Below, in pieces: positions 1 through 56,524 of a stretch of 56,524 nt of DNA (positions within the stretch are counted from its first letter, which is position 1; every line of letters starts with the position of its first letter). A program made the position numbers and the translations under genes. This DNA is from Alphaproteobacteria bacterium (GTDB lineage: Bacteria; Pseudomonadota; Alphaproteobacteria; Micavibrionales; Micavibrionaceae): positions 1 to 56,524 of the forward strand of contig JAJFGW010000045.1 of assembly GCA_021775915.1 (NCBI GenBank). Reading direction: 5' to 3'. The notes beneath the pieces are model-generated. The model searched no databases, was not told the origin of the DNA, and saw nothing but the letters and a program-made list of their open reading frames with translations.

Positions 1-481
1 TGCGGCTCTCTGAGAAGTCTATCTCCGGCACTTTTCCGGCCAGAAGGTCAAACATTTGCTCTAGCTCGCCGCGCTCAGGTAATTCACGGAAAAGTGGGCC
101 GTGAAAGGTTGTCAGTCCGGTTTTGTGATGGGCGGCATTGAGCAGGGTCGTGAGGTCGCTATAGCCTATGATGATTTTAGGGTTGGCGGCCACGAGGTTG
201 AAATCTATTTTGTCCAGCATTGTAAGGGCGCGGTTGCCGCCGCGACTGCCGAAAATGGCTTTAATCTCATGGTTTTTCAAAAGATCATGAAATGCATCAA
301 CTTTGCTTTGGGCGTTGCCAGCAGACTGGTTTAACTGGTTTGTCGCCTGCGGGTGAATATAAACCTTATAGCCTCTGGCCTCGATGAAGGCTTTGGCCTT
401 GTCCAAATCATCCTGCGTAACCCAGCAGGAGGTGGACATGATACCAATGGTATCGCCTTTTTTGAGCGCAGGAGGTTTCAT
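1..481 (-). CDS. LD-carboxypeptidase, peptidase S66 family (partial)
   Basis: Peptidase S66 enzymes (LdcA/MccF) are serine peptidases that cut the L,D bond of peptidoglycan tetrapeptides, or related amide bonds, usually in wall recycling. Only about the first 160 residues lie in the window; the gene continues past base 1, and the family is usually about 300 residues. Visible landmarks are the N-terminal LKKGDTIGIMS strand, the glycine motif FGSRGGNRA near residue 80, and IIGYSDLT with the expected nucleophile Ser near residue 108, followed by FHGP. The start is the ATG at 481; the TTG and GTG options nearby add nothing recognisable. It is divergent from the small gene at 566. Family assignment is firm; the substrate is not determined. 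Confidence 0.85.
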   Translation of the reverse strand, partial: MKPPALKKGDTIGIMSTSCWVTQDDLDKAKAFIEARGYKVYIHPQATNQLNQSAGNAQSKVDAFHDLLKNHEIKAIFGSRGGNRALTMLDKIDFNLVAANPKIIIGYSDLTTLLNAAHHKTGLTTFHGPLFRELPERGELEQMFDLLAGKVPEIDFSESR

Positions 482-530
482 GCTTCTTATTATCTACGGT
501 TACCGGTGAATCACAAGCATTTTGGTGATG

Positions 531-559
531 TTGCAGTATGTGTGATTTTTACGTAAAAT
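531..559 (+). promoter_or_regulatory. Candidate sigma-70 promoter giving a leaderless transcript
   Basis: TTGCAG (531-536), a 17-base spacer and TAAAAT (554-559). By the usual spacing, +1 falls at about 566, exactly on the A of the ATG of the small gene downstream. This would make a leaderless mRNA, which fits the absence of any Shine-Dalgarno sequence there. Sequence prediction only. Confidence 0.4.
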
Positions 560-565
560 AGTAGT

Positions 566-784
566 ATGGAACATGTAAGCGGTGGTTTAAATTCTTTTAA
601 TACGACTTTTTCCGAGGTTGGTGCTTGGCCGGCCAGTGTGGGGCGGGGCGGGGCATCGGGCGCTTTTAACCGTACCGTGCTTGATTCAAGGCATTTTAGT
701 AACCCCAACCTGACCGCGAAGGATGTTGCCGCAAGGGGAATTCAGAGCGAAACAGGGTCTTTGACCTATACGCAGACAATGTAA
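566..784 (+). CDS. Small hypothetical protein, 72 aa
   Basis: I do not recognise this 72-residue protein. It has no signal peptide, membrane segment or cysteine. It is rich in Gly, Ser, Thr and Asn and ends with a polar Thr-rich tail (GSLTYTQTM). No ribosome binding site precedes the ATG, but a promoter-like pair at 531-559 would place the transcript start on the start codon itself. The base composition is closer to coding DNA than the AT-rich stretch that follows. A 65-codon open frame on the other strand overlaps most of it and looks less protein-like. It could be a real leaderless gene or chance coding; no function is proposed. Confidence 0.4.
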   Translation: MEHVSGGLNSFNTTFSEVGAWPASVGRGGASGAFNRTVLDSRHFSNPNLTAKDVAARGIQSETGSLTYTQTM

Positions 785-859
785 CCCATTGAAATAAAAG
801 AAAATCTTTTAAAACCGTTTGTGGCTATGAGTTGTAGCACATATCCCTTAACTTTTTCA

Positions 860-888
860 TTGACAATAATTACCATATAACGTATAAA
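860..888 (+). promoter_or_regulatory. Strong sigma-70 promoter candidate
   Basis: A consensus TTGACA (860-865), a 17-base spacer and TATAAA (883-888) lie in an AT-rich stretch. Predicted +1 is near 895, giving a leader of about 70 bases before the ATG at 964. It is the best -35/-10 match that I see in the window. Confidence 0.55.
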
Positions 889-963
889 GTTAATCAATTA
901 AATTTGTTTTATAACTGATAGTTACAGTTGATATTTAAAGTAATTTTTTAAGAGTTGGACGAT

Positions 964-1083
964 ATGAGAAACGCAGCACAAGACATAGCCCTCACCGATG
1001 CATGGTCATGGTCGCAATATGGCAGTGGCGATATGCCCAGTCAGTATTATATGTCGGCTATAGAAATGGCCTGGCAGTTATAA
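964..1083 (+). CDS. Small hypothetical peptide, 39 aa
   Basis: A 39-codon open frame starts at ATG 964, 75 bases downstream of a near-consensus promoter. A purine stretch (AAGAGTTGG) lies before the start but is a weak ribosome binding site. The peptide is unusually aromatic and methionine-rich for its size: three Trp, three Tyr and several Met, with the stretch DAWSWSQYGSGDMPSQYY and the end EMAWQL. It has no clear membrane helix or signal peptide. I do not recognise it. It could be a genuine small protein, a leader peptide for the gene at 1188, or part of a small RNA. Confidence 0.35.
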   Translation: MRNAAQDIALTDAWSWSQYGSGDMPSQYYMSAIEMAWQL

Positions 1084-1187
1084 AAACTGCACTTATTGAC
1101 AGTTATGAAGAAGCTATTTTCGGGTTGTTTCTCATAAAAGTTTTGTCTACTCTCAAGGTAGCAAGCTCTAGATGAAATAGGATTAGG

Positions 1188-1463
1188 ATGATGGACGCTA
1201 CGCAGTTTCAAAGTATGTGTAAAAAGTGGCAGGGCTGTACGTCTGATTTCTCTAAGATTGTTTCTTCTGCATGCACAATAGGCCTCTCAGATGAAGACTT
1301 AGCCATTAAATTTGCCATTTCTGAATATTTTATTGCTTTTTGGAAAGATGGACAAATGTACCCTCATCCAAAAGTCCAAAAACATGTAGTCTCATCTCTT
1401 AAGCATGAAGCTTCTAGTTTTTTAAGTGTCTCCTCAAAGAAACAAATCCCCCCCGCACCTTAA
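1188..1463 (+). CDS. Hypothetical protein, 91 aa
   Basis: This 91-residue protein is not one I recognise. It looks soluble and mostly helical, with two cysteines near the N terminus (Cys11 and Cys17) and one at position 29, a hydrophobic middle segment (AISEYFIAFW) and a Ser/Lys-rich tail ending IPPAP. The start is a double ATG (1188 or 1191) after the purine-rich AATAGGATTAGG, which can serve as a ribosome binding site. It lies downstream of the 39-residue frame at 964 and converges on the DHH phosphoesterase gene. The two could share the promoter at 860. No function is proposed. Confidence 0.5.
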   Translation: MMDATQFQSMCKKWQGCTSDFSKIVSSACTIGLSDEDLAIKFAISEYFIAFWKDGQMYPHPKVQKHVVSSLKHEASSFLSVSSKKQIPPAP

Positions 1464-1526
1464 CTTAAATTTGTAATGTAAATTTAGACAATGACGAAGA
1501 GGGGGGTATCTTCGTAAAAGCCGAGA

Positions 1527-2495
1527 TCAACCGTCTTCGGTAATTTTATCGACGAGTTCCTGCATGACTTCCTCGGCTTTGAGGTTGTCGATCTGGCAGG
1601 TGCCGGCGGCTTCGTGGCCGCCCCCCTCATATTTCAGCATCAGGTTGCCGATATTTGTATTGCTGGTACGGTTCAGGATTGATTTACCGACGGCAAAGAC
1701 AGTGTTTTGCTTGTTTTTACCCCATATGACATGCATGGAGATATTCACCTGCGGGAATAGCGCATAAATCACAAAGCGGTTTCCAGCCCAGATTGTATCT
1801 TCGCGGCGTAAATCAAGAATAACAAGATTGTCGTGATGTTGCGAGCAGCGCTCAATCTGTTCACGGCATTTGAGTTGATGTTCAAAATAAAGGTCAACGC
1901 GCTCTTTAACATCCGGTAGCTCAAGAATTTCTTCAATTGTGTGTGCTTCGCAGATGAAATCAATCAGTTTCATCATGAGTTCAAAATTAGAGATACCAAA
2001 ATCACGAAAACGCCCTAAACCGGTACGTGCATCCATAATAAAGCTCAGGAGTTCCCAGCCTTCGGGGTTTAGAATGTCTTCCTTGGTAAAACCGGCAGAA
2101 TCGGCCTTATCAACTGCCGCCATTATTTCTTCAGTGACCTTTTCCAGTTTGGGGTTGGCGTGGCCGTCAAAATACTGGTAAACAACCCGCGCCGCAGACG
2201 GGGCATCAGGGTCGATAACGTGATGAGGGGGGCAGTCATCCAGCCGTTCGACTTCACTGGCATGGTGGTCAAAGCACATATAAACGCCTTCGACAAAGGG
2301 CAGGTTTGTTGTGATGTCGTTGGGGCCAACCTCTATAGCGCCATCTTGCATATCTTTGGGGTGAGCAAATTTAATATCGTTAATAAGGCCTAGCTCTTGA
2401 AGGATTACGGCGCAAATCAGGCCGTCCATATCACTTCGTGTGATTAGGCGGTATTTTTTATTTGGTTCTGGCTGGACATTTGCTTCGCTGGTCAT
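1527..2495 (-). CDS. DHH-family phosphoesterase (exopolyphosphatase/NrnA-like)
   Basis: DHH-DHHA1 phosphoesterases use two metal ions, usually manganese, to hydrolyse phosphodiesters or polyphosphate; relatives degrade nano-RNA, pAp or cyclic dinucleotides. In this 322-residue protein motif I reads LITRSDMDGLICAV near residue 17, the DHH motif is MCFDHHAS near residue 73, and the C-terminal DHHA1 substrate loop is YEGGGHEAAGTC near residue 290. The first motif has RSDMDG rather than the common HxNPDxD form, as in exopolyphosphatase-like members. The ATG at 2495 follows a good ribosome binding site (GCAAGGAG). It lies downstream of clpX on the same strand with a 96-base gap. Family is firm; substrate is unknown. 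Confidence 0.85.
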   Translation of the reverse strand: MTSEANVQPEPNKKYRLITRSDMDGLICAVILQELGLINDIKFAHPKDMQDGAIEVGPNDITTNLPFVEGVYMCFDHHASEVERLDDCPPHHVIDPDAPSAARVVYQYFDGHANPKLEKVTEEIMAAVDKADSAGFTKEDILNPEGWELLSFIMDARTGLGRFRDFGISNFELMMKLIDFICEAHTIEEILELPDVKERVDLYFEHQLKCREQIERCSQHHDNLVILDLRREDTIWAGNRFVIYALFPQVNISMHVIWGKNKQNTVFAVGKSILNRTSNTNIGNLMLKYEGGGHEAAGTCQIDNLKAEEVMQELVDKITEDG

Positions 2496-2591
2496 GGCTC
2501 CGTAACTCCTTGCTTAAATAAACCCCACTCGGTAACAAACCCTTATATCATAGAGCCTTAAATGATAATATGACGTTAACGATTTTCAATT

Positions 2592-3914
2592 TTAACTTGC
2601 GGCGGCTTCTTTGTCCCCTTTGTCTCCCTTGTCTCCTTTTTTGGACTTAGAAGACTTGGATTTTTTCTTTTTATCAGAAAAAACAAAGGTAGGTTCTTTC
2701 CCATCTACAACGGTTTTTTCTTCAACCACCACTTCTTCTATGTTCTCCATATCTGGCAATTCAAACATGGTATGAAGAAGCAGGTTCTCCAGAATGGAAC
2801 GCAGGCCCCGCGCCCCTGTTTTACGCTCAACAGCTTTTACCGCGATGGCTTTAAGGGCACCATCTGTAAAGCGTAATTTTGCATTTTCCATCTCAAACAG
2901 GAGTTGGTATTGCTTGGTCAGGGCATTCTTTGGCTCTGTTAAAATTTGAACGAGAGCGTCTTCATCAAGGTTTTCCAACGTGGCAATAACAGGAAGACGA
3001 CCAACAAATTCAGGAATCAAGCCGTAGCGTAGTAGGTCTTCCGGTTCCAGTTCCTTGAATAGCTCACCAATATTACGGTCATCATCATCCTTTACGTCAG
3101 AGCCAAAGCCAATTGATGTGCCGCGGCCGCGATCGGCAATAATTTTGTCGAGGCCCGCAAATGCACCACCACAGATAAACAGAATATCGGCGGTATCAAC
3201 TTGCAGAAACTCTTGTTGCGGGTGCTTACGGCCTCCTTGCGGCGGAACAGCGGCGACAGTGCCTTCCATAAGTTTAAGAAGGGCTTGTTGCACACCTTCA
3301 CCGGAAACATCACGAGTAATGGACGGGTTGTCTGATTTACGGCTGATTTTATCGATTTCATCAATATAGACAATACCGCGTTGCGCACGCTCGACATTGT
3401 AATCAGCACCTTGCAGCAATTTGAGAACGATATTTTCTACATCCTCACCGACATAACCGGCTTCGGTCAGTGTCGTAGCGTCAGCCATGGTGAAGGGCAC
3501 GTCAATAATACGCGCTAGTGTTTGTGCCAGAAGAGTTTTACCACACCCGGTTGGGCCACAAAGCAGGATATTTGATTTTGCCAGTTCGACTTCACTAGCA
3601 CCTTGGCCTTGCGTGTGTTCCATGCGTTTGTAGTGGTTGTGAACGGCCACGGCCAAAACACGTTTCGCCGCATCTTGCCCGATCACATAATCATCAAGGA
3701 CGTTCTTGATCTCTGATGGTGTGGGAACACCTTCACCGGAACGAACGACAGAGGTTTTGTCTTCTTCCCGGATGATGTCCATACAGAGTTCGACACATTC
3801 GTTACAGACAAAAACATTGGGCCCCGCAATGAGCTTGCGTACCTCGTGCTGGCTTTTGCCACAAAATGAGCAATAAAGCGTGTTCTTACTGTCAGTGTCT
3901 CCGGATTTACTCAT
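2592..3914 (-). CDS. clpX: ATP-dependent Clp protease ATP-binding subunit ClpX
   Basis: ClpX is the hexameric AAA+ unfoldase that recognises tagged substrates and feeds them to ClpP in the cytoplasm. The N-terminal zinc domain has its four cysteines (Cys15, 18, 37, 40). Walker A is GPTGCGKT (residues 120-127), Walker B is VYIDEIDK, the RKH pore loop reads GGRKHP, and the ClpP-docking IGF tripeptide is present in [11 protein letters not shown]. The start at 3914 has the ribosome binding site AGGTAAGGA. The last 25 residues form an unusual Lys-rich tail with GDK repeated three times. clpP, normally just upstream, is absent here; sufE is divergent on that side. Confidence 0.97.
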
Positions 3915-4055
3915 TAAGCTGTCCTTACCTCTACAACTGTTTGAATCAACATGATTTCACTCTAGCCAAGGATCATGAGGCCGCGCAAGCCCCTTTACAA
4001 ATGAAATGCAGTTTCTCTCCACAGAAACTATTGTGTTTATTGTTATCTAAAGGCT

Positions 4056-4082
4056 TTGAGTTTTTTCTGCGCATACTATAAT
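4056..4082 (+). promoter_or_regulatory. Candidate promoter for sufE
   Basis: TTGAGT (4056-4061) and a perfect TATAAT (4077-4082) are separated by 15 bases (16 if TTTGAG is taken), slightly short. Predicted +1 is near 4089, which leaves a 27-base leader before sufE. The -10 is convincing; the -35 is moderate. Confidence 0.4.
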
Positions 4083-4115
4083 CAATGTCTGAAACGCTTT
4101 AATTAAATATGAATC

Positions 4116-4538
4116 ATGGCCGCAAAAAATTTAGATGAACTGGCAGAAAGTTTTGACCTCTTTGATAGTTGGGAGGACCGCTACCGTTATCTGATTGATC
4201 TGGGGCAACGTCTGCAGCCCATGGACGAATCTTTAAAAATAGATGATAGGCTGGTTAGAGGTTGTACTTCTCTGGTCTGGCTTGATTCAGAGATCAAGGA
4301 AAATGAAGCAGGGGAAAAGATTTTTCATTTCATTGCAGATAGCGATGCCCAGATTGTTAAAGGGCTTATCTACATATTAATTCTTGCTTATCAGGACCAG
4401 CCGCTTGAGAAAATTGCAGACATAGATATTCAGCTTTCTTTTGAAAGGCTCGGCCTGGCCGGTCATTTAAGCCCCAGCCGCCGCAATGGTTTCTTCTCCA
4501 TGGTTGAGAGAATTAAACACATGACGTCATCGTCTTGA
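4116..4538 (+). CDS. sufE: SufE family cysteine desulfuration protein
   Basis: SufE accepts persulfide sulfur from the cysteine desulfurase SufS and passes it to the SufBCD scaffold during iron-sulfur cluster assembly. The protein has the usual length of about 140 residues, and the acceptor cysteine lies in the family motif RLVRGCTSLVW (Cys50). The C-terminal GLAGHLSPSRRNGF segment is also typical. It stands alone here, without a suf operon, as often happens in Alphaproteobacteria. It is divergent from clpX across a 200-base region that holds the promoter at 4056. The ATG at 4116 is used; an in-phase extension upstream has no support. Confidence 0.93.
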   Translation: MAAKNLDELAESFDLFDSWEDRYRYLIDLGQRLQPMDESLKIDDRLVRGCTSLVWLDSEIKENEAGEKIFHFIADSDAQIVKGLIYILILAYQDQPLEKIADIDIQLSFERLGLAGHLSPSRRNGFFSMVERIKHMTSSS

Positions 4539-4618
4539 CCGGATCTTGACCGGTTAATTATGCCGTGATACGGCTGTATATGACTTAGCAATAATAATTT
4601 TTACAGGGAGAATATGTT

Positions 4619-5452
4619 ATGTCGGAATCTAGTGGAGCTATTGATGGTGCCATTCAAAAGTTACTGGGTATTTATCAGGGACTGGCAGACGAAGAAAAAA
4701 ATATAGCGCCAAAGCGTCAGGTCACACAGCAGAAAATTGACGGGTTGGTTGATGACTTGGCTGCCATGGGTGAGTTTGACGAGAGCAAAGTTTCAGCCGA
4801 GATGATGGCGGCGTTCTACGTTTTTAATCAGCAAATTCAGGGAAGGCTGATGCAGGGTGATTCTTCTGCTCAGATGGCCATGGCTAGATTTAATCAGGGT
4901 TTTATGGAGGCCGCTCAGGCTTATTTTCAAAAGATACAAGCTGATCCAGCGAAAGCGCAGGATATTCAGCGGGCCGTACAAAGTATGAGTGTCGAAACGC
5001 AGCCACCAAAAATAGAGGTGGGAGGCATCCCGGCCATTGAAATTGCCATTCATGAGCCAGAGGGTGATTACGGCGAATGGGCTTTTGCTGTTGTGTTGAT
5101 TTCTGTCGATGAAAATTTCCAGGCCAAAGTCGTTGATACGCTGGATTATGATCTTTATGTCAGTATGGAGATTACGCCGCATGAAGGTTTGTCGGACGAA
5201 TTTAATGTTCCCGGCAAACGGATTAAAGCCGGTGTTAAATTCAAGCCGATGTCTATTTCTTATGAGACGGTGGAAAATGGCCCGGAAGCCATACTGCATG
5301 TCAGCGGCCATATTTATAAAGGTAAAGAGCATGTGCAGACATTAGAATTCCCAGAGGTGCCGTTGGCAAAACAGGGGTCTAATGACCTTGATATGGATGC
5401 GATTATGAAGATGATGAGAGAGGGCCCTGGCCCGAATAATCGTCCGAACTAG
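4619..5452 (+). CDS. Hypothetical protein, 277 aa
   Basis: I do not recognise this protein. Residues 1 to about 125 look helical and Gln/Met-rich, with no signal peptide or membrane helix. From about residue 130 the pattern changes to alternating beta segments (GGIPAIEIAIHEPEGDYG and following), and a polar tail ends PGPNNRPN. This suggests a two-domain cytoplasmic protein. The ATG at 4619 is preceded by ACAGGGAGAATATGTT, a good ribosome binding site; an ATG four codons earlier is out of phase. It follows sufE by 80 bases. In that gap are two copies of TTGACCGG and a short GCCGT/ACGGC hairpin. Coding status is firm; function is unknown. Confidence 0.75.
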   Translation: MSESSGAIDGAIQKLLGIYQGLADEEKNIAPKRQVTQQKIDGLVDDLAAMGEFDESKVSAEMMAAFYVFNQQIQGRLMQGDSSAQMAMARFNQGFMEAAQAYFQKIQADPAKAQDIQRAVQSMSVETQPPKIEVGGIPAIEIAIHEPEGDYGEWAFAVVLISVDENFQAKVVDTLDYDLYVSMEITPHEGLSDEFNVPGKRIKAGVKFKPMSISYETVENGPEAILHVSGHIYKGKEHVQTLEFPEVPLAKQGSNDLDMDAIMKMMREGPGPNNRPN

Positions 5453-5463
5453 GAAATACTCTG

Positions 5464-5503
5464 AAAAAAGTTAAGGACGCGACATAAAGTCAGCGCCCTT
5501 AAC
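5464..5503 (-). terminator. Rho-independent terminator for the hisS operon
   Basis: Arms GTTAAGGACGCGAC (5470-5483) and GTCAGCGCCCTTAAC (5489-5503) form a stem with one or two small mismatches and a loop of about 5 bases. On the minus strand the stem is followed by TTTTTT (complement of 5464-5469). It lies about 110 bases past the end of the secreted-protein gene. It may also slow transcripts arriving from the plus-strand gene at 4619, though no T-run follows on that strand. Confidence 0.7.
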
Positions 5504-5611
5504 CGGAAGTCTCCCAGTCTCCTCCGCAGAAAAGACTATATAAAAATAAGGGACGTGTCAAAGATACGGAAAATAGGTTTGTTTTTCAGAAGGTTAAAGC
5601 GTTTCTGAAAG

Positions 5612-6223
5612 CTATGGCTGTTCGTTTTCCTCTTCAGAAGGGGCGTTGGCGCCGTCTTTTTCTTCCGCTTCCGATGATGCTTTCCGGTCATCATTATGGC
5701 GCAGGCTTTGAAGAATGTCGGCGAAAAGCCGGTCTGATTTCTCCGTTTGTTTTCCTATGAGCTCCGCTTCGAGAGTTAGAACTGACCCGTTTCCAACCCA
5801 AAGCTGGGTGACATAGAGTATTTCATTATTGCCGTTGGCGCTATTTCCTGCACCGAGCAAGGCCGCCATCGTCGCGTTGTCTGTTTCATTGTAGGAAATG
5901 TCATAAACCTCCAGATTTTCAATGCCCGGCCTCGCCAGAAGTGAAGTGCGCATAAGGTCCGGTGTGAAGTCTTTGCGAAAGTTTTTTGCGCTGGGGGTGC
6001 AACTGACGTAAAAATTAACTGTTGCATCCAGATCAAAGACCTGCGTGTAGCTTGTCATGAGGGAGCATTTGTCTTTCATCTGGTCATGGCAGCGGCGGGT
6101 GGCAAATGGCTCGCCGGGGAAGGTGATTTGAAAATCGCAGCCCTCGGGAGAATAGACAAATTCTGCAGCTAGCACAGGGAAGCTAAGAACAAGAAAAAAT
6201 AGAGTATTAAGCAACAGCCGCAT
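5612..6223 (-). CDS. Secreted hypothetical protein, 203 aa
   Basis: The protein starts at ATG 6223 with a clear signal peptide (MRLLLNTLFFLVLSFPVLAA) and a good ribosome binding site (GAAGAGGAG). A longer in-phase frame upstream overlaps hisS and has no signal features, so I reject it. The mature part begins with EFVYSPEGCDFQITFPGEPF and has four cysteines that could pair into two disulfides in the periplasm. The C-terminal 25 residues are an acidic tail rich in Glu. Its start overlaps the last 17 bases of hisS, which implies translational coupling. I recognise no enzyme motif; it resembles the many small secreted beta-rich proteins without assigned roles. Confidence 0.75.
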   Translation of the reverse strand: MRLLLNTLFFLVLSFPVLAAEFVYSPEGCDFQITFPGEPFATRRCHDQMKDKCSLMTSYTQVFDLDATVNFYVSCTPSAKNFRKDFTPDLMRTSLLARPGIENLEVYDISYNETDNATMAALLGAGNSANGNNEILYVTQLWVGNGSVLTLEAELIGKQTEKSDRLFADILQSLRHNDDRKASSEAEEKDGANAPSEEENEQP

Positions 6224-7580
6224 CGCGGGACTCCTCTTCGGGTTTTGTCCAGGTTTTCGGGTCAGCTTTGGATTGATTTCTGCTGGCCATGCATTTGACT
6301 TCGCCTGTGTCAGGTAGCCAAACATAGGGTATGCCTTTCTTTTCGGCATAGGCGAATTGTTTCTGGATTTTCTGTGCGCGGTGGAACAGTTCGACATTAT
6401 AGCCGCGTTCGCGCAGAGTGCGCGCTGTTTCAGAGGCTGTTTCGCGCTGTTCTTCATCCGGCAGCACCATCAAAATATCCGCCGGAGATTTGCGCGTAGT
6501 ATCAAAAGCGCCTTTGGTGCGTAGCTTGTCGAACAAACGGCTAAAGCCAATCGAGATGCCAACGCCGGGGAGCTTCTTGTTAATGTAGGAGCTGGCCAGA
6601 TCATCGTAACGCCCGCCGGAACAAATCGAGCCATAGCCGGGATCGTCAGTGAATACTGTCTCGTAAACGGTGCCGGTGTAATAGTCGAGACCACGGACGA
6701 TGGAAAGGTCAGCCACAACCGCGCCTTCGGGAAGGTGGGAGAGTTGGTTCATGACGGTAGTGAGTTCTTCTATGCCCTCCTTAAATAGATTCTGGATTGC
6801 TTCGTTGCTATCGCTCCTCGCAATGACGTCATTGCGAGTGATGAAATCGCGAAGCAATCCAGAAATATATTTGGGGGTGGCTTTGATGCTTGCCAGAGCT
6901 ATAATTTTTTCAAGCTGTATGTCACTAAGACCAAGTTCGAGTAAATCTGCAAAGACGTCCTGTTCACCAATCTTTTCCAGCTTATCAATAATCCGTATAA
7001 CCTCTGTGACATTTTCAATGCGGAGCTCCTCGCATAGTCCAATCAAAATCTTCCTATTACTAATCCGCAACTGGATTTTATTTTCTGGTTTTTCCATCCC
7101 CGGAAGTCCGGCGAGGGTTTCCCAGATAATGGCGGGCATTTCGGCGTCGAAATGCAATGGAAGCGCATCGACGTTAATAACATCTATGTCGCACTGGTAA
7201 AATTCGCGGAAACGTCCGGCTTGCGGTCTTTCACCGCGCCAGACACGTTGTATTTGGTAGCGTTTGAACGGAAATACTAGGTTGTTGAAATGCTGGGCGA
7301 CATAGCGCGCGAGCGGCACGGTCTGGTCAAAATGCAGGGCCAGCCGCGCATCTTTTTCGCCTTCTTCCTTGTGCAGGCGCTCTAAAACATAAATTTCCTT
7401 GTCGACCTCGCCTTTGGCGCTGATAACGTCAATTTCTTCGACTGACGGCGTTTCGATCGAGCAAAAGCCGTAGGATTCAAAGACATTGCGGATATGGTCG
7501 AACCATTGCTGTTCGATCAATCTTTCTTCAGGGAGCCATTCGGGAAAGCCGCTGACAGGTTTTGGTTTATAAACACTCAT
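6207..7580 (-). CDS. hisS: Histidyl-tRNA synthetase
   Basis: HisRS charges tRNA-His with histidine. The class II core is clear: motif 2 region RVWRGERPQAGRFREFYQ, histidine signature RGLDYYTG, and motif 3 around LPGVGISIGFSRL. The KRYQIQRVWRGERP form differs from the E. coli type (FRYERPQKGRYRQF) and resembles the divergent or eukaryote-like branch. I start at ATG 7580 (MSVYKPKPVSGFP); a TTG 12 codons upstream is possible but less likely. About 24 residues in the middle (SGLLRDFITRND to NEAIQ) are encoded by a palindromic repeat at 6791-6863, read in frame without a stop. The gene for a secreted protein overlaps its end. Confidence 0.95.
   Translation of the reverse strand: MSVYKPKPVSGFPEWLPEERLIEQQWFDHIRNVFESYGFCSIETPSVEEIDVISAKGEVDKEIYVLERLHKEEGEKDARLALHFDQTVPLARYVAQHFNNLVFPFKRYQIQRVWRGERPQAGRFREFYQCDIDVINVDALPLHFDAEMPAIIWETLAGLPGMEKPENKIQLRISNRKILIGLCEELRIENVTEVIRIIDKLEKIGEQDVFADLLELGLSDIQLEKIIALASIKATPKYISGLLRDFITRNDVIARSDSNEAIQNLFKEGIEELTTVMNQLSHLPEGAVVADLSIVRGLDYYTGTVYETVFTDDPGYGSICSGGRYDDLASSYINKKLPGVGISIGFSRLFDKLRTKGAFDTTRKSPADILMVLPDEEQRETASETARTLRERGYNVELFHRAQKIQKQFAYAEKKGIPYVWLPDTGEVKCMASRNQSKADPKTWTKPEEESRDAAVA
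6791..6863. repeat. Palindromic repeat element inside hisS
   Basis: Arms TCTGGATTGCTTCG (6791-6804) and CGAAGCAATCCAGA (6850-6863) are perfect complements over 14 bases. The centre CTCGCAATGAC/GTCATTGCGAG (6817-6838) is a perfect 22-base palindrome. The parts between are imperfect. The core CATTGCGAG...GAAGCAATC resembles dispersed palindromic repeats that I recall from many bacterial genomes. In hisS it adds about 24 codons and keeps the frame, much as Rickettsia palindromic elements do. I see no second copy in this window. Confidence 0.85.
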
Positions 7581-7630
7581 GGTTCTGCTTTTACAGCATT
7601 TTTGCCGTTTTACCAAAAAGTTTGATTTCC

Positions 7631-7659
7631 ATCATAGAGTATGGTTTTATAAGCCACAA
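7631..7659 (-). promoter_or_regulatory. Candidate promoter for hisS
   Basis: On the minus strand TTGTGG (7659-7654), 17 bases and TATGAT (7636-7631) make a plausible sigma-70 promoter with +1 near 7624, 44 bases before the hisS ATG at 7580. It lies in the 111-base divergent gap that hisS shares with the VWA gene at 7692. Confidence 0.4.
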
Positions 7660-7691
7660 TCTGGAAAATAATAAAAGCAAGGGGAGCTTTC

Positions 7692-8693
7692 TTGAAAAGC
7701 TTGGGATTCCTGAAAAAGTCTATGATAGCAGTGTTTGCTGCCGCGGCATTTTATTTGCCTGCAGGAGACCTGTCACCTGAGGCTTATGCTGAGGGAGATA
7801 ATGGCAGTTTTAATCTATCCGCCGATGAGGATGTTCTTGACCGAAATATCTATGCGCATGAAACTTTGGCCTCAAATAGCACCGACCCTGTCGGGGTGCA
7901 GCTTATTCTGGCGATGGATACCAGCGGCTCCATGACAGATGAGGAATTTGGGATTGAGCTGAAGGCGACTGCCGTTGCTCTTAATTCCGAGCTTTTTAGA
8001 AATGCGATCAAATATAAAGCCGGTGAACAGTCAGTGGCTGTTGCTGTTATCGATTTTAATGCCTTTGCGATGCTCAGGATTGCCTGGGTTGATATCAGGG
8101 GTAAGGAAATCAATGACAAGCCTTATAACCCTGCCGATCCTTTGAATAGCTCGCTGGCACCGGACAAGCTGGATAAGCTGGCGGATGAAATAATGTTCAT
8201 GCCACGGCGCGGTGCTGCCGGCACAGTGATAGGCGCGGCCCTTGATTTGAGTCACAGTCTCTTTCTGGGAAGTCCCTGGAAACCGGCAGAGGGCGGAAAA
8301 AGAGTTCTGGATGTTTTTGGTGACGGGTCATCAAGCCCCGCTGCCGTTGTCAGCGGACGGAACAGGCTGGAGAGAATAGGTGTCACGATTAATGGTTTTG
8401 CCATTGTGAATGAGGAATCTGATCTGGAAAAGTACTTTGAAAATTATCTTGTAAGTAAGCGTTTTGTGAAGAGTAAGGATGGTTTTTACTCGGAGCCTGG
8501 TAGAGTTTGGGCCGTGGCCCGGAATTTAAAGGCAACCGGTAACGAAGATACGGAGCTCAAGTCGTTTTTTGGTGAGGTATCAAGAGCGATGAAACAAAAA
8601 ATCACTGTCGAGGTGGCCGGGCTTGATGGCTATCGTAGAACTCTTGCTCGGCTAGAGAGACTTCCGGCGTTTCCTTTGCCGGAGCCGTTATAA
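7692..8693 (+). CDS. Secreted VWA-domain protein, DUF1194 family (copy 1)
   Basis: This protein of 333 residues has a signal peptide (hydrophobic stretch about residues 11-24) and a von Willebrand factor A domain. The metal site motif is DTSGSM at residues 76-81, with the later MIDAS positions around GTVIGAAL and the DVFGDGSS strand. DUF1194 proteins are alphaproteobacterial and of unknown role; VWA domains usually bind protein partners through a divalent cation. The start is TTG 7692, placed by the strong AAGGGGAG six bases upstream. A near-copy follows at 8724, 30 bases after the stop. It is divergent from hisS. Export to the periplasm or beyond is inferred from the signal peptide. Confidence 0.88.
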   Translation: MKSLGFLKKSMIAVFAAAAFYLPAGDLSPEAYAEGDNGSFNLSADEDVLDRNIYAHETLASNSTDPVGVQLILAMDTSGSMTDEEFGIELKATAVALNSELFRNAIKYKAGEQSVAVAVIDFNAFAMLRIAWVDIRGKEINDKPYNPADPLNSSLAPDKLDKLADEIMFMPRRGAAGTVIGAALDLSHSLFLGSPWKPAEGGKRVLDVFGDGSSSPAAVVSGRNRLERIGVTINGFAIVNEESDLEKYFENYLVSKRFVKSKDGFYSEPGRVWAVARNLKATGNEDTELKSFFGEVSRAMKQKITVEVAGLDGYRRTLARLERLPAFPLPEPL

Positions 8694-8723
8694 GCACATA
8701 AATAATATTATAGGGAGATTTCG

Positions 8724-9713
8724 TTGGCAGGCGCAGGGTTAAAATCCATGATAGCGGTATTTGCCGCTGCGGTGTTTTGCTTGCCTGCACCGGGGCTGTT
8801 ATCAAATGCTTTTGCCCAGGACACTGAGCGTAACCCTTATGCGCTTATCCCTGATGCTATTGATCGGGATACTTACCGCCATAAGACTTTGGCCTCAAAT
8901 AGTACCGAGCCTGTTGGGGTGCAGCTTGTTCTGGCGATGGATACCAGTGGTTCTATGTCATATGAAGAATTTGCAATTGAATTGCAGGCGACGGCGACGG
9001 CCCTTAATTCCGAGCTTTTCAGAAATGCGATCAAGTATAAAGCTGGCGAACAGTCAGTTGCTATTGCCGTGATTGATTTTGATCATGTGGCCAATGTTCG
9101 GGTTAAGTGGGTTGATATCAGGGGCAAGGACATTAATGACAAGCCTTACAATCCCGATGATCCTTTGAATAGCTCTCTGGCGCCGGACAAGTTGGATGCC
9201 TTGTCGCAGGAGGTTTTGACTATATGGCGACAGAGTGAGGGGGGCACAGTGATAGGCAAGGCGCTGAATTTAAGTAAGTCTCTTTTTCTGTGGAGCCCTT
9301 GGGGGCTGGCAGAAGGCGGAAAAAGAGTGCTGGATGTTTTTGGTGACGGGGCGTCTGCTTATGACGTGCGGCCGCGCCGGGATGAATTGGCAGCGCTGGG
9401 CATTACAATCAATGGCTTTGCGATTGTGAACGATGAGCCTGATCTGGAAAAATATTTTGAGGAGTTTCTTGTCACTAACTTTTTTATAAAAAGCCCGGAC
9501 GGTTTTTATTCGGAACCCGGCAGGGTTTGGGCGGTGGCACGGAATTTAAAGGAAGAAGATAATGACGAGGCGGAGCTTGCCTCATTTTTCGGCGAGGTCA
9601 CAAGGGCGATGAAACAAAAAATTACTTTTGAAGTGGCCGGGCTTGAGGGATATTATAGAACCCTTGCTAAACTGAAGCGCGTTCCGATGTTTTCTTTGCC
9701 GCGGTTGCCATAG
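8724..9713 (+). CDS. Secreted VWA-domain protein, DUF1194 family (copy 2)
   Basis: A tandem paralogue of the preceding gene. By eye well over half of the residues match, including ASNSTxPVGVQL, AMDTSGSM, VDIRGK, NDKPYNP, FYSEPGRVWAVARNLK and RAMKQKIT. The signal peptide (about residues 8-31) and the MIDAS DTSGSM are intact. It also starts with TTG (8724) behind TAGGGAGA. Divergence is concentrated in the first 50 residues, in the loop after NxSLFLWSPW and in the region before ITINGFAIVN, which may be partner-facing surfaces. The two genes are probably co-transcribed, and the second ends one base before the convergent cobT stop. Function is unknown beyond the VWA fold. Confidence 0.88.
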   Translation: MAGAGLKSMIAVFAAAVFCLPAPGLLSNAFAQDTERNPYALIPDAIDRDTYRHKTLASNSTEPVGVQLVLAMDTSGSMSYEEFAIELQATATALNSELFRNAIKYKAGEQSVAIAVIDFDHVANVRVKWVDIRGKDINDKPYNPDDPLNSSLAPDKLDALSQEVLTIWRQSEGGTVIGKALNLSKSLFLWSPWGLAEGGKRVLDVFGDGASAYDVRPRRDELAALGITINGFAIVNDEPDLEKYFEEFLVTNFFIKSPDGFYSEPGRVWAVARNLKEEDNDEAELASFFGEVTRAMKQKITFEVAGLEGYYRTLAKLKRVPMFSLPRLP

Positions 9714-11564
9714 CTATAGCCGCATTTTTTTCTCATCGAATAATTCACCGATCTGGGTGATCAGGGCATCGGCGAGTTCGTCGGCATCGGCGATGGTTAG
9801 GGCTTTTTGGTAATAGCGCGTGACATCGTGGCCGATTCCAATGGCGGTCAGTTCTATTTTGGAAGAATCTTCGATCCATTGAATGACATTGCGCAAATCT
9901 TTTTCAAGGATGTTTGACGGATTTACAGAAAGGGTTGAATCATCAACCGGCGCGCCATCGGAAATAACCATTAGAATTTTGCGCTGTTCACCGCGTGCCG
10001 CGATGCGGTTATAGGCCCAGACGAGCGCTTCGCCGTCGACATTTTCTTTGAGGATGCCTTCTTTGAGCATCAGGCCGAGGTTGCGCCGGGAGCGTCGCCA
10101 CGGGGCATCAGCGGATTTATAGATGATGTGCCGCAAATCATTGAGGCGACCGGGGTGAGGGGGGCGGTTGTTTTGTATCCAGAGGTCCCTTGCTTTGCCG
10201 CCTTTCCATGCGCGGGTGGTAAAGCCGAGAATTTCCACTTTTACGCCACATCTTTCTAATGTTCGGGCGAGAATGTCGGTGCACATGGCGGCAATGGCAA
10301 TCGGGCGGCCGCGCATGGAGCCGGAATTATCAATCAGCAAGGTAACAATGGTGTCACGAAACTCTGTTTCTTTTTCCTGTTTGTAAACCAGAGGTACGCT
10401 CGGGTTGGCAATGATACGAGCAAGGCGGCTGGTGTCGAGCACGCCGTCATCCATATCGAATTGCCATGAGCTTTGCCGTTTGGCCATTAATTTTCTCTGG
10501 AGCCGGTTGGCAAGTTTGGTGGTAACGCTCTGCATATGGGCGAGTTGCTGGTCCAGCATGGAGCGCAGCCGTTCCAGTTCCTCCGGTTCGCCTAATTCTT
10601 CTGCCTTGACGATTTCATCATAGCTGGTGGTGTAGACTGAGTAGAAGCTGTCCGGGCCGGGGATGTAGCCTGCGGGTCTTTTGATCTGCTGCATTCCTTC
10701 TTCTTTGCCCTCTGATTCTTCTACTTCTTCGGGTAAATCTTCCAGCGTGGTTTGTTCGCCTTCGCCGGATTCTTCGGTAGATTCGGCTTCGTCTGACCCG
10801 TCCGATCCGGCAGAGGATTCTGCTTGTTCATCCTGTTCGTCACTTTGATCGTTATCATTCTGATCGTTATCGCTTTCACCGTCTGAGTCTTCGTCGTTTT
10901 CCTGTTCCGGGGCGAAATCTTCACCAACATCCATGTCCATTTTTGAGAGAAGGTCGCGGGTGAGGGCAGCGAAAGATTGCTGGTTTTGTAGGGCGGGCTT
11001 TAATTGTTTCAGCCCTTCAGAACCGAGTTTTTCTTCCAGCCATGGTTGCCAGAGCTTTATCATGTTTGCTGCAGAAGGCGGTGGCGCTTCGCCTGTTAAA
11101 GCCGTGCGGGCGAGGACATGGAGCGCATCGGCGAGGTTGCTTTCTTCGCGATTGCTCATATTAGCGTAGCCTAAACGGTGGCATTTTTCTTCAAGCGTAT
11201 TTTGAAGGTTCTGCGCAACGCCTTTCATTTCACTAGCGCCCAGGGCTTCGCAACGTGCTTGCTCCAGCGCGTTAAAAGCGGCCTGCGCGGTTAAATCCAT
11301 CGGCGCATTTTCAAGGTGAACAGATTTGTTGTGGTGTTGTATGCGCAGGGCTTTCGCATCGGCATCGCCGCGCACGAGGGCCGTGCTTTCCGCGCTCATC
11401 TCTATATCGGGCAACGGCAATTGCGGTTTGTCACCATGAAGAGAGCTTCCGCCGGGGGAGAAGCTGACATCAACGTCTTTTTTGCGAGCAAGGGCGCGCA
11501 ATGTTGCCGCTGTTGCGCTTTTGAATTTTTCGAGTTGGGTCGTTTTTTGGTCTTTATTGTCCAT
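9714..11564 (-). CDS. cobT: Cobaltochelatase-type CobT subunit (VWA protein)
   Basis: CobT pairs with the AAA+ protein CobS; with CobN they insert cobalt into hydrogenobyrinic acid diamide in aerobic cobalamin synthesis. The protein has 616 residues. The N-terminal half is helical, the middle (about 215-290) is a very acidic Asp/Glu/Ser-rich linker, and the C-terminal VWA domain carries the MIDAS motif [13 protein letters not shown]. The architecture and length match CobT. cobS lies upstream on the same strand but is separated by 471 bases holding an opposite-strand gene, so the two may not be co-transcribed. No cobN or other cobalamin gene is visible; many Alphaproteobacteria keep cobS-cobT in this spot regardless. 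Confidence 0.92.
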
Positions 11565-11681
11565 GTTTATTTTTACCGCGAAGAGCTACAGAAGCGAAGG
11601 TAAAGTTTTACTTGTATTTTTTTCATAACATTATACTAATTTATTAGTCTTTTAAGAGTTTAATTTTGGATAAAACGGAGA

Positions 11682-12026
11682 ATGAAGGTGACAACAGAAG
11701 GTAAAACAATATTTGTCTTTGTACAGACAGCGGATGACAAGGCACCCTTTGAAGGGCTTACCGCTGTCTTTAACAAGGTTTTGAAAGAGCATCACTCGCA
11801 AGTCATATATCCGGATGTGTTTCCGGATATGTTGGAAAAAGAGGTGTTTTATAGAGGAAGACAATCAGAGGGGCAGGGCAAACGTATGAGCTCTATGCCT
11901 GTTCTCATTGCAGCGTTTAATAAGTCTGACAATGCTTTTTCTTTTTTGAAGGCTATTTCCAGAGCCTTATCAGAAGAAGGTATGAAAGAAATAGACACAG
12001 GAATTCTTTACAACAAACCATTATAA
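11682..12026 (+). CDS. Hypothetical protein, 114 aa, between cobT and cobS
   Basis: I do not recognise this small soluble protein of 114 residues. It has alternating strands and helices (TIFVFVQTADD, MPVLIAAFNK), no signal peptide, no membrane segment and no cysteine. The ATG at 11682 follows AAACGGAG, a usable ribosome binding site. A TATACT at 11632-11637 could be its -10 box, with a weak -35. It is read opposite to cobS and cobT and sits exactly between them. Its stop codon lies inside a perfect 11-bp hairpin shared with the end of cobS. An opposite-strand 70-codon frame over the same bases looks like a shadow. Confidence 0.6.
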   Translation: MKVTTEGKTIFVFVQTADDKAPFEGLTAVFNKVLKEHHSQVIYPDVFPDMLEKEVFYRGRQSEGQGKRMSSMPVLIAAFNKSDNAFSFLKAISRALSEEGMKEIDTGILYNKPL

Positions 12027-12036
12027 ATGGTTTGTT
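12012..12036. terminator. Hairpin shared by the convergent ends of cobS and the 114-aa gene
   Basis: AACAAACCATT (12012-12022), loop ATA, AATGGTTTGTT (12026-12036): a perfect 11-bp stem. It includes the stop codon of the plus-strand gene and begins right at the cobS stop on the other strand. The T-run is weak (GTTTGTTTATCC on the plus strand), so efficient termination is uncertain. Confidence 0.5.
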
Positions 12037-13085
12037 TATCCTTCCAGCTCAACCCCAAAACAGCGCTGGTAATACTCAGCCACGGTGCTGCGCTCGGTTT
12101 CGTCGCATTTGTTGAGGAAGCTCAGGCGGAAAGAAAATTCGCGGTCTTTGAAGATTTGCAGGTTTTCGAGCCAGCTCAGGACTGTACGGGGTGACATCAG
12201 GGTCGAGAGATCGCCGTTTATAAAGCCCTGCCGGGTTAGATCAGCCAGCCTTACCATGGCGCTGATTTCTTCGCGGCCTTCGTCATTGTCCATATCCGGG
12301 TTTTTCAGCAGCATAATCCCCGTTTCGTCTTCATGGCTTAAATAATTCAGGGTGGCAACAATATTCCAGCGGTCAAGCTGGGCCTGGTTTAGTTGTTGGG
12401 AGCCGTGATAAAGCCCGGTGGTATCACCAAGGCCAATCGTGTTGGCGGTGGCAAACATACGAAAGGCCGGGTGAGGGCGGATGACTGTGTTCTGGTCGAG
12501 CAAGGTCAGGTGGCCTTCGGCCTCAAGAACGCGCTGGATCACAAACATAACGTCCGGGCGTCCGGCGTCATATTCGTCAAACACAAGCGCCACAGGGTTT
12601 TGCAGCGCCCATGGTAAAAGCCCCTGCTTGTATTCGGTCATTTGCTTGCCCTCTTTGAGGACGATCATGTCCTTGCCGAGCAGGTCGATCCGGCTGACAT
12701 GACTATCGAGGTTAATGCGCACGCAGGGCCAGTTTAGCCGCGCGGCGACCTGTTCTATATGGGTTGATTTACCTGTGCCGTGATAGCCCTGAATCATGAC
12801 GCGGCGATTATTGGCAAAGCCCGCAAGGATGGCAATGGTTGTGTCATGGTCAAAGTGATAGGACTCGTCGATTTCCGGCACGTTGGGGTGCTCGTAGCTA
12901 AAGCCCGGCACTTCCCAGTCAATATCGAGGCCAAATGTCTCCCTGACGTTAATTTTTTTGTCAGGAATAGTTGTGTGTTTGGCGCTGTTTGGCATTAATT
13001 GCGTGATGTCCAGCGTGGCAGATGTGGGCTCCCGTATTTCAGAGCCTTCAGAGCCTTCAGGGTTTTCTTTGTTATCATCAGACAT
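12036..13085 (-). CDS. cobS: Cobaltochelatase-type CobS subunit (MoxR-like AAA+ ATPase)
   Basis: CobS is the AAA+ ring ATPase that works with CobT and CobN in cobalt chelation. In this 349-residue protein Walker A is [11 protein letters not shown] (about residue 100), Walker B is [10 protein letters not shown], and sensor 1 is [19 protein letters not shown]. The N-terminal 55 residues are polar and less conserved. The ATG at 13085 lies one base after the stop of the J-domain gene, which implies coupled translation. The stop is followed immediately by the hairpin at 12012-12036, then by an opposite-strand gene before cobT. Family is firm; a role in cobalamin synthesis is not shown because cobN is not in view. 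Confidence 0.93.
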
Positions 13086-13086
13086 A

Positions 13087-13695
13087 TTATTTTTCCAGTT
13101 TATCGTACTTTTCGAAGGCCAGCTTTAATATTGTATACGCCATATTGATGGCCTTGAGAAGCTCTTCGGACTGTGGGTTGTCTCTGTTGACATCAGGGTG
13201 GTGCTTTTTAACCAGCTCTTTATATCTGGCTTTAATGTTTTTCAGGTCAAGGGGGGGCGCAAGCCCCATAATGGCCATGGCTTCATGTTCCGGTGTGTTT
13301 TGTTCAAATTGGGTCTGGTTATTGCCGGGCTCTTCAGGTTTCTTGTCGGTAAAGTGATAGCTCTGCCATGTGCGATTGCGCAAATCTGATTCAAGGTTGG
13401 TGAAACTGTCATAGCGCCAGGTCGGACGATCCCACAGGCCGCTATTGACGATATGGTCCTCGATATCGACTTGTGCCATGCCGGAGAAAAAGTCCCAGGC
13501 TTTGTTATATTCTTGTATGTGGTTTAGGCAGAATCGGTAGTATTCATTTTCGTTCAGCCCCCTGTCTTTGGGCGCTTTGAAATCTGCGACTTCTGAGCAT
13601 CCGGGCATGTCGCACGCATGCGTGCGCAGTTGTTTTTTTTCATCTGCGTATTCAGCCGAGTTTGGTTTTAAATATATATTAGGCATCTTTTCCAT
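13087..13695 (-). CDS. J-domain (DnaJ-like) protein upstream of cobS
   Basis: This protein has a C-terminal J domain: a helix with [18 protein letters not shown] carries the HPD tripeptide that stimulates DnaK ATPase, followed by [15 protein letters not shown]. The N-terminal part has a possible metal-binding set (HACDMPGC and FCLNH). This bolA/J-domain/cobS/cobT order is typical of Alphaproteobacteria, so it may be a dedicated co-chaperone for the CobS-CobT machine; that is inference. Starts are possible at TTG 13722, ATG 13695 and ATG 13686. I chose 13695; the ATG at 13686 has a GGAAAAG just before it. bolA is divergent. Confidence 0.85.
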
Positions 13696-13749
13696 TATTA
13701 TACGTTTGACTTTTGCAGACAAGCATTGAATTTCGTAAAAGGAGAAAAT

Positions 13750-14007
13750 ATGGGAGTGGCCGAAGACATTACTAGAATTCTTAAGGAATCCTTAACTCCT
13801 GAGCATTTGGAGGTTATCAATGAAAGTCATCTTCATGCTGGTCATGCGGGTGATGATGGAAGTGGCGAGAGTCATTTTAAGGTTATTATCACATCAGAGG
13901 CGTTTGAAAATTTTTCACGTATCGAATGCCATCGTGTGATTTATAGTTTGTTAGATTCCCATTTAGAAAATATGCCACATGCCCTATCTATAAAGGCTAA
14001 TGGCTGA
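13750..14007 (+). CDS. bolA: BolA family protein
   Basis: BolA proteins bind monothiol glutaredoxins and [2Fe-2S] clusters, linking iron-sulfur status to regulation or cluster delivery. The 85 residues show the family pattern: NESHLHAGHAG, then SHFKVIITSEAFENFSRIECHRVIYSLL, and HALSIKA near the end. The His residues that ligate the cluster are kept. The usual RHR of this family is CHR here. The ATG at 13750 follows AAAGGAG; an upstream in-phase ATG at 13726 lies before that site and is rejected. It is divergent from the J-domain/cobS genes with only about 54 bases between the chosen starts. Confidence 0.9.
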   Translation: MGVAEDITRILKESLTPEHLEVINESHLHAGHAGDDGSGESHFKVIITSEAFENFSRIECHRVIYSLLDSHLENMPHALSIKANG

Positions 14008-14156
14008 CTTGGTTATGCATATGCGGGTTGTGCTGATTATGTGCGCACCCTTATTGGTTGCAAATCGATAAATGTTCGGTAGTATGATGTTCTTCATATG
14101 CATTCGTGTATATGTTTGGAGCTCACTATTTATACATAATAAAAGGGAAGAGTAAA

Positions 14157-14600
14157 ATGTCAGAGCACAATCATGATGGTGAAAAAAGCGAAGTTAAGAG
14201 CACATTAATCAGCAGAAACATTACGGTGCTAGGAAGAAGAACATCAGTTAGGCTGGAACCAGAAATGTGGAGCTCTCTGCGGGAAATTGCTAAACGCGAA
14301 CAATGTAAAATTCACGATGTATGCTCTTTAATTCAAATTCGTAAAAACCCGAATACATCTCTGACCGCAGCAATCCGCGTTTTTATAATGCTTTATTACC
14401 GGGCGGCCTCAACTGAAGAAGGGCATGTGAAAGTGGGGCATGGGGATTTTGGCAATATGATGCACAGAGCTCGCATGACTGACGAAATGTTTGTTTCATT
14501 AAAAAAGGCGATACCAACTAACATGCAGCGAAACAAGGCTTTCATGTGTGCGTCAGAGACGATAGGGGTATCCAGAGGAGGGGTGAGGACGGCTTGTTAA
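14157..14600 (+). CDS. Ribbon-helix-helix domain protein
   Basis: The segment SRNITVLGRRTSVRLEPEMW followed by SLREIAKREQCKIHDVCSLI and SLTAAIRVFIMLYYR matches the RHH_4 type of ribbon-helix-helix domain, common in Alphaproteobacteria; the strand VRLEPEMW would contact DNA in a dimer. About 50 further residues follow, with no recognised domain. The ATG at 14157 has the ribosome binding site AAGGGAAGAG; the in-phase ATG at 14106 has none. It is not paired with a visible toxin gene, so an antitoxin role is not supported. It converges on accA, with 20 bases between the stops. Confidence 0.75.
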   Translation: MSEHNHDGEKSEVKSTLISRNITVLGRRTSVRLEPEMWSSLREIAKREQCKIHDVCSLIQIRKNPNTSLTAAIRVFIMLYYRAASTEEGHVKVGHGDFGNMMHRARMTDEMFVSLKKAIPTNMQRNKAFMCASETIGVSRGGVRTAC

Positions 14601-14620
14601 AGAGTACGTGACGATATTAT

Positions 14621-15568
14621 TTAAGCCGCTCTACCCATTTTTAAAAATTTATCACGGCGTTTTTGCTTTAGTTTTTCGCCGTCCCAGGGCGTAAGGCTGT
14701 TGAGCCCTTTTTCTATTTGCAGGGCAACAGCTTCTATCGTTTCTTCCTGCTTTCTGTGGGCACCGCCGATTGGCTCGCTGATAATGCGGTCTATAAGCTT
14801 CAAGTCATATAAATCCTGAGCCGTTAGTTTGAGAGCCACGGCAGCATCATTAGCATGGGATGCGCTGCGCCATAGGATAGAGGCACAGCCTTCCGGTGAA
14901 ATGACAGAATAAATTGAATGTTCCAGCATATAAATTTTATCAGCCGTAGCGATGGCGATGGCACCGCCGGAACCACCTTCCCCGATAATAACCGAGATCA
15001 TAGGCACTTTAACACGGAGGCATGTCTCTATAGATTTTGCGATAGCTTCAGCTTGACCGCGTTCTTCGGCACCAACACCGGGATAGGCACCAGCCGTGTC
15101 AACCAACGTGATGATAGGGAGCTGGAATTGTTCTGCCATATGCATAAGGCGCTGGGCTTTACGATAGCCCTCGGGGCGGGCCATACCAAAATTGTGTTTT
15201 ACACGGCTCTCCGTGTCGCTGCCTTTTTCATGCCCCAGAATAATGCATGAGCGGCCACGAAAGCGTCCCATGCCACCGAGTAGGGCATGGTCCTCACCAA
15301 AATTCCGGTCGCCTGCAAGCGGGGTAAAGTCTTTGATAAGCCCTTGGATATAGTCTTTGAAATGTGGGCGCTCTTGATGCCGGGCAACTTGCACTTTTTG
15401 TTGCGGCGTCAGTTTCCCGTAGGTTTGCGTCAGCAAGCGGTTAACTTTGCTCTGCATACGGTTTATTTCATCGGCTATGTTGAGGCCGTTATCACCGTTT
15501 ACATTACGCAATTCGGCAATTTTTGCTTCCAGTTCAAGGACTGGTTTTTCAAAATCAAGCTGGCTCAT
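14621..15568 (-). CDS. accA: Acetyl-CoA carboxylase carboxyltransferase subunit alpha
   Basis: AccA and AccD form the carboxyltransferase that moves the carboxyl group from biotin to acetyl-CoA, the first step of fatty acid synthesis. The 315-residue length is typical. Visible landmarks are the N-terminal helical ELEAKIAELR region, the ligand pocket around ITLVDTAGAYPGVGAEERGQ, and VIGEGGSGGAIAIATADKI with the Gly-rich oxyanion turns. SVISPEGCASILWRS is also diagnostic. The ATG at 15568 follows AACGGAAGA. It lies downstream of xerD on the same strand; a 104-base gap holds a 10-bp hairpin. The xerD-accA neighbourhood is conserved in Alphaproteobacteria. Confidence 0.96.
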   Translation of the reverse strand: MSQLDFEKPVLELEAKIAELRNVNGDNGLNIADEINRMQSKVNRLLTQTYGKLTPQQKVQVARHQERPHFKDYIQGLIKDFTPLAGDRNFGEDHALLGGMGRFRGRSCIILGHEKGSDTESRVKHNFGMARPEGYRKAQRLMHMAEQFQLPIITLVDTAGAYPGVGAEERGQAEAIAKSIETCLRVKVPMISVIIGEGGSGGAIAIATADKIYMLEHSIYSVISPEGCASILWRSASHANDAAVALKLTAQDLYDLKLIDRIISEPIGGAHRKQEETIEAVALQIEKGLNSLTPWDGEKLKQKRRDKFLKMGRAA

Positions 15569-15610
15569 TCTTCCGTTTTGAGTTGTTAATTATGGGTTGT
15601 GAATGGCGAG

Positions 15611-15656
15611 TATAAGAATAGCGAGTAGAATAATCAAATCCTACTCGCTACTTATA
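15611..15656. repeat. Inverted repeat (hairpin) between xerD and accA
   Basis: TATAAG-AA-TAGCGAGTAG (15611-15628) pairs with CTACTCGCTA-CTTATA (15641-15656) around a 12-base loop, giving 16 base pairs with a 2-base bulge. No T-run follows on either strand, so it does not look like a standard terminator. GCGAGTA also occurs once more just before the left arm (15606). It could be an mRNA stability or processing element ahead of accA, or a small repeat. Confidence 0.55.
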
Positions 15657-15672
15657 ACTTGTTTATTGACGA

Positions 15673-16665
15673 TTACTCGTCTGTGCCTGTTTTGGACAGC
15701 GGGTGCTTGTCTTCAAGTGTCTTTTTAGCTTCGTCGCTGATTATATGTGTATAAATCTGCGTTGTAGCAATATCAGCATGCCCCAGCATTTTTTGTACAG
15801 AGCGAAGATCCGCGCCGTTGCTAAGCAGGTGCGTGGCAAAAGCGTGACGCAGAATGTGCGGGCTTACTTTTCCAGCTTCAATACCGGCGTTATCGGCCAG
15901 GTCTTTCAAAAGTTGTGCAAAACGCTGACGTGTCAAATGTCCGCTTTCCGATGTACGGGAAGGGAACAACCACTGTGCCTGCGTACCTTTGTCATCAGAG
16001 CTAACGAACTGCTTGCTGATGTCTATGTACGCTTTGAGAGCTTTTTGAGCAGGCTCTGAAATAGGAACCATACGCTCACGACCACCTTTACCGGCAATCA
16101 TCAGGAACTGCATGTCTTCACCAATAGCAGATAGTGGCAAACCAACCAGTTCGGAAACGCGCAAGCCTGTGGCATAAAGCATTTCCAGCAGACAAACCAG
16201 ACGAACGCTACCAGCTGTACCAGCTTGTCCTGCTGTTCTAATCAACAGGCTGACTTCTGATTCGCTCAGTGTTTTTGGCAGAGTGCGTGTTTGTTTTGGA
16301 CTTTCAACTGTGGAGGTAGGGTCATCATTGCGGACACCCTCTGAAACCAGATAGCGGTAGAACTGGCGCATGGCCGACAAGCGGCGCGCTACGGTTCTTG
16401 TTGCGATCTGTGATTTGTTCTGACCTTTTACGTGGATTTTGTCGCCAAGATCCTTCAGGTAAGATTTAATCTCATCCGTTGTTACATCGACAATTTCTTT
16501 AGAAAAAGTCTCACGGAGATACAGGCTAAAGTCAGCCAGATCTCGCCAGTATGCCTGGCGTGTGTTCATTGCTGCACCTCTTTCAGTGGTGAGCATATCA
16601 AGAAAAGACCCTACCAACGGGTGTAGGTTCGGTTTCTCTTTCGGTGGACGACCTGGACGTGCCAT
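15673..16665 (-). CDS. xerD: Tyrosine recombinase XerD
   Basis: XerD acts with XerC and FtsK at dif to resolve chromosome dimers. The N-terminal SAM-like domain is followed by the catalytic domain with all active residues in order: Arg in ATGLRVSEL, Lys in GKGGRERMVPI, HILRHAFATHLL (His and Arg), His in LGHADIATTQ and the nucleophile Tyr in QIYTH. The N terminus has a basic MARPGRPPKEK stretch. The position next to accA and aroKB and the lack of phage genes argue for the housekeeping recombinase rather than an integrase; XerC is the alternative. Its ATG overlaps the preceding gene's stop by one base (TAATG). Confidence 0.9.
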   Translation of the reverse strand: MARPGRPPKEKPNLHPLVGSFLDMLTTERGAAMNTRQAYWRDLADFSLYLRETFSKEIVDVTTDEIKSYLKDLGDKIHVKGQNKSQIATRTVARRLSAMRQFYRYLVSEGVRNDDPTSTVESPKQTRTLPKTLSESEVSLLIRTAGQAGTAGSVRLVCLLEMLYATGLRVSELVGLPLSAIGEDMQFLMIAGKGGRERMVPISEPAQKALKAYIDISKQFVSSDDKGTQAQWLFPSRTSESGHLTRQRFAQLLKDLADNAGIEAGKVSPHILRHAFATHLLSNGADLRSVQKMLGHADIATTQIYTHIISDEAKKTLEDKHPLSKTGTDE

Positions 16666-18467
16666 TATTTTTCTCCTTTTATTTTTTCTCTACTCAGGCC
16701 CAACATAACTTCGCGGGCCAAGGACCGGGCTTCTTCTGTTAACCCCACTGCTACTAGACCATCTATCACTTTTTGAAACAACCCCGCATAAATCTCGTCC
16801 GGAGCTGCATCGCGAAGGGCGATGGAGCTTAACAGAATAACCTCACCTAAACGCTGTTCGTACTTTGCGCTTTCGAGACTATCTAATAAGCCAGTAGATG
16901 GCATTACATAATCGACATTGGATGTCAAGCCCAATGGCTTTTCATAAACATCATTGGCGCTATAATCATCTAATTCCAGTTGTTTGTCAAGTTTTTCATA
17001 AATAATTTTTATTAGTTGTTGCTTATGCACCTCTAAAACTGCAAATCTCTCTTTGAAATCAGCACCTTGAGTTGCTTCTTTGGTAAAAAACTCTTCTCCT
17101 AGCATGTAGGAAAAGTGCTGTAATATGTCATTTATGCCAATGTTTTTTTGTTTTTTCTTATATTTAGATATCCATGTATTATTCCAGGTAGGCGGGATTT
17201 TCACACCTGTTTCAACCAAAATATTTAGGCCGTAACGAATCATACTTTGGTCAAGTTTTTGTGGGTCTGTAACGGCAATTATTTCGGCAAAAGGCCATAA
17301 GGCAGCGCTACCATATTCAGGTGTAAGACCAAGGGACTTCTCTATGATCGCCGTCAGTTCTTCACCCTGTGCGGCGTTTGATGCGGCGCGATGAAGGTAA
17401 GGCAGCCTTTTCCAGCCTTTTATGGCTTTGTAGTCCGTTAGCGAGGTTTTTTCTTTATTTTTTCCAAAATATAGCGCGGCTTTTGTGTCGTAATATTCAG
17501 CAAGGTTTTCAGTAGACTGCAGTCCTTGCTCTACGGCCTGTACCATGAGCCTGAAGTGCGGCTCTGTTTTTATTGAAGGTTCTTCCAGAAGCAGGGCCAA
17601 AACATGTTGTGGTAGTTTGTCTTCGCTAGAGATTACAAGGCGGCTCAGGTCTAATCTGTTTTCTGCTATGAGGATCGCGGTTTCTAATGGTGTCAGGTCT
17701 TTGAAATCCTCCATTTTCTTTGGCTTGAAACGGTAACTGTCTTTTTCGACAACTTGTTGCAGGATTTTACTTTCGGGAAATTTTAGCTCTTTTTTGTTCT
17801 TGGGCGTTGAATTTGACAGAACATGGCCGCAGATTTTTGAAGTTTGTTGCCAGAAAAACTCATTTTTAAACTGGGTTTCTATCGTTTTCGTTTCCAGGCA
17901 GGCGAGGGATGGTTGCTTATTGTAAAAAGCCGCCAATATACCGGCGCGGGCAAAGCGCTCGTGGTAGGGCAATTCCGGGTGCTTTGTGTAAAGGGCCAGC
18001 GCTTCTTTGTGCGCGCCCATTTCCAGCAGTTTTTCTATACGCAATGTAGTGAGGTCATTGCCTGCTTCCGGCTTTTCGTCCTGTTTTATCAGCCGGGGGT
18101 CGGCTTTTGTTAGCAACAGCCGCTTTGATAGGTTCTGCAGAGTGCGATATTGCGACAGGCTGGGGAGCTGGGGTAGATAGGTCAGGAGCAGGGAGCGTTT
18201 GGTTCCGCGCCATACATCCCGGCCGAGACCGCCGTCTTTTGGTCTTGTCAAAAGACCGTGGGATTCCAGTCTGGCGAAGTTGACATGCGGCGCATCTACA
18301 GAAGGGATGCTTTCGGTGATGTTGTGGTTTGATGTTTTTGTCTCTGAGGGCGCTTTTACGTGAACGCTACCGGCTGTGCGGCTTTCTGCCATAACCGGTG
18401 CGACGGAATAGGTCTGTATAAAGAGCAGGGTAAAAGCTGCAATCCTGAGGAGGTGTTTAATGCGCAT
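16665..18467 (-). CDS. Exported hypothetical protein, 600 aa, helical repeats
   Basis: I do not recognise this protein. It has a signal peptide (LLRIAAFTLLFIQTYSVAPVMA) and a long, mostly helical body that looks like a TPR or Sel1-like solenoid: the stretch EKLLEMGAHKEALALYTKHPEL and the C-terminal LFQKVIDGLVAVGLTEEARSLAREV are repeat-like. A periplasmic scaffold or assembly role is possible but unproven. No catalytic motif is seen. Both ends are translationally coupled: its start overlaps the stop of a 44-residue membrane protein and its stop overlaps the xerD start, both as TAATG. No clear ribosome binding site precedes it, which fits coupling. Confidence 0.75.
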   Translation of the reverse strand: MRIKHLLRIAAFTLLFIQTYSVAPVMAESRTAGSVHVKAPSETKTSNHNITESIPSVDAPHVNFARLESHGLLTRPKDGGLGRDVWRGTKRSLLLTYLPQLPSLSQYRTLQNLSKRLLLTKADPRLIKQDEKPEAGNDLTTLRIEKLLEMGAHKEALALYTKHPELPYHERFARAGILAAFYNKQPSLACLETKTIETQFKNEFFWQQTSKICGHVLSNSTPKNKKELKFPESKILQQVVEKDSYRFKPKKMEDFKDLTPLETAILIAENRLDLSRLVISSEDKLPQHVLALLLEEPSIKTEPHFRLMVQAVEQGLQSTENLAEYYDTKAALYFGKNKEKTSLTDYKAIKGWKRLPYLHRAASNAAQGEELTAIIEKSLGLTPEYGSAALWPFAEIIAVTDPQKLDQSMIRYGLNILVETGVKIPPTWNNTWISKYKKKQKNIGINDILQHFSYMLGEEFFTKEATQGADFKERFAVLEVHKQQLIKIIYEKLDKQLELDDYSANDVYEKPLGLTSNVDYVMPSTGLLDSLESAKYEQRLGEVILLSSIALRDAAPDEIYAGLFQKVIDGLVAVGLTEEARSLAREVMLGLSREKIKGEK

Positions 18468-18601
18468 TAAAAGAAACGCTCATTAGAAATTGTTTTTTTT
18501 ATCAGGGTCTTTTCTACCGGGATGTCGGTAATGGCAAGATACGTAAAACCGCTTAAGAGCAGAAGTGTAACAACGCCGCATAATAATATAACCAGCTTCA
18601 T
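18467..18601 (-). CDS. Small single-span membrane protein, 44 aa
   Basis: A 44-codon gene starts at ATG 18601 behind a very good ribosome binding site (CAGGAGAACAAAATG). The product opens with a hydrophobic segment (MKLVILLCGVVTLLLL) and continues with TYLAITDIPVEKTLIKKTIS to the C terminus. I recall tiny alphaproteobacterial membrane proteins with a similar DIPxPxxPVEK ending, but cannot confirm the match. Its stop TAA overlaps the ATG of the 600-residue exported protein, so the two are probably made together. It is divergent from aroK. A 71-codon frame over the same bases in another phase lacks a ribosome binding site and is rejected. Confidence 0.7.
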   Translation of the reverse strand: MKLVILLCGVVTLLLLSGFTYLAITDIPVEKTLIKKTISNERFF

Positions 18602-18708
18602 TTTGTTCTCCTGAGTGGTAAGGGGTTTGAACAGAAAATAAGCAAGACTTATATAAAAGGCAACACTGGGATTGTCTTTTTTCTATTTCTTGTGGCATAA
18701 GAGCCTGT

Positions 18709-19290
18709 ATGAGTTTAGTTGATGATGAAATTATTGGGGATATAAGGCGACTATTGGATCGGCCTGTCGTGTTCGTCGGTATGATGGGCGCGGGAAAAAC
18801 AAGAACAGGGCGGCAGGTCGCAAAGACTCTGGGGCTTCCTTTTACTGATTCTGATGATGAAATAGAAGAAGCGGCCGGTATGGGCGTTGCCGAAATATTC
18901 GACCGCTTTGGTGAGAGTTATTTCCGTGATGGTGAACGGCGCGTGATTAACCGGCTTTTGGAGCGGGGGGCTTGTGTTGTGGCAACGGGCGGCGGGGCTG
19001 TCATGACGCCAGAAACGGCAGAGGCCATATGGTCGCAGACATTATCTATTTGGGTTCGGGCTGAAATGGACGTGATGGTAGAGCGCACAGGCCGCAGGGA
19101 TGACAGGCCTTTGTTGCAAAATGGTGATCCTGAAAAAATTCTAGGGGAGTTAGTGCAGGAACGCTATCCTGTCTATGAAAAGGCTGATATTGTAATAGAC
19201 AGTCATAATGGCCCGGCCGAGGCTATTTTGAATCAGCTATTGGAAAAAATGCACAAATTTTTATGTAATGGACAGCGCAAAACAGGCTAA
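18709..19290 (+). CDS. aroK: Shikimate kinase
   Basis: AroK phosphorylates shikimate with ATP in the pathway to chorismate. The P-loop is GMMGAGKTRTG (about residues 24-34), the shikimate-binding Asp is in FTDSDDEIE, and the glycine-rich VVATGGGAVM and lid region RRDDRPLL are in place. The length of 193 residues is normal. It overlaps the following aroB gene by 23 bases, so the two are one operon, with the CorC-like gene next. aroK-aroB facing xerD-accA is a common alphaproteobacterial arrangement. Confidence 0.95.
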   Translation: MSLVDDEIIGDIRRLLDRPVVFVGMMGAGKTRTGRQVAKTLGLPFTDSDDEIEEAAGMGVAEIFDRFGESYFRDGERRVINRLLERGACVVATGGGAVMTPETAEAIWSQTLSIWVRAEMDVMVERTGRRDDRPLLQNGDPEKILGELVQERYPVYEKADIVIDSHNGPAEAILNQLLEKMHKFLCNGQRKTG

Positions 19291-20422
19291 AGGCCCACAA
19301 TCTGAAACGGTGGTAGTTCCCATTGATCTTGGTGAACGTTCCTATGATATTCACATAGGGCGGAATTTGCTTTCGCATATTCAGGACTATGTCCCCATGG
19401 ATTTAAAGGGACGGACGCTGTTTGTCCTGACCGATGAAAATGTAAGTAATCCGCATGGTGGGCAGGTTTATGAAGCCTTGAAATCCGTCCGTCCGGAAAG
19501 TGTGCAGCTTTTGGCGCTGCCTGCCGGGGAGCAGACCAAATCTTTTGCGAATCTGGAACGGGTTGTGGCGTGGCTTTTGGATCATGGTGTTGAACGGGAT
19601 TCGGTTTTGTTTGCTGTCGGCGGCGGAGTGATTGGCGATTTGGGCGGGTTTGCGGCAGCCACGATTATGCGCGGCATTGCTTTTGTGCAGGTGCCAACAA
19701 CATTGCTGGCGCAGGTTGATAGCTCGGTTGGTGGCAAAACCGCTATTAATGTGCCACAGGGTAAAAATTTGGTAGGCGCTTTTTACCAGCCGGTTAGTGT
19801 TGTGTGCGACATTGAAACGCTCAAGACCTTGCCGCGGCGTGAGGTTTTGGCGGGGTATGCTGAAACGGTCAAATATGGCCTTATCAATGATCCTGAGTTT
19901 TTTATCTGGCTGGAAAAAGAAGGGCAGAAAGTCTGTGACCTTGATCCGGAACCTGTGTCCAAGGCGGTGGAAATTTCCTGTCGTAAGAAGGCGGAGATTG
20001 TAAAAGAGGACGAAAAAGAGAGCGGCGTGCGGGCTTTGCTTAATCTGGGGCATACCTTTGGCCATGCGCTGGAGATCGCTGCCGGCTACGATGGACGACT
20101 GTTGCATGGTGAGGCTGTTGCCATTGGTATGGTGCTTGCGTTTCACCTTTCACACAGGCTCGGTTTATGTGCGGAGGAAGAGGGTAGCCGCGTTGAATCG
20201 CATTTGACGGAAATAGGCTTGCCGACCAGAATTAATATGATCTTTCCGCCGCTGGAAACGGACGCAAAGGAGCTGATGTCCTATATGAAGCACGACAAGA
20301 AAGTATCATTGGGGGTGCTGTCATATATTGTTGTGAACTCTATTGGTAAAGCGCATGTCATGCAGGGCGTTTCTGATGAAGATGTTATTGAAATTTTACA
20401 GCATTCTATAGACGGGACTTAA
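19268..20422 (+). CDS. aroB: 3-dehydroquinate synthase
   Basis: AroB converts DAHP to 3-dehydroquinate using NAD and a divalent metal. Landmarks are LPAGEQTKSF, the NAD-binding GGGVIGDLGGFAA, the DSSVGGKTAIN loop, and metal ligands in YAETVKYGL (Glu), LNLGHTFGHALE (His) and LHGEAVAIGM (His). The length is 384 residues, with an N-terminal extension of about 15 residues before the usual start. The ATG at 19268 lies inside aroK and has no good ribosome binding site, which points to coupling. The next gene starts 3 bases after its stop. Confidence 0.95.
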   Translation: MDSAKQAKGPQSETVVVPIDLGERSYDIHIGRNLLSHIQDYVPMDLKGRTLFVLTDENVSNPHGGQVYEALKSVRPESVQLLALPAGEQTKSFANLERVVAWLLDHGVERDSVLFAVGGGVIGDLGGFAAATIMRGIAFVQVPTTLLAQVDSSVGGKTAINVPQGKNLVGAFYQPVSVVCDIETLKTLPRREVLAGYAETVKYGLINDPEFFIWLEKEGQKVCDLDPEPVSKAVEISCRKKAEIVKEDEKESGVRALLNLGHTFGHALEIAAGYDGRLLHGEAVAIGMVLAFHLSHRLGLCAEEEGSRVESHLTEIGLPTRINMIFPPLETDAKELMSYMKHDKKVSLGVLSYIVVNSIGKAHVMQGVSDEDVIEILQHSIDGT

Positions 20423-20425
20423 ACC

Positions 20426-21700
20426 ATGGACACAGGTCTTTTTATCTCAATTGGCGCTATTTTTGTTTTGCTCCTCTTGTCAGCATTTTTCTCCGGCTCG
20501 GAAACGGCGCTAACGGCGGCGTCAAAGGCGCGTTTGTTCGCGTTGGAGAAGGAGGGCAATAAACGGGCGGCGATGGTTAACAAGATCCGTGATCAGAAGG
20601 ACAGGCTGATTGGCGCGCTGTTGCTCGGTAATAATCTGGTGAATATTCTGGCTTCTGCACTGGCCACAAGTGTTCTTATCAAGATGTTTGGCGAGGCGGG
20701 TGTTGTTTATGCCACGCTTGTGATGACGTTGCTGGTTCTTATTTTTGCTGAAGTTCTGCCGAAAACTTATGCGCTGCATTTTGCCGACAGGATGTCGATG
20801 GCCATTGCGCCGGTGATTCGTGTTGTCACTATTGTTTTTGCGCCGATCACGGAGATGATTACGCGTGTTGTCCGGATGATTTTAAAGGCTCTGGGCGAAG
20901 ACGTTACCGTGGTTGCTCCGGGGACTTACCTCGAAGTCTTGCGCGGCGCTATTGAACTACATACCGGCCCTGCGGCTGAAACGCAGCAGCAAAGGGCTAT
21001 GTTGCGTTCTATTTTGGATTTGGCTGACGTAGAAGTTGACGAGATCATGACCCACCGGAAAAACGTCACTATTATTGATGCTTCGCTGCCTATGGACAAG
21101 ATAGTGGAGGAGGTCCTCAATAGTCCTTATACGCGCCTTCCTTTGTGGAAAGATAATCAGGATAATATTATTGGCGTGATTCATGTTAAGGCGCTTTTGA
21201 AAGCCATGAAGGCACAGGAGGGCGAAGTCTCAATGCTGGATATAGAAGCCATCGCTGCAGAGCCGTGGTTTATACCGGAGAATATAACGTTGTTTGACCA
21301 GTTGCAGGCCTTTCGTCAACGACGCGGACATTTTGCACTTGTTGTCGACGAGTATGGCAGCTTCATGGGAATTGTTACGCTGGAAGATATTCTGGAGGAA
21401 ATCGTCGGTGAGATTGAAGATGAGATGGACGAAATTGTCGCCGGTGTACGCAAGCAACCAAACGGTACTTTTCTGGTAGAGGGCGAGGTTACTATACGGG
21501 ATCTAAACCGGGAGTTTGAATGGGATCTGCCGGATGAGGATTATTCAACGGTGGCTGGTCTTGTTTTGCATGAGGCGCAGATGATTCCCGAAGCCGGACA
21601 ATCATTCCACTTTTTCGGTCTGCGCTTTGATGTCGTAAAACGTCAGCGCAATCAGATTACGTTGGTGCGGATTACGCCCTCAAAGAAGAAGCTTGTTTAA
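20426..21700 (+). CDS. HlyC/CorC family transporter (CNNM-type, DUF21 plus CBS)
   Basis: CNNM/CorC proteins are membrane proteins linked to magnesium or cobalt transport. The 424 residues carry the DUF21 membrane domain: FFSGSETALTAAS in the first helix, GNNLVNILASALAT, and AEVLPKTYAL. A tandem CBS pair follows (about 205-330: EIMTHRKNVTIID, VDEYGSFMGIVTLEDILEEIVGEI), then a C-terminal CorC_HlyC domain with the sequence DYSTVAGLVLHE. All parts are intact. It is the third gene of the aroK-aroB operon. Its stop overlaps by 4 bases the stop of a convergent small gene. Ion specificity cannot be read from the sequence. Confidence 0.92.
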   Translation: MDTGLFISIGAIFVLLLLSAFFSGSETALTAASKARLFALEKEGNKRAAMVNKIRDQKDRLIGALLLGNNLVNILASALATSVLIKMFGEAGVVYATLVMTLLVLIFAEVLPKTYALHFADRMSMAIAPVIRVVTIVFAPITEMITRVVRMILKALGEDVTVVAPGTYLEVLRGAIELHTGPAAETQQQRAMLRSILDLADVEVDEIMTHRKNVTIIDASLPMDKIVEEVLNSPYTRLPLWKDNQDNIIGVIHVKALLKAMKAQEGEVSMLDIEAIAAEPWFIPENITLFDQLQAFRQRRGHFALVVDEYGSFMGIVTLEDILEEIVGEIEDEMDEIVAGVRKQPNGTFLVEGEVTIRDLNREFEWDLPDEDYSTVAGLVLHEAQMIPEAGQSFHFFGLRFDVVKRQRNQITLVRITPSKKKLV

Positions 21701-22065
21701 GTGGGTTTTGGTGCCGCCGCATCGTTTTTTTCTACCGGAATATCTTTGCACTGAATTTTTGTAAGTTGACCATTAAAGGCGTAGCTTGCTTCAAACAGCG
21801 TTGTTTTAATTCCTTTGCTTTTTGCAAAATCATATTGCTCTTTGAGGTTGTCCTTTTGGAATTCGGATAATTTGTTATAAGCGCTTTCGCAGGCATCAGC
21901 TTCCATGTTTACTGTGATAGGTGTGGCGCGCATGGGAGTTTCTATTTTTTCACTGTCTTTTAAAAAATTGCTAAAAGCGCTAAGGACCATGGTAAGGCCA
22001 ATAGCTCCAACGGCTGTTAAAATAACGCCTTTGGTCATTGTTTTGTTTGATAGTTTGTTTCCCAT
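21697..22065 (-). CDS. Hypothetical membrane-anchored protein, 122 aa
   Basis: Not recognised. An N-terminal membrane helix (about residues 13-32) is followed by a soluble domain with two cysteines (ACESAYNKL and KIQCKDIP) that could form a disulfide in the periplasm. The short tail is Ala/Pro-rich (NDAAAPKPT). The ATG at 22065 is preceded by AAGGAAAACAGGAC. The gene follows another small gene of like design by 12 bases (Cys-x-x-Ala-aromatic, then a second Cys near the end), so the pair may be diverged duplicates. Its stop overlaps that of the CorC-like gene. Confidence 0.6.
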   Translation of the reverse strand: MGNKLSNKTMTKGVILTAVGAIGLTMVLSAFSNFLKDSEKIETPMRATPITVNMEADACESAYNKLSEFQKDNLKEQYDFAKSKGIKTTLFEASYAFNGQLTKIQCKDIPVEKNDAAAPKPT

Positions 22066-22077
22066 GTCCTGTTTTCC

Positions 22078-22401
22078 TTATTTTTTAAATTCAAGGTAGG
22101 CGTTTGCTATAATTTTGTATGTGCAGTCAAATGTCCTGTCTTTGGAGTTTACAGGCCATTTTAGTTGTCTGAGGTCTTTTAGAGAGACTCCATTATTGAG
22201 AGCTGTTTTATAAAGATCGACCAGTTCCCCTCCATTTTTCTGGAAGGCTAAATCGCAGACTCTCGTTCTTTCTTTGGCAAGAAGCTTCTGTGCGTTTTCA
22301 TGATTTCCATTCACGAAGACACCAATAGAAACGGGGCCAGCCGCGATAAGAAATGCAATCCCAATAGCTTTAAATGCCTTTGTGACATTCATTTTTTTCA
22401 T
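22078..22401 (-). CDS. Hypothetical membrane-anchored protein, 107 aa
   Basis: Not recognised. The protein has an N-terminal basic start and one membrane helix (AFKAIGIAFLIAAGPVSIGVF), then a soluble domain with cysteines in RVCDLAFQKNG and TFDCTYK. The spacing of these features matches the gene just downstream, although overall identity is low. I use ATG 22401, with GGGAG ten bases before it; an upstream in-phase start at 22419 precedes that site. It lies between secA and the 122-residue gene, all on one strand, and 60 bases separate it from the end of secA, so it may be read from the secA transcript. Confidence 0.6.
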   Translation of the reverse strand: MKKMNVTKAFKAIGIAFLIAAGPVSIGVFVNGNHENAQKLLAKERTRVCDLAFQKNGGELVDLYKTALNNGVSLKDLRQLKWPVNSKDRTFDCTYKIIANAYLEFKK

Positions 22402-22461
22402 TAAGAACTCCCTGCCCAAATATATACTTCAGGAAATGCGGGGGAGTCAAATTTTGGAGGG

Positions 22462-25215
22462 TTACTTCACTTTACCGTGGCAATGCTTAAATTTTTTGCC
22501 ATTGCCGCAGGGGCAAGGAGCATTGCGCTGTATTTTACCCCATGTCTCGGGCTTGTTTTCATCAAAGGCCTGTTTTTGCGGGAAGGGGCGTACGGTGTCT
22601 TGTTTTTGATCCATGCTGTAGCCTGCGGAACGTCTCTGTGTTCCCGCGTTTGCTGCTATAGCTGGGTCTTGTCGCCCTTCTTTTGTTCCTTCCGGAGCGG
22701 AGCGGCGCATGAAAAGGCTATTTGAATCAGTGTCGATATTAAATTCAACAACACTGAGTGTTTCTGTAACGCTTTCGCGCAGGTGGTCCAGCATCATCTC
22801 GAACATACCAAAGGCTTCGGCTTTATATTCGTTGAGCGGGTCACGCTGGCCGAAGGCGCGCAGGTTAATGCCCTGTTTGAGGTGGTCCAGATTAAGAAGG
22901 TGTTCTTTCCAGTGCTGATCCAGTTTTTGCAGCACTAGCCCTTTTTGTAGCTTCTTATAAAGATCCGGCCCTGTATTGGCTGCTTTGCTGGCCATTTGTG
23001 CATCTGACTTGTCAGTAATCCGTTCCAGCATTTCAGTTTCGGCAATGCCTTCTTCTTTGGCCCATTCATCAACGGGTAGATCCATATTAAGAATGCGGTG
23101 TGTCTCACTTTTCAGTGTTTCAATATCCCATTGCTCGGCGTAGGTCCGGGGCGGGATACAGCTGTCGACCAAATCTTCGATAACCGTGTAGCGCATATCA
23201 GTGACGAACTCTTCGACATCTTTGGCACCCATCATTTCGCGGCGTTGTTCGTAAATTACTTTGCGCTGGTCATTCATGACATTGTCGAATTTCAGCAGGT
23301 TTTTACGAACATCGAAGTTCATGGCTTCGACTTTGCCTTGCGCGCGCTCTAATGTTTTGCTAATCCACGGGTGGGTTAGCGCTTCGCCTTCGCGCAGGCC
23401 GATATGTTTGTGGGCCAGCAGCATTTCCATTTTCTCGGAGCCGAAAATACGCATGAGGTCATCTTCCAGAGACAGGAAGAAAATGGTTTCGCCCGGATCA
23501 CCCTGGCGACCGGCACGACCTCGAAGCTGGTTATCAATGCGGCGTGATTCGTGACGCTCTGTGCCTACAACGTAAAGCCCGCCAGCCTCGCGAACTTTTT
23601 CGCGGGCGACTTCAATTTCTTTAGTAATTTTTTCAGTGGTTTTTTTCTGTTTGTCTTTAGGCCATTCAGGATCAATTTCCTGTTTAAGGCGCATTTCGAG
23701 ATTGCCGCCGAGCTGGATGTCGGTACCGCGCCCGGCCATGTTCGTCGCAATCGTAACTGCGCCGGGGCGTCCGGCCTGCGCTATGATTGAGGCTTCTTGC
23801 TCGTGATAGCGGGCGTTCAGGACGTTGTGCGGAATCTTTGCTTTTTTAAGCAGGGCGCTAAGTATTTCCGATTTTTCAATGGAGGTTGCACCAACCAGTG
23901 CTGGCTGCTCGCGCTTGCGGCATTCTTTGATGAGCTTGACGATAGCGCCTTCTTTTTCTTCCAGGTTTTTATAAATTTTATCATCGCTGTCGATGCGGGT
24001 AATGTCGACATTGGTCGGAATTTCAACAACGCCAAGATTATAAATATCAGAAAATTCGGCGGCTTCTGTTAGCGCGGTACCTGTCATGCCCGCCAGTTTG
24101 GGGTACATGCGGAAATAATTCTGGAAGGTAATAGAGGCCAGCGTCTGGTTTTCGTTCTGGATATCCACATTTTCTCTTGCTTCCAAAGCCTGATGAAGGC
24201 CGTCAGAAAAACGTCGTCCTTCCATCATTCTGCCGGTAAATTCATCGACAATAATAACCTTGTTGTCCTTGACGATATAGTCTTTGTCCACGAAGAAGAG
24301 CTTGTGGGCGCGCAACGCCTGATTGACGTGATGGACAAGGCCGATATTTTGGGCGTCGTATAGATTACCCTCTGTCAGGATTTTATAGTCTCTCAGTAGT
24401 TGCTCGATATGTTCCGTGCCATCATCGGTAAAAGTGATGGTGCGCATTTTCTCATCAAGATCAAAATCTTTGTCGTTTAGGTCAGGGATGATTTTATCAA
24501 CCGTAGTATAGAGGTCAGATCTTGTTTCGGAGGGGCCGGAGATGATAAGCGGCGTCCGGGCTTCATCAATCAGAATTGAGTCGACTTCATCGACGATGGC
24601 GAAATTGAAATCGCGCTGAACCATATTCTCGAGACTGTATTTCATGTTGTCGCGCAGATAATCGAAGCCAAGCTCGTTGTTTGTTCCGTACATAACATCG
24701 GCGGCGTAGGCTTTTTTACGTTCGGCATCGTCAATATCGCCGGTAATGCAGCCGGTAGACAGGCCGAGGAATTTGTAGACTTGTCCCATCCATTCGGCAT
24801 CACGTTTGGCGAGGTAATCATTGACGGTCACAACATGGACACCTTTGCCACCAAGGGCATTAAGATAAACGGCTAACGTCGCAACCAGTGTTTTACCTTC
24901 ACCGGTTTTCATCTCTGCGATTTTACCTTGATGCAGGGCGACACCGCCGACCAGCTGCATATCGAAATGGCGCTGACCTAATGTTCGTTTGGCGGCTTCC
25001 CTGACAACGGCAAAAGTTTCGTGGATAAGATCATCAAGCGGCTCTCCATTTTCAACGCGTTGACGAAACTCATTGGTTTGGGATTGAAGCTCAGAATCAC
25101 TCATGCCCTCATATCGACTTTCGAGAGCGCTAATAGGCTCTACGTGTCGGTATAGACTTTTCAGTATGCGATCGTTACTGGAACCAAAAATTTTAGTAGC
25201 AAGCGCTAGCAACAT
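22462..25215 (-). CDS. secA: Preprotein translocase ATPase SecA
   Basis: SecA is the motor that pushes preproteins through SecYEG. The 917-residue length is typical. Walker A is [11 protein letters not shown], Walker B is [17 protein letters not shown], the second helicase domain contains [14 protein letters not shown] and [13 protein letters not shown], and the C-terminal zinc-binding tail is [14 protein letters not shown]. All motifs are complete. The ATG at 25215 follows AAGGATAAT. Two small membrane protein genes follow on the same strand. On the other side a DUF1566 gene and a parvulin gene are divergent; secA next to a parvulin is usual in Alphaproteobacteria. Confidence 0.97.
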
Positions 25216-25326
25216 ATTATCCTTAATGCAGGGCTCTAACCCTTGGAAAAAAACACTTCTTCGTTGGTCTGATATAAGCTGTCACGACATATACGTCAAT
25301 GGAAGTTGCAGGATATTATAAAAAAC

Positions 25327-25354
25327 TTGACTGTTGCCATAATGGCTGTATGTT
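25327..25354 (+). promoter_or_regulatory. Candidate promoter for the DUF1566 gene
   Basis: TTGACT (25327-25332), 16 bases, TATGTT (25349-25354); +1 near 25361, 34 bases before ATG 25395. It lies in the 179-base divergent gap between secA and the DUF1566 gene. The -35 is good and the -10 fair. Confidence 0.35.
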
Positions 25355-25394
25355 CGGGCGCCAATGAGATTAATAGAAGGACGTATTTAAAGAG

Positions 25395-25799
25395 ATGGAA
25401 CAGAAGAGCGGTGTGAAGAAAGAGGGCAGAATTATTTGTGCGGGCTTGTCTCCCAATACAGGGAATAAGCTGTATACAATGTCGAAAGATGCGCCTTTGA
25501 CTATGAAGTGGCAAGATGCGGTAAATTATACCGCGACCCTTAATGTAAGTGGCCATAATGATTGGCGGCTCCCAACGAAATGTGAACTAAACACGATGTT
25601 CAAAGAACGCGCTGCTATTGGCGGTTTTGACGAGAGCGGCTGTTATCCTGATGGCTGGTATTTGTCGTCCGGAGAAGATCGCAGCAAGAGCCGCGTATGG
25701 GTGCAAAGTTTCAGTACCGGTCAGCGATACATGGGGTCCAAGGAGCTCCCTTCATCTTTTCGCCCTGTGCGGTCAGTTCCTCGCCAGGCCTCTATTTAA
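25395..25799 (+). CDS. DUF1566 (Lcl C-terminal) domain protein, 134 aa
   Basis: The motif run WQDAVNYTATLNVSGHNDWR, LPTKCELNTMF, GWYLSSGE, VWVQSFSTGQ and the final FRPVRSV is the signature of the DUF1566/Lcl_C domain, a C-type-lectin-like fold often found on exported or phage-related proteins. This copy is only the domain itself, with about 25 leading residues, no signal peptide and two cysteines (in PTKCEL and SGCYPDG) besides Cys15. Its partner and location are unknown. The nearest ribosome binding site, GAAGGACG, is rather far from the ATG. The gene stands alone, divergent from secA, and its function is not known. Confidence 0.8.
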   Translation: MEQKSGVKKEGRIICAGLSPNTGNKLYTMSKDAPLTMKWQDAVNYTATLNVSGHNDWRLPTKCELNTMFKERAAIGGFDESGCYPDGWYLSSGEDRSKSRVWVQSFSTGQRYMGSKELPSSFRPVRSVPRQASI

Positions 25800-25925
25800 A
25801 TCAAGGTCACCGTTGTTGATAAGAAAACCCTTTATTATTTGAATAGGGGGAGATACATTACCTATTGCTGAGTTATCAATGGATTCTTATTAGATTTATT
25901 AAGAGAGAAGCAGGAGAATAGAATT

Positions 25926-26897
25926 ATGGCTGAGAAGAAGAAAGAAGCAGAAAAAGTTGTAGGGGCAGAGAAGACGAAGGCACCGGTTATTGCAGTTGTT
26001 GTCGTTGTTGCTCTTGTCGCTATGGGGGCTATGTTTGCCATGTCTGGCAATGGCGTTGCTGAGAGTGATGAAGCTGAATTGAGCGAAATTGCACCGGCAA
26101 GTGCTAATAGCCAGGATGACCCTGATGCACCAATGATTAAGCTGGGTAACCCGGTTGTTGCTGTTGTTGATGGTGAACAAATTAACCGTAGTGACGTATT
26201 TAACTTTATCAGCGGTTTGCCTGATCAAGTGCGTCAGATGCCAATCCAGAATTTATTTCCTCTGGCTCTTGAGCAGGTTGTCAATAATCGTGTGATTAAC
26301 ACGAAAGCAGGCACTTCTAATTTGGAAGGTGATCCTGAAGTTGAACAGCTTGTGACACAGGCCAAAGATCAAATCGTTCGTAATGTTTTTATTGATCGTC
26401 AAATCAATGAGCAAATTAGCCAGAAGAAAGTTTTGAAAGCTTATGAGAAGCTGCTCAATGATATAGGTGACGTTGAGGAAACTAAAGCGCGCCATATTCT
26501 GGTTGAAGAAGAGGCCAAAGCTCGTGAAGTAATTGGTATGCTTGATGCTGACGGTGATTTTGAAGCGCTGGCTAAAGAACATTCCACAGGCCCGTCAGCC
26601 GAAAGTGGCGGCGAGCTGGGCTGGTTTGCAAAAGGTGAGATGGTTGCCGAGTTTGCTGATGTCGCTTTTGCTTTGGCACCGGGTGCACACACAAAAGACC
26701 CTGTGAAAACTCAATTTGGCTGGCACATCATTAAGGTTGATGATCGTCGTGTACGTCCTGAGCCTGAGTTTGAAACTGTAAAGCCACAACTGGAAGCACA
26801 GCTTCGGCAGCAGGTTTTAAATGACCTCGTTGCAGGTTGGCAAAAAGAAGCCAAAATCGAGAAGTTCGATATCAATGGTGAAAAAGTTAAAAAGTAA
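25926..26897 (+). CDS. Membrane-anchored parvulin-type peptidyl-prolyl isomerase
   Basis: Parvulins (PpiC/PrsA/SurA type) isomerise X-Pro bonds and help fold exported proteins. The 323-residue protein has a basic N terminus, one membrane helix (about 19-40), a Gly/Asp-rich linker, a SurA-like N-terminal segment (VVAVVDGEQINRSDVFNFI) and a PpiC domain (about 180-290) with ETKARHILV, STGPSAESGGELGWFAKGEM and FGWHIIKVDD. It is therefore expected to face the periplasm. The ATG at 25926 follows AAGCAGGAGAATAG. A rho-independent terminator lies 27 bases after the stop. Its place beside secA fits a role with translocated proteins. Confidence 0.92.
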   Translation: MAEKKKEAEKVVGAEKTKAPVIAVVVVVALVAMGAMFAMSGNGVAESDEAELSEIAPASANSQDDPDAPMIKLGNPVVAVVDGEQINRSDVFNFISGLPDQVRQMPIQNLFPLALEQVVNNRVINTKAGTSNLEGDPEVEQLVTQAKDQIVRNVFIDRQINEQISQKKVLKAYEKLLNDIGDVEETKARHILVEEEAKAREVIGMLDADGDFEALAKEHSTGPSAESGGELGWFAKGEMVAEFADVAFALAPGAHTKDPVKTQFGWHIIKVDDRRVRPEPEFETVKPQLEAQLRQQVLNDLVAGWQKEAKIEKFDINGEKVKK

Positions 26898-26923
26898 GGT
26901 TTGATCCTTTTACTTAAATTTTT

Positions 26924-26956
26924 AAAGGCCGCAGCTGGTGTTGCGGCCTTTTTATT
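26924..26956 (+). terminator. Rho-independent terminator after the parvulin gene
   Basis: AAGGCCGCA (26925-26933) pairs with TGCGGCCTT (26942-26950), an eight-base loop between them, followed by TTTATTT. The stem is perfect and GC-rich. It separates the parvulin gene from the Nudix gene. Confidence 0.85.
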
Positions 26957-26982
26957 TGTGTCCATTCATGGTTATATTTCTT

Positions 26983-27453
26983 ATGGTTAAGTTTATACAA
27001 AAGCAGATTGGGTGCGAAGAAGCTCTGGACCTTCCCCCGCCGGATTGTCCGCAAAAGCCGGTGGTGTTTGTTGTGGCGGCCGCTATTCTTGATGCGGATG
27101 GGCGCGTTCTTATAGCTCAACGGCCAGAGGGCAAAGCGATGGCCGGGCTGTGGGAGTTTCCGGGCGGTAAGGTGAATGAGGGAGAAACCCCTGAATTTGC
27201 CCTGATGCGTGAATTGAAAGAGGAGCTGGATATTGAAACACGGCCTTGCTGTTTTTCACCAGTGGCTTTTTCGTCTCATGCCTATGATGATTTCCATCTT
27301 GTGATGCCTTTGTTTATTTGCCGGGTCTGGAAAGGTACGGTGCATGGCCGGGAAGGGCAGGCGTTTAAATGGGTTTATCCGGCTGACCTGTATGATTACT
27401 CCATGCCGGAGGCAGATAAGCCGCTGGTAGCGCAGTTACAATTAGTTCTTTAG
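26983..27453 (+). CDS. mutT: Nudix hydrolase, MutT-like
   Basis: MutT-type Nudix enzymes hydrolyse 8-oxo-dGTP and prevent A:T to C:G mutations. The full Nudix box is present: GGKVNEGETPEFALMRELKEEL, with the two catalytic Glu residues, preceded by VAAAILDADGRVLIAQRPEG and AGLWEFPG. This order is typical of 8-oxo-dGTP diphosphatases. The start is uncertain: ATG 26983 (MVKFIQKQIG), ATG 26968 or a later GTG; no good ribosome binding site marks any of them, and the frame upstream runs into the terminator. In relatives argJ commonly lies between the parvulin and this gene but is missing here. A large inverted repeat follows its stop. Confidence 0.88.
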   Translation: MVKFIQKQIGCEEALDLPPPDCPQKPVVFVVAAAILDADGRVLIAQRPEGKAMAGLWEFPGGKVNEGETPEFALMRELKEELDIETRPCCFSPVAFSSHAYDDFHLVMPLFICRVWKGTVHGREGQAFKWVYPADLYDYSMPEADKPLVAQLQLVL

Positions 27454-27455
27454 TG

Positions 27456-27528
27456 TTTAGTTTTTTAGTATTTAGTGATTTTAGGGTATTCTATAATATT
27501 AACTAATCACTAACGACTAAAAACTAAA
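27456..27528. repeat. Large imperfect inverted repeat with TTTAGT units
   Basis: The left arm (27456-27480) has several TTTAGT-type units ending TTTAGTGATT; the right arm (27505-27528) begins AATCACTAACGACTAAAAAC. They pair over about 24 bases with two or three mismatches. The 24-base loop holds a perfect TATAAT (27492-27497). The right arm ends one base before the ATG of the methyltransferase. It may be a small mobile or repeat element that supplies the promoter. Confidence 0.75.
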
Positions 27529-27529
27529 A

Positions 27530-28255
27530 ATGAGCTATTCCGTTTATGATCTGAAACAATTTTATAATCGCAGGGCAGGGCGTCTGGTGCGGCGCCTGCT
27601 TTCAAACCATATCCATGAGTTTTGGCCGGATATTAAGGGGCAGAGCGTTATGGGGTACGGCTATGCCGTGCCTTATTTGCGAGTTTTGCAGGAAGAGACG
27701 GAGCGCACTTTTGCTGTGATGCCTGTCGGTAATGGTGTACATAAGTGGCCGGAGGATGGAAAGGGGCAAGTATGTCTGACAACAGAAACGGAACTACCGT
27801 TTGAGTCCGAGTCGCTGGATCGTATTTTGCTTGTTCATGGTCTGGAATATGCGGAATCTCCGGGGGCGCTGTTTCACGAGTTTTGGCGGGTTTTGAAAAG
27901 CGATGGGCGACTGCTAATGGTGGTACCAAATCGTTTGGGTCTGTGGGCGCGTGTGGATAGAACACCCTTTGGTCATGGTACGCCTTATACATTCAGGCAG
28001 ATTAATCACTATCTTCAGGATAATTTGTTTATCACCGGGCGCAAGGACAGGGCGTTATTCATGCCGCCGTTCCGATCTTTTCTTGCCTTGCGTACGGCCT
28101 ACACGTTCGAGAGCTTTGGCAAATTTATCTTTCCCGGATTGGCTGGGGTACATTTAATTGAAGCCTCAAAACAGATTTATGGTGGTGTACCCAAAGGCAA
28201 AAGTGAAAAGGTCAGAGGTCAAAATATTATTATCGGGGACGCTGTTCCAACTTGA
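27530..28255 (+). CDS. Class I SAM-dependent methyltransferase
   Basis: The protein has a C-terminal methyltransferase-11-like half: LPFESESLDRILLVHGLEYA, then ALFHEFWRVLKSDGRLLMVVPN, which matches motifs of Rossmann-type SAM methyltransferases. The N-terminal SAM-binding glycine motif is degenerate (VMGYGYAVPYL), as is common in this alphaproteobacterial family, whose substrate is not known to me. The ATG at 27530 has no ribosome binding site; the inverted repeat ends directly in front of it, so translation may depend on a short leader from the TATAAT in the repeat. The chorismate mutase gene follows. Confidence 0.85.
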   Translation: MSYSVYDLKQFYNRRAGRLVRRLLSNHIHEFWPDIKGQSVMGYGYAVPYLRVLQEETERTFAVMPVGNGVHKWPEDGKGQVCLTTETELPFESESLDRILLVHGLEYAESPGALFHEFWRVLKSDGRLLMVVPNRLGLWARVDRTPFGHGTPYTFRQINHYLQDNLFITGRKDRALFMPPFRSFLALRTAYTFESFGKFIFPGLAGVHLIEASKQIYGGVPKGKSEKVRGQNIIIGDAVPT

Positions 28256-28306
28256 TTGCTCACCAATATCTTGCTTTCCGGGCGCAGGCGCGGTATTAAC
28301 TTTTGG

Positions 28307-29218
28307 ATGTCCAAGACACTAAATTCCATACGCGAACAGATTGATACACTGGATAATAAGATTCATGACCTGCTGATAAAGCGGGCGGAGATTGTTGTCA
28401 AAATCGGTGAAGAAAAACGTAAGAGCAAGGCCCGAATTATTCAGCCTGACCGGGAAGCTGTTATGGTCCGTCGGTTGCTTGAGCGCCACAAAGGACCATT
28501 GCCCAGAGAAGCTGTTGTTCGTATCTGGCGTGAGCTGGTGGGGGCCGTCTCGCTGTTGCAGACCAATTTAAAAATCGTCGTAAATGTACCTGAAGGTGAT
28601 AGCGGCCTGGCTTACTGGGGCATGGCCAAGGATTATTTTAGCAGCGTCCTGCCTATGCAGAAAGCTGGCAACCCTTTGGCGGCATTGGCGATGGTCAGGG
28701 AAGAAGACTCTGTTTTTGCCGTGTTGCCGTGGCCGGAAGATAACCAGAAAAATCCGTGGTGGGGGTATTTGCTGGACGAAACGAGTGATGAATCTATGCG
28801 CATTATCGCGCGCCTTCCTCTGGGGGACAGGGCCCATGATGAACCAAATTCAGAACACCGGGCGCTGGTCGTTGCTCGGTTAAAATATGAACCGACAGGC
28901 ATGGATCGTAGTTTTCTGGCGCTGGAAGTGGCGGAAGGTATAAGCCGGGCGCGTATCATTGATAAGGCGGAAGCCCTTGGTTTAACAGCGCTTAGTTTGC
29001 ACACATGTCCGGGAATAAATCCGGGAAAGAAACTCCACCTTCTGGAAGTCGATGACTATGTTGATCCTGAAAAAGAAGTTCATGAAAAATTGATAGAGTC
29101 TTTGGATGATTCTTCAGGCCGCGCTATTTGTCTTGGCGGATACCCCGTACCGCCGGTTTATGAGGACAAGGTGGGTAAGAACGCTGTTGCTGAGAAGTCT
29201 GAAAAGAAAACGGCGTGA
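28307..29218 (+). CDS. Chorismate mutase (AroQ type) with C-terminal extension
   Basis: Chorismate mutase rearranges chorismate to prephenate for Phe and Tyr. Residues 1-90 form the AroQ helical domain: LNSIREQIDTLDNKIHDLLI, then RAEIVVKIGEEKR and the IIQPDREAVMVRRLLER stretch, with the Arg and Lys residues expected for the active site. The remaining 210 residues resemble the poorly known C-terminal part of long alphaproteobacterial chorismate mutases; I see no prephenate dehydratase catalytic Thr-Arg-Phe motif. I start at ATG 28307; the frame before it has no support. The tyrA-like gene follows after 3 bases, so the two are one operon. hisC, usual between them in relatives, is absent. Confidence 0.85.
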   Translation: MSKTLNSIREQIDTLDNKIHDLLIKRAEIVVKIGEEKRKSKARIIQPDREAVMVRRLLERHKGPLPREAVVRIWRELVGAVSLLQTNLKIVVNVPEGDSGLAYWGMAKDYFSSVLPMQKAGNPLAALAMVREEDSVFAVLPWPEDNQKNPWWGYLLDETSDESMRIIARLPLGDRAHDEPNSEHRALVVARLKYEPTGMDRSFLALEVAEGISRARIIDKAEALGLTALSLHTCPGINPGKKLHLLEVDDYVDPEKEVHEKLIESLDDSSGRAICLGGYPVPPVYEDKVGKNAVAEKSEKKTA

Positions 29219-29221
29219 TAT

Positions 29222-30100
29222 ATGCTATTTAATAAAGTATCCATTATAGGGTTTGGCCTGATCGGCTCGTCTTTGGCATGCTGTATTAGGCTGCATAATC
29301 TGGCAAAGGAAATTGTCGCGGTTGATTGTGACCGGACTGTTTGTGAAAAGGCTTTAGAGCTAGGGCTTGCCGATTCTGCAATGGTCGATTTGCGAAATGG
29401 TGTGGAGGATAGTGACCTTGTTATTCTGGCCGTTCCCGTTGGGGCTTGCGGCGCTGTGGCGGAAACTATTCGATATTCTCTTAAAGAAGGCGCGATTGTA
29501 ACGGATGTAGGCTCTGTAAAAAGCGCGGTGGTGGAGGCCGTGCAGCCTCATATTCCGGCGCACGCTCACTTCATTCCGGCCCACCCGATTGCCGGAACCG
29601 AAAATTCAGGGCCGGAAGCCGGTTTTGCGGAATTGTTTGACGGGCGCTGGTGCATTATTACGCCGTTGCCGGAAACGGATATTCAAGCCGTTGAGAAAAT
29701 CACAAAGCTGTGGGAGGCGTGCGGCTCGACGATCGAGATCATGGATGTAAAACGCCATGATTTGATTTTGGCCATTACCTCGCATCTACCGCATTTAATC
29801 GCCTATACCATTGTTGGCACGGCCACTGACCTTGAAGACGATACGATGGATGATGTAATTAAATTCTCCGCTTCGGGTTTTCGGGATTTTACGCGTATAG
29901 CTGCGTCTGATCCTGTGATGTGGCGCGATGTGTTCCTCAATAATAAAGAAGCCGTTTTGGAGATTTTACAGCGTTTTAATGAGGATATTACGGGGCTGCA
30001 AAAGGCGATCAGGAAGGGCGACGGTGATTATCTGGAATCTGCGTTCACCCGCACCCGCGATGTCCGGCGGCAGGTCATTGATGCCGGGCAGGGCGGGTAA
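29222..30100 (+). CDS. tyrC: Prephenate/arogenate dehydrogenase
   Basis: TyrA-family enzymes oxidise and decarboxylate prephenate or arogenate on the way to tyrosine. The NAD-binding motif is IIGFGLIGSSLA at residues 8-19. Further landmarks are VILAVPVGA, TDVGSVKSAVVEAV, the catalytic-site HFIPAHPIAGTENSGPEAG and ITSHLPHLIAYTIV. The length of 292 residues is typical of the single-domain alphaproteobacterial TyrC form, for which either prephenate or arogenate may be the substrate. It starts 3 bases after the chorismate mutase gene and converges on the DUF2125 gene. Confidence 0.93.
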   Translation: MLFNKVSIIGFGLIGSSLACCIRLHNLAKEIVAVDCDRTVCEKALELGLADSAMVDLRNGVEDSDLVILAVPVGACGAVAETIRYSLKEGAIVTDVGSVKSAVVEAVQPHIPAHAHFIPAHPIAGTENSGPEAGFAELFDGRWCIITPLPETDIQAVEKITKLWEACGSTIEIMDVKRHDLILAITSHLPHLIAYTIVGTATDLEDDTMDDVIKFSASGFRDFTRIAASDPVMWRDVFLNNKEAVLEILQRFNEDITGLQKAIRKGDGDYLESAFTRTRDVRRQVIDAGQGG

Positions 30101-30109
30101 GAAGGGCTG

Positions 30110-30913
30110 CTATTGAGCGCCTGTATTTCGCCACCCCCACTGTATTGCAGGAAGTCGTGCCAGCCTCAACGGGCCGACAAAAAGCGTCTGGTTTTGCAGG
30201 GAGAGGTCTATATTTATATAGGTTTCATTTGCATCCTTTTTGGAGAGTCCGGACAGGACGGCGGTGGCCAGTAGCGCCTCGCGGGTTTCTATATGCTTTT
30301 TGTCCTGAAGCCAGCGTAGAAACGCCATGTGTCCGGTAATGCGCGCTTGAAACTCTCCGGCGGGCTGAAGCATATGATCAAGCTCGAATTTACCGCTGGC
30401 CTTTAAATACAAACTATCTTTATGAAGTTCCATATTTTTGAGCAGGATATGACCCTCTGCCTGTTTCCAGGCGGTAAGGTCTTCGCGGGTTAAGTCCGCG
30501 GGCAGGGTGGCGGGGACTTCCGTATCTATACGCATTCTATCCAGAGACCATATTTCAGTAACGGCAGGTTTTAAAATGGCAAGACCTTGTGGTGCTTCCA
30601 GTGTTAGCGGTGCTCCTGGCAGGAAACTACTGTGAATTTCCAACATGGGGATTTCAAGAATAGCGCCGTCTGCCTGAACGCGCCCGGAAAAATGAATTTT
30701 ATGGGTGCTGGGAAAGCCGGTGACCCCCATAGAACGGGTCATGATCTGAATGTCTTTTTGTTTTGCCTCGAGCATAAAGCCGGCGATTTCTTCTTTGATC
30801 TGGTCAGTTACCCAGAACCAGAATAGGGAGTAGACAATAACAGTCAGGGTAATCGTTGCCCCGATCCCCATTCCTATTTTTTTTGTTTTGCTCATATTGC
30901 TTATCTCGTTCAT
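30110..30913 (-). CDS. DUF2125 family membrane-anchored protein
   Basis: The N terminus has a membrane helix (about residues 14-35: IGATITLTVIVYSLFWFWV) and the rest, about 230 residues, is expected in the periplasm. The VTGFPSTHKIHFSG motif, followed by MLEIHSSFLPGAPLTLEAPQ, is typical of DUF2125. The function is unknown; the gene is often found next to tyrC in Alphaproteobacteria. The ATG at 30913 has a good ribosome binding site (AGAGGAAG) and overlaps the plsC stop as ATGA; a second ATG six codons later is possible. It is the last gene of the ftsE-ftsX-plsC operon. Confidence 0.8.
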   Translation of the reverse strand: MNEISNMSKTKKIGMGIGATITLTVIVYSLFWFWVTDQIKEEIAGFMLEAKQKDIQIMTRSMGVTGFPSTHKIHFSGRVQADGAILEIPMLEIHSSFLPGAPLTLEAPQGLAILKPAVTEIWSLDRMRIDTEVPATLPADLTREDLTAWKQAEGHILLKNMELHKDSLYLKASGKFELDHMLQPAGEFQARITGHMAFLRWLQDKKHIETREALLATAVLSGLSKKDANETYINIDLSLQNQTLFVGPLRLARLPAIQWGWRNTGAQ

Positions 30914-31635
30914 GGTACTTCCTCTTGCAGATCTTTTGTGGCCTTTTCCAGGTTCTCTTCAAGCTCTTTAAGAAGCCCCTGCGATTTCCGGCCTGGCTCT
31001 ATGGGAGGCAGGAATTCAAAGATTACTTTCCCCGGCTTTTTGACCCAGCTTCTGCGGGGCCAGAACATGCCGCTATTCAGGGCAAGAGGGATAATCGGCA
31101 TATTGGTTGCTTCATACATACGGATAACGCCGCTTTTGTAGGGTTTGTCTTTTGTCGTTTCCCAAGGGTAAACGCGCGTACCTTGGGGAAAAATAACAAG
31201 CGCGCGGTTCTCTTTTTCTACTCTTTTCGCGCCGTCAATGATTTGCAGCGCTGCCCGGTTGCCCCGGGAGCGATCAATGGCAATAGGTTCGCTCCGTGCT
31301 AGAAAGCGCCCCCATAACGGGATATTCAGAAGCTCCTGTTTAAGAACAACAGCCGGGAATTCGAAAAGAAGATAGAGCTTGAATGTTTCATAAGGGGATT
31401 GGTGTTTGGCGGCAATAATGTAAGAGCCTTCTTTAGGTAGATTTTCAAGGCCGCGTACTTCGTAATCCAGCCCCAGTATATGTTTTTCAAGGAAATAAAT
31501 GGTGGTTACAAAGGCGTTAATAATAACAAGAAAGCCTTTATGCTGTAGCAAGAGGCCGGGCAGGCACAGGACGCAGGCGACTGCCGTTGCACCATAAAAA
31601 GCCAGATTAAATAGAGTAGAGCGGATGAATGTCAT
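30910..31635 (-). CDS. plsC: 1-acyl-sn-glycerol-3-phosphate acyltransferase
   Basis: PlsC adds the second acyl chain to make phosphatidic acid at the inner membrane. An N-terminal membrane region (LAFYGATAVACVLCLPGLLL) precedes the acyltransferase blocks: IIAAKHQSPYETF (the HX4D box has Glu in place of Asp), PIAIDRSRGN, and VIFPQGTRVYPWE (FPEGTR box with Gln in place of Glu). These two replacements are, to my knowledge, common in alphaproteobacterial PlsC. MPIIPLALNSGMFWPR closes the domain. The gene overlaps both neighbours by 4 bases (ATGA), so it is co-translated with the DUF218 and DUF2125 genes. Confidence 0.9.
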   Translation of the reverse strand: MTFIRSTLFNLAFYGATAVACVLCLPGLLLQHKGFLVIINAFVTTIYFLEKHILGLDYEVRGLENLPKEGSYIIAAKHQSPYETFKLYLLFEFPAVVLKQELLNIPLWGRFLARSEPIAIDRSRGNRAALQIIDGAKRVEKENRALVIFPQGTRVYPWETTKDKPYKSGVIRMYEATNMPIIPLALNSGMFWPRRSWVKKPGKVIFEFLPPIEPGRKSQGLLKELEENLEKATKDLQEEVP

Positions 31636-32204
31636 CTTCTTACTTTCGCTAGTTTTAGTCTCAACAATGTAAAAAGCGTTTTGTTATATTCCTGGACTAT
31701 CAGAACGCTGCTTGTCTTGTCGGGAGTAATAGCATGAGGGTGGAGGTCCATCTGTGGCATTAGCGATATAAATTCCAGCCATGCTCGGGGCATATGATAA
31801 TTTTCTGTCAGCAGCCGCGCTGATTTGATGTTGTTAACCTCGATCCAGTCCCGCGCTTCGGTCGCGTTTTCAAAAGTGTTCTTCGCAATGTGACCGAGCA
31901 CGATGCAGCAGGGCGGCCTGCGGAGGTCTTCACGCCACAGTGAAACGAGCTGTTCTACTGAAACTTTGGTGTTCACGCCGGAAATAAACAGGTGCTTTGC
32001 TCTTTTGTCTGCCAGCAGGTCAAGGCCGGCATTAATACGATCCGGCCCTCCGGTTAGAACGATGATGGCATCAGTGCGTTCGTTTTTTGGTGAGGGAATT
32101 CCTTTAATATGGACATTGAACCCTATAAACCCCATAACCCAAAACAGGGCCAGAGTCGTGAAAATAATAGCAGATATGCGGAAATATTTTAGCATGGCGG
32201 ACAT
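31632..32204 (-). CDS. DUF218 (YdcF/SanA/ElyC-like) membrane protein
   Basis: DUF218 proteins such as SanA and ElyC act in envelope integrity. One N-terminal membrane helix (about 8-30) is followed by the conserved DAIIVLTGGPDRINAGLDLL, KHLFISGV, the NTFENATEARDW segment and LLTENYHMPRAWLEF. I start at ATG 32204, two bases after the ftsX stop; a TTG at 32222 inside ftsX is less likely. The end overlaps plsC. The order ftsE-ftsX-DUF218-plsC recurs in Alphaproteobacteria. The enzymatic activity, if any, is unknown. Confidence 0.85.
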   Translation of the reverse strand: MSAMLKYFRISAIIFTTLALFWVMGFIGFNVHIKGIPSPKNERTDAIIVLTGGPDRINAGLDLLADKRAKHLFISGVNTKVSVEQLVSLWREDLRRPPCCIVLGHIAKNTFENATEARDWIEVNNIKSARLLTENYHMPRAWLEFISLMPQMDLHPHAITPDKTSSVLIVQEYNKTLFTLLRLKLAKVRR

Positions 32205-32205
32205 A

Positions 32206-33135
32206 CTAAGGCATTTGCCCAAGAACTTTAAGCACTGTTTGCCGGGCGGTTACAGTGGCGATTAAGGCCACAAGAAATGGCAAGAGGCTCAAAATTGTTA
32301 TTTGACCAAGGTTCATGCTGAAATCAGGCAGCAGGTTAACCTCCATTTCGCCGGACACCCAGCCAATTGCTACCATGATAAGGCTTCCGGCGATGACCCC
32401 GGTAAGTGCGCCCTGAAATCCAAGGATGAGAGAATGGCGCTGAAATTGCCGTGATATGTAGCTGTCCTTTGCGCCCATTAAATGCAGGAGTTCGACCTCA
32501 TCATGATAGACCGCCATACGTGAACGTATCGCACCCGCTATGGCCGTAACGGTTGTCAGGCCAATAACAAGCGTCAGGATGATCGCTGCAAACTGGAGCG
32601 CGCCGGTAAAGCGTAGTAGGTCTGTTAGCCATTCTTCATGCGTGTCTATGCGCGCTTTTGGGGCTATTTCCTGAAGTTTGTTTTCCAGTATTTTTATGGA
32701 TTTCGGGTTTGTGTCCTGAATTTCTACTGAAATCAAGCCGGGCAGCGGCACTTTATTTAGCAATAGATCGTCACCGAGCCACGGTTTTACCAGCTCCTTT
32801 ATTTCTTCTGCGCTCATAACATGAGTTGTTATGACGGAGGGATGATTAGTCAGGATATTATCAATCCGGTTTGTCAGGTTGAAAATTTCTGCGGAAGTTA
32901 AGACGCTATCATTTGCTGCTGCGGCTGGAATTTCTACAGTGACATGGTTCTCCAACCCTGATGACCAGTGCTCTGTTAGAGCCGATAGGGTAAAGGAGGC
33001 GCTTAGGGCCAGCATTGCCAGAAACGTCATAAGGCCAATGAGCAGGACAAGAAAGCCTGTGCCGGATGCTTTGTTTAGTGGCAAGTCATAGCGCCGTGTT
33101 TCACGAGCGATGCCCAGTTTACGTTCTTTTTTCAT
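32206..33135 (-). CDS. ftsX: Cell division protein FtsX
   Basis: FtsX is the membrane partner of FtsE; the pair controls peptidoglycan hydrolases during division. The 309-residue protein has a cytoplasmic start, a first membrane helix near residues 30-52, a periplasmic loop of about 120 residues with VEIPAAAANDSVLTSAEIFN, and three C-terminal helices typical of the FtsX permease fold (including QFAAIILTLVIGLTTVTAIAG and the VIAGSLIMVAIGWV helix). Its ATG overlaps the ftsE stop as TAATG. Confidence 0.9.
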   Translation of the reverse strand: MKKERKLGIARETRRYDLPLNKASGTGFLVLLIGLMTFLAMLALSASFTLSALTEHWSSGLENHVTVEIPAAAANDSVLTSAEIFNLTNRIDNILTNHPSVITTHVMSAEEIKELVKPWLGDDLLLNKVPLPGLISVEIQDTNPKSIKILENKLQEIAPKARIDTHEEWLTDLLRFTGALQFAAIILTLVIGLTTVTAIAGAIRSRMAVYHDEVELLHLMGAKDSYISRQFQRHSLILGFQGALTGVIAGSLIMVAIGWVSGEMEVNLLPDFSMNLGQITILSLLPFLVALIATVTARQTVLKVLGQMP

Positions 33136-33833
33136 TAAAAGACCCCCTCAATTTTTTTGGCAAGCCAGTGCTTGGGGTCTTCTGCATATATTTTACCATC
33201 ATCAAGGATAAGCTTTGTATGGCCAAAGCGTTCAATCATGTTTTGATCGTGGGTGGCAATCAGGATTGTCGTTCCCATACGGTTAAGTTGATCGAATAAA
33301 GTCATTAGGCGGAAGCCGATTTCGTCGTCAAGGTTTCCGGTTGGCTCATCAGCAAGAAGCAGGCGCGGGCGCGTGATAACAGCGCGGGCAATGGCAATGC
33401 GCTGTTGCTGTCCGCCTGACATGGTGCTCGGCAGGACATGCATATGTTCGCCCAGACCCACCCATTCCAGTAATTCATGGACGTTGTTTTTGATTTCTTT
33501 TTCGCTCTTACCCTGAATCCGCAAAGGCAGCGCGACATTATCAAAGGCTGACATATGATTCAGAAGACGGAAGTCCTGAAAGACAACGCCGATTCTTTGT
33601 CTGATCGGGGCAAGTTGCGCTCGTTTCAGGCCGTTTATATTTTGGCCAAACATTGTTACTAGCCCGCGTGTGGGCATAAGCCCCAGATACATAAGGCTAA
33701 GCAGTGACGTCTTACCCGCGCCGCTAGGGCCGGTCAGGAAGTGAAAGGAACCGGGTTCAAGCGCAAAATCTATATCGCTTAAAACTTCCGGGCCTATCCC
33801 GTAGCGCAGACCAACATGTTCGAACCGGATCAT
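33135..33833 (-). CDS. ftsE: Cell division ATP-binding protein FtsE
   Basis: FtsE is the ABC-type ATPase of the FtsEX division complex. Walker A is GPSGAGKTS, the Q-loop is VVFQDFRLL, the signature is [14 protein letters not shown], Walker B is [13 protein letters not shown] and the H-loop is LIATHD; all are intact. The 232-residue length is normal. Its ATG overlaps the stop of the preceding exported-protein gene by 4 bases, and ftsX follows with a 1-base overlap. This places it in a six-gene coupled operon running from 34564 to 30110. Confidence 0.95.
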
Positions 33834-34564
33834 TCGACTAGCGATACCTCTTCAGGTGAAATTTGTTTTGCCAGAATATAGAGGATAGCCTGCGCTTTTT
33901 GGTAGGTATTTTCAATAGCTATGGCAGCTTTCAGGGCTTCATCATATTTTTTTCTGTCTGCAAATATTTTTGAGATGATGCGGTGCGCTTTATTACGATA
34001 ACCAAGGCTTTCTATGGCCGCTATGCTGGTCATCGCGGCGCTAAAGCGATCATGCTCGGCCTGAATTTCAGCAGATTCACCAAAGGCTTTGTTGCGTAGC
34101 GCTTCATTCTTCATGTCTTTGGCTGTGAGCATGGCGCCGCTATCGTCTCCGGCAAAGGCCTGTGCCATGGCAATATATGTAAGGGCAATCGCATAGGAGG
34201 GCGGGTGCTCTATTTTTTCAGCCTCAGTGCGGAGCGCTTTAAATAGCATATTATACTCGTCTTGTGCCAAGCCGGTGCTAGCAGCTTCCATGCCGATGCC
34301 TCTGATTGTCATGGCTTTTGTGTCTGGCTTTTCTATCTTTACAATCAGGCTTATCGCTTTTTCAGTTTGCTTTTCTCTGGCTAATAGTTTGGCCAGTTCG
34401 CGGTAAGTCTGGTCTTTCCAGCGTGTATCTTCAATGTCGCCGGTCAGCATTTCGAGTTGTTCCAGCATACAGTTTTTATCTGTGGCCATGCAGGGTACAT
34501 CCTGCGCTAAAGCCGGGCTGAAAATAAATAACAGGCTCGTAATTATTATAGAAAATATGTGCAT
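33830..34564 (-). CDS. Exported hypothetical protein with TPR-like helices, upstream of ftsE
   Basis: A protein of 244 residues with a signal peptide (MHIFSIIITSLLFIFSPALAQ) and two close cysteines at the start of the mature part (VPCMATDKNCML). The rest is helical with Ala-rich pairs such as RELAKLLAREKQTEKAISLI, ALTYIAMAQAFAGDDSGAML and KYDEALKAAIAIEN, like TPR repeats. I recognise no named family. It is coupled to ftsE (ATGA), so a periplasmic role in the FtsEX pathway is a fair guess but unproven. I start at ATG 34564 with AAAGAG eight bases before; a longer in-phase frame lacks a signal peptide at its start. Confidence 0.7.
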   Translation of the reverse strand: MHIFSIIITSLLFIFSPALAQDVPCMATDKNCMLEQLEMLTGDIEDTRWKDQTYRELAKLLAREKQTEKAISLIVKIEKPDTKAMTIRGIGMEAASTGLAQDEYNMLFKALRTEAEKIEHPPSYAIALTYIAMAQAFAGDDSGAMLTAKDMKNEALRNKAFGESAEIQAEHDRFSAAMTSIAAIESLGYRNKAHRIISKIFADRKKYDEALKAAIAIENTYQKAQAILYILAKQISPEEVSLVE

Positions 34565-34642
34565 TGGTTGCTCTTTGCTCCTTATCCTGTCAGAATTTAT
34601 AAAGCACATGTTGAGTTTTCAAAAGGATATGTTGTCCATCCC

Positions 34643-35491
34643 ATGATTTTAATTTGCGATGAGTGCCAGTCTCGTTACCTCGTCCCGAGTCATTCTATTG
34701 GCCCGGATGGGCGGCGTGTGCGCTGTAAGAGTTGTAATTATGAGTGGTTTCAGGAGCCTGAGGATAAAGAGGGGCCGGAGGATGATTTTGGAGATAGACC
34801 GGATGAGGAACCACCTGAACTAGCTGATGATGTTGAACCTATTCCCGAATCACTTCGACCGGACCCGGATGAGGCGGATTTGGTTCCTTCTGTTTCTGTT
34901 GATGTGCCGGACGGTAAGTCTAATTCACCGGTATATGCCAGCTACGCTGTTGCGGCGGCCGTGTTTTTCGCCATTATGGGGGGCGTTTTGCTCATGCATA
35001 ATAGTGTCGTTAAAATATGGCCCGCCTCGATGGCATTTTATGATCTGGTAGGGCTGGAGACTGCTATTGATGGTGAAGATTTGATTTTTGATCAATTAAG
35101 TGCCGAGGTCAGAACGGGCGAAGGCGGCGTACAAAGCCTGAACGTTAAGGCGAATATTCTTAATTTGCTGCGAAAAGAATCAAAAGTACCGTTTGTTCAG
35201 GCTTCTATTGCTACGGAAGAGGGAGAGGTTGTTGATAGCTGGCTCACCGAACCGGACAGCAGGATAATAGAGTCTGAGGGAGAACTTGTTTTCCATACGA
35301 CATATTCTCAGATTTCAAAAGACGCTAAAGAGGTCAATCTTCGTTTCATTGTTGGTTCGGAGATAAAAACATCGCAAAAAGAAGAAGTGGAAAACGTTGC
35401 CGAAGAACATAATGAAGTGTCTCACGAAGAAGAAACTCATGCAGCACCTCCTCATGATGCTCCCGCTCCTCATGCAAAGAGCACACACTAA
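34643..35491 (+). CDS. MJ0042-type zinc-ribbon membrane protein
   Basis: The N terminus is an MJ0042 zinc ribbon: ICDECQSRYLVPSHSIGPDG followed by RVRCKSCNYEW, giving two CxxC pairs. An acidic Pro/Asp linker, a membrane helix (about 100-122: VYASYAVAAAVFFAIMGGV) and a periplasmic domain of about 130 residues (DUF3426-like) follow; the tail is His/Glu/Ala-rich. Such proteins often lie divergent from ftsE in Alphaproteobacteria; their role is unknown. I start at ATG 34643, which begins the ribbon; AAAAGGAT lies about 16 bases upstream. The stop overlaps that of the TIGR02302 gene by 4 bases. Confidence 0.85.
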   Translation: MILICDECQSRYLVPSHSIGPDGRRVRCKSCNYEWFQEPEDKEGPEDDFGDRPDEEPPELADDVEPIPESLRPDPDEADLVPSVSVDVPDGKSNSPVYASYAVAAAVFFAIMGGVLLMHNSVVKIWPASMAFYDLVGLETAIDGEDLIFDQLSAEVRTGEGGVQSLNVKANILNLLRKESKVPFVQASIATEEGEVVDSWLTEPDSRIIESEGELVFHTTYSQISKDAKEVNLRFIVGSEIKTSQKEEVENVAEEHNEVSHEEETHAAPPHDAPAPHAKSTH

Positions 35492-38040
35492 AACTGTTTC
35501 ATCAGGCGGCGGTAATATTCAAGTTCATAGTTGGGCCGGTTAATCTCTCCGGAGCGCTGTCTGAGAATTTTCAGGATTTCCCGCGCTCTTTTTCTCTCGG
35601 CTTCATCCGGTATTTCTACGCGTGATCCGGGGAAGAGGCCGGGGGCCTTCCCTTCCTGTATCGGGCGCCCGAGGGGATCAATCTGCCCCATGCCGCCAAG
35701 TGAGAGCATGGTCATTTGTTGCATCATTTGTTGCATTTGCTCTGTCATATTCTGCATAGCTTCCTGAAGATATTTGATGGCTTGTTCCTGATGCGGGAGA
35801 GAGCTATCAGGTTTGTTTTCGGAAAGGCGGTCGGCTGAGTCGCGCATTTCCTGTTCGGCCAGTTGCATGTTTTCCGGAATTTCGCCGAGCTGTTCATCTG
35901 CTTCTAGCATTAGCTGGCCTAGAATATAGCGCAGAGCATCCTGCTCCACTTTATTTTTCTGGGTATCGATTTTTATCTCTGCGCCTTTTTTTTGTGGTGC
36001 AGTTTGCGGTGGCGGTGGCATGTTGCCCATGCCCCATTTTTCAAGCATCTCCTTATTAAAGGGCATAAATTCAGGATATGTCTGAGGTTGCTGGCTTCCA
36101 GAGCGATCGGCTTGTTTTTGGGTTTGGTCGAGCAGCGCTTGTTGTTTTTCAATGAGTTCCTGTAGCTCGTTGATTCCTTCCATCATGAATTCCATTTGTG
36201 GCGGCATAGTCATTTCCATGGAGGGGTTTAGTTTGTCCATGAATTGTTGTAGCTGGGATAATAATTCCCGCGCGGCGTTTTTGTCTCCGGATAAGGCCTC
36301 GGATTGCAGGCGATCAAAAAAGGCGGCCAGGTCTTCCGGCTGAACCATGTTTTGGAACATTTCGGGCGGCATTTGCATTTGCTTCCCGTTCTCTGCCATG
36401 CGTTTTTGCAGCTCGCGGTACATTTCCTGAAAATATTCCGCCATGGCTTTACGCATCTCCTGTAGAGCTTGCGCGATTTCTTCATCCGTGGCATTGGGGT
36501 TTTTAAGTACCTGCTCCAGATTTCTTTGTGCGTCCCTCATGTTACGCGCTGCGATGGGAAGATTGCCTTCTTCTATGCGCAGTGCTGTATCCCAGAGAAG
36601 CTCTATGACCCTTGATACAGATTCGAGGCCGGGGTCGTAGCTCAGGCGTGAGGAAGCGCTACGGATGGCAAGGAAACTTACAATATCACTCTGCTGTTGT
36701 GCCGTGTCTGTCAGCAAGTCTTGCAGATCAAAGGCAACGTTGGAGGCGGCTCTTTCCGGTGTCCAGATAAGGCGCTTGCGTAGGGCTATAAGTTGCTTCG
36801 CTATGGGGTGACTAAAAGGTCTTTCTGGCAAGGTCATATGCAGGGGGATGATGTCGCTTTTTTGTCCTAAATGATCAATGCCTTCTATTTTTATAATCAC
36901 AGGCAGTCCGGCCCAAGGGTGCCATGATAAATCATAAACGGGCGCAATTTCCAGTTCGGTTCCCGGTGGGCTCATAATGGCGCGGGTTTCTTCGTAAATA
37001 TTGCCGACAGGCTTGTCTTCTATTATCGGATCAAGCTCCATCGATAAGGTCATATCTGTAACGCCGTAATCATCCAGAACTTTTAACGGTAGCTTTGTTT
37101 CTCCCTTTGACAGGTCTTCCGGCGCGCCGTTTACGGTGATTTCCGGTGGTTTATCGATAATAAAATCAATGGCAATATCAGCGATTGTGAAGGGCCATTG
37201 TTTGATAGTGAGGCTGTTGCCAGACACAACATCCGTTTCAAGTCCCCAGCTCTGCTCCCCTAGTTTTTCCAGAGGGATTTCTTGTTCCCCCATTATCAGA
37301 ACAGGCTGGGTAAAGCCTTTATTTATTCGGGCTTTGAGAACGGTTCCTTCAGGTACCTTAAGTCGTTCTTCGCGCCTCCCTCTGCCCTGCAGGGTGATTT
37401 GCGGCATGGATGTATAGTCCGGCGGGGTGACCCATAAGGTAATGTTGCTGATTTTTTGTTCCTTCTTATCAAAAGAGAAGGGGAACAGGCCATAGGCCAG
37501 CCGTTCCTGCCATTGCGATCCGGCGGCAATAATGCCGATAATAAAAACCAGTGCCGCCAGCGTTCTGAATCCCAACGGATCATTTTGTGAAAGGAGGGCG
37601 CGCGGCTTTGGAACGCGCAGGTTTTTTATGGTGCTGATGGCTTCATCTTGATTTTTTTGCCATAGAATGCGCGTGGGTTCCTTGCGCGGATTGACCAGTT
37701 TGTCTTCAATGGCACTGATAGGTCGATGTTTTAGAATCGTTGCAATTTCAAGGCGGCGGTCAATCTCATTTTTCTGCGGCCAGTAAAGTTTTTTTAGGTC
37801 TCGCCGTATGAGATAAATAAGCCCTGTAAAAAAGGTAATAAAGAAAAGTGCCGGGCCGGCAGTGCCAAGAATTGCGGGGAGTTGCATAAGCCACAGGCCG
37901 ATAAAAAGAGCGCCCCAGGAAAGGATACGCCACAGGCTTTTGCTGCAATTCTCCAGAAACAGAACAAAAGCCGTAATTATCCGTTTGCGGGACAATAATG
38001 ACAGCAAGGGTCTTTTTTCAAAATCAAGTGGATCAATCAT
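35488..38040 (-). CDS. TIGR02302 family protein (DUF4175-like), 850 aa
   Basis: A large membrane protein of the alphaproteobacterial TIGR02302 family. The N terminus has two membrane helices (about 38-55 and 60-78), a third lies near residues 155-172, and then come several hundred beta-rich residues (NITLWVTPPDYTSMPQITLQ, ITVNGAPEDLSKGETKLPLK). From about residue 500 the chain becomes a long helical low-complexity region rich in Gln, Met and Glu (MTEQMQQMMQQMTM), ending in a conserved REILKILRQRSGEINRP stretch. The function is unknown. In free-living relatives lysA commonly precedes it; here the upstream gene is only a tiny lipoprotein. Confidence 0.9.
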   Translation of the reverse strand: MIDPLDFEKRPLLSLLSRKRIITAFVLFLENCSKSLWRILSWGALFIGLWLMQLPAILGTAGPALFFITFFTGLIYLIRRDLKKLYWPQKNEIDRRLEIATILKHRPISAIEDKLVNPRKEPTRILWQKNQDEAISTIKNLRVPKPRALLSQNDPLGFRTLAALVFIIGIIAAGSQWQERLAYGLFPFSFDKKEQKISNITLWVTPPDYTSMPQITLQGRGRREERLKVPEGTVLKARINKGFTQPVLIMGEQEIPLEKLGEQSWGLETDVVSGNSLTIKQWPFTIADIAIDFIIDKPPEITVNGAPEDLSKGETKLPLKVLDDYGVTDMTLSMELDPIIEDKPVGNIYEETRAIMSPPGTELEIAPVYDLSWHPWAGLPVIIKIEGIDHLGQKSDIIPLHMTLPERPFSHPIAKQLIALRKRLIWTPERAASNVAFDLQDLLTDTAQQQSDIVSFLAIRSASSRLSYDPGLESVSRVIELLWDTALRIEEGNLPIAARNMRDAQRNLEQVLKNPNATDEEIAQALQEMRKAMAEYFQEMYRELQKRMAENGKQMQMPPEMFQNMVQPEDLAAFFDRLQSEALSGDKNAARELLSQLQQFMDKLNPSMEMTMPPQMEFMMEGINELQELIEKQQALLDQTQKQADRSGSQQPQTYPEFMPFNKEMLEKWGMGNMPPPPQTAPQKKGAEIKIDTQKNKVEQDALRYILGQLMLEADEQLGEIPENMQLAEQEMRDSADRLSENKPDSSLPHQEQAIKYLQEAMQNMTEQMQQMMQQMTMLSLGGMGQIDPLGRPIQEGKAPGLFPGSRVEIPDEAERKRAREILKILRQRSGEINRPNYELEYYRRLMKQF

Positions 38041-38054
38041 TGTTATGATATATC

Positions 38055-38216
38055 CTAAGGGATCGGATCGGTGGACGGATCAGGGTATGTTCTGGGAAAT
38101 GCTCTATCCTCAGCGCCAGGTGGCGGCTCAACAGTGCCCGGCTTAACACCGCAGCCTGTAACCGCCATGCCTAAGAAAACGAAAAGACTAATATAAACGA
38201 ATATACGCCGAACCAT
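38055..38216 (-). CDS. Small LptM-like lipoprotein, 53 aa
   Basis: A 53-codon gene starting at ATG 38216. The product has a hydrophobic signal segment with a lipobox ending TGC at Cys22 (FLGMAVTGCG), then GVKPGTVEPPPGAEDRAFPR and TYPDPSTDP. The GCGxKPGxxxPPPG...FPRxYP pattern resembles the LptM/YifL small lipoproteins that help LptD assembly, and the tiny lipoprotein that lies beside lysA in Alphaproteobacteria. There is no good ribosome binding site. It is divergent from the TlpA-like gene across 40 bases and 14 bases upstream of TIGR02302. The match is by eye only. Confidence 0.75.
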   Translation of the reverse strand: MVRRIFVYISLFVFLGMAVTGCGVKPGTVEPPPGAEDRAFPRTYPDPSTDPIP

Positions 38217-38256
38217 AGATTTGTTATACACGCTTCGAAGATTACAGGCAAAGCTT

Positions 38257-38847
38257 ATGAAGACAACTTTCAGAACCTATTTTTTATTTCTTCTCGTGGT
38301 CGTTTTGGCCGCTGTGGCTGGTTATAGCGTTGTTCTGGCACAATATAATGTGGCAATAAGCCTGCCGTCAGAAGAGTTTATAGAAGATTTTGATGATTTT
38401 AAGGTTTATAACCCGCCGCAGCTCTTGCCGGAAGTGGTGTTATACGACCTTGATGGTAACATATTGAATTTAAAAGATTTAAAAGGGAAGTGGCGGCTTG
38501 TTAATTTTTGGGCGACATGGTGCCCGCCTTGTATAGAGGAGCTGCCACGACTGCTGGAACTCAAGGAGACAAGGGGTAACAAGGATTTTGATGTTGTTTT
38601 CATCTCCCTTGACTACCCGGAAAGTGCGGGAGCTATGAGAAGGAGGATGAAACAGGCAAAAATACCGCCCGGATTACATACATTTTATGTGCAGGACATT
38701 GAAATATGGAAGACATTGTCCCTTGAAAGTGTGCCTACCAGTATGGTTATAGGCCCTAAGGGACGGGTTTATTTTAAACTGGCAGGAGAAACTGACTGGG
38801 CCGGAAAGGAATCGCTGGCCTTTATCGACGATTTGTTGAACAATTAG
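38257..38847 (+). CDS. TlpA-like membrane-anchored thioredoxin
   Basis: TlpA/ResA-type proteins are membrane-tethered periplasmic thiol reductases used in cytochrome maturation and oxidative folding. The 196-residue protein has an N-terminal membrane anchor (about residues 8-28) and a thioredoxin fold with the active site NFWATWCPPCIEELP (Cys89 and Cys92) and the cis-Pro loop SLESVPTSMV. The ATG at 38257 follows ACAGGCAAAGC. In relatives it sits between argH and the small lipoprotein plus lysA; argH is not found here. A pentapeptide-repeat gene follows after 104 bases. Confidence 0.9.
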   Translation: MKTTFRTYFLFLLVVVLAAVAGYSVVLAQYNVAISLPSEEFIEDFDDFKVYNPPQLLPEVVLYDLDGNILNLKDLKGKWRLVNFWATWCPPCIEELPRLLELKETRGNKDFDVVFISLDYPESAGAMRRRMKQAKIPPGLHTFYVQDIEIWKTLSLESVPTSMVIGPKGRVYFKLAGETDWAGKESLAFIDDLLNN

Positions 38848-38951
38848 CGAAGGAAAATAAAGTGATAAATCTTTCGTTTTATTAATAAATTTAAAGGTTT
38901 TTCAGACTATTATGGTCTGGATACCAGTGTCTTTATAACTGAGAAAGACCC

Positions 38952-40241
38952 ATGCAAGGGATGCCACAGACGCAAGACGATAAAGGAGAGTCGTTAAAAC
39001 AGATGACTCAGGAACAGCTTGATGAACTCGTCAAGCTGCATAAGCGTTTTATGGAAGGTCGTGTCGGTGGTCGCCGCGCTATCTTAAAGAAAACAAATAT
39101 GTCCGGCTTGTCGTTGCGTGAACAGGATTTGCGTCAGGCTGATTTTAGCGGCTGTGATATGACCGATATGGATCTTGCCGGGGGTAACTTCCGTGAAGCG
39201 TCTTTATATGCCTGCGACCTTAGTAACTCCAACCTGAATAAAACCGTTTTTGTGCGCGCTGATTTAAGGGGCTCTCGTATTGAGAGCGCTGATTTATCGG
39301 GTGCTGATCTTGATCGTGCGGATTTGCGAGCTGGTGGTATTGCAACCGATGGGGACTTCGGGCCTGGAGAGTATGTGAATTTTCGAGGAGCAAACCTGGC
39401 CGGGGCTAAACTGTCAGGAACATTAGCCGGTAATGCTGATTTTTCTGATGCGATCATGTCAAAAACAGATCTCACCGGCGCTGATTTACGCAATGCCCGC
39501 TTTGAAGGGGCCGACCTGACGGAGGCGGAAGTTAAGGGCGCGCAGCTTATGGGCGCCAATATGCGCTCCACTATTCTGATAGGGATACAGCTTGATGACA
39601 TCAAGGGCAGTGGTATCGATCTCACTGATTCTATTACCGATGAAAATGTAGGTAGGTCGCTGGATGAGCTTGAGGAGCCGCTGGCAAAATTGATAAAAGA
39701 ACACAGAAACTGGGTAGGAAGTGTAGGCAAAGAAGGGCTGCAGCTTGATCTTGGTGGCTATGATCTGCGTATTCTTTTGTCACTTGCCGGTGAAAAACTG
39801 ACAGCGCTAAGGGCTGTGGGCGCGAGCTGGTGTGGTATGGATTTGACAGATATTCACTTGCAGAGCGCCATACTCGACGAATCAGATTTCCGTAGTTGTT
39901 TCTTAAGAAGTGCAGATTTGCGGGCGACGAGTCTTAAAAAAGTTCGTTTTAGCCATGCTGACCTTCGTAATGCTGATTTTAGTCCGCTTTATTTTGAAGT
40001 GGACGGTAAAAAGCAGGCTTCCCCCTGTAATCTTGAAGGCAGCAATATGCGCTATGCCAATTGCGCCGGCGCCAAGATGCGTCAGGCGATATTTAAAGAT
40101 TCAGATGTGGCTTATGCTGATTTTAGCGGCTGTGATTTGCAGCAGGCTGATTTTTCAGGGGCGAATACCGAGAACACTAATTTTCAGGGTGCTAATATTG
40201 AAGATGCTATCTTTGATGACGCGCCGCCATCAACCGAATAA
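38952..40241 (+). CDS. Pentapeptide-repeat protein, 429 aa
   Basis: Two blocks of A(D/N)LxX repeats should form right-handed beta-helices: block 1 about residues 50-210 (QADFSGCDMTDMDLAGGNFR, SADLSGADLDRADLRAG) and block 2 about 290-425 (SADLRATSLKKVRFSHADLR, FSGCDLQQADFSGANTENTN). Between them is a non-repeat stretch of about 80 residues with EEPLAKLIKEHRNWVGSVG. The first 45 residues are helical. Some pentapeptide proteins bind gyrase; nothing here specifies that role. There is no signal peptide. The ATG at 38952 has a weak GAGAAAGA site, and a second ATG follows three codons later. Confidence 0.88.
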   Translation: MQGMPQTQDDKGESLKQMTQEQLDELVKLHKRFMEGRVGGRRAILKKTNMSGLSLREQDLRQADFSGCDMTDMDLAGGNFREASLYACDLSNSNLNKTVFVRADLRGSRIESADLSGADLDRADLRAGGIATDGDFGPGEYVNFRGANLAGAKLSGTLAGNADFSDAIMSKTDLTGADLRNARFEGADLTEAEVKGAQLMGANMRSTILIGIQLDDIKGSGIDLTDSITDENVGRSLDELEEPLAKLIKEHRNWVGSVGKEGLQLDLGGYDLRILLSLAGEKLTALRAVGASWCGMDLTDIHLQSAILDESDFRSCFLRSADLRATSLKKVRFSHADLRNADFSPLYFEVDGKKQASPCNLEGSNMRYANCAGAKMRQAIFKDSDVAYADFSGCDLQQADFSGANTENTNFQGANIEDAIFDDAPPSTE

Positions 40242-40249
40242 ATATTCCC

Positions 40250-40447
40250 TTAGTTACCTTGTGTAAGCAATGCCAGTGCGAATATCAGCAGGGCAAGGCC
40301 TTGCAATGTGATGCGGGCTTGCATGAGTTTGTTGCTGTATTTTTTGCTGGTTTCTCCGCCCTTTACCATTACAAACAGCCCCATAGCCAGAGAAGATAGT
40401 ACGGCTAGCAGGGCTATGGCCATCAATATAAAAAATAAATTGCTCAT
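40250..40447 (-). CDS. HIG1-domain twin-transmembrane protein, 65 aa
   Basis: The sequence has two membrane helices flanking a short conserved loop: AIALLAVLSSLAMGLFVMVK, GGETSKKYSNKLMQARI, then LQGLALLIFALALL. The loop GGE..KKYSNKLM.AR is the HIG1 (hypoxia-induced gene 1) signature; mitochondrial relatives act on respiratory supercomplexes. In Alphaproteobacteria small twin-membrane HIG1 proteins are common and unassigned. The ATG overlaps the ubiG stop as ATGA, so the two are translated together, linking it to quinone biosynthesis by operon. Confidence 0.85.
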   Translation of the reverse strand: MSNLFFILMAIALLAVLSSLAMGLFVMVKGGETSKKYSNKLMQARITLQGLALLIFALALLTQGN

Positions 40448-41169
40448 GGTTTTTTCACCGTCATAAAATAATTAACACTTATATCCTGATCCGATAATTC
40501 AAAGTCACCTTTTACAGGGTTGAAAAACAACCCTTTTACATTCGTTTCTTTGCCGCCGGCATGACGGATCATTTTGGCTAGCTCTGAGGGACGAATAAAT
40601 TTTTTCCACTGGTGTGTGCCTCTGGGTACCCAGCGCATAATATATTCAGCAGCCACAATGCCCAGAGCAAAAGATTTAGGGGTTCTGTTCAGGGTAGAAA
40701 AAATAATTATCCCCCCCGGTTTACACAAATCCACACAGTTTTGCACAAAGCCGTCCACATCATTGACGTGTTCGATAATTTCAAGGGCAAGGACGACATC
40801 GAATTTGCTCTTAATATCTTCTGCGGCCTTGTTTTGGTAGTTAATTTTCAGAACGCTTTTCTTCGCATGGTCTGTTGCTACGGCCACGGCATTTTGATCG
40901 GCATCAATGCCTGTGACATTTCCTCCGAGGCGAGCTATGGGTTCACAAACTAGGCCGCCGCCGCAGCCAATATCCAGTATTTTTAGTCCTTTGAATGGCT
41001 TTTGGCCTTCATTTGTCAGCTCATAATGGCGTTCGAGTTGCTCCCGGATATAGGAAAGGCGCAGCGGATTTAATCTGTGCAGCGGTTTAAAGGGACCATC
41101 TTCATCCCACCAATAAGACGAATCCTTTGAAAAATGCTCTATTTCCTGTGGGTTGATGCTTGTTGTCAT
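40444..41169 (-). CDS. ubiG: Ubiquinone biosynthesis O-methyltransferase UbiG
   Basis: UbiG performs both O-methylations of ubiquinone synthesis. SAM motif I is LKILDIGCGGGLVCEPIARL, post-I is VTGIDADQNAV, motif II includes FDVVLALEIIEHVNDVDGFV and motif III is CKPGGIIIFSTLNRT. The N-terminal FSKDSSYWWDEDGPFKPLHR and C-terminal RWVPRGTHQWKKFIRP are UbiG-specific. It is divergent from lysC across 29 bases, a common alphaproteobacterial arrangement, and overlaps the HIG1 gene. Its presence implies ubiquinone-based respiration. Confidence 0.95.
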   Translation of the reverse strand: MTTSINPQEIEHFSKDSSYWWDEDGPFKPLHRLNPLRLSYIREQLERHYELTNEGQKPFKGLKILDIGCGGGLVCEPIARLGGNVTGIDADQNAVAVATDHAKKSVLKINYQNKAAEDIKSKFDVVLALEIIEHVNDVDGFVQNCVDLCKPGGIIIFSTLNRTPKSFALGIVAAEYIMRWVPRGTHQWKKFIRPSELAKMIRHAGGKETNVKGLFFNPVKGDFELSDQDISVNYFMTVKKP

Positions 41170-41198
41170 GAGGACTATTTACCGCTAAAGATAAGGCC

Positions 41199-42431
41199 AT
41201 GACAAGGCTTGTTTTAAAATTTGGTGGAACGTCGGTGGCTGATACAGACCACATTGAGAACGCGGCAGCGAAGGTTGCGGCGGAGGTTGAGCGCGGACAT
41301 CAGGTCGCTGTCGTTATTTCGGCTATGGGGGGGGTTACAAATGACCTTATTGAATATTGCCGAAAAGTCAGCCCGCTGCATGATGCGCGGGAATATGACG
41401 CTGTTGTTGCCAGCGGCGAGAACGTGACATCCGGGCTTTTGGCGCTGGCTTTACAAAAGCGGGGAATATCTGCGCGGTCGTGGCAGGGATGGCAAGTGCC
41501 TATTGTTTGCACTGATATGCATGGCAAGGCCCGTATTCTTAGCATTGACACAACAGAAATGGACGGACGGCTGGAAGAGGGCGAAGTCGCCGTTTTGGCC
41601 GGATTTCAGGGCATCACCTCACGCAATCGTATTACGACGTTGGGACGCGGTGGTTCTGATACGACCGCTGTCGCGCTGGCTGCGGCATTGAGCGCAGAGC
41701 GCTGTGACATATATACGGATGTTGAAGGTGTCTACACGGCTGACCCCCGGATTGTCCCGCAGGCCAGAAAGCTGGGAAAAGTTTCTTACGAGGAAATGTT
41801 AGAGTTGGCTTCGCTGGGGGCAAAAGTATTGCAAACGCGCTCTGTTGAAATGGCGATGAAAAAGAATGTGCCAGTACAGGTTCTTTCAAGTTTTGATAGT
41901 CCTATTGGCAGTGATTTACCCGGAACCCTGGTAACCAGAGAGGAAGATATTGTGGAACAGGAAATTGTAAATGGAATTACCTACACCAAGGATGAGGCCA
42001 AAATTACGCTTATTGGCGTGCCCGATATTCCGGGTGTGGCGGCGAAGATATTCGGGCCGCTCGCGGAGGCATCTGTTAACGTTGATATGATTGTGCAGAG
42101 CAGGTCTCAGGACAAAAAGTCTGTGAATATGACATTTACCGTAGTCAATTCTGATTTGCAGCGCGCGGTGGAGGCTCTTAAGAAGTGCGATGAACTGAAG
42201 AAAACCGAGATACGTCCGGATGAAGATGTTGTGAAAGTATCTGTTGTTGGCATTGGGATGCGCAGCCATGCCGGTGTGGCGCAAACCATGTTCCAGACCT
42301 TGGCTGATAAGGGTATCAATATTCAGGTTATCTCTACATCAGAGATAAAAGTGAGCGTCCTAGTCGCGGCTGAATATACAGAACTTGCAGTTAGATCACT
42401 TCATACTGCTTATGGACTGGAATCAGAATAA
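41199..42431 (+). CDS. lysC: Aspartate kinase
   Basis: LysC phosphorylates aspartate, opening the route to lysine, diaminopimelate, threonine and methionine. The kinase domain begins VLKFGGTSVAD and includes VISAMGGVTNDL, ITTLGRGGSDTTAVALAAAL and the DVEGVYTADPRIVPQA segment. Two ACT domains (about 265-400), with VPDIPGVAAKIFGPLAEASV and VGIGMRSHAGVAQTMFQTLA, would mediate feedback control. The 410-residue monofunctional form is complete. The RodZ-like gene follows after 21 bases. lysC is still needed for diaminopimelate in the wall even if lysA is absent. Confidence 0.95.
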   Translation: MTRLVLKFGGTSVADTDHIENAAAKVAAEVERGHQVAVVISAMGGVTNDLIEYCRKVSPLHDAREYDAVVASGENVTSGLLALALQKRGISARSWQGWQVPIVCTDMHGKARILSIDTTEMDGRLEEGEVAVLAGFQGITSRNRITTLGRGGSDTTAVALAAALSAERCDIYTDVEGVYTADPRIVPQARKLGKVSYEEMLELASLGAKVLQTRSVEMAMKKNVPVQVLSSFDSPIGSDLPGTLVTREEDIVEQEIVNGITYTKDEAKITLIGVPDIPGVAAKIFGPLAEASVNVDMIVQSRSQDKKSVNMTFTVVNSDLQRAVEALKKCDELKKTEIRPDEDVVKVSVVGIGMRSHAGVAQTMFQTLADKGINIQVISTSEIKVSVLVAAEYTELAVRSLHTAYGLESE

Positions 42432-42452
42432 GAATTGTCTTAATGTAGCGAT

Positions 42453-43307
42453 ATGCATAAACACGCAAATGAGCAGCCCCCTCCACAACAGGACTGGGCA
42501 AGTTATACCGATATGTCCGTAGGGGAGATCCTCCGCCGGACACGTCTTTATTATGGTTTGCGCATTGAAGATGTTGAAGCGGCACTTCGTATAAGGGTTT
42601 CGCAGCTTTCTGCCCTTGAAGAGGGGGACATAGAAAAGCTTCCGGGGCGGGTTTACGCGATTGGTTTTCTTCGGGCTTATGCCGAATTTTTAGGGCTTGA
42701 TGGCGATAAAATGGTGCATTTGTTTAAGGCGCAGATGCTGGGCAATAAATCCCGGCCTGAGCTGAGTTTTCCTGCCTCGGCTTCAGAAAGCAAATTGCCG
42801 AATCCTTTTGTGTTAATGGCGTCTTTTGCCGGTTTCTCTCTGGTTATTGGTATTTTTATGCTGATGGGCGGAGAACAAAAAACGCATGAGATACCCAATG
42901 TGCCGTCTGGTCTGAGAATGGAGGTCGCCGCATATGGGCCACCACCATCGGACGCGGCGGCTTTGATGGCGGCAATAGAGCCTGCTGCAGGAACGGAAGA
43001 GCCTGAAAACAGAATTATAATCAATGTCATTGATAGTGCCTGGGTCGAGATTAGGAACAAGGAAGGTAAGGCTATTTTATCGCGTATCCTGAAAGAGGGA
43101 GACAGTTATCTTGTCCCGAATAAACCCGGTATGTTAATGGATACCGGAAATATCGGGGCGCTGGAATTTACAGTGGATGGTACAGTTATCGCAAAGCTAG
43201 GCGATCCGGGTGATGTACGGCGTGGTGTTTCCCTTGATCCTGATACGTTGGTTCCCCCTATAGCTGAAATAGAAGTTACCGACCAAATTCCGGCCATGGC
43301 GGAGTAG
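42453..43307 (+). CDS. RodZ-like helix-turn-helix membrane protein
   Basis: A cytoplasmic HTH domain (about residues 22-90: [40 protein letters not shown]) precedes a membrane helix (about 115-136) and a periplasmic DUF4115-like domain (about 185-270: [22 protein letters not shown] pattern, [15 protein letters not shown]). This is the RodZ layout; RodZ links MreB to the cell wall machinery. The synteny lysC-rodZ-prfA supports the call. The ATG at 42453 has no strong ribosome binding site. prfA starts 5 bases after the stop. Confidence 0.85.
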
Positions 43308-43312
43308 GCAGT

Positions 43313-44377
43313 ATGGCGTTACTCGATAAACTGATGCCGGTGAAGGCGCGGCACGAAGAGTTGGCGGCTCTAATGGCGGAGGGCAATCTTTCCGGTGAGG
43401 ACTACGTTAAACTTTCCACTGAATATGCTGAAATGGAGTCTGTTGTTGGGGCGGTTAATGCTTATGAAGGCGCTCTGACTGAAAAAGATGATCTCAAGAG
43501 TTTGCTGAATGATCCGGAAATGAAGGAGATGGCGGCAATGGAAATGCGGGCACTGGATGAAAAGATTCCGGTGCTTGAAGAGCAAATCAAGCTAGCGCTT
43601 ATTCCCAAAGACTCTGCCGATGCCAAGAATGCGATACTCGAAATACGCGCAGGGACAGGCGGCGATGAAGCCGCGCTTTTCGCTGCTGATTTGCTCGCTA
43701 TGTATAAGGGCTATGCCGCGACGCAAAAATGGAAGTTTGAAATTGTAAATTCATCGCTCAGTGACCTTGGTGGTTTTAAGGAAGTTGTTGCCGAAATTCA
43801 GGGGCACAATGTCTTTGAAAAGCTGAAATATGAATCTGGTGTTCATCGCGTACAACGGATTCCGAAGACCGAATCCGGGGGGCGTATTCATACTTCGGCG
43901 GCCACGGTGGCTGTTTTGCCGGAAGCCGAGGATGTTGATATTCATATTGATACGAAAGACTTGAGAATTGATACCTACCGCGCGCAAGGGGCTGGTGGAC
44001 AGCATGTGAACAAGACGGATAGTGCTGTACGTATTACACATATACCAACCGGAACTGTTGTGGAAATGCAGGACGATCGCTCCCAGCACAAAAACAAAGC
44101 CAAAGCGATGGCCATATTGCGTACTCGTATTTACGATGCGGAGCGCCAGAAACTGGATGATGAAAGGGCGACTGACCGAAAATCACAGGTGGGGTCGGGG
44201 GACCGTTCCGAACGGATCAGGACTTATAACTTCCCGCAGGGGCGCGTAACAGATCATCGTATTAACCTCACACTTTATAAGCTTGAAACTGTCGTAAGCG
44301 GTGAAGACCTTTATGAGGTGATTGACCAGCTTATAGCAGAAGACCATGCTGCTAAGCTTTCTGATATGGAGTTTTGA
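43313..44377 (+). CDS. prfA: Peptide chain release factor 1
   Basis: RF1 ends translation at UAA and UAG. The peptidyl hydrolysis motif is [18 protein letters not shown] and the codon-recognition loop is [14 protein letters not shown], with the PxT of RF1 rather than the SPF of RF2. The 354-residue length is standard and the C-terminal [15 protein letters not shown] is intact. The modifying enzyme PrmC follows 6 bases downstream, so the factor and its methylase are co-expressed. Confidence 0.96.
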
Positions 44378-44383
44378 TCCATT

Positions 44384-45238
44384 ATGCCTGTAACGCTTAA
44401 GGATTTATATTTTGAAACTAGAAAAACTTTGCAGGATGGCGGGGTTGATAATGTCGATAATATCGCCCGTGATTTTATCAAACATAATATTGATGTTGCT
44501 GATATTGATATAATTATAAGCTCTGAGCGTGAAATTTTATCTAGTACGGTAAAGGACGTGCAGGAAGGCCTTAAAAGGCGGCTGGATGGTGAGCCGGTCA
44601 GCCGTATTTTTGGAGAAAATGAGTTTTGGGGCATTCCTTTTAAGGTAACACCGGATGTTCTTGACCCGAGGGTAGACACAGAAATCATTGTGGATGCCGC
44701 CATTAAAAAATTTATCGGTGACCCGCCGGAAGCTGTGCTTGATTTAGGTACGGGGTCTGGCTGTCTTATCATCTCGCTGTTGACGGAATGGCCCAAGGCG
44801 CAGGGGGTTGGTGTCGATGTTTGTAAAAAGGCGCTCGCCGTTGCTGGAGAAAACGCCAGAATCAATAAAATAGAGAAGAGATTAAAGCTCGTTCAGAGTA
44901 ATTGGGGCGATTCTGTTAAGGGCAAGTTTGATGTGATTGTTTCGAATCCGCCTTATATCGCGAATCACGAGATGCCGAATCTTCCCAAAGAAGTTAAAAA
45001 TTATGATCCGATTCTAGCGTTGAGCGGTGGCGAAGACGGTCTAAATTGTTACAGATTGATAATTAAGGAAATAAAAAACTTATTAAAAAGGGATGGTGTG
45101 TGTTTCTTTGAGGTCGGTTTTTCGCAGGCGGATGACGTTACGCGACTCGTGGAAGACTCTGGCCTTTCTGTAGACGCTATACACCCCGATACAGCAGGCA
45201 TTCCGCGGGTTGTGGAAATCTCTTTTGGGGAAAAGTAA
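44384..45238 (+). CDS. prmC: Release factor glutamine methyltransferase PrmC
   Basis: PrmC methylates the Gln of the GGQ motif in release factors. The SAM motif is VLDLGTGSGCLIISLL, and the substrate motif NPPY lies in IVSNPPYIANHEMPNLPKEV, followed by YDPILALSGGEDGL, which is typical of PrmC. The N-terminal helical domain (about 1-75) is somewhat diverged. The start is ATG 44384, 6 bases after prfA. The gene ends at 45238 before a 208-base region with several hairpins. Confidence 0.95.
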   Translation: MPVTLKDLYFETRKTLQDGGVDNVDNIARDFIKHNIDVADIDIIISSEREILSSTVKDVQEGLKRRLDGEPVSRIFGENEFWGIPFKVTPDVLDPRVDTEIIVDAAIKKFIGDPPEAVLDLGTGSGCLIISLLTEWPKAQGVGVDVCKKALAVAGENARINKIEKRLKLVQSNWGDSVKGKFDVIVSNPPYIANHEMPNLPKEVKNYDPILALSGGEDGLNCYRLIIKEIKNLLKRDGVCFFEVGFSQADDVTRLVEDSGLSVDAIHPDTAGIPRVVEISFGEK

Positions 45239-45298
45239 TTTTTTTCTTGTCCTCCCGCTTGATCGAACCAGTGGCATCACGATAAGTTCAACTCATCC

Positions 45299-45409
45299 AC
45301 GACACGGTCGTAACGAGAGCTTCTCTTTCGAAACACAGATGGGGATATCTGTACTTCGGAAAGGGCGGACTCTAGCCAAGTGTACGTGAATCTAGTAGTA
45401 TTGTACGTG
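45299..45409 (+). promoter_or_regulatory. Structured leader region before the DUF4167 gene
   Basis: This gene-free 208-base interval (45239-45446) has ACGAC/GTCGT (45299-45311), a longer hairpin CTTTCGAA-ACAGAT / ATCTGT-TTCGGAAAG (45325-45363), a GGC...GCC pair just after, and TGTACGTG twice (45381-45388 and 45402-45409), 21 bases apart with AGCCAA on both outer sides. It could be a small RNA, a leader with regulatory folds or an operator. I cannot match it to a known RNA family. Confidence 0.35.
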
Positions 45410-45446
45410 TAGCCAACATAGAGTTTTAAAGAGTCAGGTGAATAGA

Positions 45447-45881
45447 ATGAGACACGGAGCCTCCGGCAGAAGATCCAGAAACCGCAGCGGCGGTGGGCGC
45501 AACGGTAATAACGGTAACAGAGGAGGCAATAACCGGTCTCAGGTTTTTGACAGCAATGGCCCTGATGTACGTATCCGTGGTACGGCGCACCAGATCCATG
45601 AAAAATACACAGCTCTGGCGAATGATGCGAATGGCAGCGGGGATTATATTCTGGCAGAAAGTTATATGCAGCATGCAGAACATTACCAGCGCGTCATTAA
45701 TGTCTGGCAGGAAAAAGAAAATGATCAGCGCCGTTATGCAGCAGAGAATGCCGCTAGAAATGAAAAAATAGAAGTTGCGCCGGCAAAGGACGAGAAAGAA
45801 GACCTCGGATTGCCTGCCAGTATCATAGGGACTGACGAAAAGGTTGTGAGCAAGAAAAAAACAGAGCTGGAAGACGTTTAA
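45447..45881 (+). CDS. DUF4167 domain protein
   Basis: An alphaproteobacterial family of unknown function. The first 35 residues are basic and Gly/Asn/Arg-rich (RRSRNRSGGGRNGNNGNRGG), which suggests nucleic acid binding. The conserved DUF4167 core follows: DVRIRGTAHQIHEKYTALAN, then AESYMQHAEHYQRVIN. An acidic and Lys-rich tail ends KKKTELEDV. I use ATG 45447, with AGGTGA eight bases before; GTG 45438 overlaps that site. A strong terminator follows. Position after prfA-prmC and before clpB is conserved in related genomes. A role with RNA or the ribosome is only inferred. Confidence 0.87.
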   Translation: MRHGASGRRSRNRSGGGRNGNNGNRGGNNRSQVFDSNGPDVRIRGTAHQIHEKYTALANDANGSGDYILAESYMQHAEHYQRVINVWQEKENDQRRYAAENAARNEKIEVAPAKDEKEDLGLPASIIGTDEKVVSKKKTELEDV

Positions 45882-45914
45882 TCGGTTTTGTTGTTATCTC
45901 CTTGTTGGGACTGT

Positions 45915-45943
45915 AAAAAAGCGGCTGAAAAGGCCGCTTTTTT
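45915..45943 (+). terminator. Rho-independent terminator after the DUF4167 gene
   Basis: AAAAAAGCGGC (45915-45925), loop TGAAAAG, GCCGCTTTTTT (45933-45943). A perfect stem with a T-run, ending the lysC-rodZ-prfA-prmC-DUF4167 stretch before clpB. Confidence 0.9.
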
Positions 45944-46042
45944 GTGTTTTGTGGTGTATAATTGGAGTTGTGTAGTAAATCTTGAATTTTTTAGCAATCG
46001 TAATAGTTTTACTCTTAGTTTCATCACTTTAGGATTTTAGCC

Positions 46043-48667
46043 ATGGATTTTGAACGTTTTACAGAGAAAACACGCGGGTTCTTACAGAAAGCCCAGACAT
46101 TGGCGATGCGCAACAATCATCAGTCGCTGGAGCCTGAGCATATGCTGCGGGTTATGCTGGATGATGAAGATGGCTTTATCAAAAAACTGGTGCAGGCCGC
46201 AGAAGGTGATAGTGAACGCCTGAGTAAGGATGTCGATGCTGCGCTCTCTAAAATTCCAGAGGTTAGCGGTGGTGGCGCGGGGCAGCTTCGCATTTCAACC
46301 GATCTAGCAAAAATAACTGACAATGCTTTGAATTTGGCCGAAAAAGCCGGGGACAAGTTCGTAACCGGCGAGCGTATATTGCAGGCTATGGCATTAGCCA
46401 AAGCTACTGAGGTTGAGGGTGTATTGCAGGGCGCCGGTATTGTCCCCACTCGTCTTAATCAGGCGATCAATGACATGCGTAAAGGCCGTACCGCCGATAC
46501 GGCAACAGCGGAGGGACAGTTTGATGCGCTTAATCGTTATGCGCGTGATCTGACCGAGGCGGCGCGCGAGGGCAAGCTTGATCCGGTTATTGGCCGCGAT
46601 GAGGAGATCCGTCGCACTATTCAGGTGATTTCGCGCCGTACCAAGAATAATCCGGTTCTGATTGGAGAGCCGGGCGTTGGTAAAACGGCGATTATAGAAG
46701 GTCTGGCGCTACGCATTGTTAATGGTGATGTGCCGGAAAGCCTGAAACATAAGAAGCTGATGGCGCTGGATTTAGGCGCTCTGATTGCCGGAGCCAAGTT
46801 TCGCGGTGAGTTTGAGGAGCGGCTGAAAGCGGTTTTGGACGAGATCAGCGCCCATGCTGGCGAAATCGTTCTGTTCCTTGACGAACTCCATACCATCGTT
46901 GGAGCCGGGAAGGCCGAAGGCTCCATGGATGCCGGAAATATGCTCAAACCCGCGTTAGCGCGGGGTGAGCTGCATATGATCGGGGCAACAACGCTGGATG
47001 AGTACCGCAAGCATATCGAAAAAGACGCGGCCTTGGCGCGGCGGTTTCAGCCAGTCTTTGTCGCAGAGCCTACTGTAGAGGATACAATATCTATTTTGCG
47101 CGGCCTCAAAGAAAAATATGAGATGCATCACGGGGTACGGATTACCGACACTGCGATTGTGTCGGCAGCAACGCTGTCCAACCGTTATATCACTGATCGT
47201 TTCTTGCCGGACAAAGCGATTGATTTGATGGATGAGGCCGCGTCAAGGCTGCGGATGCAGGTTGATTCCAAGCCGGAAGAGGTCGATGAGCTGGATCGCC
47301 GTATTATGCAGCTTAAAATCGAGCGCGAGGCGCTTAAGAAAGAGAAAAAGGATAAAGCCACTAAAGACCGTCTTGAGAAACTGGAAGAAGAGCTTGATGG
47401 GCTGGAGCGTAAAACGGCAGATATGACGGGCCAGTGGGAAGCGGAAAAAGAGAAGCTGCAATCCGGGCAGAAGATCACTGAAAAGCTGGATCACGCCCGT
47501 AGCGAGCTTGAAAAGGCGCAGCGTGACGGGGACTGGACAAAAGCCGGGGAGCTTATGCATTCGGCTATTCCCGATCTGGAAGAAAAGCTTGAAAAAGCAT
47601 CGAAAATACAGGGGCATAGCCTGATCAATGAGGAAGTTACCTCTGATGAGATTGCTGGAATCGTAAGCCGCTGGACGGGGATTCCCGTGGACAAGATGAT
47701 GGAAGGGGAGCGCGAGAAGCTGCTTTCCATGGAAGGCAAAATTGGTGAGCGTGTTGTCGGACAGGATGCTGCTGTTCATGCCGTGGCGAACGCGATACGC
47801 CGTTCCCGTGCGGGGTTGCAGTCTCCGGACAGGCCGATTGGCTCGTTCCTGTTCCTCGGGCCGACAGGGGTCGGGAAAACCGAGCTGACCAAGGCGCTGG
47901 CCGAATTTATGTTTGATGATGATTCCGCCATGGTGCGGCTGGATATGTCTGAATATATGGAGAAGCATGCGGTATCGCGCATGATCGGCGCACCGCCGGG
48001 CTATGTCGGATATGACGAGGGCGGCGCGTTAACTGAAGCTGTAAGGAGAAGGCCGTATCAGGTTGTTTTATTTGATGAAGTTGAGAAGGCACACCCGGAT
48101 GTTTTTAACATTTTGTTGCAGGTTCTGGATGATGGGCGCTTGACGGACGGGCAGGGCCGTACAGTTGATTTCTCCAATACTCTTTTGATTATGACCTCCA
48201 ATCTGGGTTCTGAATATTTGGTGAACCAGAAAGAGGGCGAAAGCGTCGAGGCCGTGCGTGATGATGTCATGAATGTTGTGCGCAGCGCCTTCCGGCCTGA
48301 GTTCCTGAATCGTCTGGATGAGCTTTTATTGTTCAGCCGTCTGGACCGGGAACATATGGCCGGGATCGTTGATATTCAGCTCCGTTATCTGCGGGATTTA
48401 CTGGAAGATCGCCACATTATTCTGGATATTGATGATAAAGCCAAAGCCTGGATCGCGGATAAGGGCTATGACCCGGCTTATGGCGCAAGGCCGCTCAAAC
48501 GCGTGATCCAGACAGAGCTGCAAAACCGCCTCGCCGAGCTTATTCTTGAAGGCGAAGTCGGTGACGGCGCGAATGTTTCTGTGGGCGTTAAAGGTGATGA
48601 GCTGACATTCAAGATCAAGGCCTCTAAATCCACCGGGGGCAAGGATAAAGACCGTTCTGTGGCTTAA
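46043..48667 (+). CDS. clpB: ATP-dependent chaperone ClpB
   Basis: ClpB is the hexameric disaggregase that works with DnaK to rescue aggregated proteins. The 874 residues hold the N-domain ([20 protein letters not shown]), AAA1 with Walker [11 protein letters not shown] and Walker [14 protein letters not shown], the coiled-coil M domain (about 405-530, rich in Glu/Lys), and AAA2 with Walker [11 protein letters not shown] and [16 protein letters not shown]. All motifs are intact. A CTTGAA at 45981 with TAATAG 14 bases later could be a heat-shock-type or weak sigma-70 promoter; I am not sure. It is transcribed alone, after a terminator. Confidence 0.97.
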
Positions 48668-48766
48668 TTCCCTATAAAAATTCTGGAAAATCTCTTGTGG
48701 CTTTTTTAGCTCTATGCTAAACGGAGGTCAGTTTACAATAATCTGATTTTTGCGGAGGCGTTGATT

Positions 48767-50209
48767 ATGAAGAAAAAAGGTTTGGGGTCTGTTGGTAATA
48801 TGCTCTTGGGGGCCGCTCTTCTAAGTACCGGTTTTTATCTTTCCTGGGTTTTTAATACATCAACCGGAAATGATACAAATCTTGTGAAGCCCAAAGTTAA
48901 TGATAATAAAACAGAGCTTCAACTGTCGGTTTTGCAGGACAAAAAAGCCTTACCCGCAGGCAAAATAAATGATCTGTTTCTCGCTATTCATGCTCATGAC
49001 GTAGAAAAATTTCAGGCTACGATCAATTCGGAAACAAGTGAAACATGGAAAAATAATTATATAGGAAAAGAGATTCTGGTTAACACGGTCGCGTGGGACG
49101 AGCCGGGGATGTTTGACCTTTTCTTGCCTTATGCTGATGGACAAGCCAAGGGGGAAGTTTTATCACGGGCGGGGGAATTAGGAAAAATTTACTATGTCAA
49201 TGTCCTGAAAGAGGACAAAGATGTGTCCCTTAAATCTAAGGGTTATGCCTTATCTAATGCTGCAGGAAACGGCTTTCTTGAGATTGTTAATTTGTTGAAG
49301 AATGATGTACCTGAAAAAGAAAGGGACAGCGCTGCTTATTCTGCCGGGCGTAAGGGTGAGGTTGAAAGCTTTAAAGCACTTCTTGATGTAGGTATTTCTT
49401 TGGAGGCCAAAGAAAAAATTATAAGAACGACAGTTAGTAGCACTTATTTCTCAAGTATCGAAGGTAAACGTATAGAAATTATTGAAGCGTTAGTAAATTC
49501 CGGTATGCCAAAAAGGGCTTTGGTTGGCGCATATGAGCGTACGGATAAGAATATCTTTCCAGAGGTGTATAAATTTATTGGAATTAAACTGGACGAAATG
49601 GATAAGAGCGGTGTGTCTGCATATCCAATGCTTCCTTCATTAAGCAAAGAAGGGCTGATAGAGCAATTGAAAAGCTCAATCAGGCATTACCGTCCCGAAG
49701 AATTCAAATTGCTGAGAGAAGAACTTGGTGAAATGGGATGGACAGATGAGGATCGCCGTCATCCGGCAATCCAGGCAATAATGGAAGGCCATCTGGATAT
49801 GTTTTTCGTGCTGCTGGAAGAAGGCCTTAGCGAAGATGCTAAATATGAAGCTTTAATAACGGCAACAAGTGGCCCGCAGAGATCAAAAGCTGTGAAGTCT
49901 ATTTTGGCGGAAGGTGTGAACGAGCAGGCTAAAGCGTGGGGGGTGGCCTCTGCCGTACAGTCAAAGATGAATCATTCTGGAGAAAAATACGATAGTGCAA
50001 GAAAATCTTTGGACAAGACCATAGATATGATCTGGAACGCGATAGGTAGTGAAGAGACAAAACGTATGGCTGTTGTGGAACTGATTCAAAAAATGCCCTA
50101 TGCGTCTCGTCTGGAGGAACAATTTATTCTTAAAAATGAAATAAAACGTCTATCCCAAAAGCTCGCTTCCCCTAGCCCGGCGGAGGGTATCAAGTTTTCT
50201 CCGAAGTGA
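48767..50209 (+). CDS. Hypothetical membrane-anchored protein with ankyrin-like repeats, 480 aa
   Basis: The N terminus has one membrane helix (about residues 8-29: GNMLLGAALLSTGFYLSWVF), so the rest is expected in the periplasm. The body is helical, with repeat-like units such as ALSNAAGNGFLEIVNLLKND, AAYSAGRKGEVESFKALLDV and HPAIQAIMEGHLDMFFVLLE, which look like degenerate ankyrin repeats. I know no named family for it. The ATG at 48767 has the strong ribosome binding site GGAGG eight bases upstream; TTG 48761 is too close to that site. It stands alone between clpB and the lipoprotein gene. No catalytic motif is seen. Confidence 0.7.
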   Translation: MKKKGLGSVGNMLLGAALLSTGFYLSWVFNTSTGNDTNLVKPKVNDNKTELQLSVLQDKKALPAGKINDLFLAIHAHDVEKFQATINSETSETWKNNYIGKEILVNTVAWDEPGMFDLFLPYADGQAKGEVLSRAGELGKIYYVNVLKEDKDVSLKSKGYALSNAAGNGFLEIVNLLKNDVPEKERDSAAYSAGRKGEVESFKALLDVGISLEAKEKIIRTTVSSTYFSSIEGKRIEIIEALVNSGMPKRALVGAYERTDKNIFPEVYKFIGIKLDEMDKSGVSAYPMLPSLSKEGLIEQLKSSIRHYRPEEFKLLREELGEMGWTDEDRRHPAIQAIMEGHLDMFFVLLEEGLSEDAKYEALITATSGPQRSKAVKSILAEGVNEQAKAWGVASAVQSKMNHSGEKYDSARKSLDKTIDMIWNAIGSEETKRMAVVELIQKMPYASRLEEQFILKNEIKRLSQKLASPSPAEGIKFSPK

Positions 50210-50296
50210 TACTTTGGGGGGGGAATACAGGCAGATATTGTAACGCTGCCCGTTTTCCGCTACTTTTATAGAAGGTTTTTCTCGCGGGGATATTTC

Positions 50297-51100
50297 ATGG
50301 CGCGTTTTCTGGCTCTTCTCTTTGTTACTTTTACTTTATCGGCTTGCTCCAGCATTCTGAGTGAATCAACGCAGGACGTAACCTTTGTTACGCCGGGCGC
50401 TAATGATTCTGTTTGTTATGTTGATAATGGTGATGTGACATACCGCGTCTGGCCGCCGCAGACGATTAAGATGTCCAAAAGATCTGCTGATCTTGAGGTG
50501 CGGTGCCTTGCTGATGGAAACAGGGAAAAGACTGTGGTCATCGATCCCGGTCATAATTCTGTGACGCTGGCCAATGCTCTGAACGGTTTTATACCGGGGG
50601 TATTTATAGATTCACAGACCGGCGCGCTTTATGAATACCCGAATACGGTCACGGTTGATTTTACGGAGATAGCCTCGCAAACTATGCCTTTGCCTAATTA
50701 TCATAAGCACTTAATGGCGAATCCTGACCTCTTTGGTATGGAAGAATTCAGACCGGGACGTTCGGCGCTCATACGTGATAAATATGCGACTGTTCCGGAG
50801 CTGGAAAAGCGGGAGTTTCCGGGGCAGGCCCCTGGTTACAGCGAGTTTGATACAGGTATGATCGAGGGGAGCGGGCCAGCAGCAGTGCCGCCACAGAATA
50901 CGAGTGCGGCAGATGTTGGTAATGTTGTTGCCGGTGAAAAGGGGAGCGACCTTGTTTCCGGCCTGACAAAGAAGATGAATCCTGAGGTTTTTGGGGCCCC
51001 TGCGCCTGAGTCTTCTGGGGCTGGCGTGTCGTCTGATGGTGATGACGGAAGCATTGCGGATACGGGGCCTGTCAGTATCTATCCGATTGAAAAGCAGTAA
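50297..51100 (+). CDS. Lipoprotein, 267 aa
   Basis: A signal peptide with lipobox LSAC puts the lipidated cysteine at residue 17. The domain from about 25-120 (QDVTFVTPGANDSVCYVDNG, VRCLADGNREKTVVIDPG) matches small lipoproteins found widely in Alphaproteobacteria, some of them mislabelled translation initiation factor 2. It has two further cysteines, likely a disulfide. Residues 170-267 are a low-complexity Gly/Ser/Pro/Asp-rich tail. The ATG at 50297 follows CGGGGAT. The Mur ligase gene starts 7 bases after the stop, so the two are probably one operon. Function is unknown. Confidence 0.8.
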   Translation: MARFLALLFVTFTLSACSSILSESTQDVTFVTPGANDSVCYVDNGDVTYRVWPPQTIKMSKRSADLEVRCLADGNREKTVVIDPGHNSVTLANALNGFIPGVFIDSQTGALYEYPNTVTVDFTEIASQTMPLPNYHKHLMANPDLFGMEEFRPGRSALIRDKYATVPELEKREFPGQAPGYSEFDTGMIEGSGPAAVPPQNTSAADVGNVVAGEKGSDLVSGLTKKMNPEVFGAPAPESSGAGVSSDGDDGSIADTGPVSIYPIEKQ

Positions 51101-51107
51101 ATTTATT

Positions 51108-52445
51108 ATGAGCAAGACTTACTTTTTCTGCGGCGTGGGCGGCAGCGGCATGAGTGCGCTGGCGCTAATTTTGCTTCGTAAGGGGCATAAGGTTTATGGC
51201 TCTGATCGTGGTCATGACAGAGATGAGTCACCGGAAAAGTTTGAAGAGCTGGAACGAGCAGGTATCAAGCTTTGTCCCCAGGATGGCTCCGGGATTACAC
51301 AAGTCATTGATGTTCTCGTGGTATCCAGCGCGGTGGAAGAGTCTGTACCGGACGTGGCGCAGGCGCTCGCTCAGAATATCTCCATAGAAAAACGCGCCGA
51401 AGTGCTGGCGGGTCTTTTTAACAAGCAGCGCGGGATTTCTATCGCCGGGACGAGCGGCAAGACAACAGTCACAGGCATGGTCGCTCATATGCTGTGTGAG
51501 GCAGGGCTGGACCCGAGCATTATGAATGGTGGGCAAATTGTGAATTTTCTGGATCAAGGTCTGCCGGGGAATGCGCGGGCAGGGGGTAGCGACCTCTTTG
51601 TTACAGAAACGGACGAAAGCGATGGGTCTATTGCCTTGTTTGAGCCTGCTATTGCTGTGCTGAATAATATTACGCTCGATCATAAGCCGATGGATGAGCT
51701 GCGGCCTTTATTCACAGATTTTCTGCGGAAAGCTAAAGAGGCCGCTATTGTTAATCTCGATGATCCGGAGGCGGCAAAGCTGGCAGGTGCTCATGAGAAT
51801 ATGATTACCTTCTCTATTGATAATCCGGTGGCCACGATTACCGCCAAAGATATGCCATTAAATTTAAAGGTTCCGGGGCGGCATAATGTTTCCAATGCCC
51901 TCGCGGCACTTTGTGTTGCACAGGTCTTGGGCTTGTCGTTGGAGCAAGCGAGTAAAGCGCTGGAAAGCTTCAAAGGTATCAAGCGCCGGTTCGAGATTGT
52001 CGGGTCTTATAACGGTATTACTGTCATTGATGATTTCGGCCATAACCCGGACAAAATCGAGGCCACGCTCAAAGCCCTGAAAGAATCAGAAGGGCGCGTT
52101 ATGGCTGTATTCCAGCCGCACGGCTTTGGCCCTACAAAAATGCTCAAAGACGGGCTGGTACAGACTTTTGTAAAGAACTTGTCCGACAACGATATGTTGC
52201 TTATGCCCGAGATTTATTATGCCGGGGGGACGGCAGATAAAAGCATTTCATCGCGCGATATTATTGACGCCGTGAACGCAGGTGGCAGGCGAGCACATTT
52301 TTTTGAAAGCCGCGCCGCTATTCAGGACTTCATCATTAAAAACGCGGAGCAGGGCGACCGCATCGTCATTATGGGTGCCCGCGACGATACACTGTCCGAT
52401 TTCGCGCGCGGGATATTGGAGTCTTTGAAGAAAGAAGCAGCTTAA
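51108..52445 (+). CDS. MurC/Mpl-type Mur ligase, atypical
   Basis: Mur ligases join amino acids or peptides to UDP-MurNAc with ATP. The 445-residue protein starts with a MurC-like Rossmann motif (FFCGVGGSGMSALALILLRK), has the ATP loop GISIAGTSGKTTVTGMVA (114-120), the VTETDESDGSI motif and a C-terminal domain with GRVMAVFQPHGFGPTKML. Usual MurC signatures are altered: DDFGHNPDKI replaces DDYGHHPTE, and NITLDHKPMDELRPLF replaces the NIExDH pattern. It lies outside any dcw cluster. Both MurC and the recycling ligase Mpl are possible; so is a related ligase with another substrate. I start at ATG 51108. It converges on the M17 gene. Confidence 0.8.
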   Translation: MSKTYFFCGVGGSGMSALALILLRKGHKVYGSDRGHDRDESPEKFEELERAGIKLCPQDGSGITQVIDVLVVSSAVEESVPDVAQALAQNISIEKRAEVLAGLFNKQRGISIAGTSGKTTVTGMVAHMLCEAGLDPSIMNGGQIVNFLDQGLPGNARAGGSDLFVTETDESDGSIALFEPAIAVLNNITLDHKPMDELRPLFTDFLRKAKEAAIVNLDDPEAAKLAGAHENMITFSIDNPVATITAKDMPLNLKVPGRHNVSNALAALCVAQVLGLSLEQASKALESFKGIKRRFEIVGSYNGITVIDDFGHNPDKIEATLKALKESEGRVMAVFQPHGFGPTKMLKDGLVQTFVKNLSDNDMLLMPEIYYAGGTADKSISSRDIIDAVNAGGRRAHFFESRAAIQDFIIKNAEQGDRIVIMGARDDTLSDFARGILESLKKEAA

Positions 52446-53857
52446 CGGCTGTATCTCTTCTCCAGCAGCGCAAACACAGCGCGCAAGCCGGTATCGGCAC
52501 CGCCTTTGGGGCGTCCGGCGCGGCCCGATTTTTCCCAGGCGAAAATGTCCATATGGATCCAGTCGGTTTTGTCATCGAGGAAGCTTTCCAGAAATAGCGC
52601 GCTATAGATCAGATCTCCGGGCATGGCGGCGCTGTTAACAAGGTCGGCGACAGAGCTTTCTATCAGCTTTCTGTACGGTTGCCAAAGCGGCATAGGCCAA
52701 ACCGGGTCATCAACTTTCATCGAGATCTTTTTAAGGTCTTCGGCGAGCTTGTCGGAATTAGAGAACATCGCCGGTATGTCCGCGCCCAAAGCTGCGCGCG
52801 CGGAACCGGTCAGAGTGCAAAAATCAATCACTAGATCCGGCTTTTCTTCGCAGGCATAAGTAAGTGCATCAGCAAGAATAAGGCGGCCTTCGGCATCGGT
52901 GTTGGTGTTTTCGACCTTAAGGCCCTTGCGGCTGTTTAAGACATCGCCGGGACGAAAGGCCACGCCGGAAACTGAGTTTTCAACCGCCGGGATCAGAACG
53001 CGCAATCGTACGGGAAGCTTCATCCCCATAATCATCCGCGCCAGTCCTAATGCATGGGCCGCACCGCCCATGTCTTTTTTCATCAGCGCCATATATTGGC
53101 TTGGCTTAATATCCAGCCCTCCGGTGTCAAAACAAACGCCTTTGCCGACAATCGTGATTTTAGGGTGTTTGGCATTGCCCCATTTCAGGTCAATCAGGCG
53201 CGGCCTGCGCGGGCTGGAATCGCCAACCGCAAAAATGAGCGGGAAGTCTTTTTGCAGGACTTTATCGCCGGTTATTTTAACGGTGGCATCATGAGCGCCT
53301 GCCAGCTCTTTTGCGGCCTTTTCCAGCTCTAGCGGGCCGAGATCATTGGCGGGTGTATTAATCAGGTCACGGATCAGGCAGAGCGCTTCTACTGTAGATT
53401 TAATCTGCTTTTTGTCAGTATCAGTAGGCAAAACAAGTTGCGGCAGTGGCTTGTCATTTTTCTTGTAGAGATCAAAATTATAGCAGGCGAGCCCCCAGCC
53501 GATACAGGCCTGTTCCAGGCCATTTTTGCCAGTGATAGAGAAGCTGCTCTCTTCGATAGTTTTCTTCGACAGAACCTGCATAAGTTTCTTGACGCTGTGT
53601 GATAAATCATAAAGCCCAACGGGCTTGCTCACGCCGATGACGGCTTTATTTATTTTACCGTTCTTTGTATTTGTCAGAAAAACCTGACCTTTCTTTCCCG
53701 TAAAGCCGGAGTCTTTGGCCGTGACTTGCGTGGCTTTATCTTGTTTGGATAGCCACTTAGAGAAATCCTTATGACTTACGAATGTAAGGGCAATATCTCT
53801 TTTACGTTTTTTGGTGATGAAGCATTTGGGGGAACGAATGTATTTTTTTACGGGCAT
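52442..53857 (-). CDS. M17 leucyl aminopeptidase family protein
   Basis: M17 enzymes are hexameric two-metal aminopeptidases that remove N-terminal residues from cytoplasmic peptides. The C-terminal catalytic domain is complete: VGKGVCFDTGGLDIKPSQYM, MKKDMGGAAHAL and the signature NTDAEGRLILADAL, with the metal-binding Lys, Asp and Glu residues and the catalytic Arg in EGR. The N-terminal domain (about 1-140) is diverged, as in the alphaproteobacterial PepB-like group. The 471-residue length is normal. Its stop overlaps that of the Mur ligase by 4 bases. Specificity is not determined. Confidence 0.92.
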   Translation of the reverse strand: MPVKKYIRSPKCFITKKRKRDIALTFVSHKDFSKWLSKQDKATQVTAKDSGFTGKKGQVFLTNTKNGKINKAVIGVSKPVGLYDLSHSVKKLMQVLSKKTIEESSFSITGKNGLEQACIGWGLACYNFDLYKKNDKPLPQLVLPTDTDKKQIKSTVEALCLIRDLINTPANDLGPLELEKAAKELAGAHDATVKITGDKVLQKDFPLIFAVGDSSPRRPRLIDLKWGNAKHPKITIVGKGVCFDTGGLDIKPSQYMALMKKDMGGAAHALGLARMIMGMKLPVRLRVLIPAVENSVSGVAFRPGDVLNSRKGLKVENTNTDAEGRLILADALTYACEEKPDLVIDFCTLTGSARAALGADIPAMFSNSDKLAEDLKKISMKVDDPVWPMPLWQPYRKLIESSVADLVNSAAMPGDLIYSALFLESFLDDKTDWIHMDIFAWEKSGRAGRPKGGADTGLRAVFALLEKRYSR

Positions 53858-53983
53858 GGAGCGACTTTCTACTGAATAGATGAGGTCATTTGCCTTAGTA
53901 TATTGATTCTAAATAGTTTTGGATAGGCCAGAAGAGGCGTTTCTGTTATCCTGAAACAGGTTTATATAGAGGAGAATAATTGA

Positions 53984-54121
53984 ATGACATCTGAAAATAA
54001 TAACCACGATGACCTTGTGAAGGCGGCAAGTAAGGCTAATAAAATGGCTGCGGTTGCTTTGTTTGTGGCTATATTCGCGGCGGCACTGTCGCTGGCAGCA
54101 TTGATGAAGCCTTTTTATTAA
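53984..54121 (+). CDS. Small single-span membrane protein, 45 aa
   Basis: A 45-codon gene with ATG 53984 and the ribosome binding site AGAGGAGAATAATTGA. The product has a polar start (MTSENNNHDDLVKAASKANK) and one Ala-rich membrane helix (MAAVALFVAIFAAALSLAAL) ending MKPFY. No family is recognised. It is divergent from the aminopeptidase gene (126-base gap) and converges on the diguanylate cyclase gene, with 9 bases between the stops. The good start signal and clean amphipathic design make it likely to be real. Confidence 0.6.
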   Translation: MTSENNNHDDLVKAASKANKMAAVALFVAIFAAALSLAALMKPFY

Positions 54122-54130
54122 TAAGATTTT

Positions 54131-55768
54131 TTAAGTTTTCTCTTCTTCATCTTTGTCATCATTTTTTTCAGTTTGTTCTTCTTCGGTTTCATCTGGCTCT
54201 GTTATGGCGTAGGTGTTTTTTCCCGCGTCTTTTGCGACGTAGCATGCCAAATCAGCATTTTTTAACCATTGGTCTATCCCCGTATCTTCGCTGGAGTAGG
54301 CAATCCCCACACTCGCGCCTATATAAATTTTATCTGCCGCGTTTATTTCTATGGGGTTGCGGATGAGCTCAATCAATTCATGCGCTTTTTTCTCTATAAT
54401 GTCCTTATCGTCTATTCCTCTTAAAAGAAGAGCGAACTCATCACCGCCAAGTCGTGCGGCGAGGTCTTCTTTGCGGGCGGCCAGGCTATTAAGCCGTTTG
54501 GCAACTTCTAACAAAACAGCATCTCCGGCATCGTGCCCGTATGTATCATTAACCGGTTTGAAATTATCCAGATCGATTAACATCAAGACCGATACCAAAT
54601 CCTTTTCGTGATGAGCCAGTAAGGCTTCGTCCAGAGCCTGTTTCACAAGACGTCTGTTGGGCAGGCCGGTCAAGCCATCGTGGTAGGCCATAAATTTCAT
54701 GCGGTCTCGCTCAGCTAACCCCTTGACCATATTATTAAACCGGTCAGCAAGGGTTCCTAATTCATCGTTCTGCGAGATGGTAACGTGAGCGGTATAATCC
54801 CCTTTTTCAACTCTTTCTGATGCGTCGACGAGAAGCTCTACGGGGCGCGTTACTCTTCTGGATATTCTAACCGTTATGGGGATTGAAATAGCCAGAAGCA
54901 ATGCTGTTATAAACATAAGGTACGGCCTGTAGCTCGTATATTCACGGAACAACTCGCGCCATGGTTTTTGTAAAACGGCGTATAGCTTGAATTCAGGGTT
55001 GTCCTGCGGAATGCTGATTGTTCTGGTTATAAATTGTCCAAAATCAATACCTAAGCCTCTTTCTTGTTCGATAATGTTCTTTTGGAAGATGTTTTCACTA
55101 TCAAATTGATCTACTGTACTGCCCATGATCATTGGTTCTTTTCTTGCTTCTCCGTTTGATTTATAGGCAACAAAGGTTAGATCTGTCTGGATGTAACTTT
55201 TGAAGTCCATTGCAAACTCTTTGTCGAGAATAAAACCTAAAATCACATAAGCGACAAGGTTGGGAGCTTTAACGGGAACAATTATAACCTGATATTTTTG
55301 AGCGCCAATAGAGGCGAGCCCTACAGCAGAGCTGTTTGCGGACTGATTGGCCCGGGTGACAAGAAGAGAAAAAGCTTGTTCTACTTTATTGTCCAGAACA
55401 CCAAAGACAGTTGAAGAAACATATTGCCCGTCTTTGTTAAAAATAGCCATAACATCTGCGTCGAGGCGTTTTTTATGGTTTAACATGGCAGAATTAATAG
55501 TTTCGAGGTTAAATGTTGCTATCGCTGATTTAAAACCAAAGTCATTGACCAGTAATGTGGTGTTTTCTCGAAGTTGCTCAAAACGATAGTCAAACATTTC
55601 ACTGAAGTAATCAGAGCTTCTCTCAAGGTCTCGTGTGATAAGGTACTGTGCATTTTTAATCGCTATATAATCAAAGAGAACTATGCTAAGGGCTTGAGAA
55701 AGAATGATAATCCCTGCTGTTGCAAGAAGAATGCGTTCTCTAAAAGATGTAATGCGAAAGCTCAACAT
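54131..55768 (-). CDS. Membrane diguanylate cyclase with extracytoplasmic sensor, HAMP and GGDEF
   Basis: The 545-residue protein has TM1 (about 12-34), a periplasmic sensor of about 245 residues that looks like a double-Cache domain, TM2 (about 283-300), a HAMP (about 301-355) and a GGDEF domain. The catalytic motif is GGDEF (441-445), with the inhibitory I-site RxxD (RKED, 432-435) exactly five residues before it, so it should make c-di-GMP and be product-inhibited. The C-terminal 25 residues are acidic. It follows the cupredoxin gene by 11 bases, which suggests the two act together, perhaps in copper or redox sensing; that is inference. Confidence 0.92.
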   Translation of the reverse strand: MLSFRITSFRERILLATAGIIILSQALSIVLFDYIAIKNAQYLITRDLERSSDYFSEMFDYRFEQLRENTTLLVNDFGFKSAIATFNLETINSAMLNHKKRLDADVMAIFNKDGQYVSSTVFGVLDNKVEQAFSLLVTRANQSANSSAVGLASIGAQKYQVIIVPVKAPNLVAYVILGFILDKEFAMDFKSYIQTDLTFVAYKSNGEARKEPMIMGSTVDQFDSENIFQKNIIEQERGLGIDFGQFITRTISIPQDNPEFKLYAVLQKPWRELFREYTSYRPYLMFITALLLAISIPITVRISRRVTRPVELLVDASERVEKGDYTAHVTISQNDELGTLADRFNNMVKGLAERDRMKFMAYHDGLTGLPNRRLVKQALDEALLAHHEKDLVSVLMLIDLDNFKPVNDTYGHDAGDAVLLEVAKRLNSLAARKEDLAARLGGDEFALLLRGIDDKDIIEKKAHELIELIRNPIEINAADKIYIGASVGIAYSSEDTGIDQWLKNADLACYVAKDAGKNTYAITEPDETEEEQTEKNDDKDEEEKT

Positions 55769-55779
55769 AATGAATTTAT

Positions 55780-56424
55780 TTAATAATTACCTTCTAAATA
55801 AGCGGGCTTTTTAGGCCAGCTAAATTTATCCCCCCTGGGGATCAGAATGTTATAGCTATCCTTATTATTTGACACAGACAGGCTACTTTTTTGAGCATGT
55901 ACGCCGTCGGTTTCATTGAGTCCGGGGTGCCAGAATTTTACGATATAAGACCCTGCCGGCACGTCTTTAATTTCTAGCGTTCCCTCATTGTTAGATACGT
56001 TGTGATAGGGGGTATCTACAACGACAATATATCCCAACATCCAGTCGTGAATATTGCAACCTAACGGGACTATTCCTTCTTTATCCATCATAAGGACAGG
56101 GCTTTGTCCTATATACAGAGGGATTTCAAAGCTTTTGGCTTCTGAAAAAGAGTAAATATGGTGGTGTGATTTGTCTCTGTTTGGAAAGGCGACTTTTGTG
56201 CCTTTTTGAACGGTCGCCATTCTTGGTTTAAATTTGAAGTTTCTTTGCATAATTTCCAGGTTATCGTCTCTAACCTTATCCTGTGCACTTTGAGGAAACA
56301 GAGCAACAGCAACATCCTTCATGGGGTTGTTTAAGTCATCGGTAATTCTTATTTCCAGAGCGTGAGCCTGAAGGGCGGACAAGAGTATGAAGGAGAATAA
56401 TATGAGATGTATTATTTTAGCCAT
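55780..56424 (-). CDS. Secreted cupredoxin-like protein (methylamine utilization-type)
   Basis: A signal peptide (MAKIIHLILFSFILLSALQAHA) precedes a cupredoxin domain. The type I copper ligands are visible: a His in KSHHHIYSF (87-89), and Cys123, His126 and Met129 in LGCNIHDWM. The region VQKGTKVAFPNRD is the preceding strand. The C-terminal 60 residues (LEIKDVPAGSYIVKFWHPGL) form a carboxypeptidase-regulatory-like beta domain. Such proteins are often labelled methylamine utilization proteins, but no mau genes are here. It is 11 bases upstream of a diguanylate cyclase, a pairing that I recall from other Proteobacteria. No gene is seen from 56425 to the window end. Confidence 0.85.
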   Translation of the reverse strand: MAKIIHLILFSFILLSALQAHALEIRITDDLNNPMKDVAVALFPQSAQDKVRDDNLEIMQRNFKFKPRMATVQKGTKVAFPNRDKSHHHIYSFSEAKSFEIPLYIGQSPVLMMDKEGIVPLGCNIHDWMLGYIVVVDTPYHNVSNNEGTLEIKDVPAGSYIVKFWHPGLNETDGVHAQKSSLSVSNNKDSYNILIPRGDKFSWPKKPAYLEGNY

Positions 56425-56524
56425 CCCTAATCCTAACGCTTTTAGCCCTAAATAAAAACAGCGTATTTCCTATTTTGACGGGATGTTTTCTAATAACAGG
56501 TTAAAATTATTTGCAATAACGTGC

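Follow-up and report, generated by a model that had tools for sequence, protein, structure and literature searches.

The window, that is, the whole stretch of 56,524 nucleotides analysed here, is an entire contig (G000:C40) of the 2.45-Mb genome of an alphaproteobacterium of the family Micavibrionaceae, and was found to carry a gene for a secreted cupredoxin directly upstream of a gene for a predicted membrane diguanylate cyclase (Table 1). Cupredoxins of this type are kept beside one kind of double-Cache sensor in many genomes, and the sensor half is constant while the outputs attached to it are exchanged. It is probable (at roughly 0.6) that the cupredoxin is the periplasmic input partner of the sensor, whose output would depend on the copper or redox state of that partner.

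Table 1. Features of the cupredoxin-cyclase gene pair, with positions in the window.
Feature	Positions	Strand	Basis
Membrane diguanylate cyclase (predicted), 545 aa: TM, double Cache, TM, HAMP, GGDEF	54131..55768	-	
GGDEF catalytic domain, residues 361-518	54215..54688	-	Pfam
GGDEF motif, residues 441-445	54434..54448	-	
RxxD inhibitory site RKED, residues 432-435	54464..54475	-	
HAMP linker, residues 302-351	54716..54865	-	Pfam
Periplasmic double-Cache sensor, about residues 35-282	54923..55666	-	Pfam dCache_3, model; ends from model
Intergenic gap, 11 bp	55769..55779	-	ORF coordinates
Secreted cupredoxin, 214 aa	55780..56424	-	ORF reading, Pfam, fold model
Predicted ligand loop C123-N-I-H126-D-W-M129	56038..56058	-	C, H, M each 47/47 copies
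Predicted copper ligand position His88	56161..56163	-	H in 47/47 unbiased copies

The N-terminus of the cupredoxin, read by eye, is a hydrophobic signal peptide of about residues 1-22 ending in ...ALQAHA, with no Cys close to the cleavage site. Residues 39-135 matched Pfam Cupredoxin_1 below threshold (E 2e-4, 21.8 bits vs a cut-off of 27), and a weak carboxypeptidase-regulatory-like match at residues 138-173 was also sub-threshold. The top PDB match of the AlphaFold2 model (mean pLDDT 87) was 2ux6, a pseudoazurin into which an amicyanin ligand loop has been engineered (E 1.7e-6); its TM-score was 0.57 when normalised by the target and 0.34 when normalised by the query, the latter being low because the cupredoxin part alone was aligned. 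Other pseudoazurins, amicyanins and 5fc9, the purple cupredoxin of N. maritimus, came next; E values for the pseudoazurin and amicyanin matches were about 2e-6 to 1e-5. The ligand positions are H88, C123, H126 and M129, in a loop of the pattern C-x2-H-x2-M, which we take to be the amicyanin spacing. All four are kept in the 47 copies of the unbiased set described below, as are N82, D84 and S92, and the Trp of the loop is variable among relatives. Invariance in the cupredoxin alignment A1 was not counted as evidence, since the pattern GCNIHDWM had served to find part of its loci, and the unbiased set was taken instead. As judged from model and motif, the protein has a predicted cupredoxin fold with conserved His, Cys, His and Met ligand residues. 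Signal sequence, fold matches and residue conservation thus agree with the first-pass annotation, which had described a secreted type I copper protein with all four ligand positions. Fold and loop are common to amicyanin and pseudoazurin, from which the window protein differs in an additional C-terminal part and in its linkage to signalling genes.

Several plasmid records give such cupredoxins the product name 'methylamine utilization protein', and two of these records have an 'EAL domain-containing protein' beside it. A search of the window's genome for methylamine dehydrogenase (PF06433), run without a positive control as no control genome was positive, gave no match, and a role in methylamine metabolism is therefore unsupported. 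The use of the name and the outcome of this uncontrolled search are consistent with the earlier remark that the methylamine label carries no functional meaning.

In the cyclase the matches to dCache_3 (residues 47-208), HAMP and GGDEF were all above the Pfam cut-offs, and the RKED site, five residues ahead of the GGDEF motif, is intact, as is the motif itself. The structure model of the sensor (pLDDT 88.5) matched double-Cache sensors, e.g. 2p7j and 3lid. By its domains and motifs the protein is a double-Cache diguanylate cyclase, its activity being predicted. The large periplasmic sensor, HAMP linker, catalytic motif and I-site recorded in the first-pass annotation were all recovered, and the ORF coordinates confirmed its placement of the cupredoxin gene 11 bases upstream. 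The genome has a c-di-GMP network, with 12 GGDEF and 6 EAL matches. Upstream of the cupredoxin gene only 100 bp of the contig remain, such that the next upstream gene falls outside it. A scan for promoters and terminators gave a site count no higher than in shuffles. A small ORF on the forward strand (53984-54121), 45 aa by eye and with a hydrophobic C-terminal half, sits between a peptidase gene and the 3' end of the cyclase gene.

A first scan of genomes, made with sequence patterns of the window, gave at least 580 relatives, of which the best 80 were kept. Most of these 80 were from Proteobacteria; record titles placed others in Verrucomicrobia, Riflebacteria, Rokubacteria, Nitrospirota, Nitrospinota and Methylomirabilota. 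A homologue of the sensor half lay near the cupredoxin in 73 of the best 80 loci, adjacent in 60 and about one gene off in 13, one of the latter on the opposite strand; the remaining seven were L014, L023, L029, L049, L054, L056 and L080, L014 and L023 being short stretches.

As the first scan had relied on patterns of the window itself, the survey was repeated without them by searching one set of 299 Pseudomonadota genomes with both a cupredoxin profile and a sensor profile, the latter built from cupredoxin-adjacent sensors. A strong cupredoxin was taken at 118 bits or more, by which 19 of 66 matches were dropped, and a sensor at 100 bits or more with its N-terminal part matched, the best six candidates per genome being scored; both limits were chosen after the matches were known. 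This gave 47 strong cupredoxins in 43 genomes and, among the matches listed, 47 sensors in 42 genomes. Both proteins occurred in 41 genomes, the cupredoxin alone in two (G076 and G109), the sensor alone in one (G176) and neither in 255, again among the matches listed (Fisher p 7e-47, a statistic that ignores shared ancestry). A same-strand sensor followed 38 of the 47 cupredoxin copies among the matches listed, the matched stretches being at most 164 bp apart in 37 of these and 1094 bp apart in one; with a looser score limit 39 copies were paired. On the same basis nine of 47 cupredoxins had no adjoining sensor, and nine of 47 sensors were unpaired by the criterion of the script, two of them sharing a cluster with a cupredoxin. 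Within and between the two sets, no two cupredoxins reached 95% identity. The partner gene is therefore kept beside the transducer in 38/47 of the copies among the matches listed, and the pairing is conserved within Pseudomonadota and, to judge from record titles, in further phyla. Adjacency in other genomes, whose absence the first-pass annotation had named as grounds for refutation, was thus found in both surveys.

For 92 adjacent cupredoxin-sensor pairs the pairwise distances of the two proteins were correlated (r 0.79, against a maximum of 0.17 in 2000 shuffles), also among distant pairs (r 0.61), and 50 of the 92 had the identical nearest neighbour in both proteins. Such a correlation could arise from joint inheritance without contact. 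The clusters L136 and L137 (genomes G347 and G255) each hold two different sensors of the subfamily, flanking the cupredoxin on both sides. L007, a metagenome bin titled Klebsiella pneumoniae, carries the pair with a class III cyclase as output, though this label may be wrong.

The domains found by Pfam behind the sensor half were GGDEF, GGDEF-EAL, Guanylate_cyc, HisKA/HATPase, hybrid forms with Response_reg, and Pkinase. With outputs assigned via single representatives, the 73 pairs from the best 80 loci comprised 43 GGDEF-EAL proteins, 20 class III cyclases, two histidine kinases, one GGDEF protein and seven unassigned frames, several of them short or cut; the 39 pairs of the second set comprised 34 GGDEF-EAL proteins, one cyclase, one GGDEF protein (that of the window) and three unassigned. 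In selected proteins Pfam confirmed class III cyclases in L058, L015 and L134, GGDEF-EAL in L021 of Pseudomonas chengduensis DSM 26382, a histidine kinase in L004 and hybrid kinases in L032, L065 and L169; the hybrid kinase of L122 has no Cache match and is hence doubtful. In L170 the sensor beside the cupredoxin has a C-terminal Ser/Thr protein kinase domain (Pfam). At least six output changes were counted on a sensor tree of 105 rows, in which L169 and L170 stand on long branches, and five on a more careful tree of 40 of these rows. In the latter the window and L003, the sole GGDEF-only proteins among the assigned pairs, are sister to the histidine kinase of L004 with support 100/99. Two unpaired sensors, L130 and L131, also have GGDEF without EAL. 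Derivation of the window protein from a GGDEF-EAL form by loss of EAL was rejected, both trees placing it beside the histidine kinase; AU tests on this question were unusable because a control grouping was rejected equally strongly.

In relatives of the pair three further gene families were found at the locus, namely DUF3034 (PF11231, a family of unknown function) and two unnamed families of about 417 and about 305 aa, whose profiles were derived from the first set. All three are predicted to be outer-membrane barrels, an assignment made from sequence: the Pfam barrel matches of the unnamed families are below cut-off, with one of three tested 305-aa proteins having none, and an aromatic C-terminal residue is present in 26/31 and 17/21 members of the unnamed families and in 31/43 of DUF3034. 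In the unbiased set 25 of 47 cupredoxin copies have DUF3034 no more than 3.5 kb away, the 417-aa family was found in 12, the 305-aa family in one and none of them in nine; for the best 80 loci of the first set the respective numbers are 18, 9, 30 and 23. Flanking-gene coordinates were taken for 10 of 24 chosen loci, and ten flanking proteins from six clusters were scanned; no known copper-handling family was among these ten, which included instead a chromate transporter, globins and other signalling proteins.

In an alternative reading the cupredoxin is an effector acting with the barrel, as electron carrier or in metal handling or uptake, while the sensor, which would detect an ordinary small ligand, shares only its regulation. 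Six of the nine cupredoxins that have no adjoining sensor are beside or near a barrel (L114, L115, L116, L118, L120 and L121), so that the cupredoxin may serve the barrel first; DUF3034 follows the cupredoxin across genomes, its 31 occurrences in 299 falling in 30 of 43 genomes with a strong cupredoxin vs 1 of 256 others; and the sensor has the double-Cache fold, of which many solved examples bind small molecules. Against this, the window's genome gave no match to DUF3034, to the 305-aa family (whose profile was positive in G121) or to the 417-aa family (in a search without a positive control). Furthermore, both unnamed families were not found genome-wide in the nearest relative, G023, and none of the three is present in its locus L003. 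Across the swapped outputs the cupredoxin stays with the sensor domain, and not with any single pathway. We regard this alternative as rather unlikely. Since the three families are unmatched in its genome, the window seems to hold a minimal two-gene form, unless some other barrel is encoded past the end of the contig. The two-part module proposed in the first-pass annotation accordingly stands for the window and falls short for the family, which usually has a predicted barrel as well and, in one subtype, a globin.

The globin in question, of Bac_globin type, lies within 150 bp of DUF3034 in 43 of 43 DUF3034 loci (18 of the 80 and 25 of the 47) and in none of 84 other loci. A lipobox-like stretch was detected by a crude pattern in 26 of the 38 shorter globins of this kind. 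Two conserved Cys residues were also observed in this globin (example L146:6425-6859). In another reading the signal is nitric oxide, oxygen or another redox species, with which the cupredoxin, and the globin in the DUF3034 subtype, would react before reporting to the sensor. Such a scheme would fit the constant presence of the globin beside DUF3034, as well as the fold match to 5fc9, a purple cupredoxin that reportedly oxidises NO. It is nevertheless improbable, as the 52 loci with the other two barrels have no such globin, and the window's genome, in which DUF3034 is unmatched, has a single globin match, a 127-aa ORF with no obvious signal and away from the pair.

The sensor may itself bind copper or another metal, the cupredoxin merely buffering or delivering copper. 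Metal binding is on record for CHASE4 domains of P. aeruginosa, according to the available text of two papers: the CHASE4 domain of PA14_37690 binds Cu2+ 1:1 (PMC13277305), and that of IsmP (PA2072) binds iron (PMC10904736). The window sensor has a CHASE4 match as well, although a weak one that stays below the cut-off (E 0.004, 17.7 bits vs 26.2). The periplasmic part (residues 32-280), however, contains a single His (H98) and no Cys, and in an alignment of 37 sensors no column that is invariant or 90%-conserved is a His or Cys (45 cupredoxins and 37 sensors were picked for alignment from the 80 first-set loci and the window). Metal or redox information is therefore more likely to enter via the cupredoxin than by direct binding, and this alternative appears unlikely, although a metal site of acidic residues may exist in the sensor domain.

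Finally, that a common cupredoxin gene and a common diguanylate cyclase gene are neighbours by chance might be suggested by the occurrence of the cupredoxin in just one of 57 relatives of the genus, family and order, which makes local synteny little informative, but it was ruled out by both genome surveys, in which the pairing is kept among Pseudomonadota and, going by record titles, in other phyla as well, and its probability is negligible.

With its own genome included, the cupredoxin is present in 2 of 58 genomes of the genus, family and order, the other being G023, of the same family, which is the genome of L003; L002, a stretch taken from G023, is contained letter for letter in L003. The GC content of the pair is 41.7%, compared with a mean of 47.5 (sd 2.1) over 109 windows of the same length taken in 500-bp steps; the two lowest-GC windows of the contig overlap the pair, and the third lowest is at the opposite contig end. 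The pair seems patchy among the relatives of the organism and was likely acquired from outside. A viral origin was also considered and dropped, a single scan of viral contigs having given no relative.

Among the closest known systems is NspS-MbaA of Vibrio cholerae, in which the gene of a periplasmic partner lies beside that of a membrane c-di-GMP transducer, as in the window; the partner there is a homologue of polyamine-binding proteins, unlike that of the window, and we know of no copper protein or swapping of outputs in that system. STM1987 of S. Typhimurium is a Cache diguanylate cyclase whose sensing depends on ArtI, a separate protein of the periplasm; it differs in that ArtI is a putative arginine-binding protein and that its sensor is dCache_1, against dCache_3 in the window, as given in the available text (PMC8846402). 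IsmP (PA2072)/ImcA and PA14_37690 resemble the window protein in combining a periplasmic Cache-type domain with a c-di-GMP transducer, and their inputs are metals, iron and copper respectively, that bind the transducer itself (PMC10904736, PMC13277305, PMC13380032). In the accessible parts of these papers no cupredoxin partner is named, and the likeness to the window is one of description only; PA2072 also has PAS and GGDEF-EAL, unlike the window cyclase. Among the literature matches listed, no paper describes a cupredoxin linked in such a manner to a GGDEF or c-di-GMP transducer, and the reports that come nearest are those on the copper-binding and iron-binding CHASE4 domains (PMC13277305, PMC10904736). 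Papers containing both 'cupredoxin' and 'c-di-GMP' were, among those whose text was covered, unrelated to such a pairing, and those naming DUF3034 were not about this system, as far as their available text goes. In a retron paper (PMC12548924) the mention of DUF3034 looks, in the text available, like a slip for DUF3037, which is used in the same legend.

In the preferred reading, with the cupredoxin as input partner of the sensor, the two genes would form one sensing unit from periplasm to cytoplasm. Copper loading or the Cu(I)/Cu(II) state of the cupredoxin would decide its engagement of the double-Cache domain, and the change would reach the GGDEF dimer via the second TM segment and HAMP. 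Synthesis of c-di-GMP would be altered as a result, and the product would feed back through the RxxD site. We infer here that the cupredoxin binds copper and contacts the sensor, and likewise the direction of the effect and the identity of the signal. In relatives the same cupredoxin-sensor input would act on other outputs, usually with a predicted outer-membrane barrel in addition; in the window form the output would be a diguanylate cyclase only.

A wider proposal, which we put forward tentatively and at less than even odds, is that of a module spanning three compartments, made of a barrel (often DUF3034), a periplasmic blue-copper relay and an inner-membrane double-Cache transducer with at least six kinds of output, of which the window would be the smallest form. 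Blue-copper proteins are known as electron carriers; in this wider proposal one would be the signal molecule of a receptor and would pass on information about copper or redox state from the cell surface to second messengers and kinases.

Taken together, the results suggest that copper or redox state outside the cell membrane is read by a mechanism that is widespread and, it seems, has not been described before. If this is true, it would give a function to the large 'methylamine utilization protein' family and to DUF3034, would specify the input for an entire subfamily of Cache receptors with c-di-GMP, cyclic-nucleotide and kinase outputs, and would make a blue-copper protein the ligand of a receptor.
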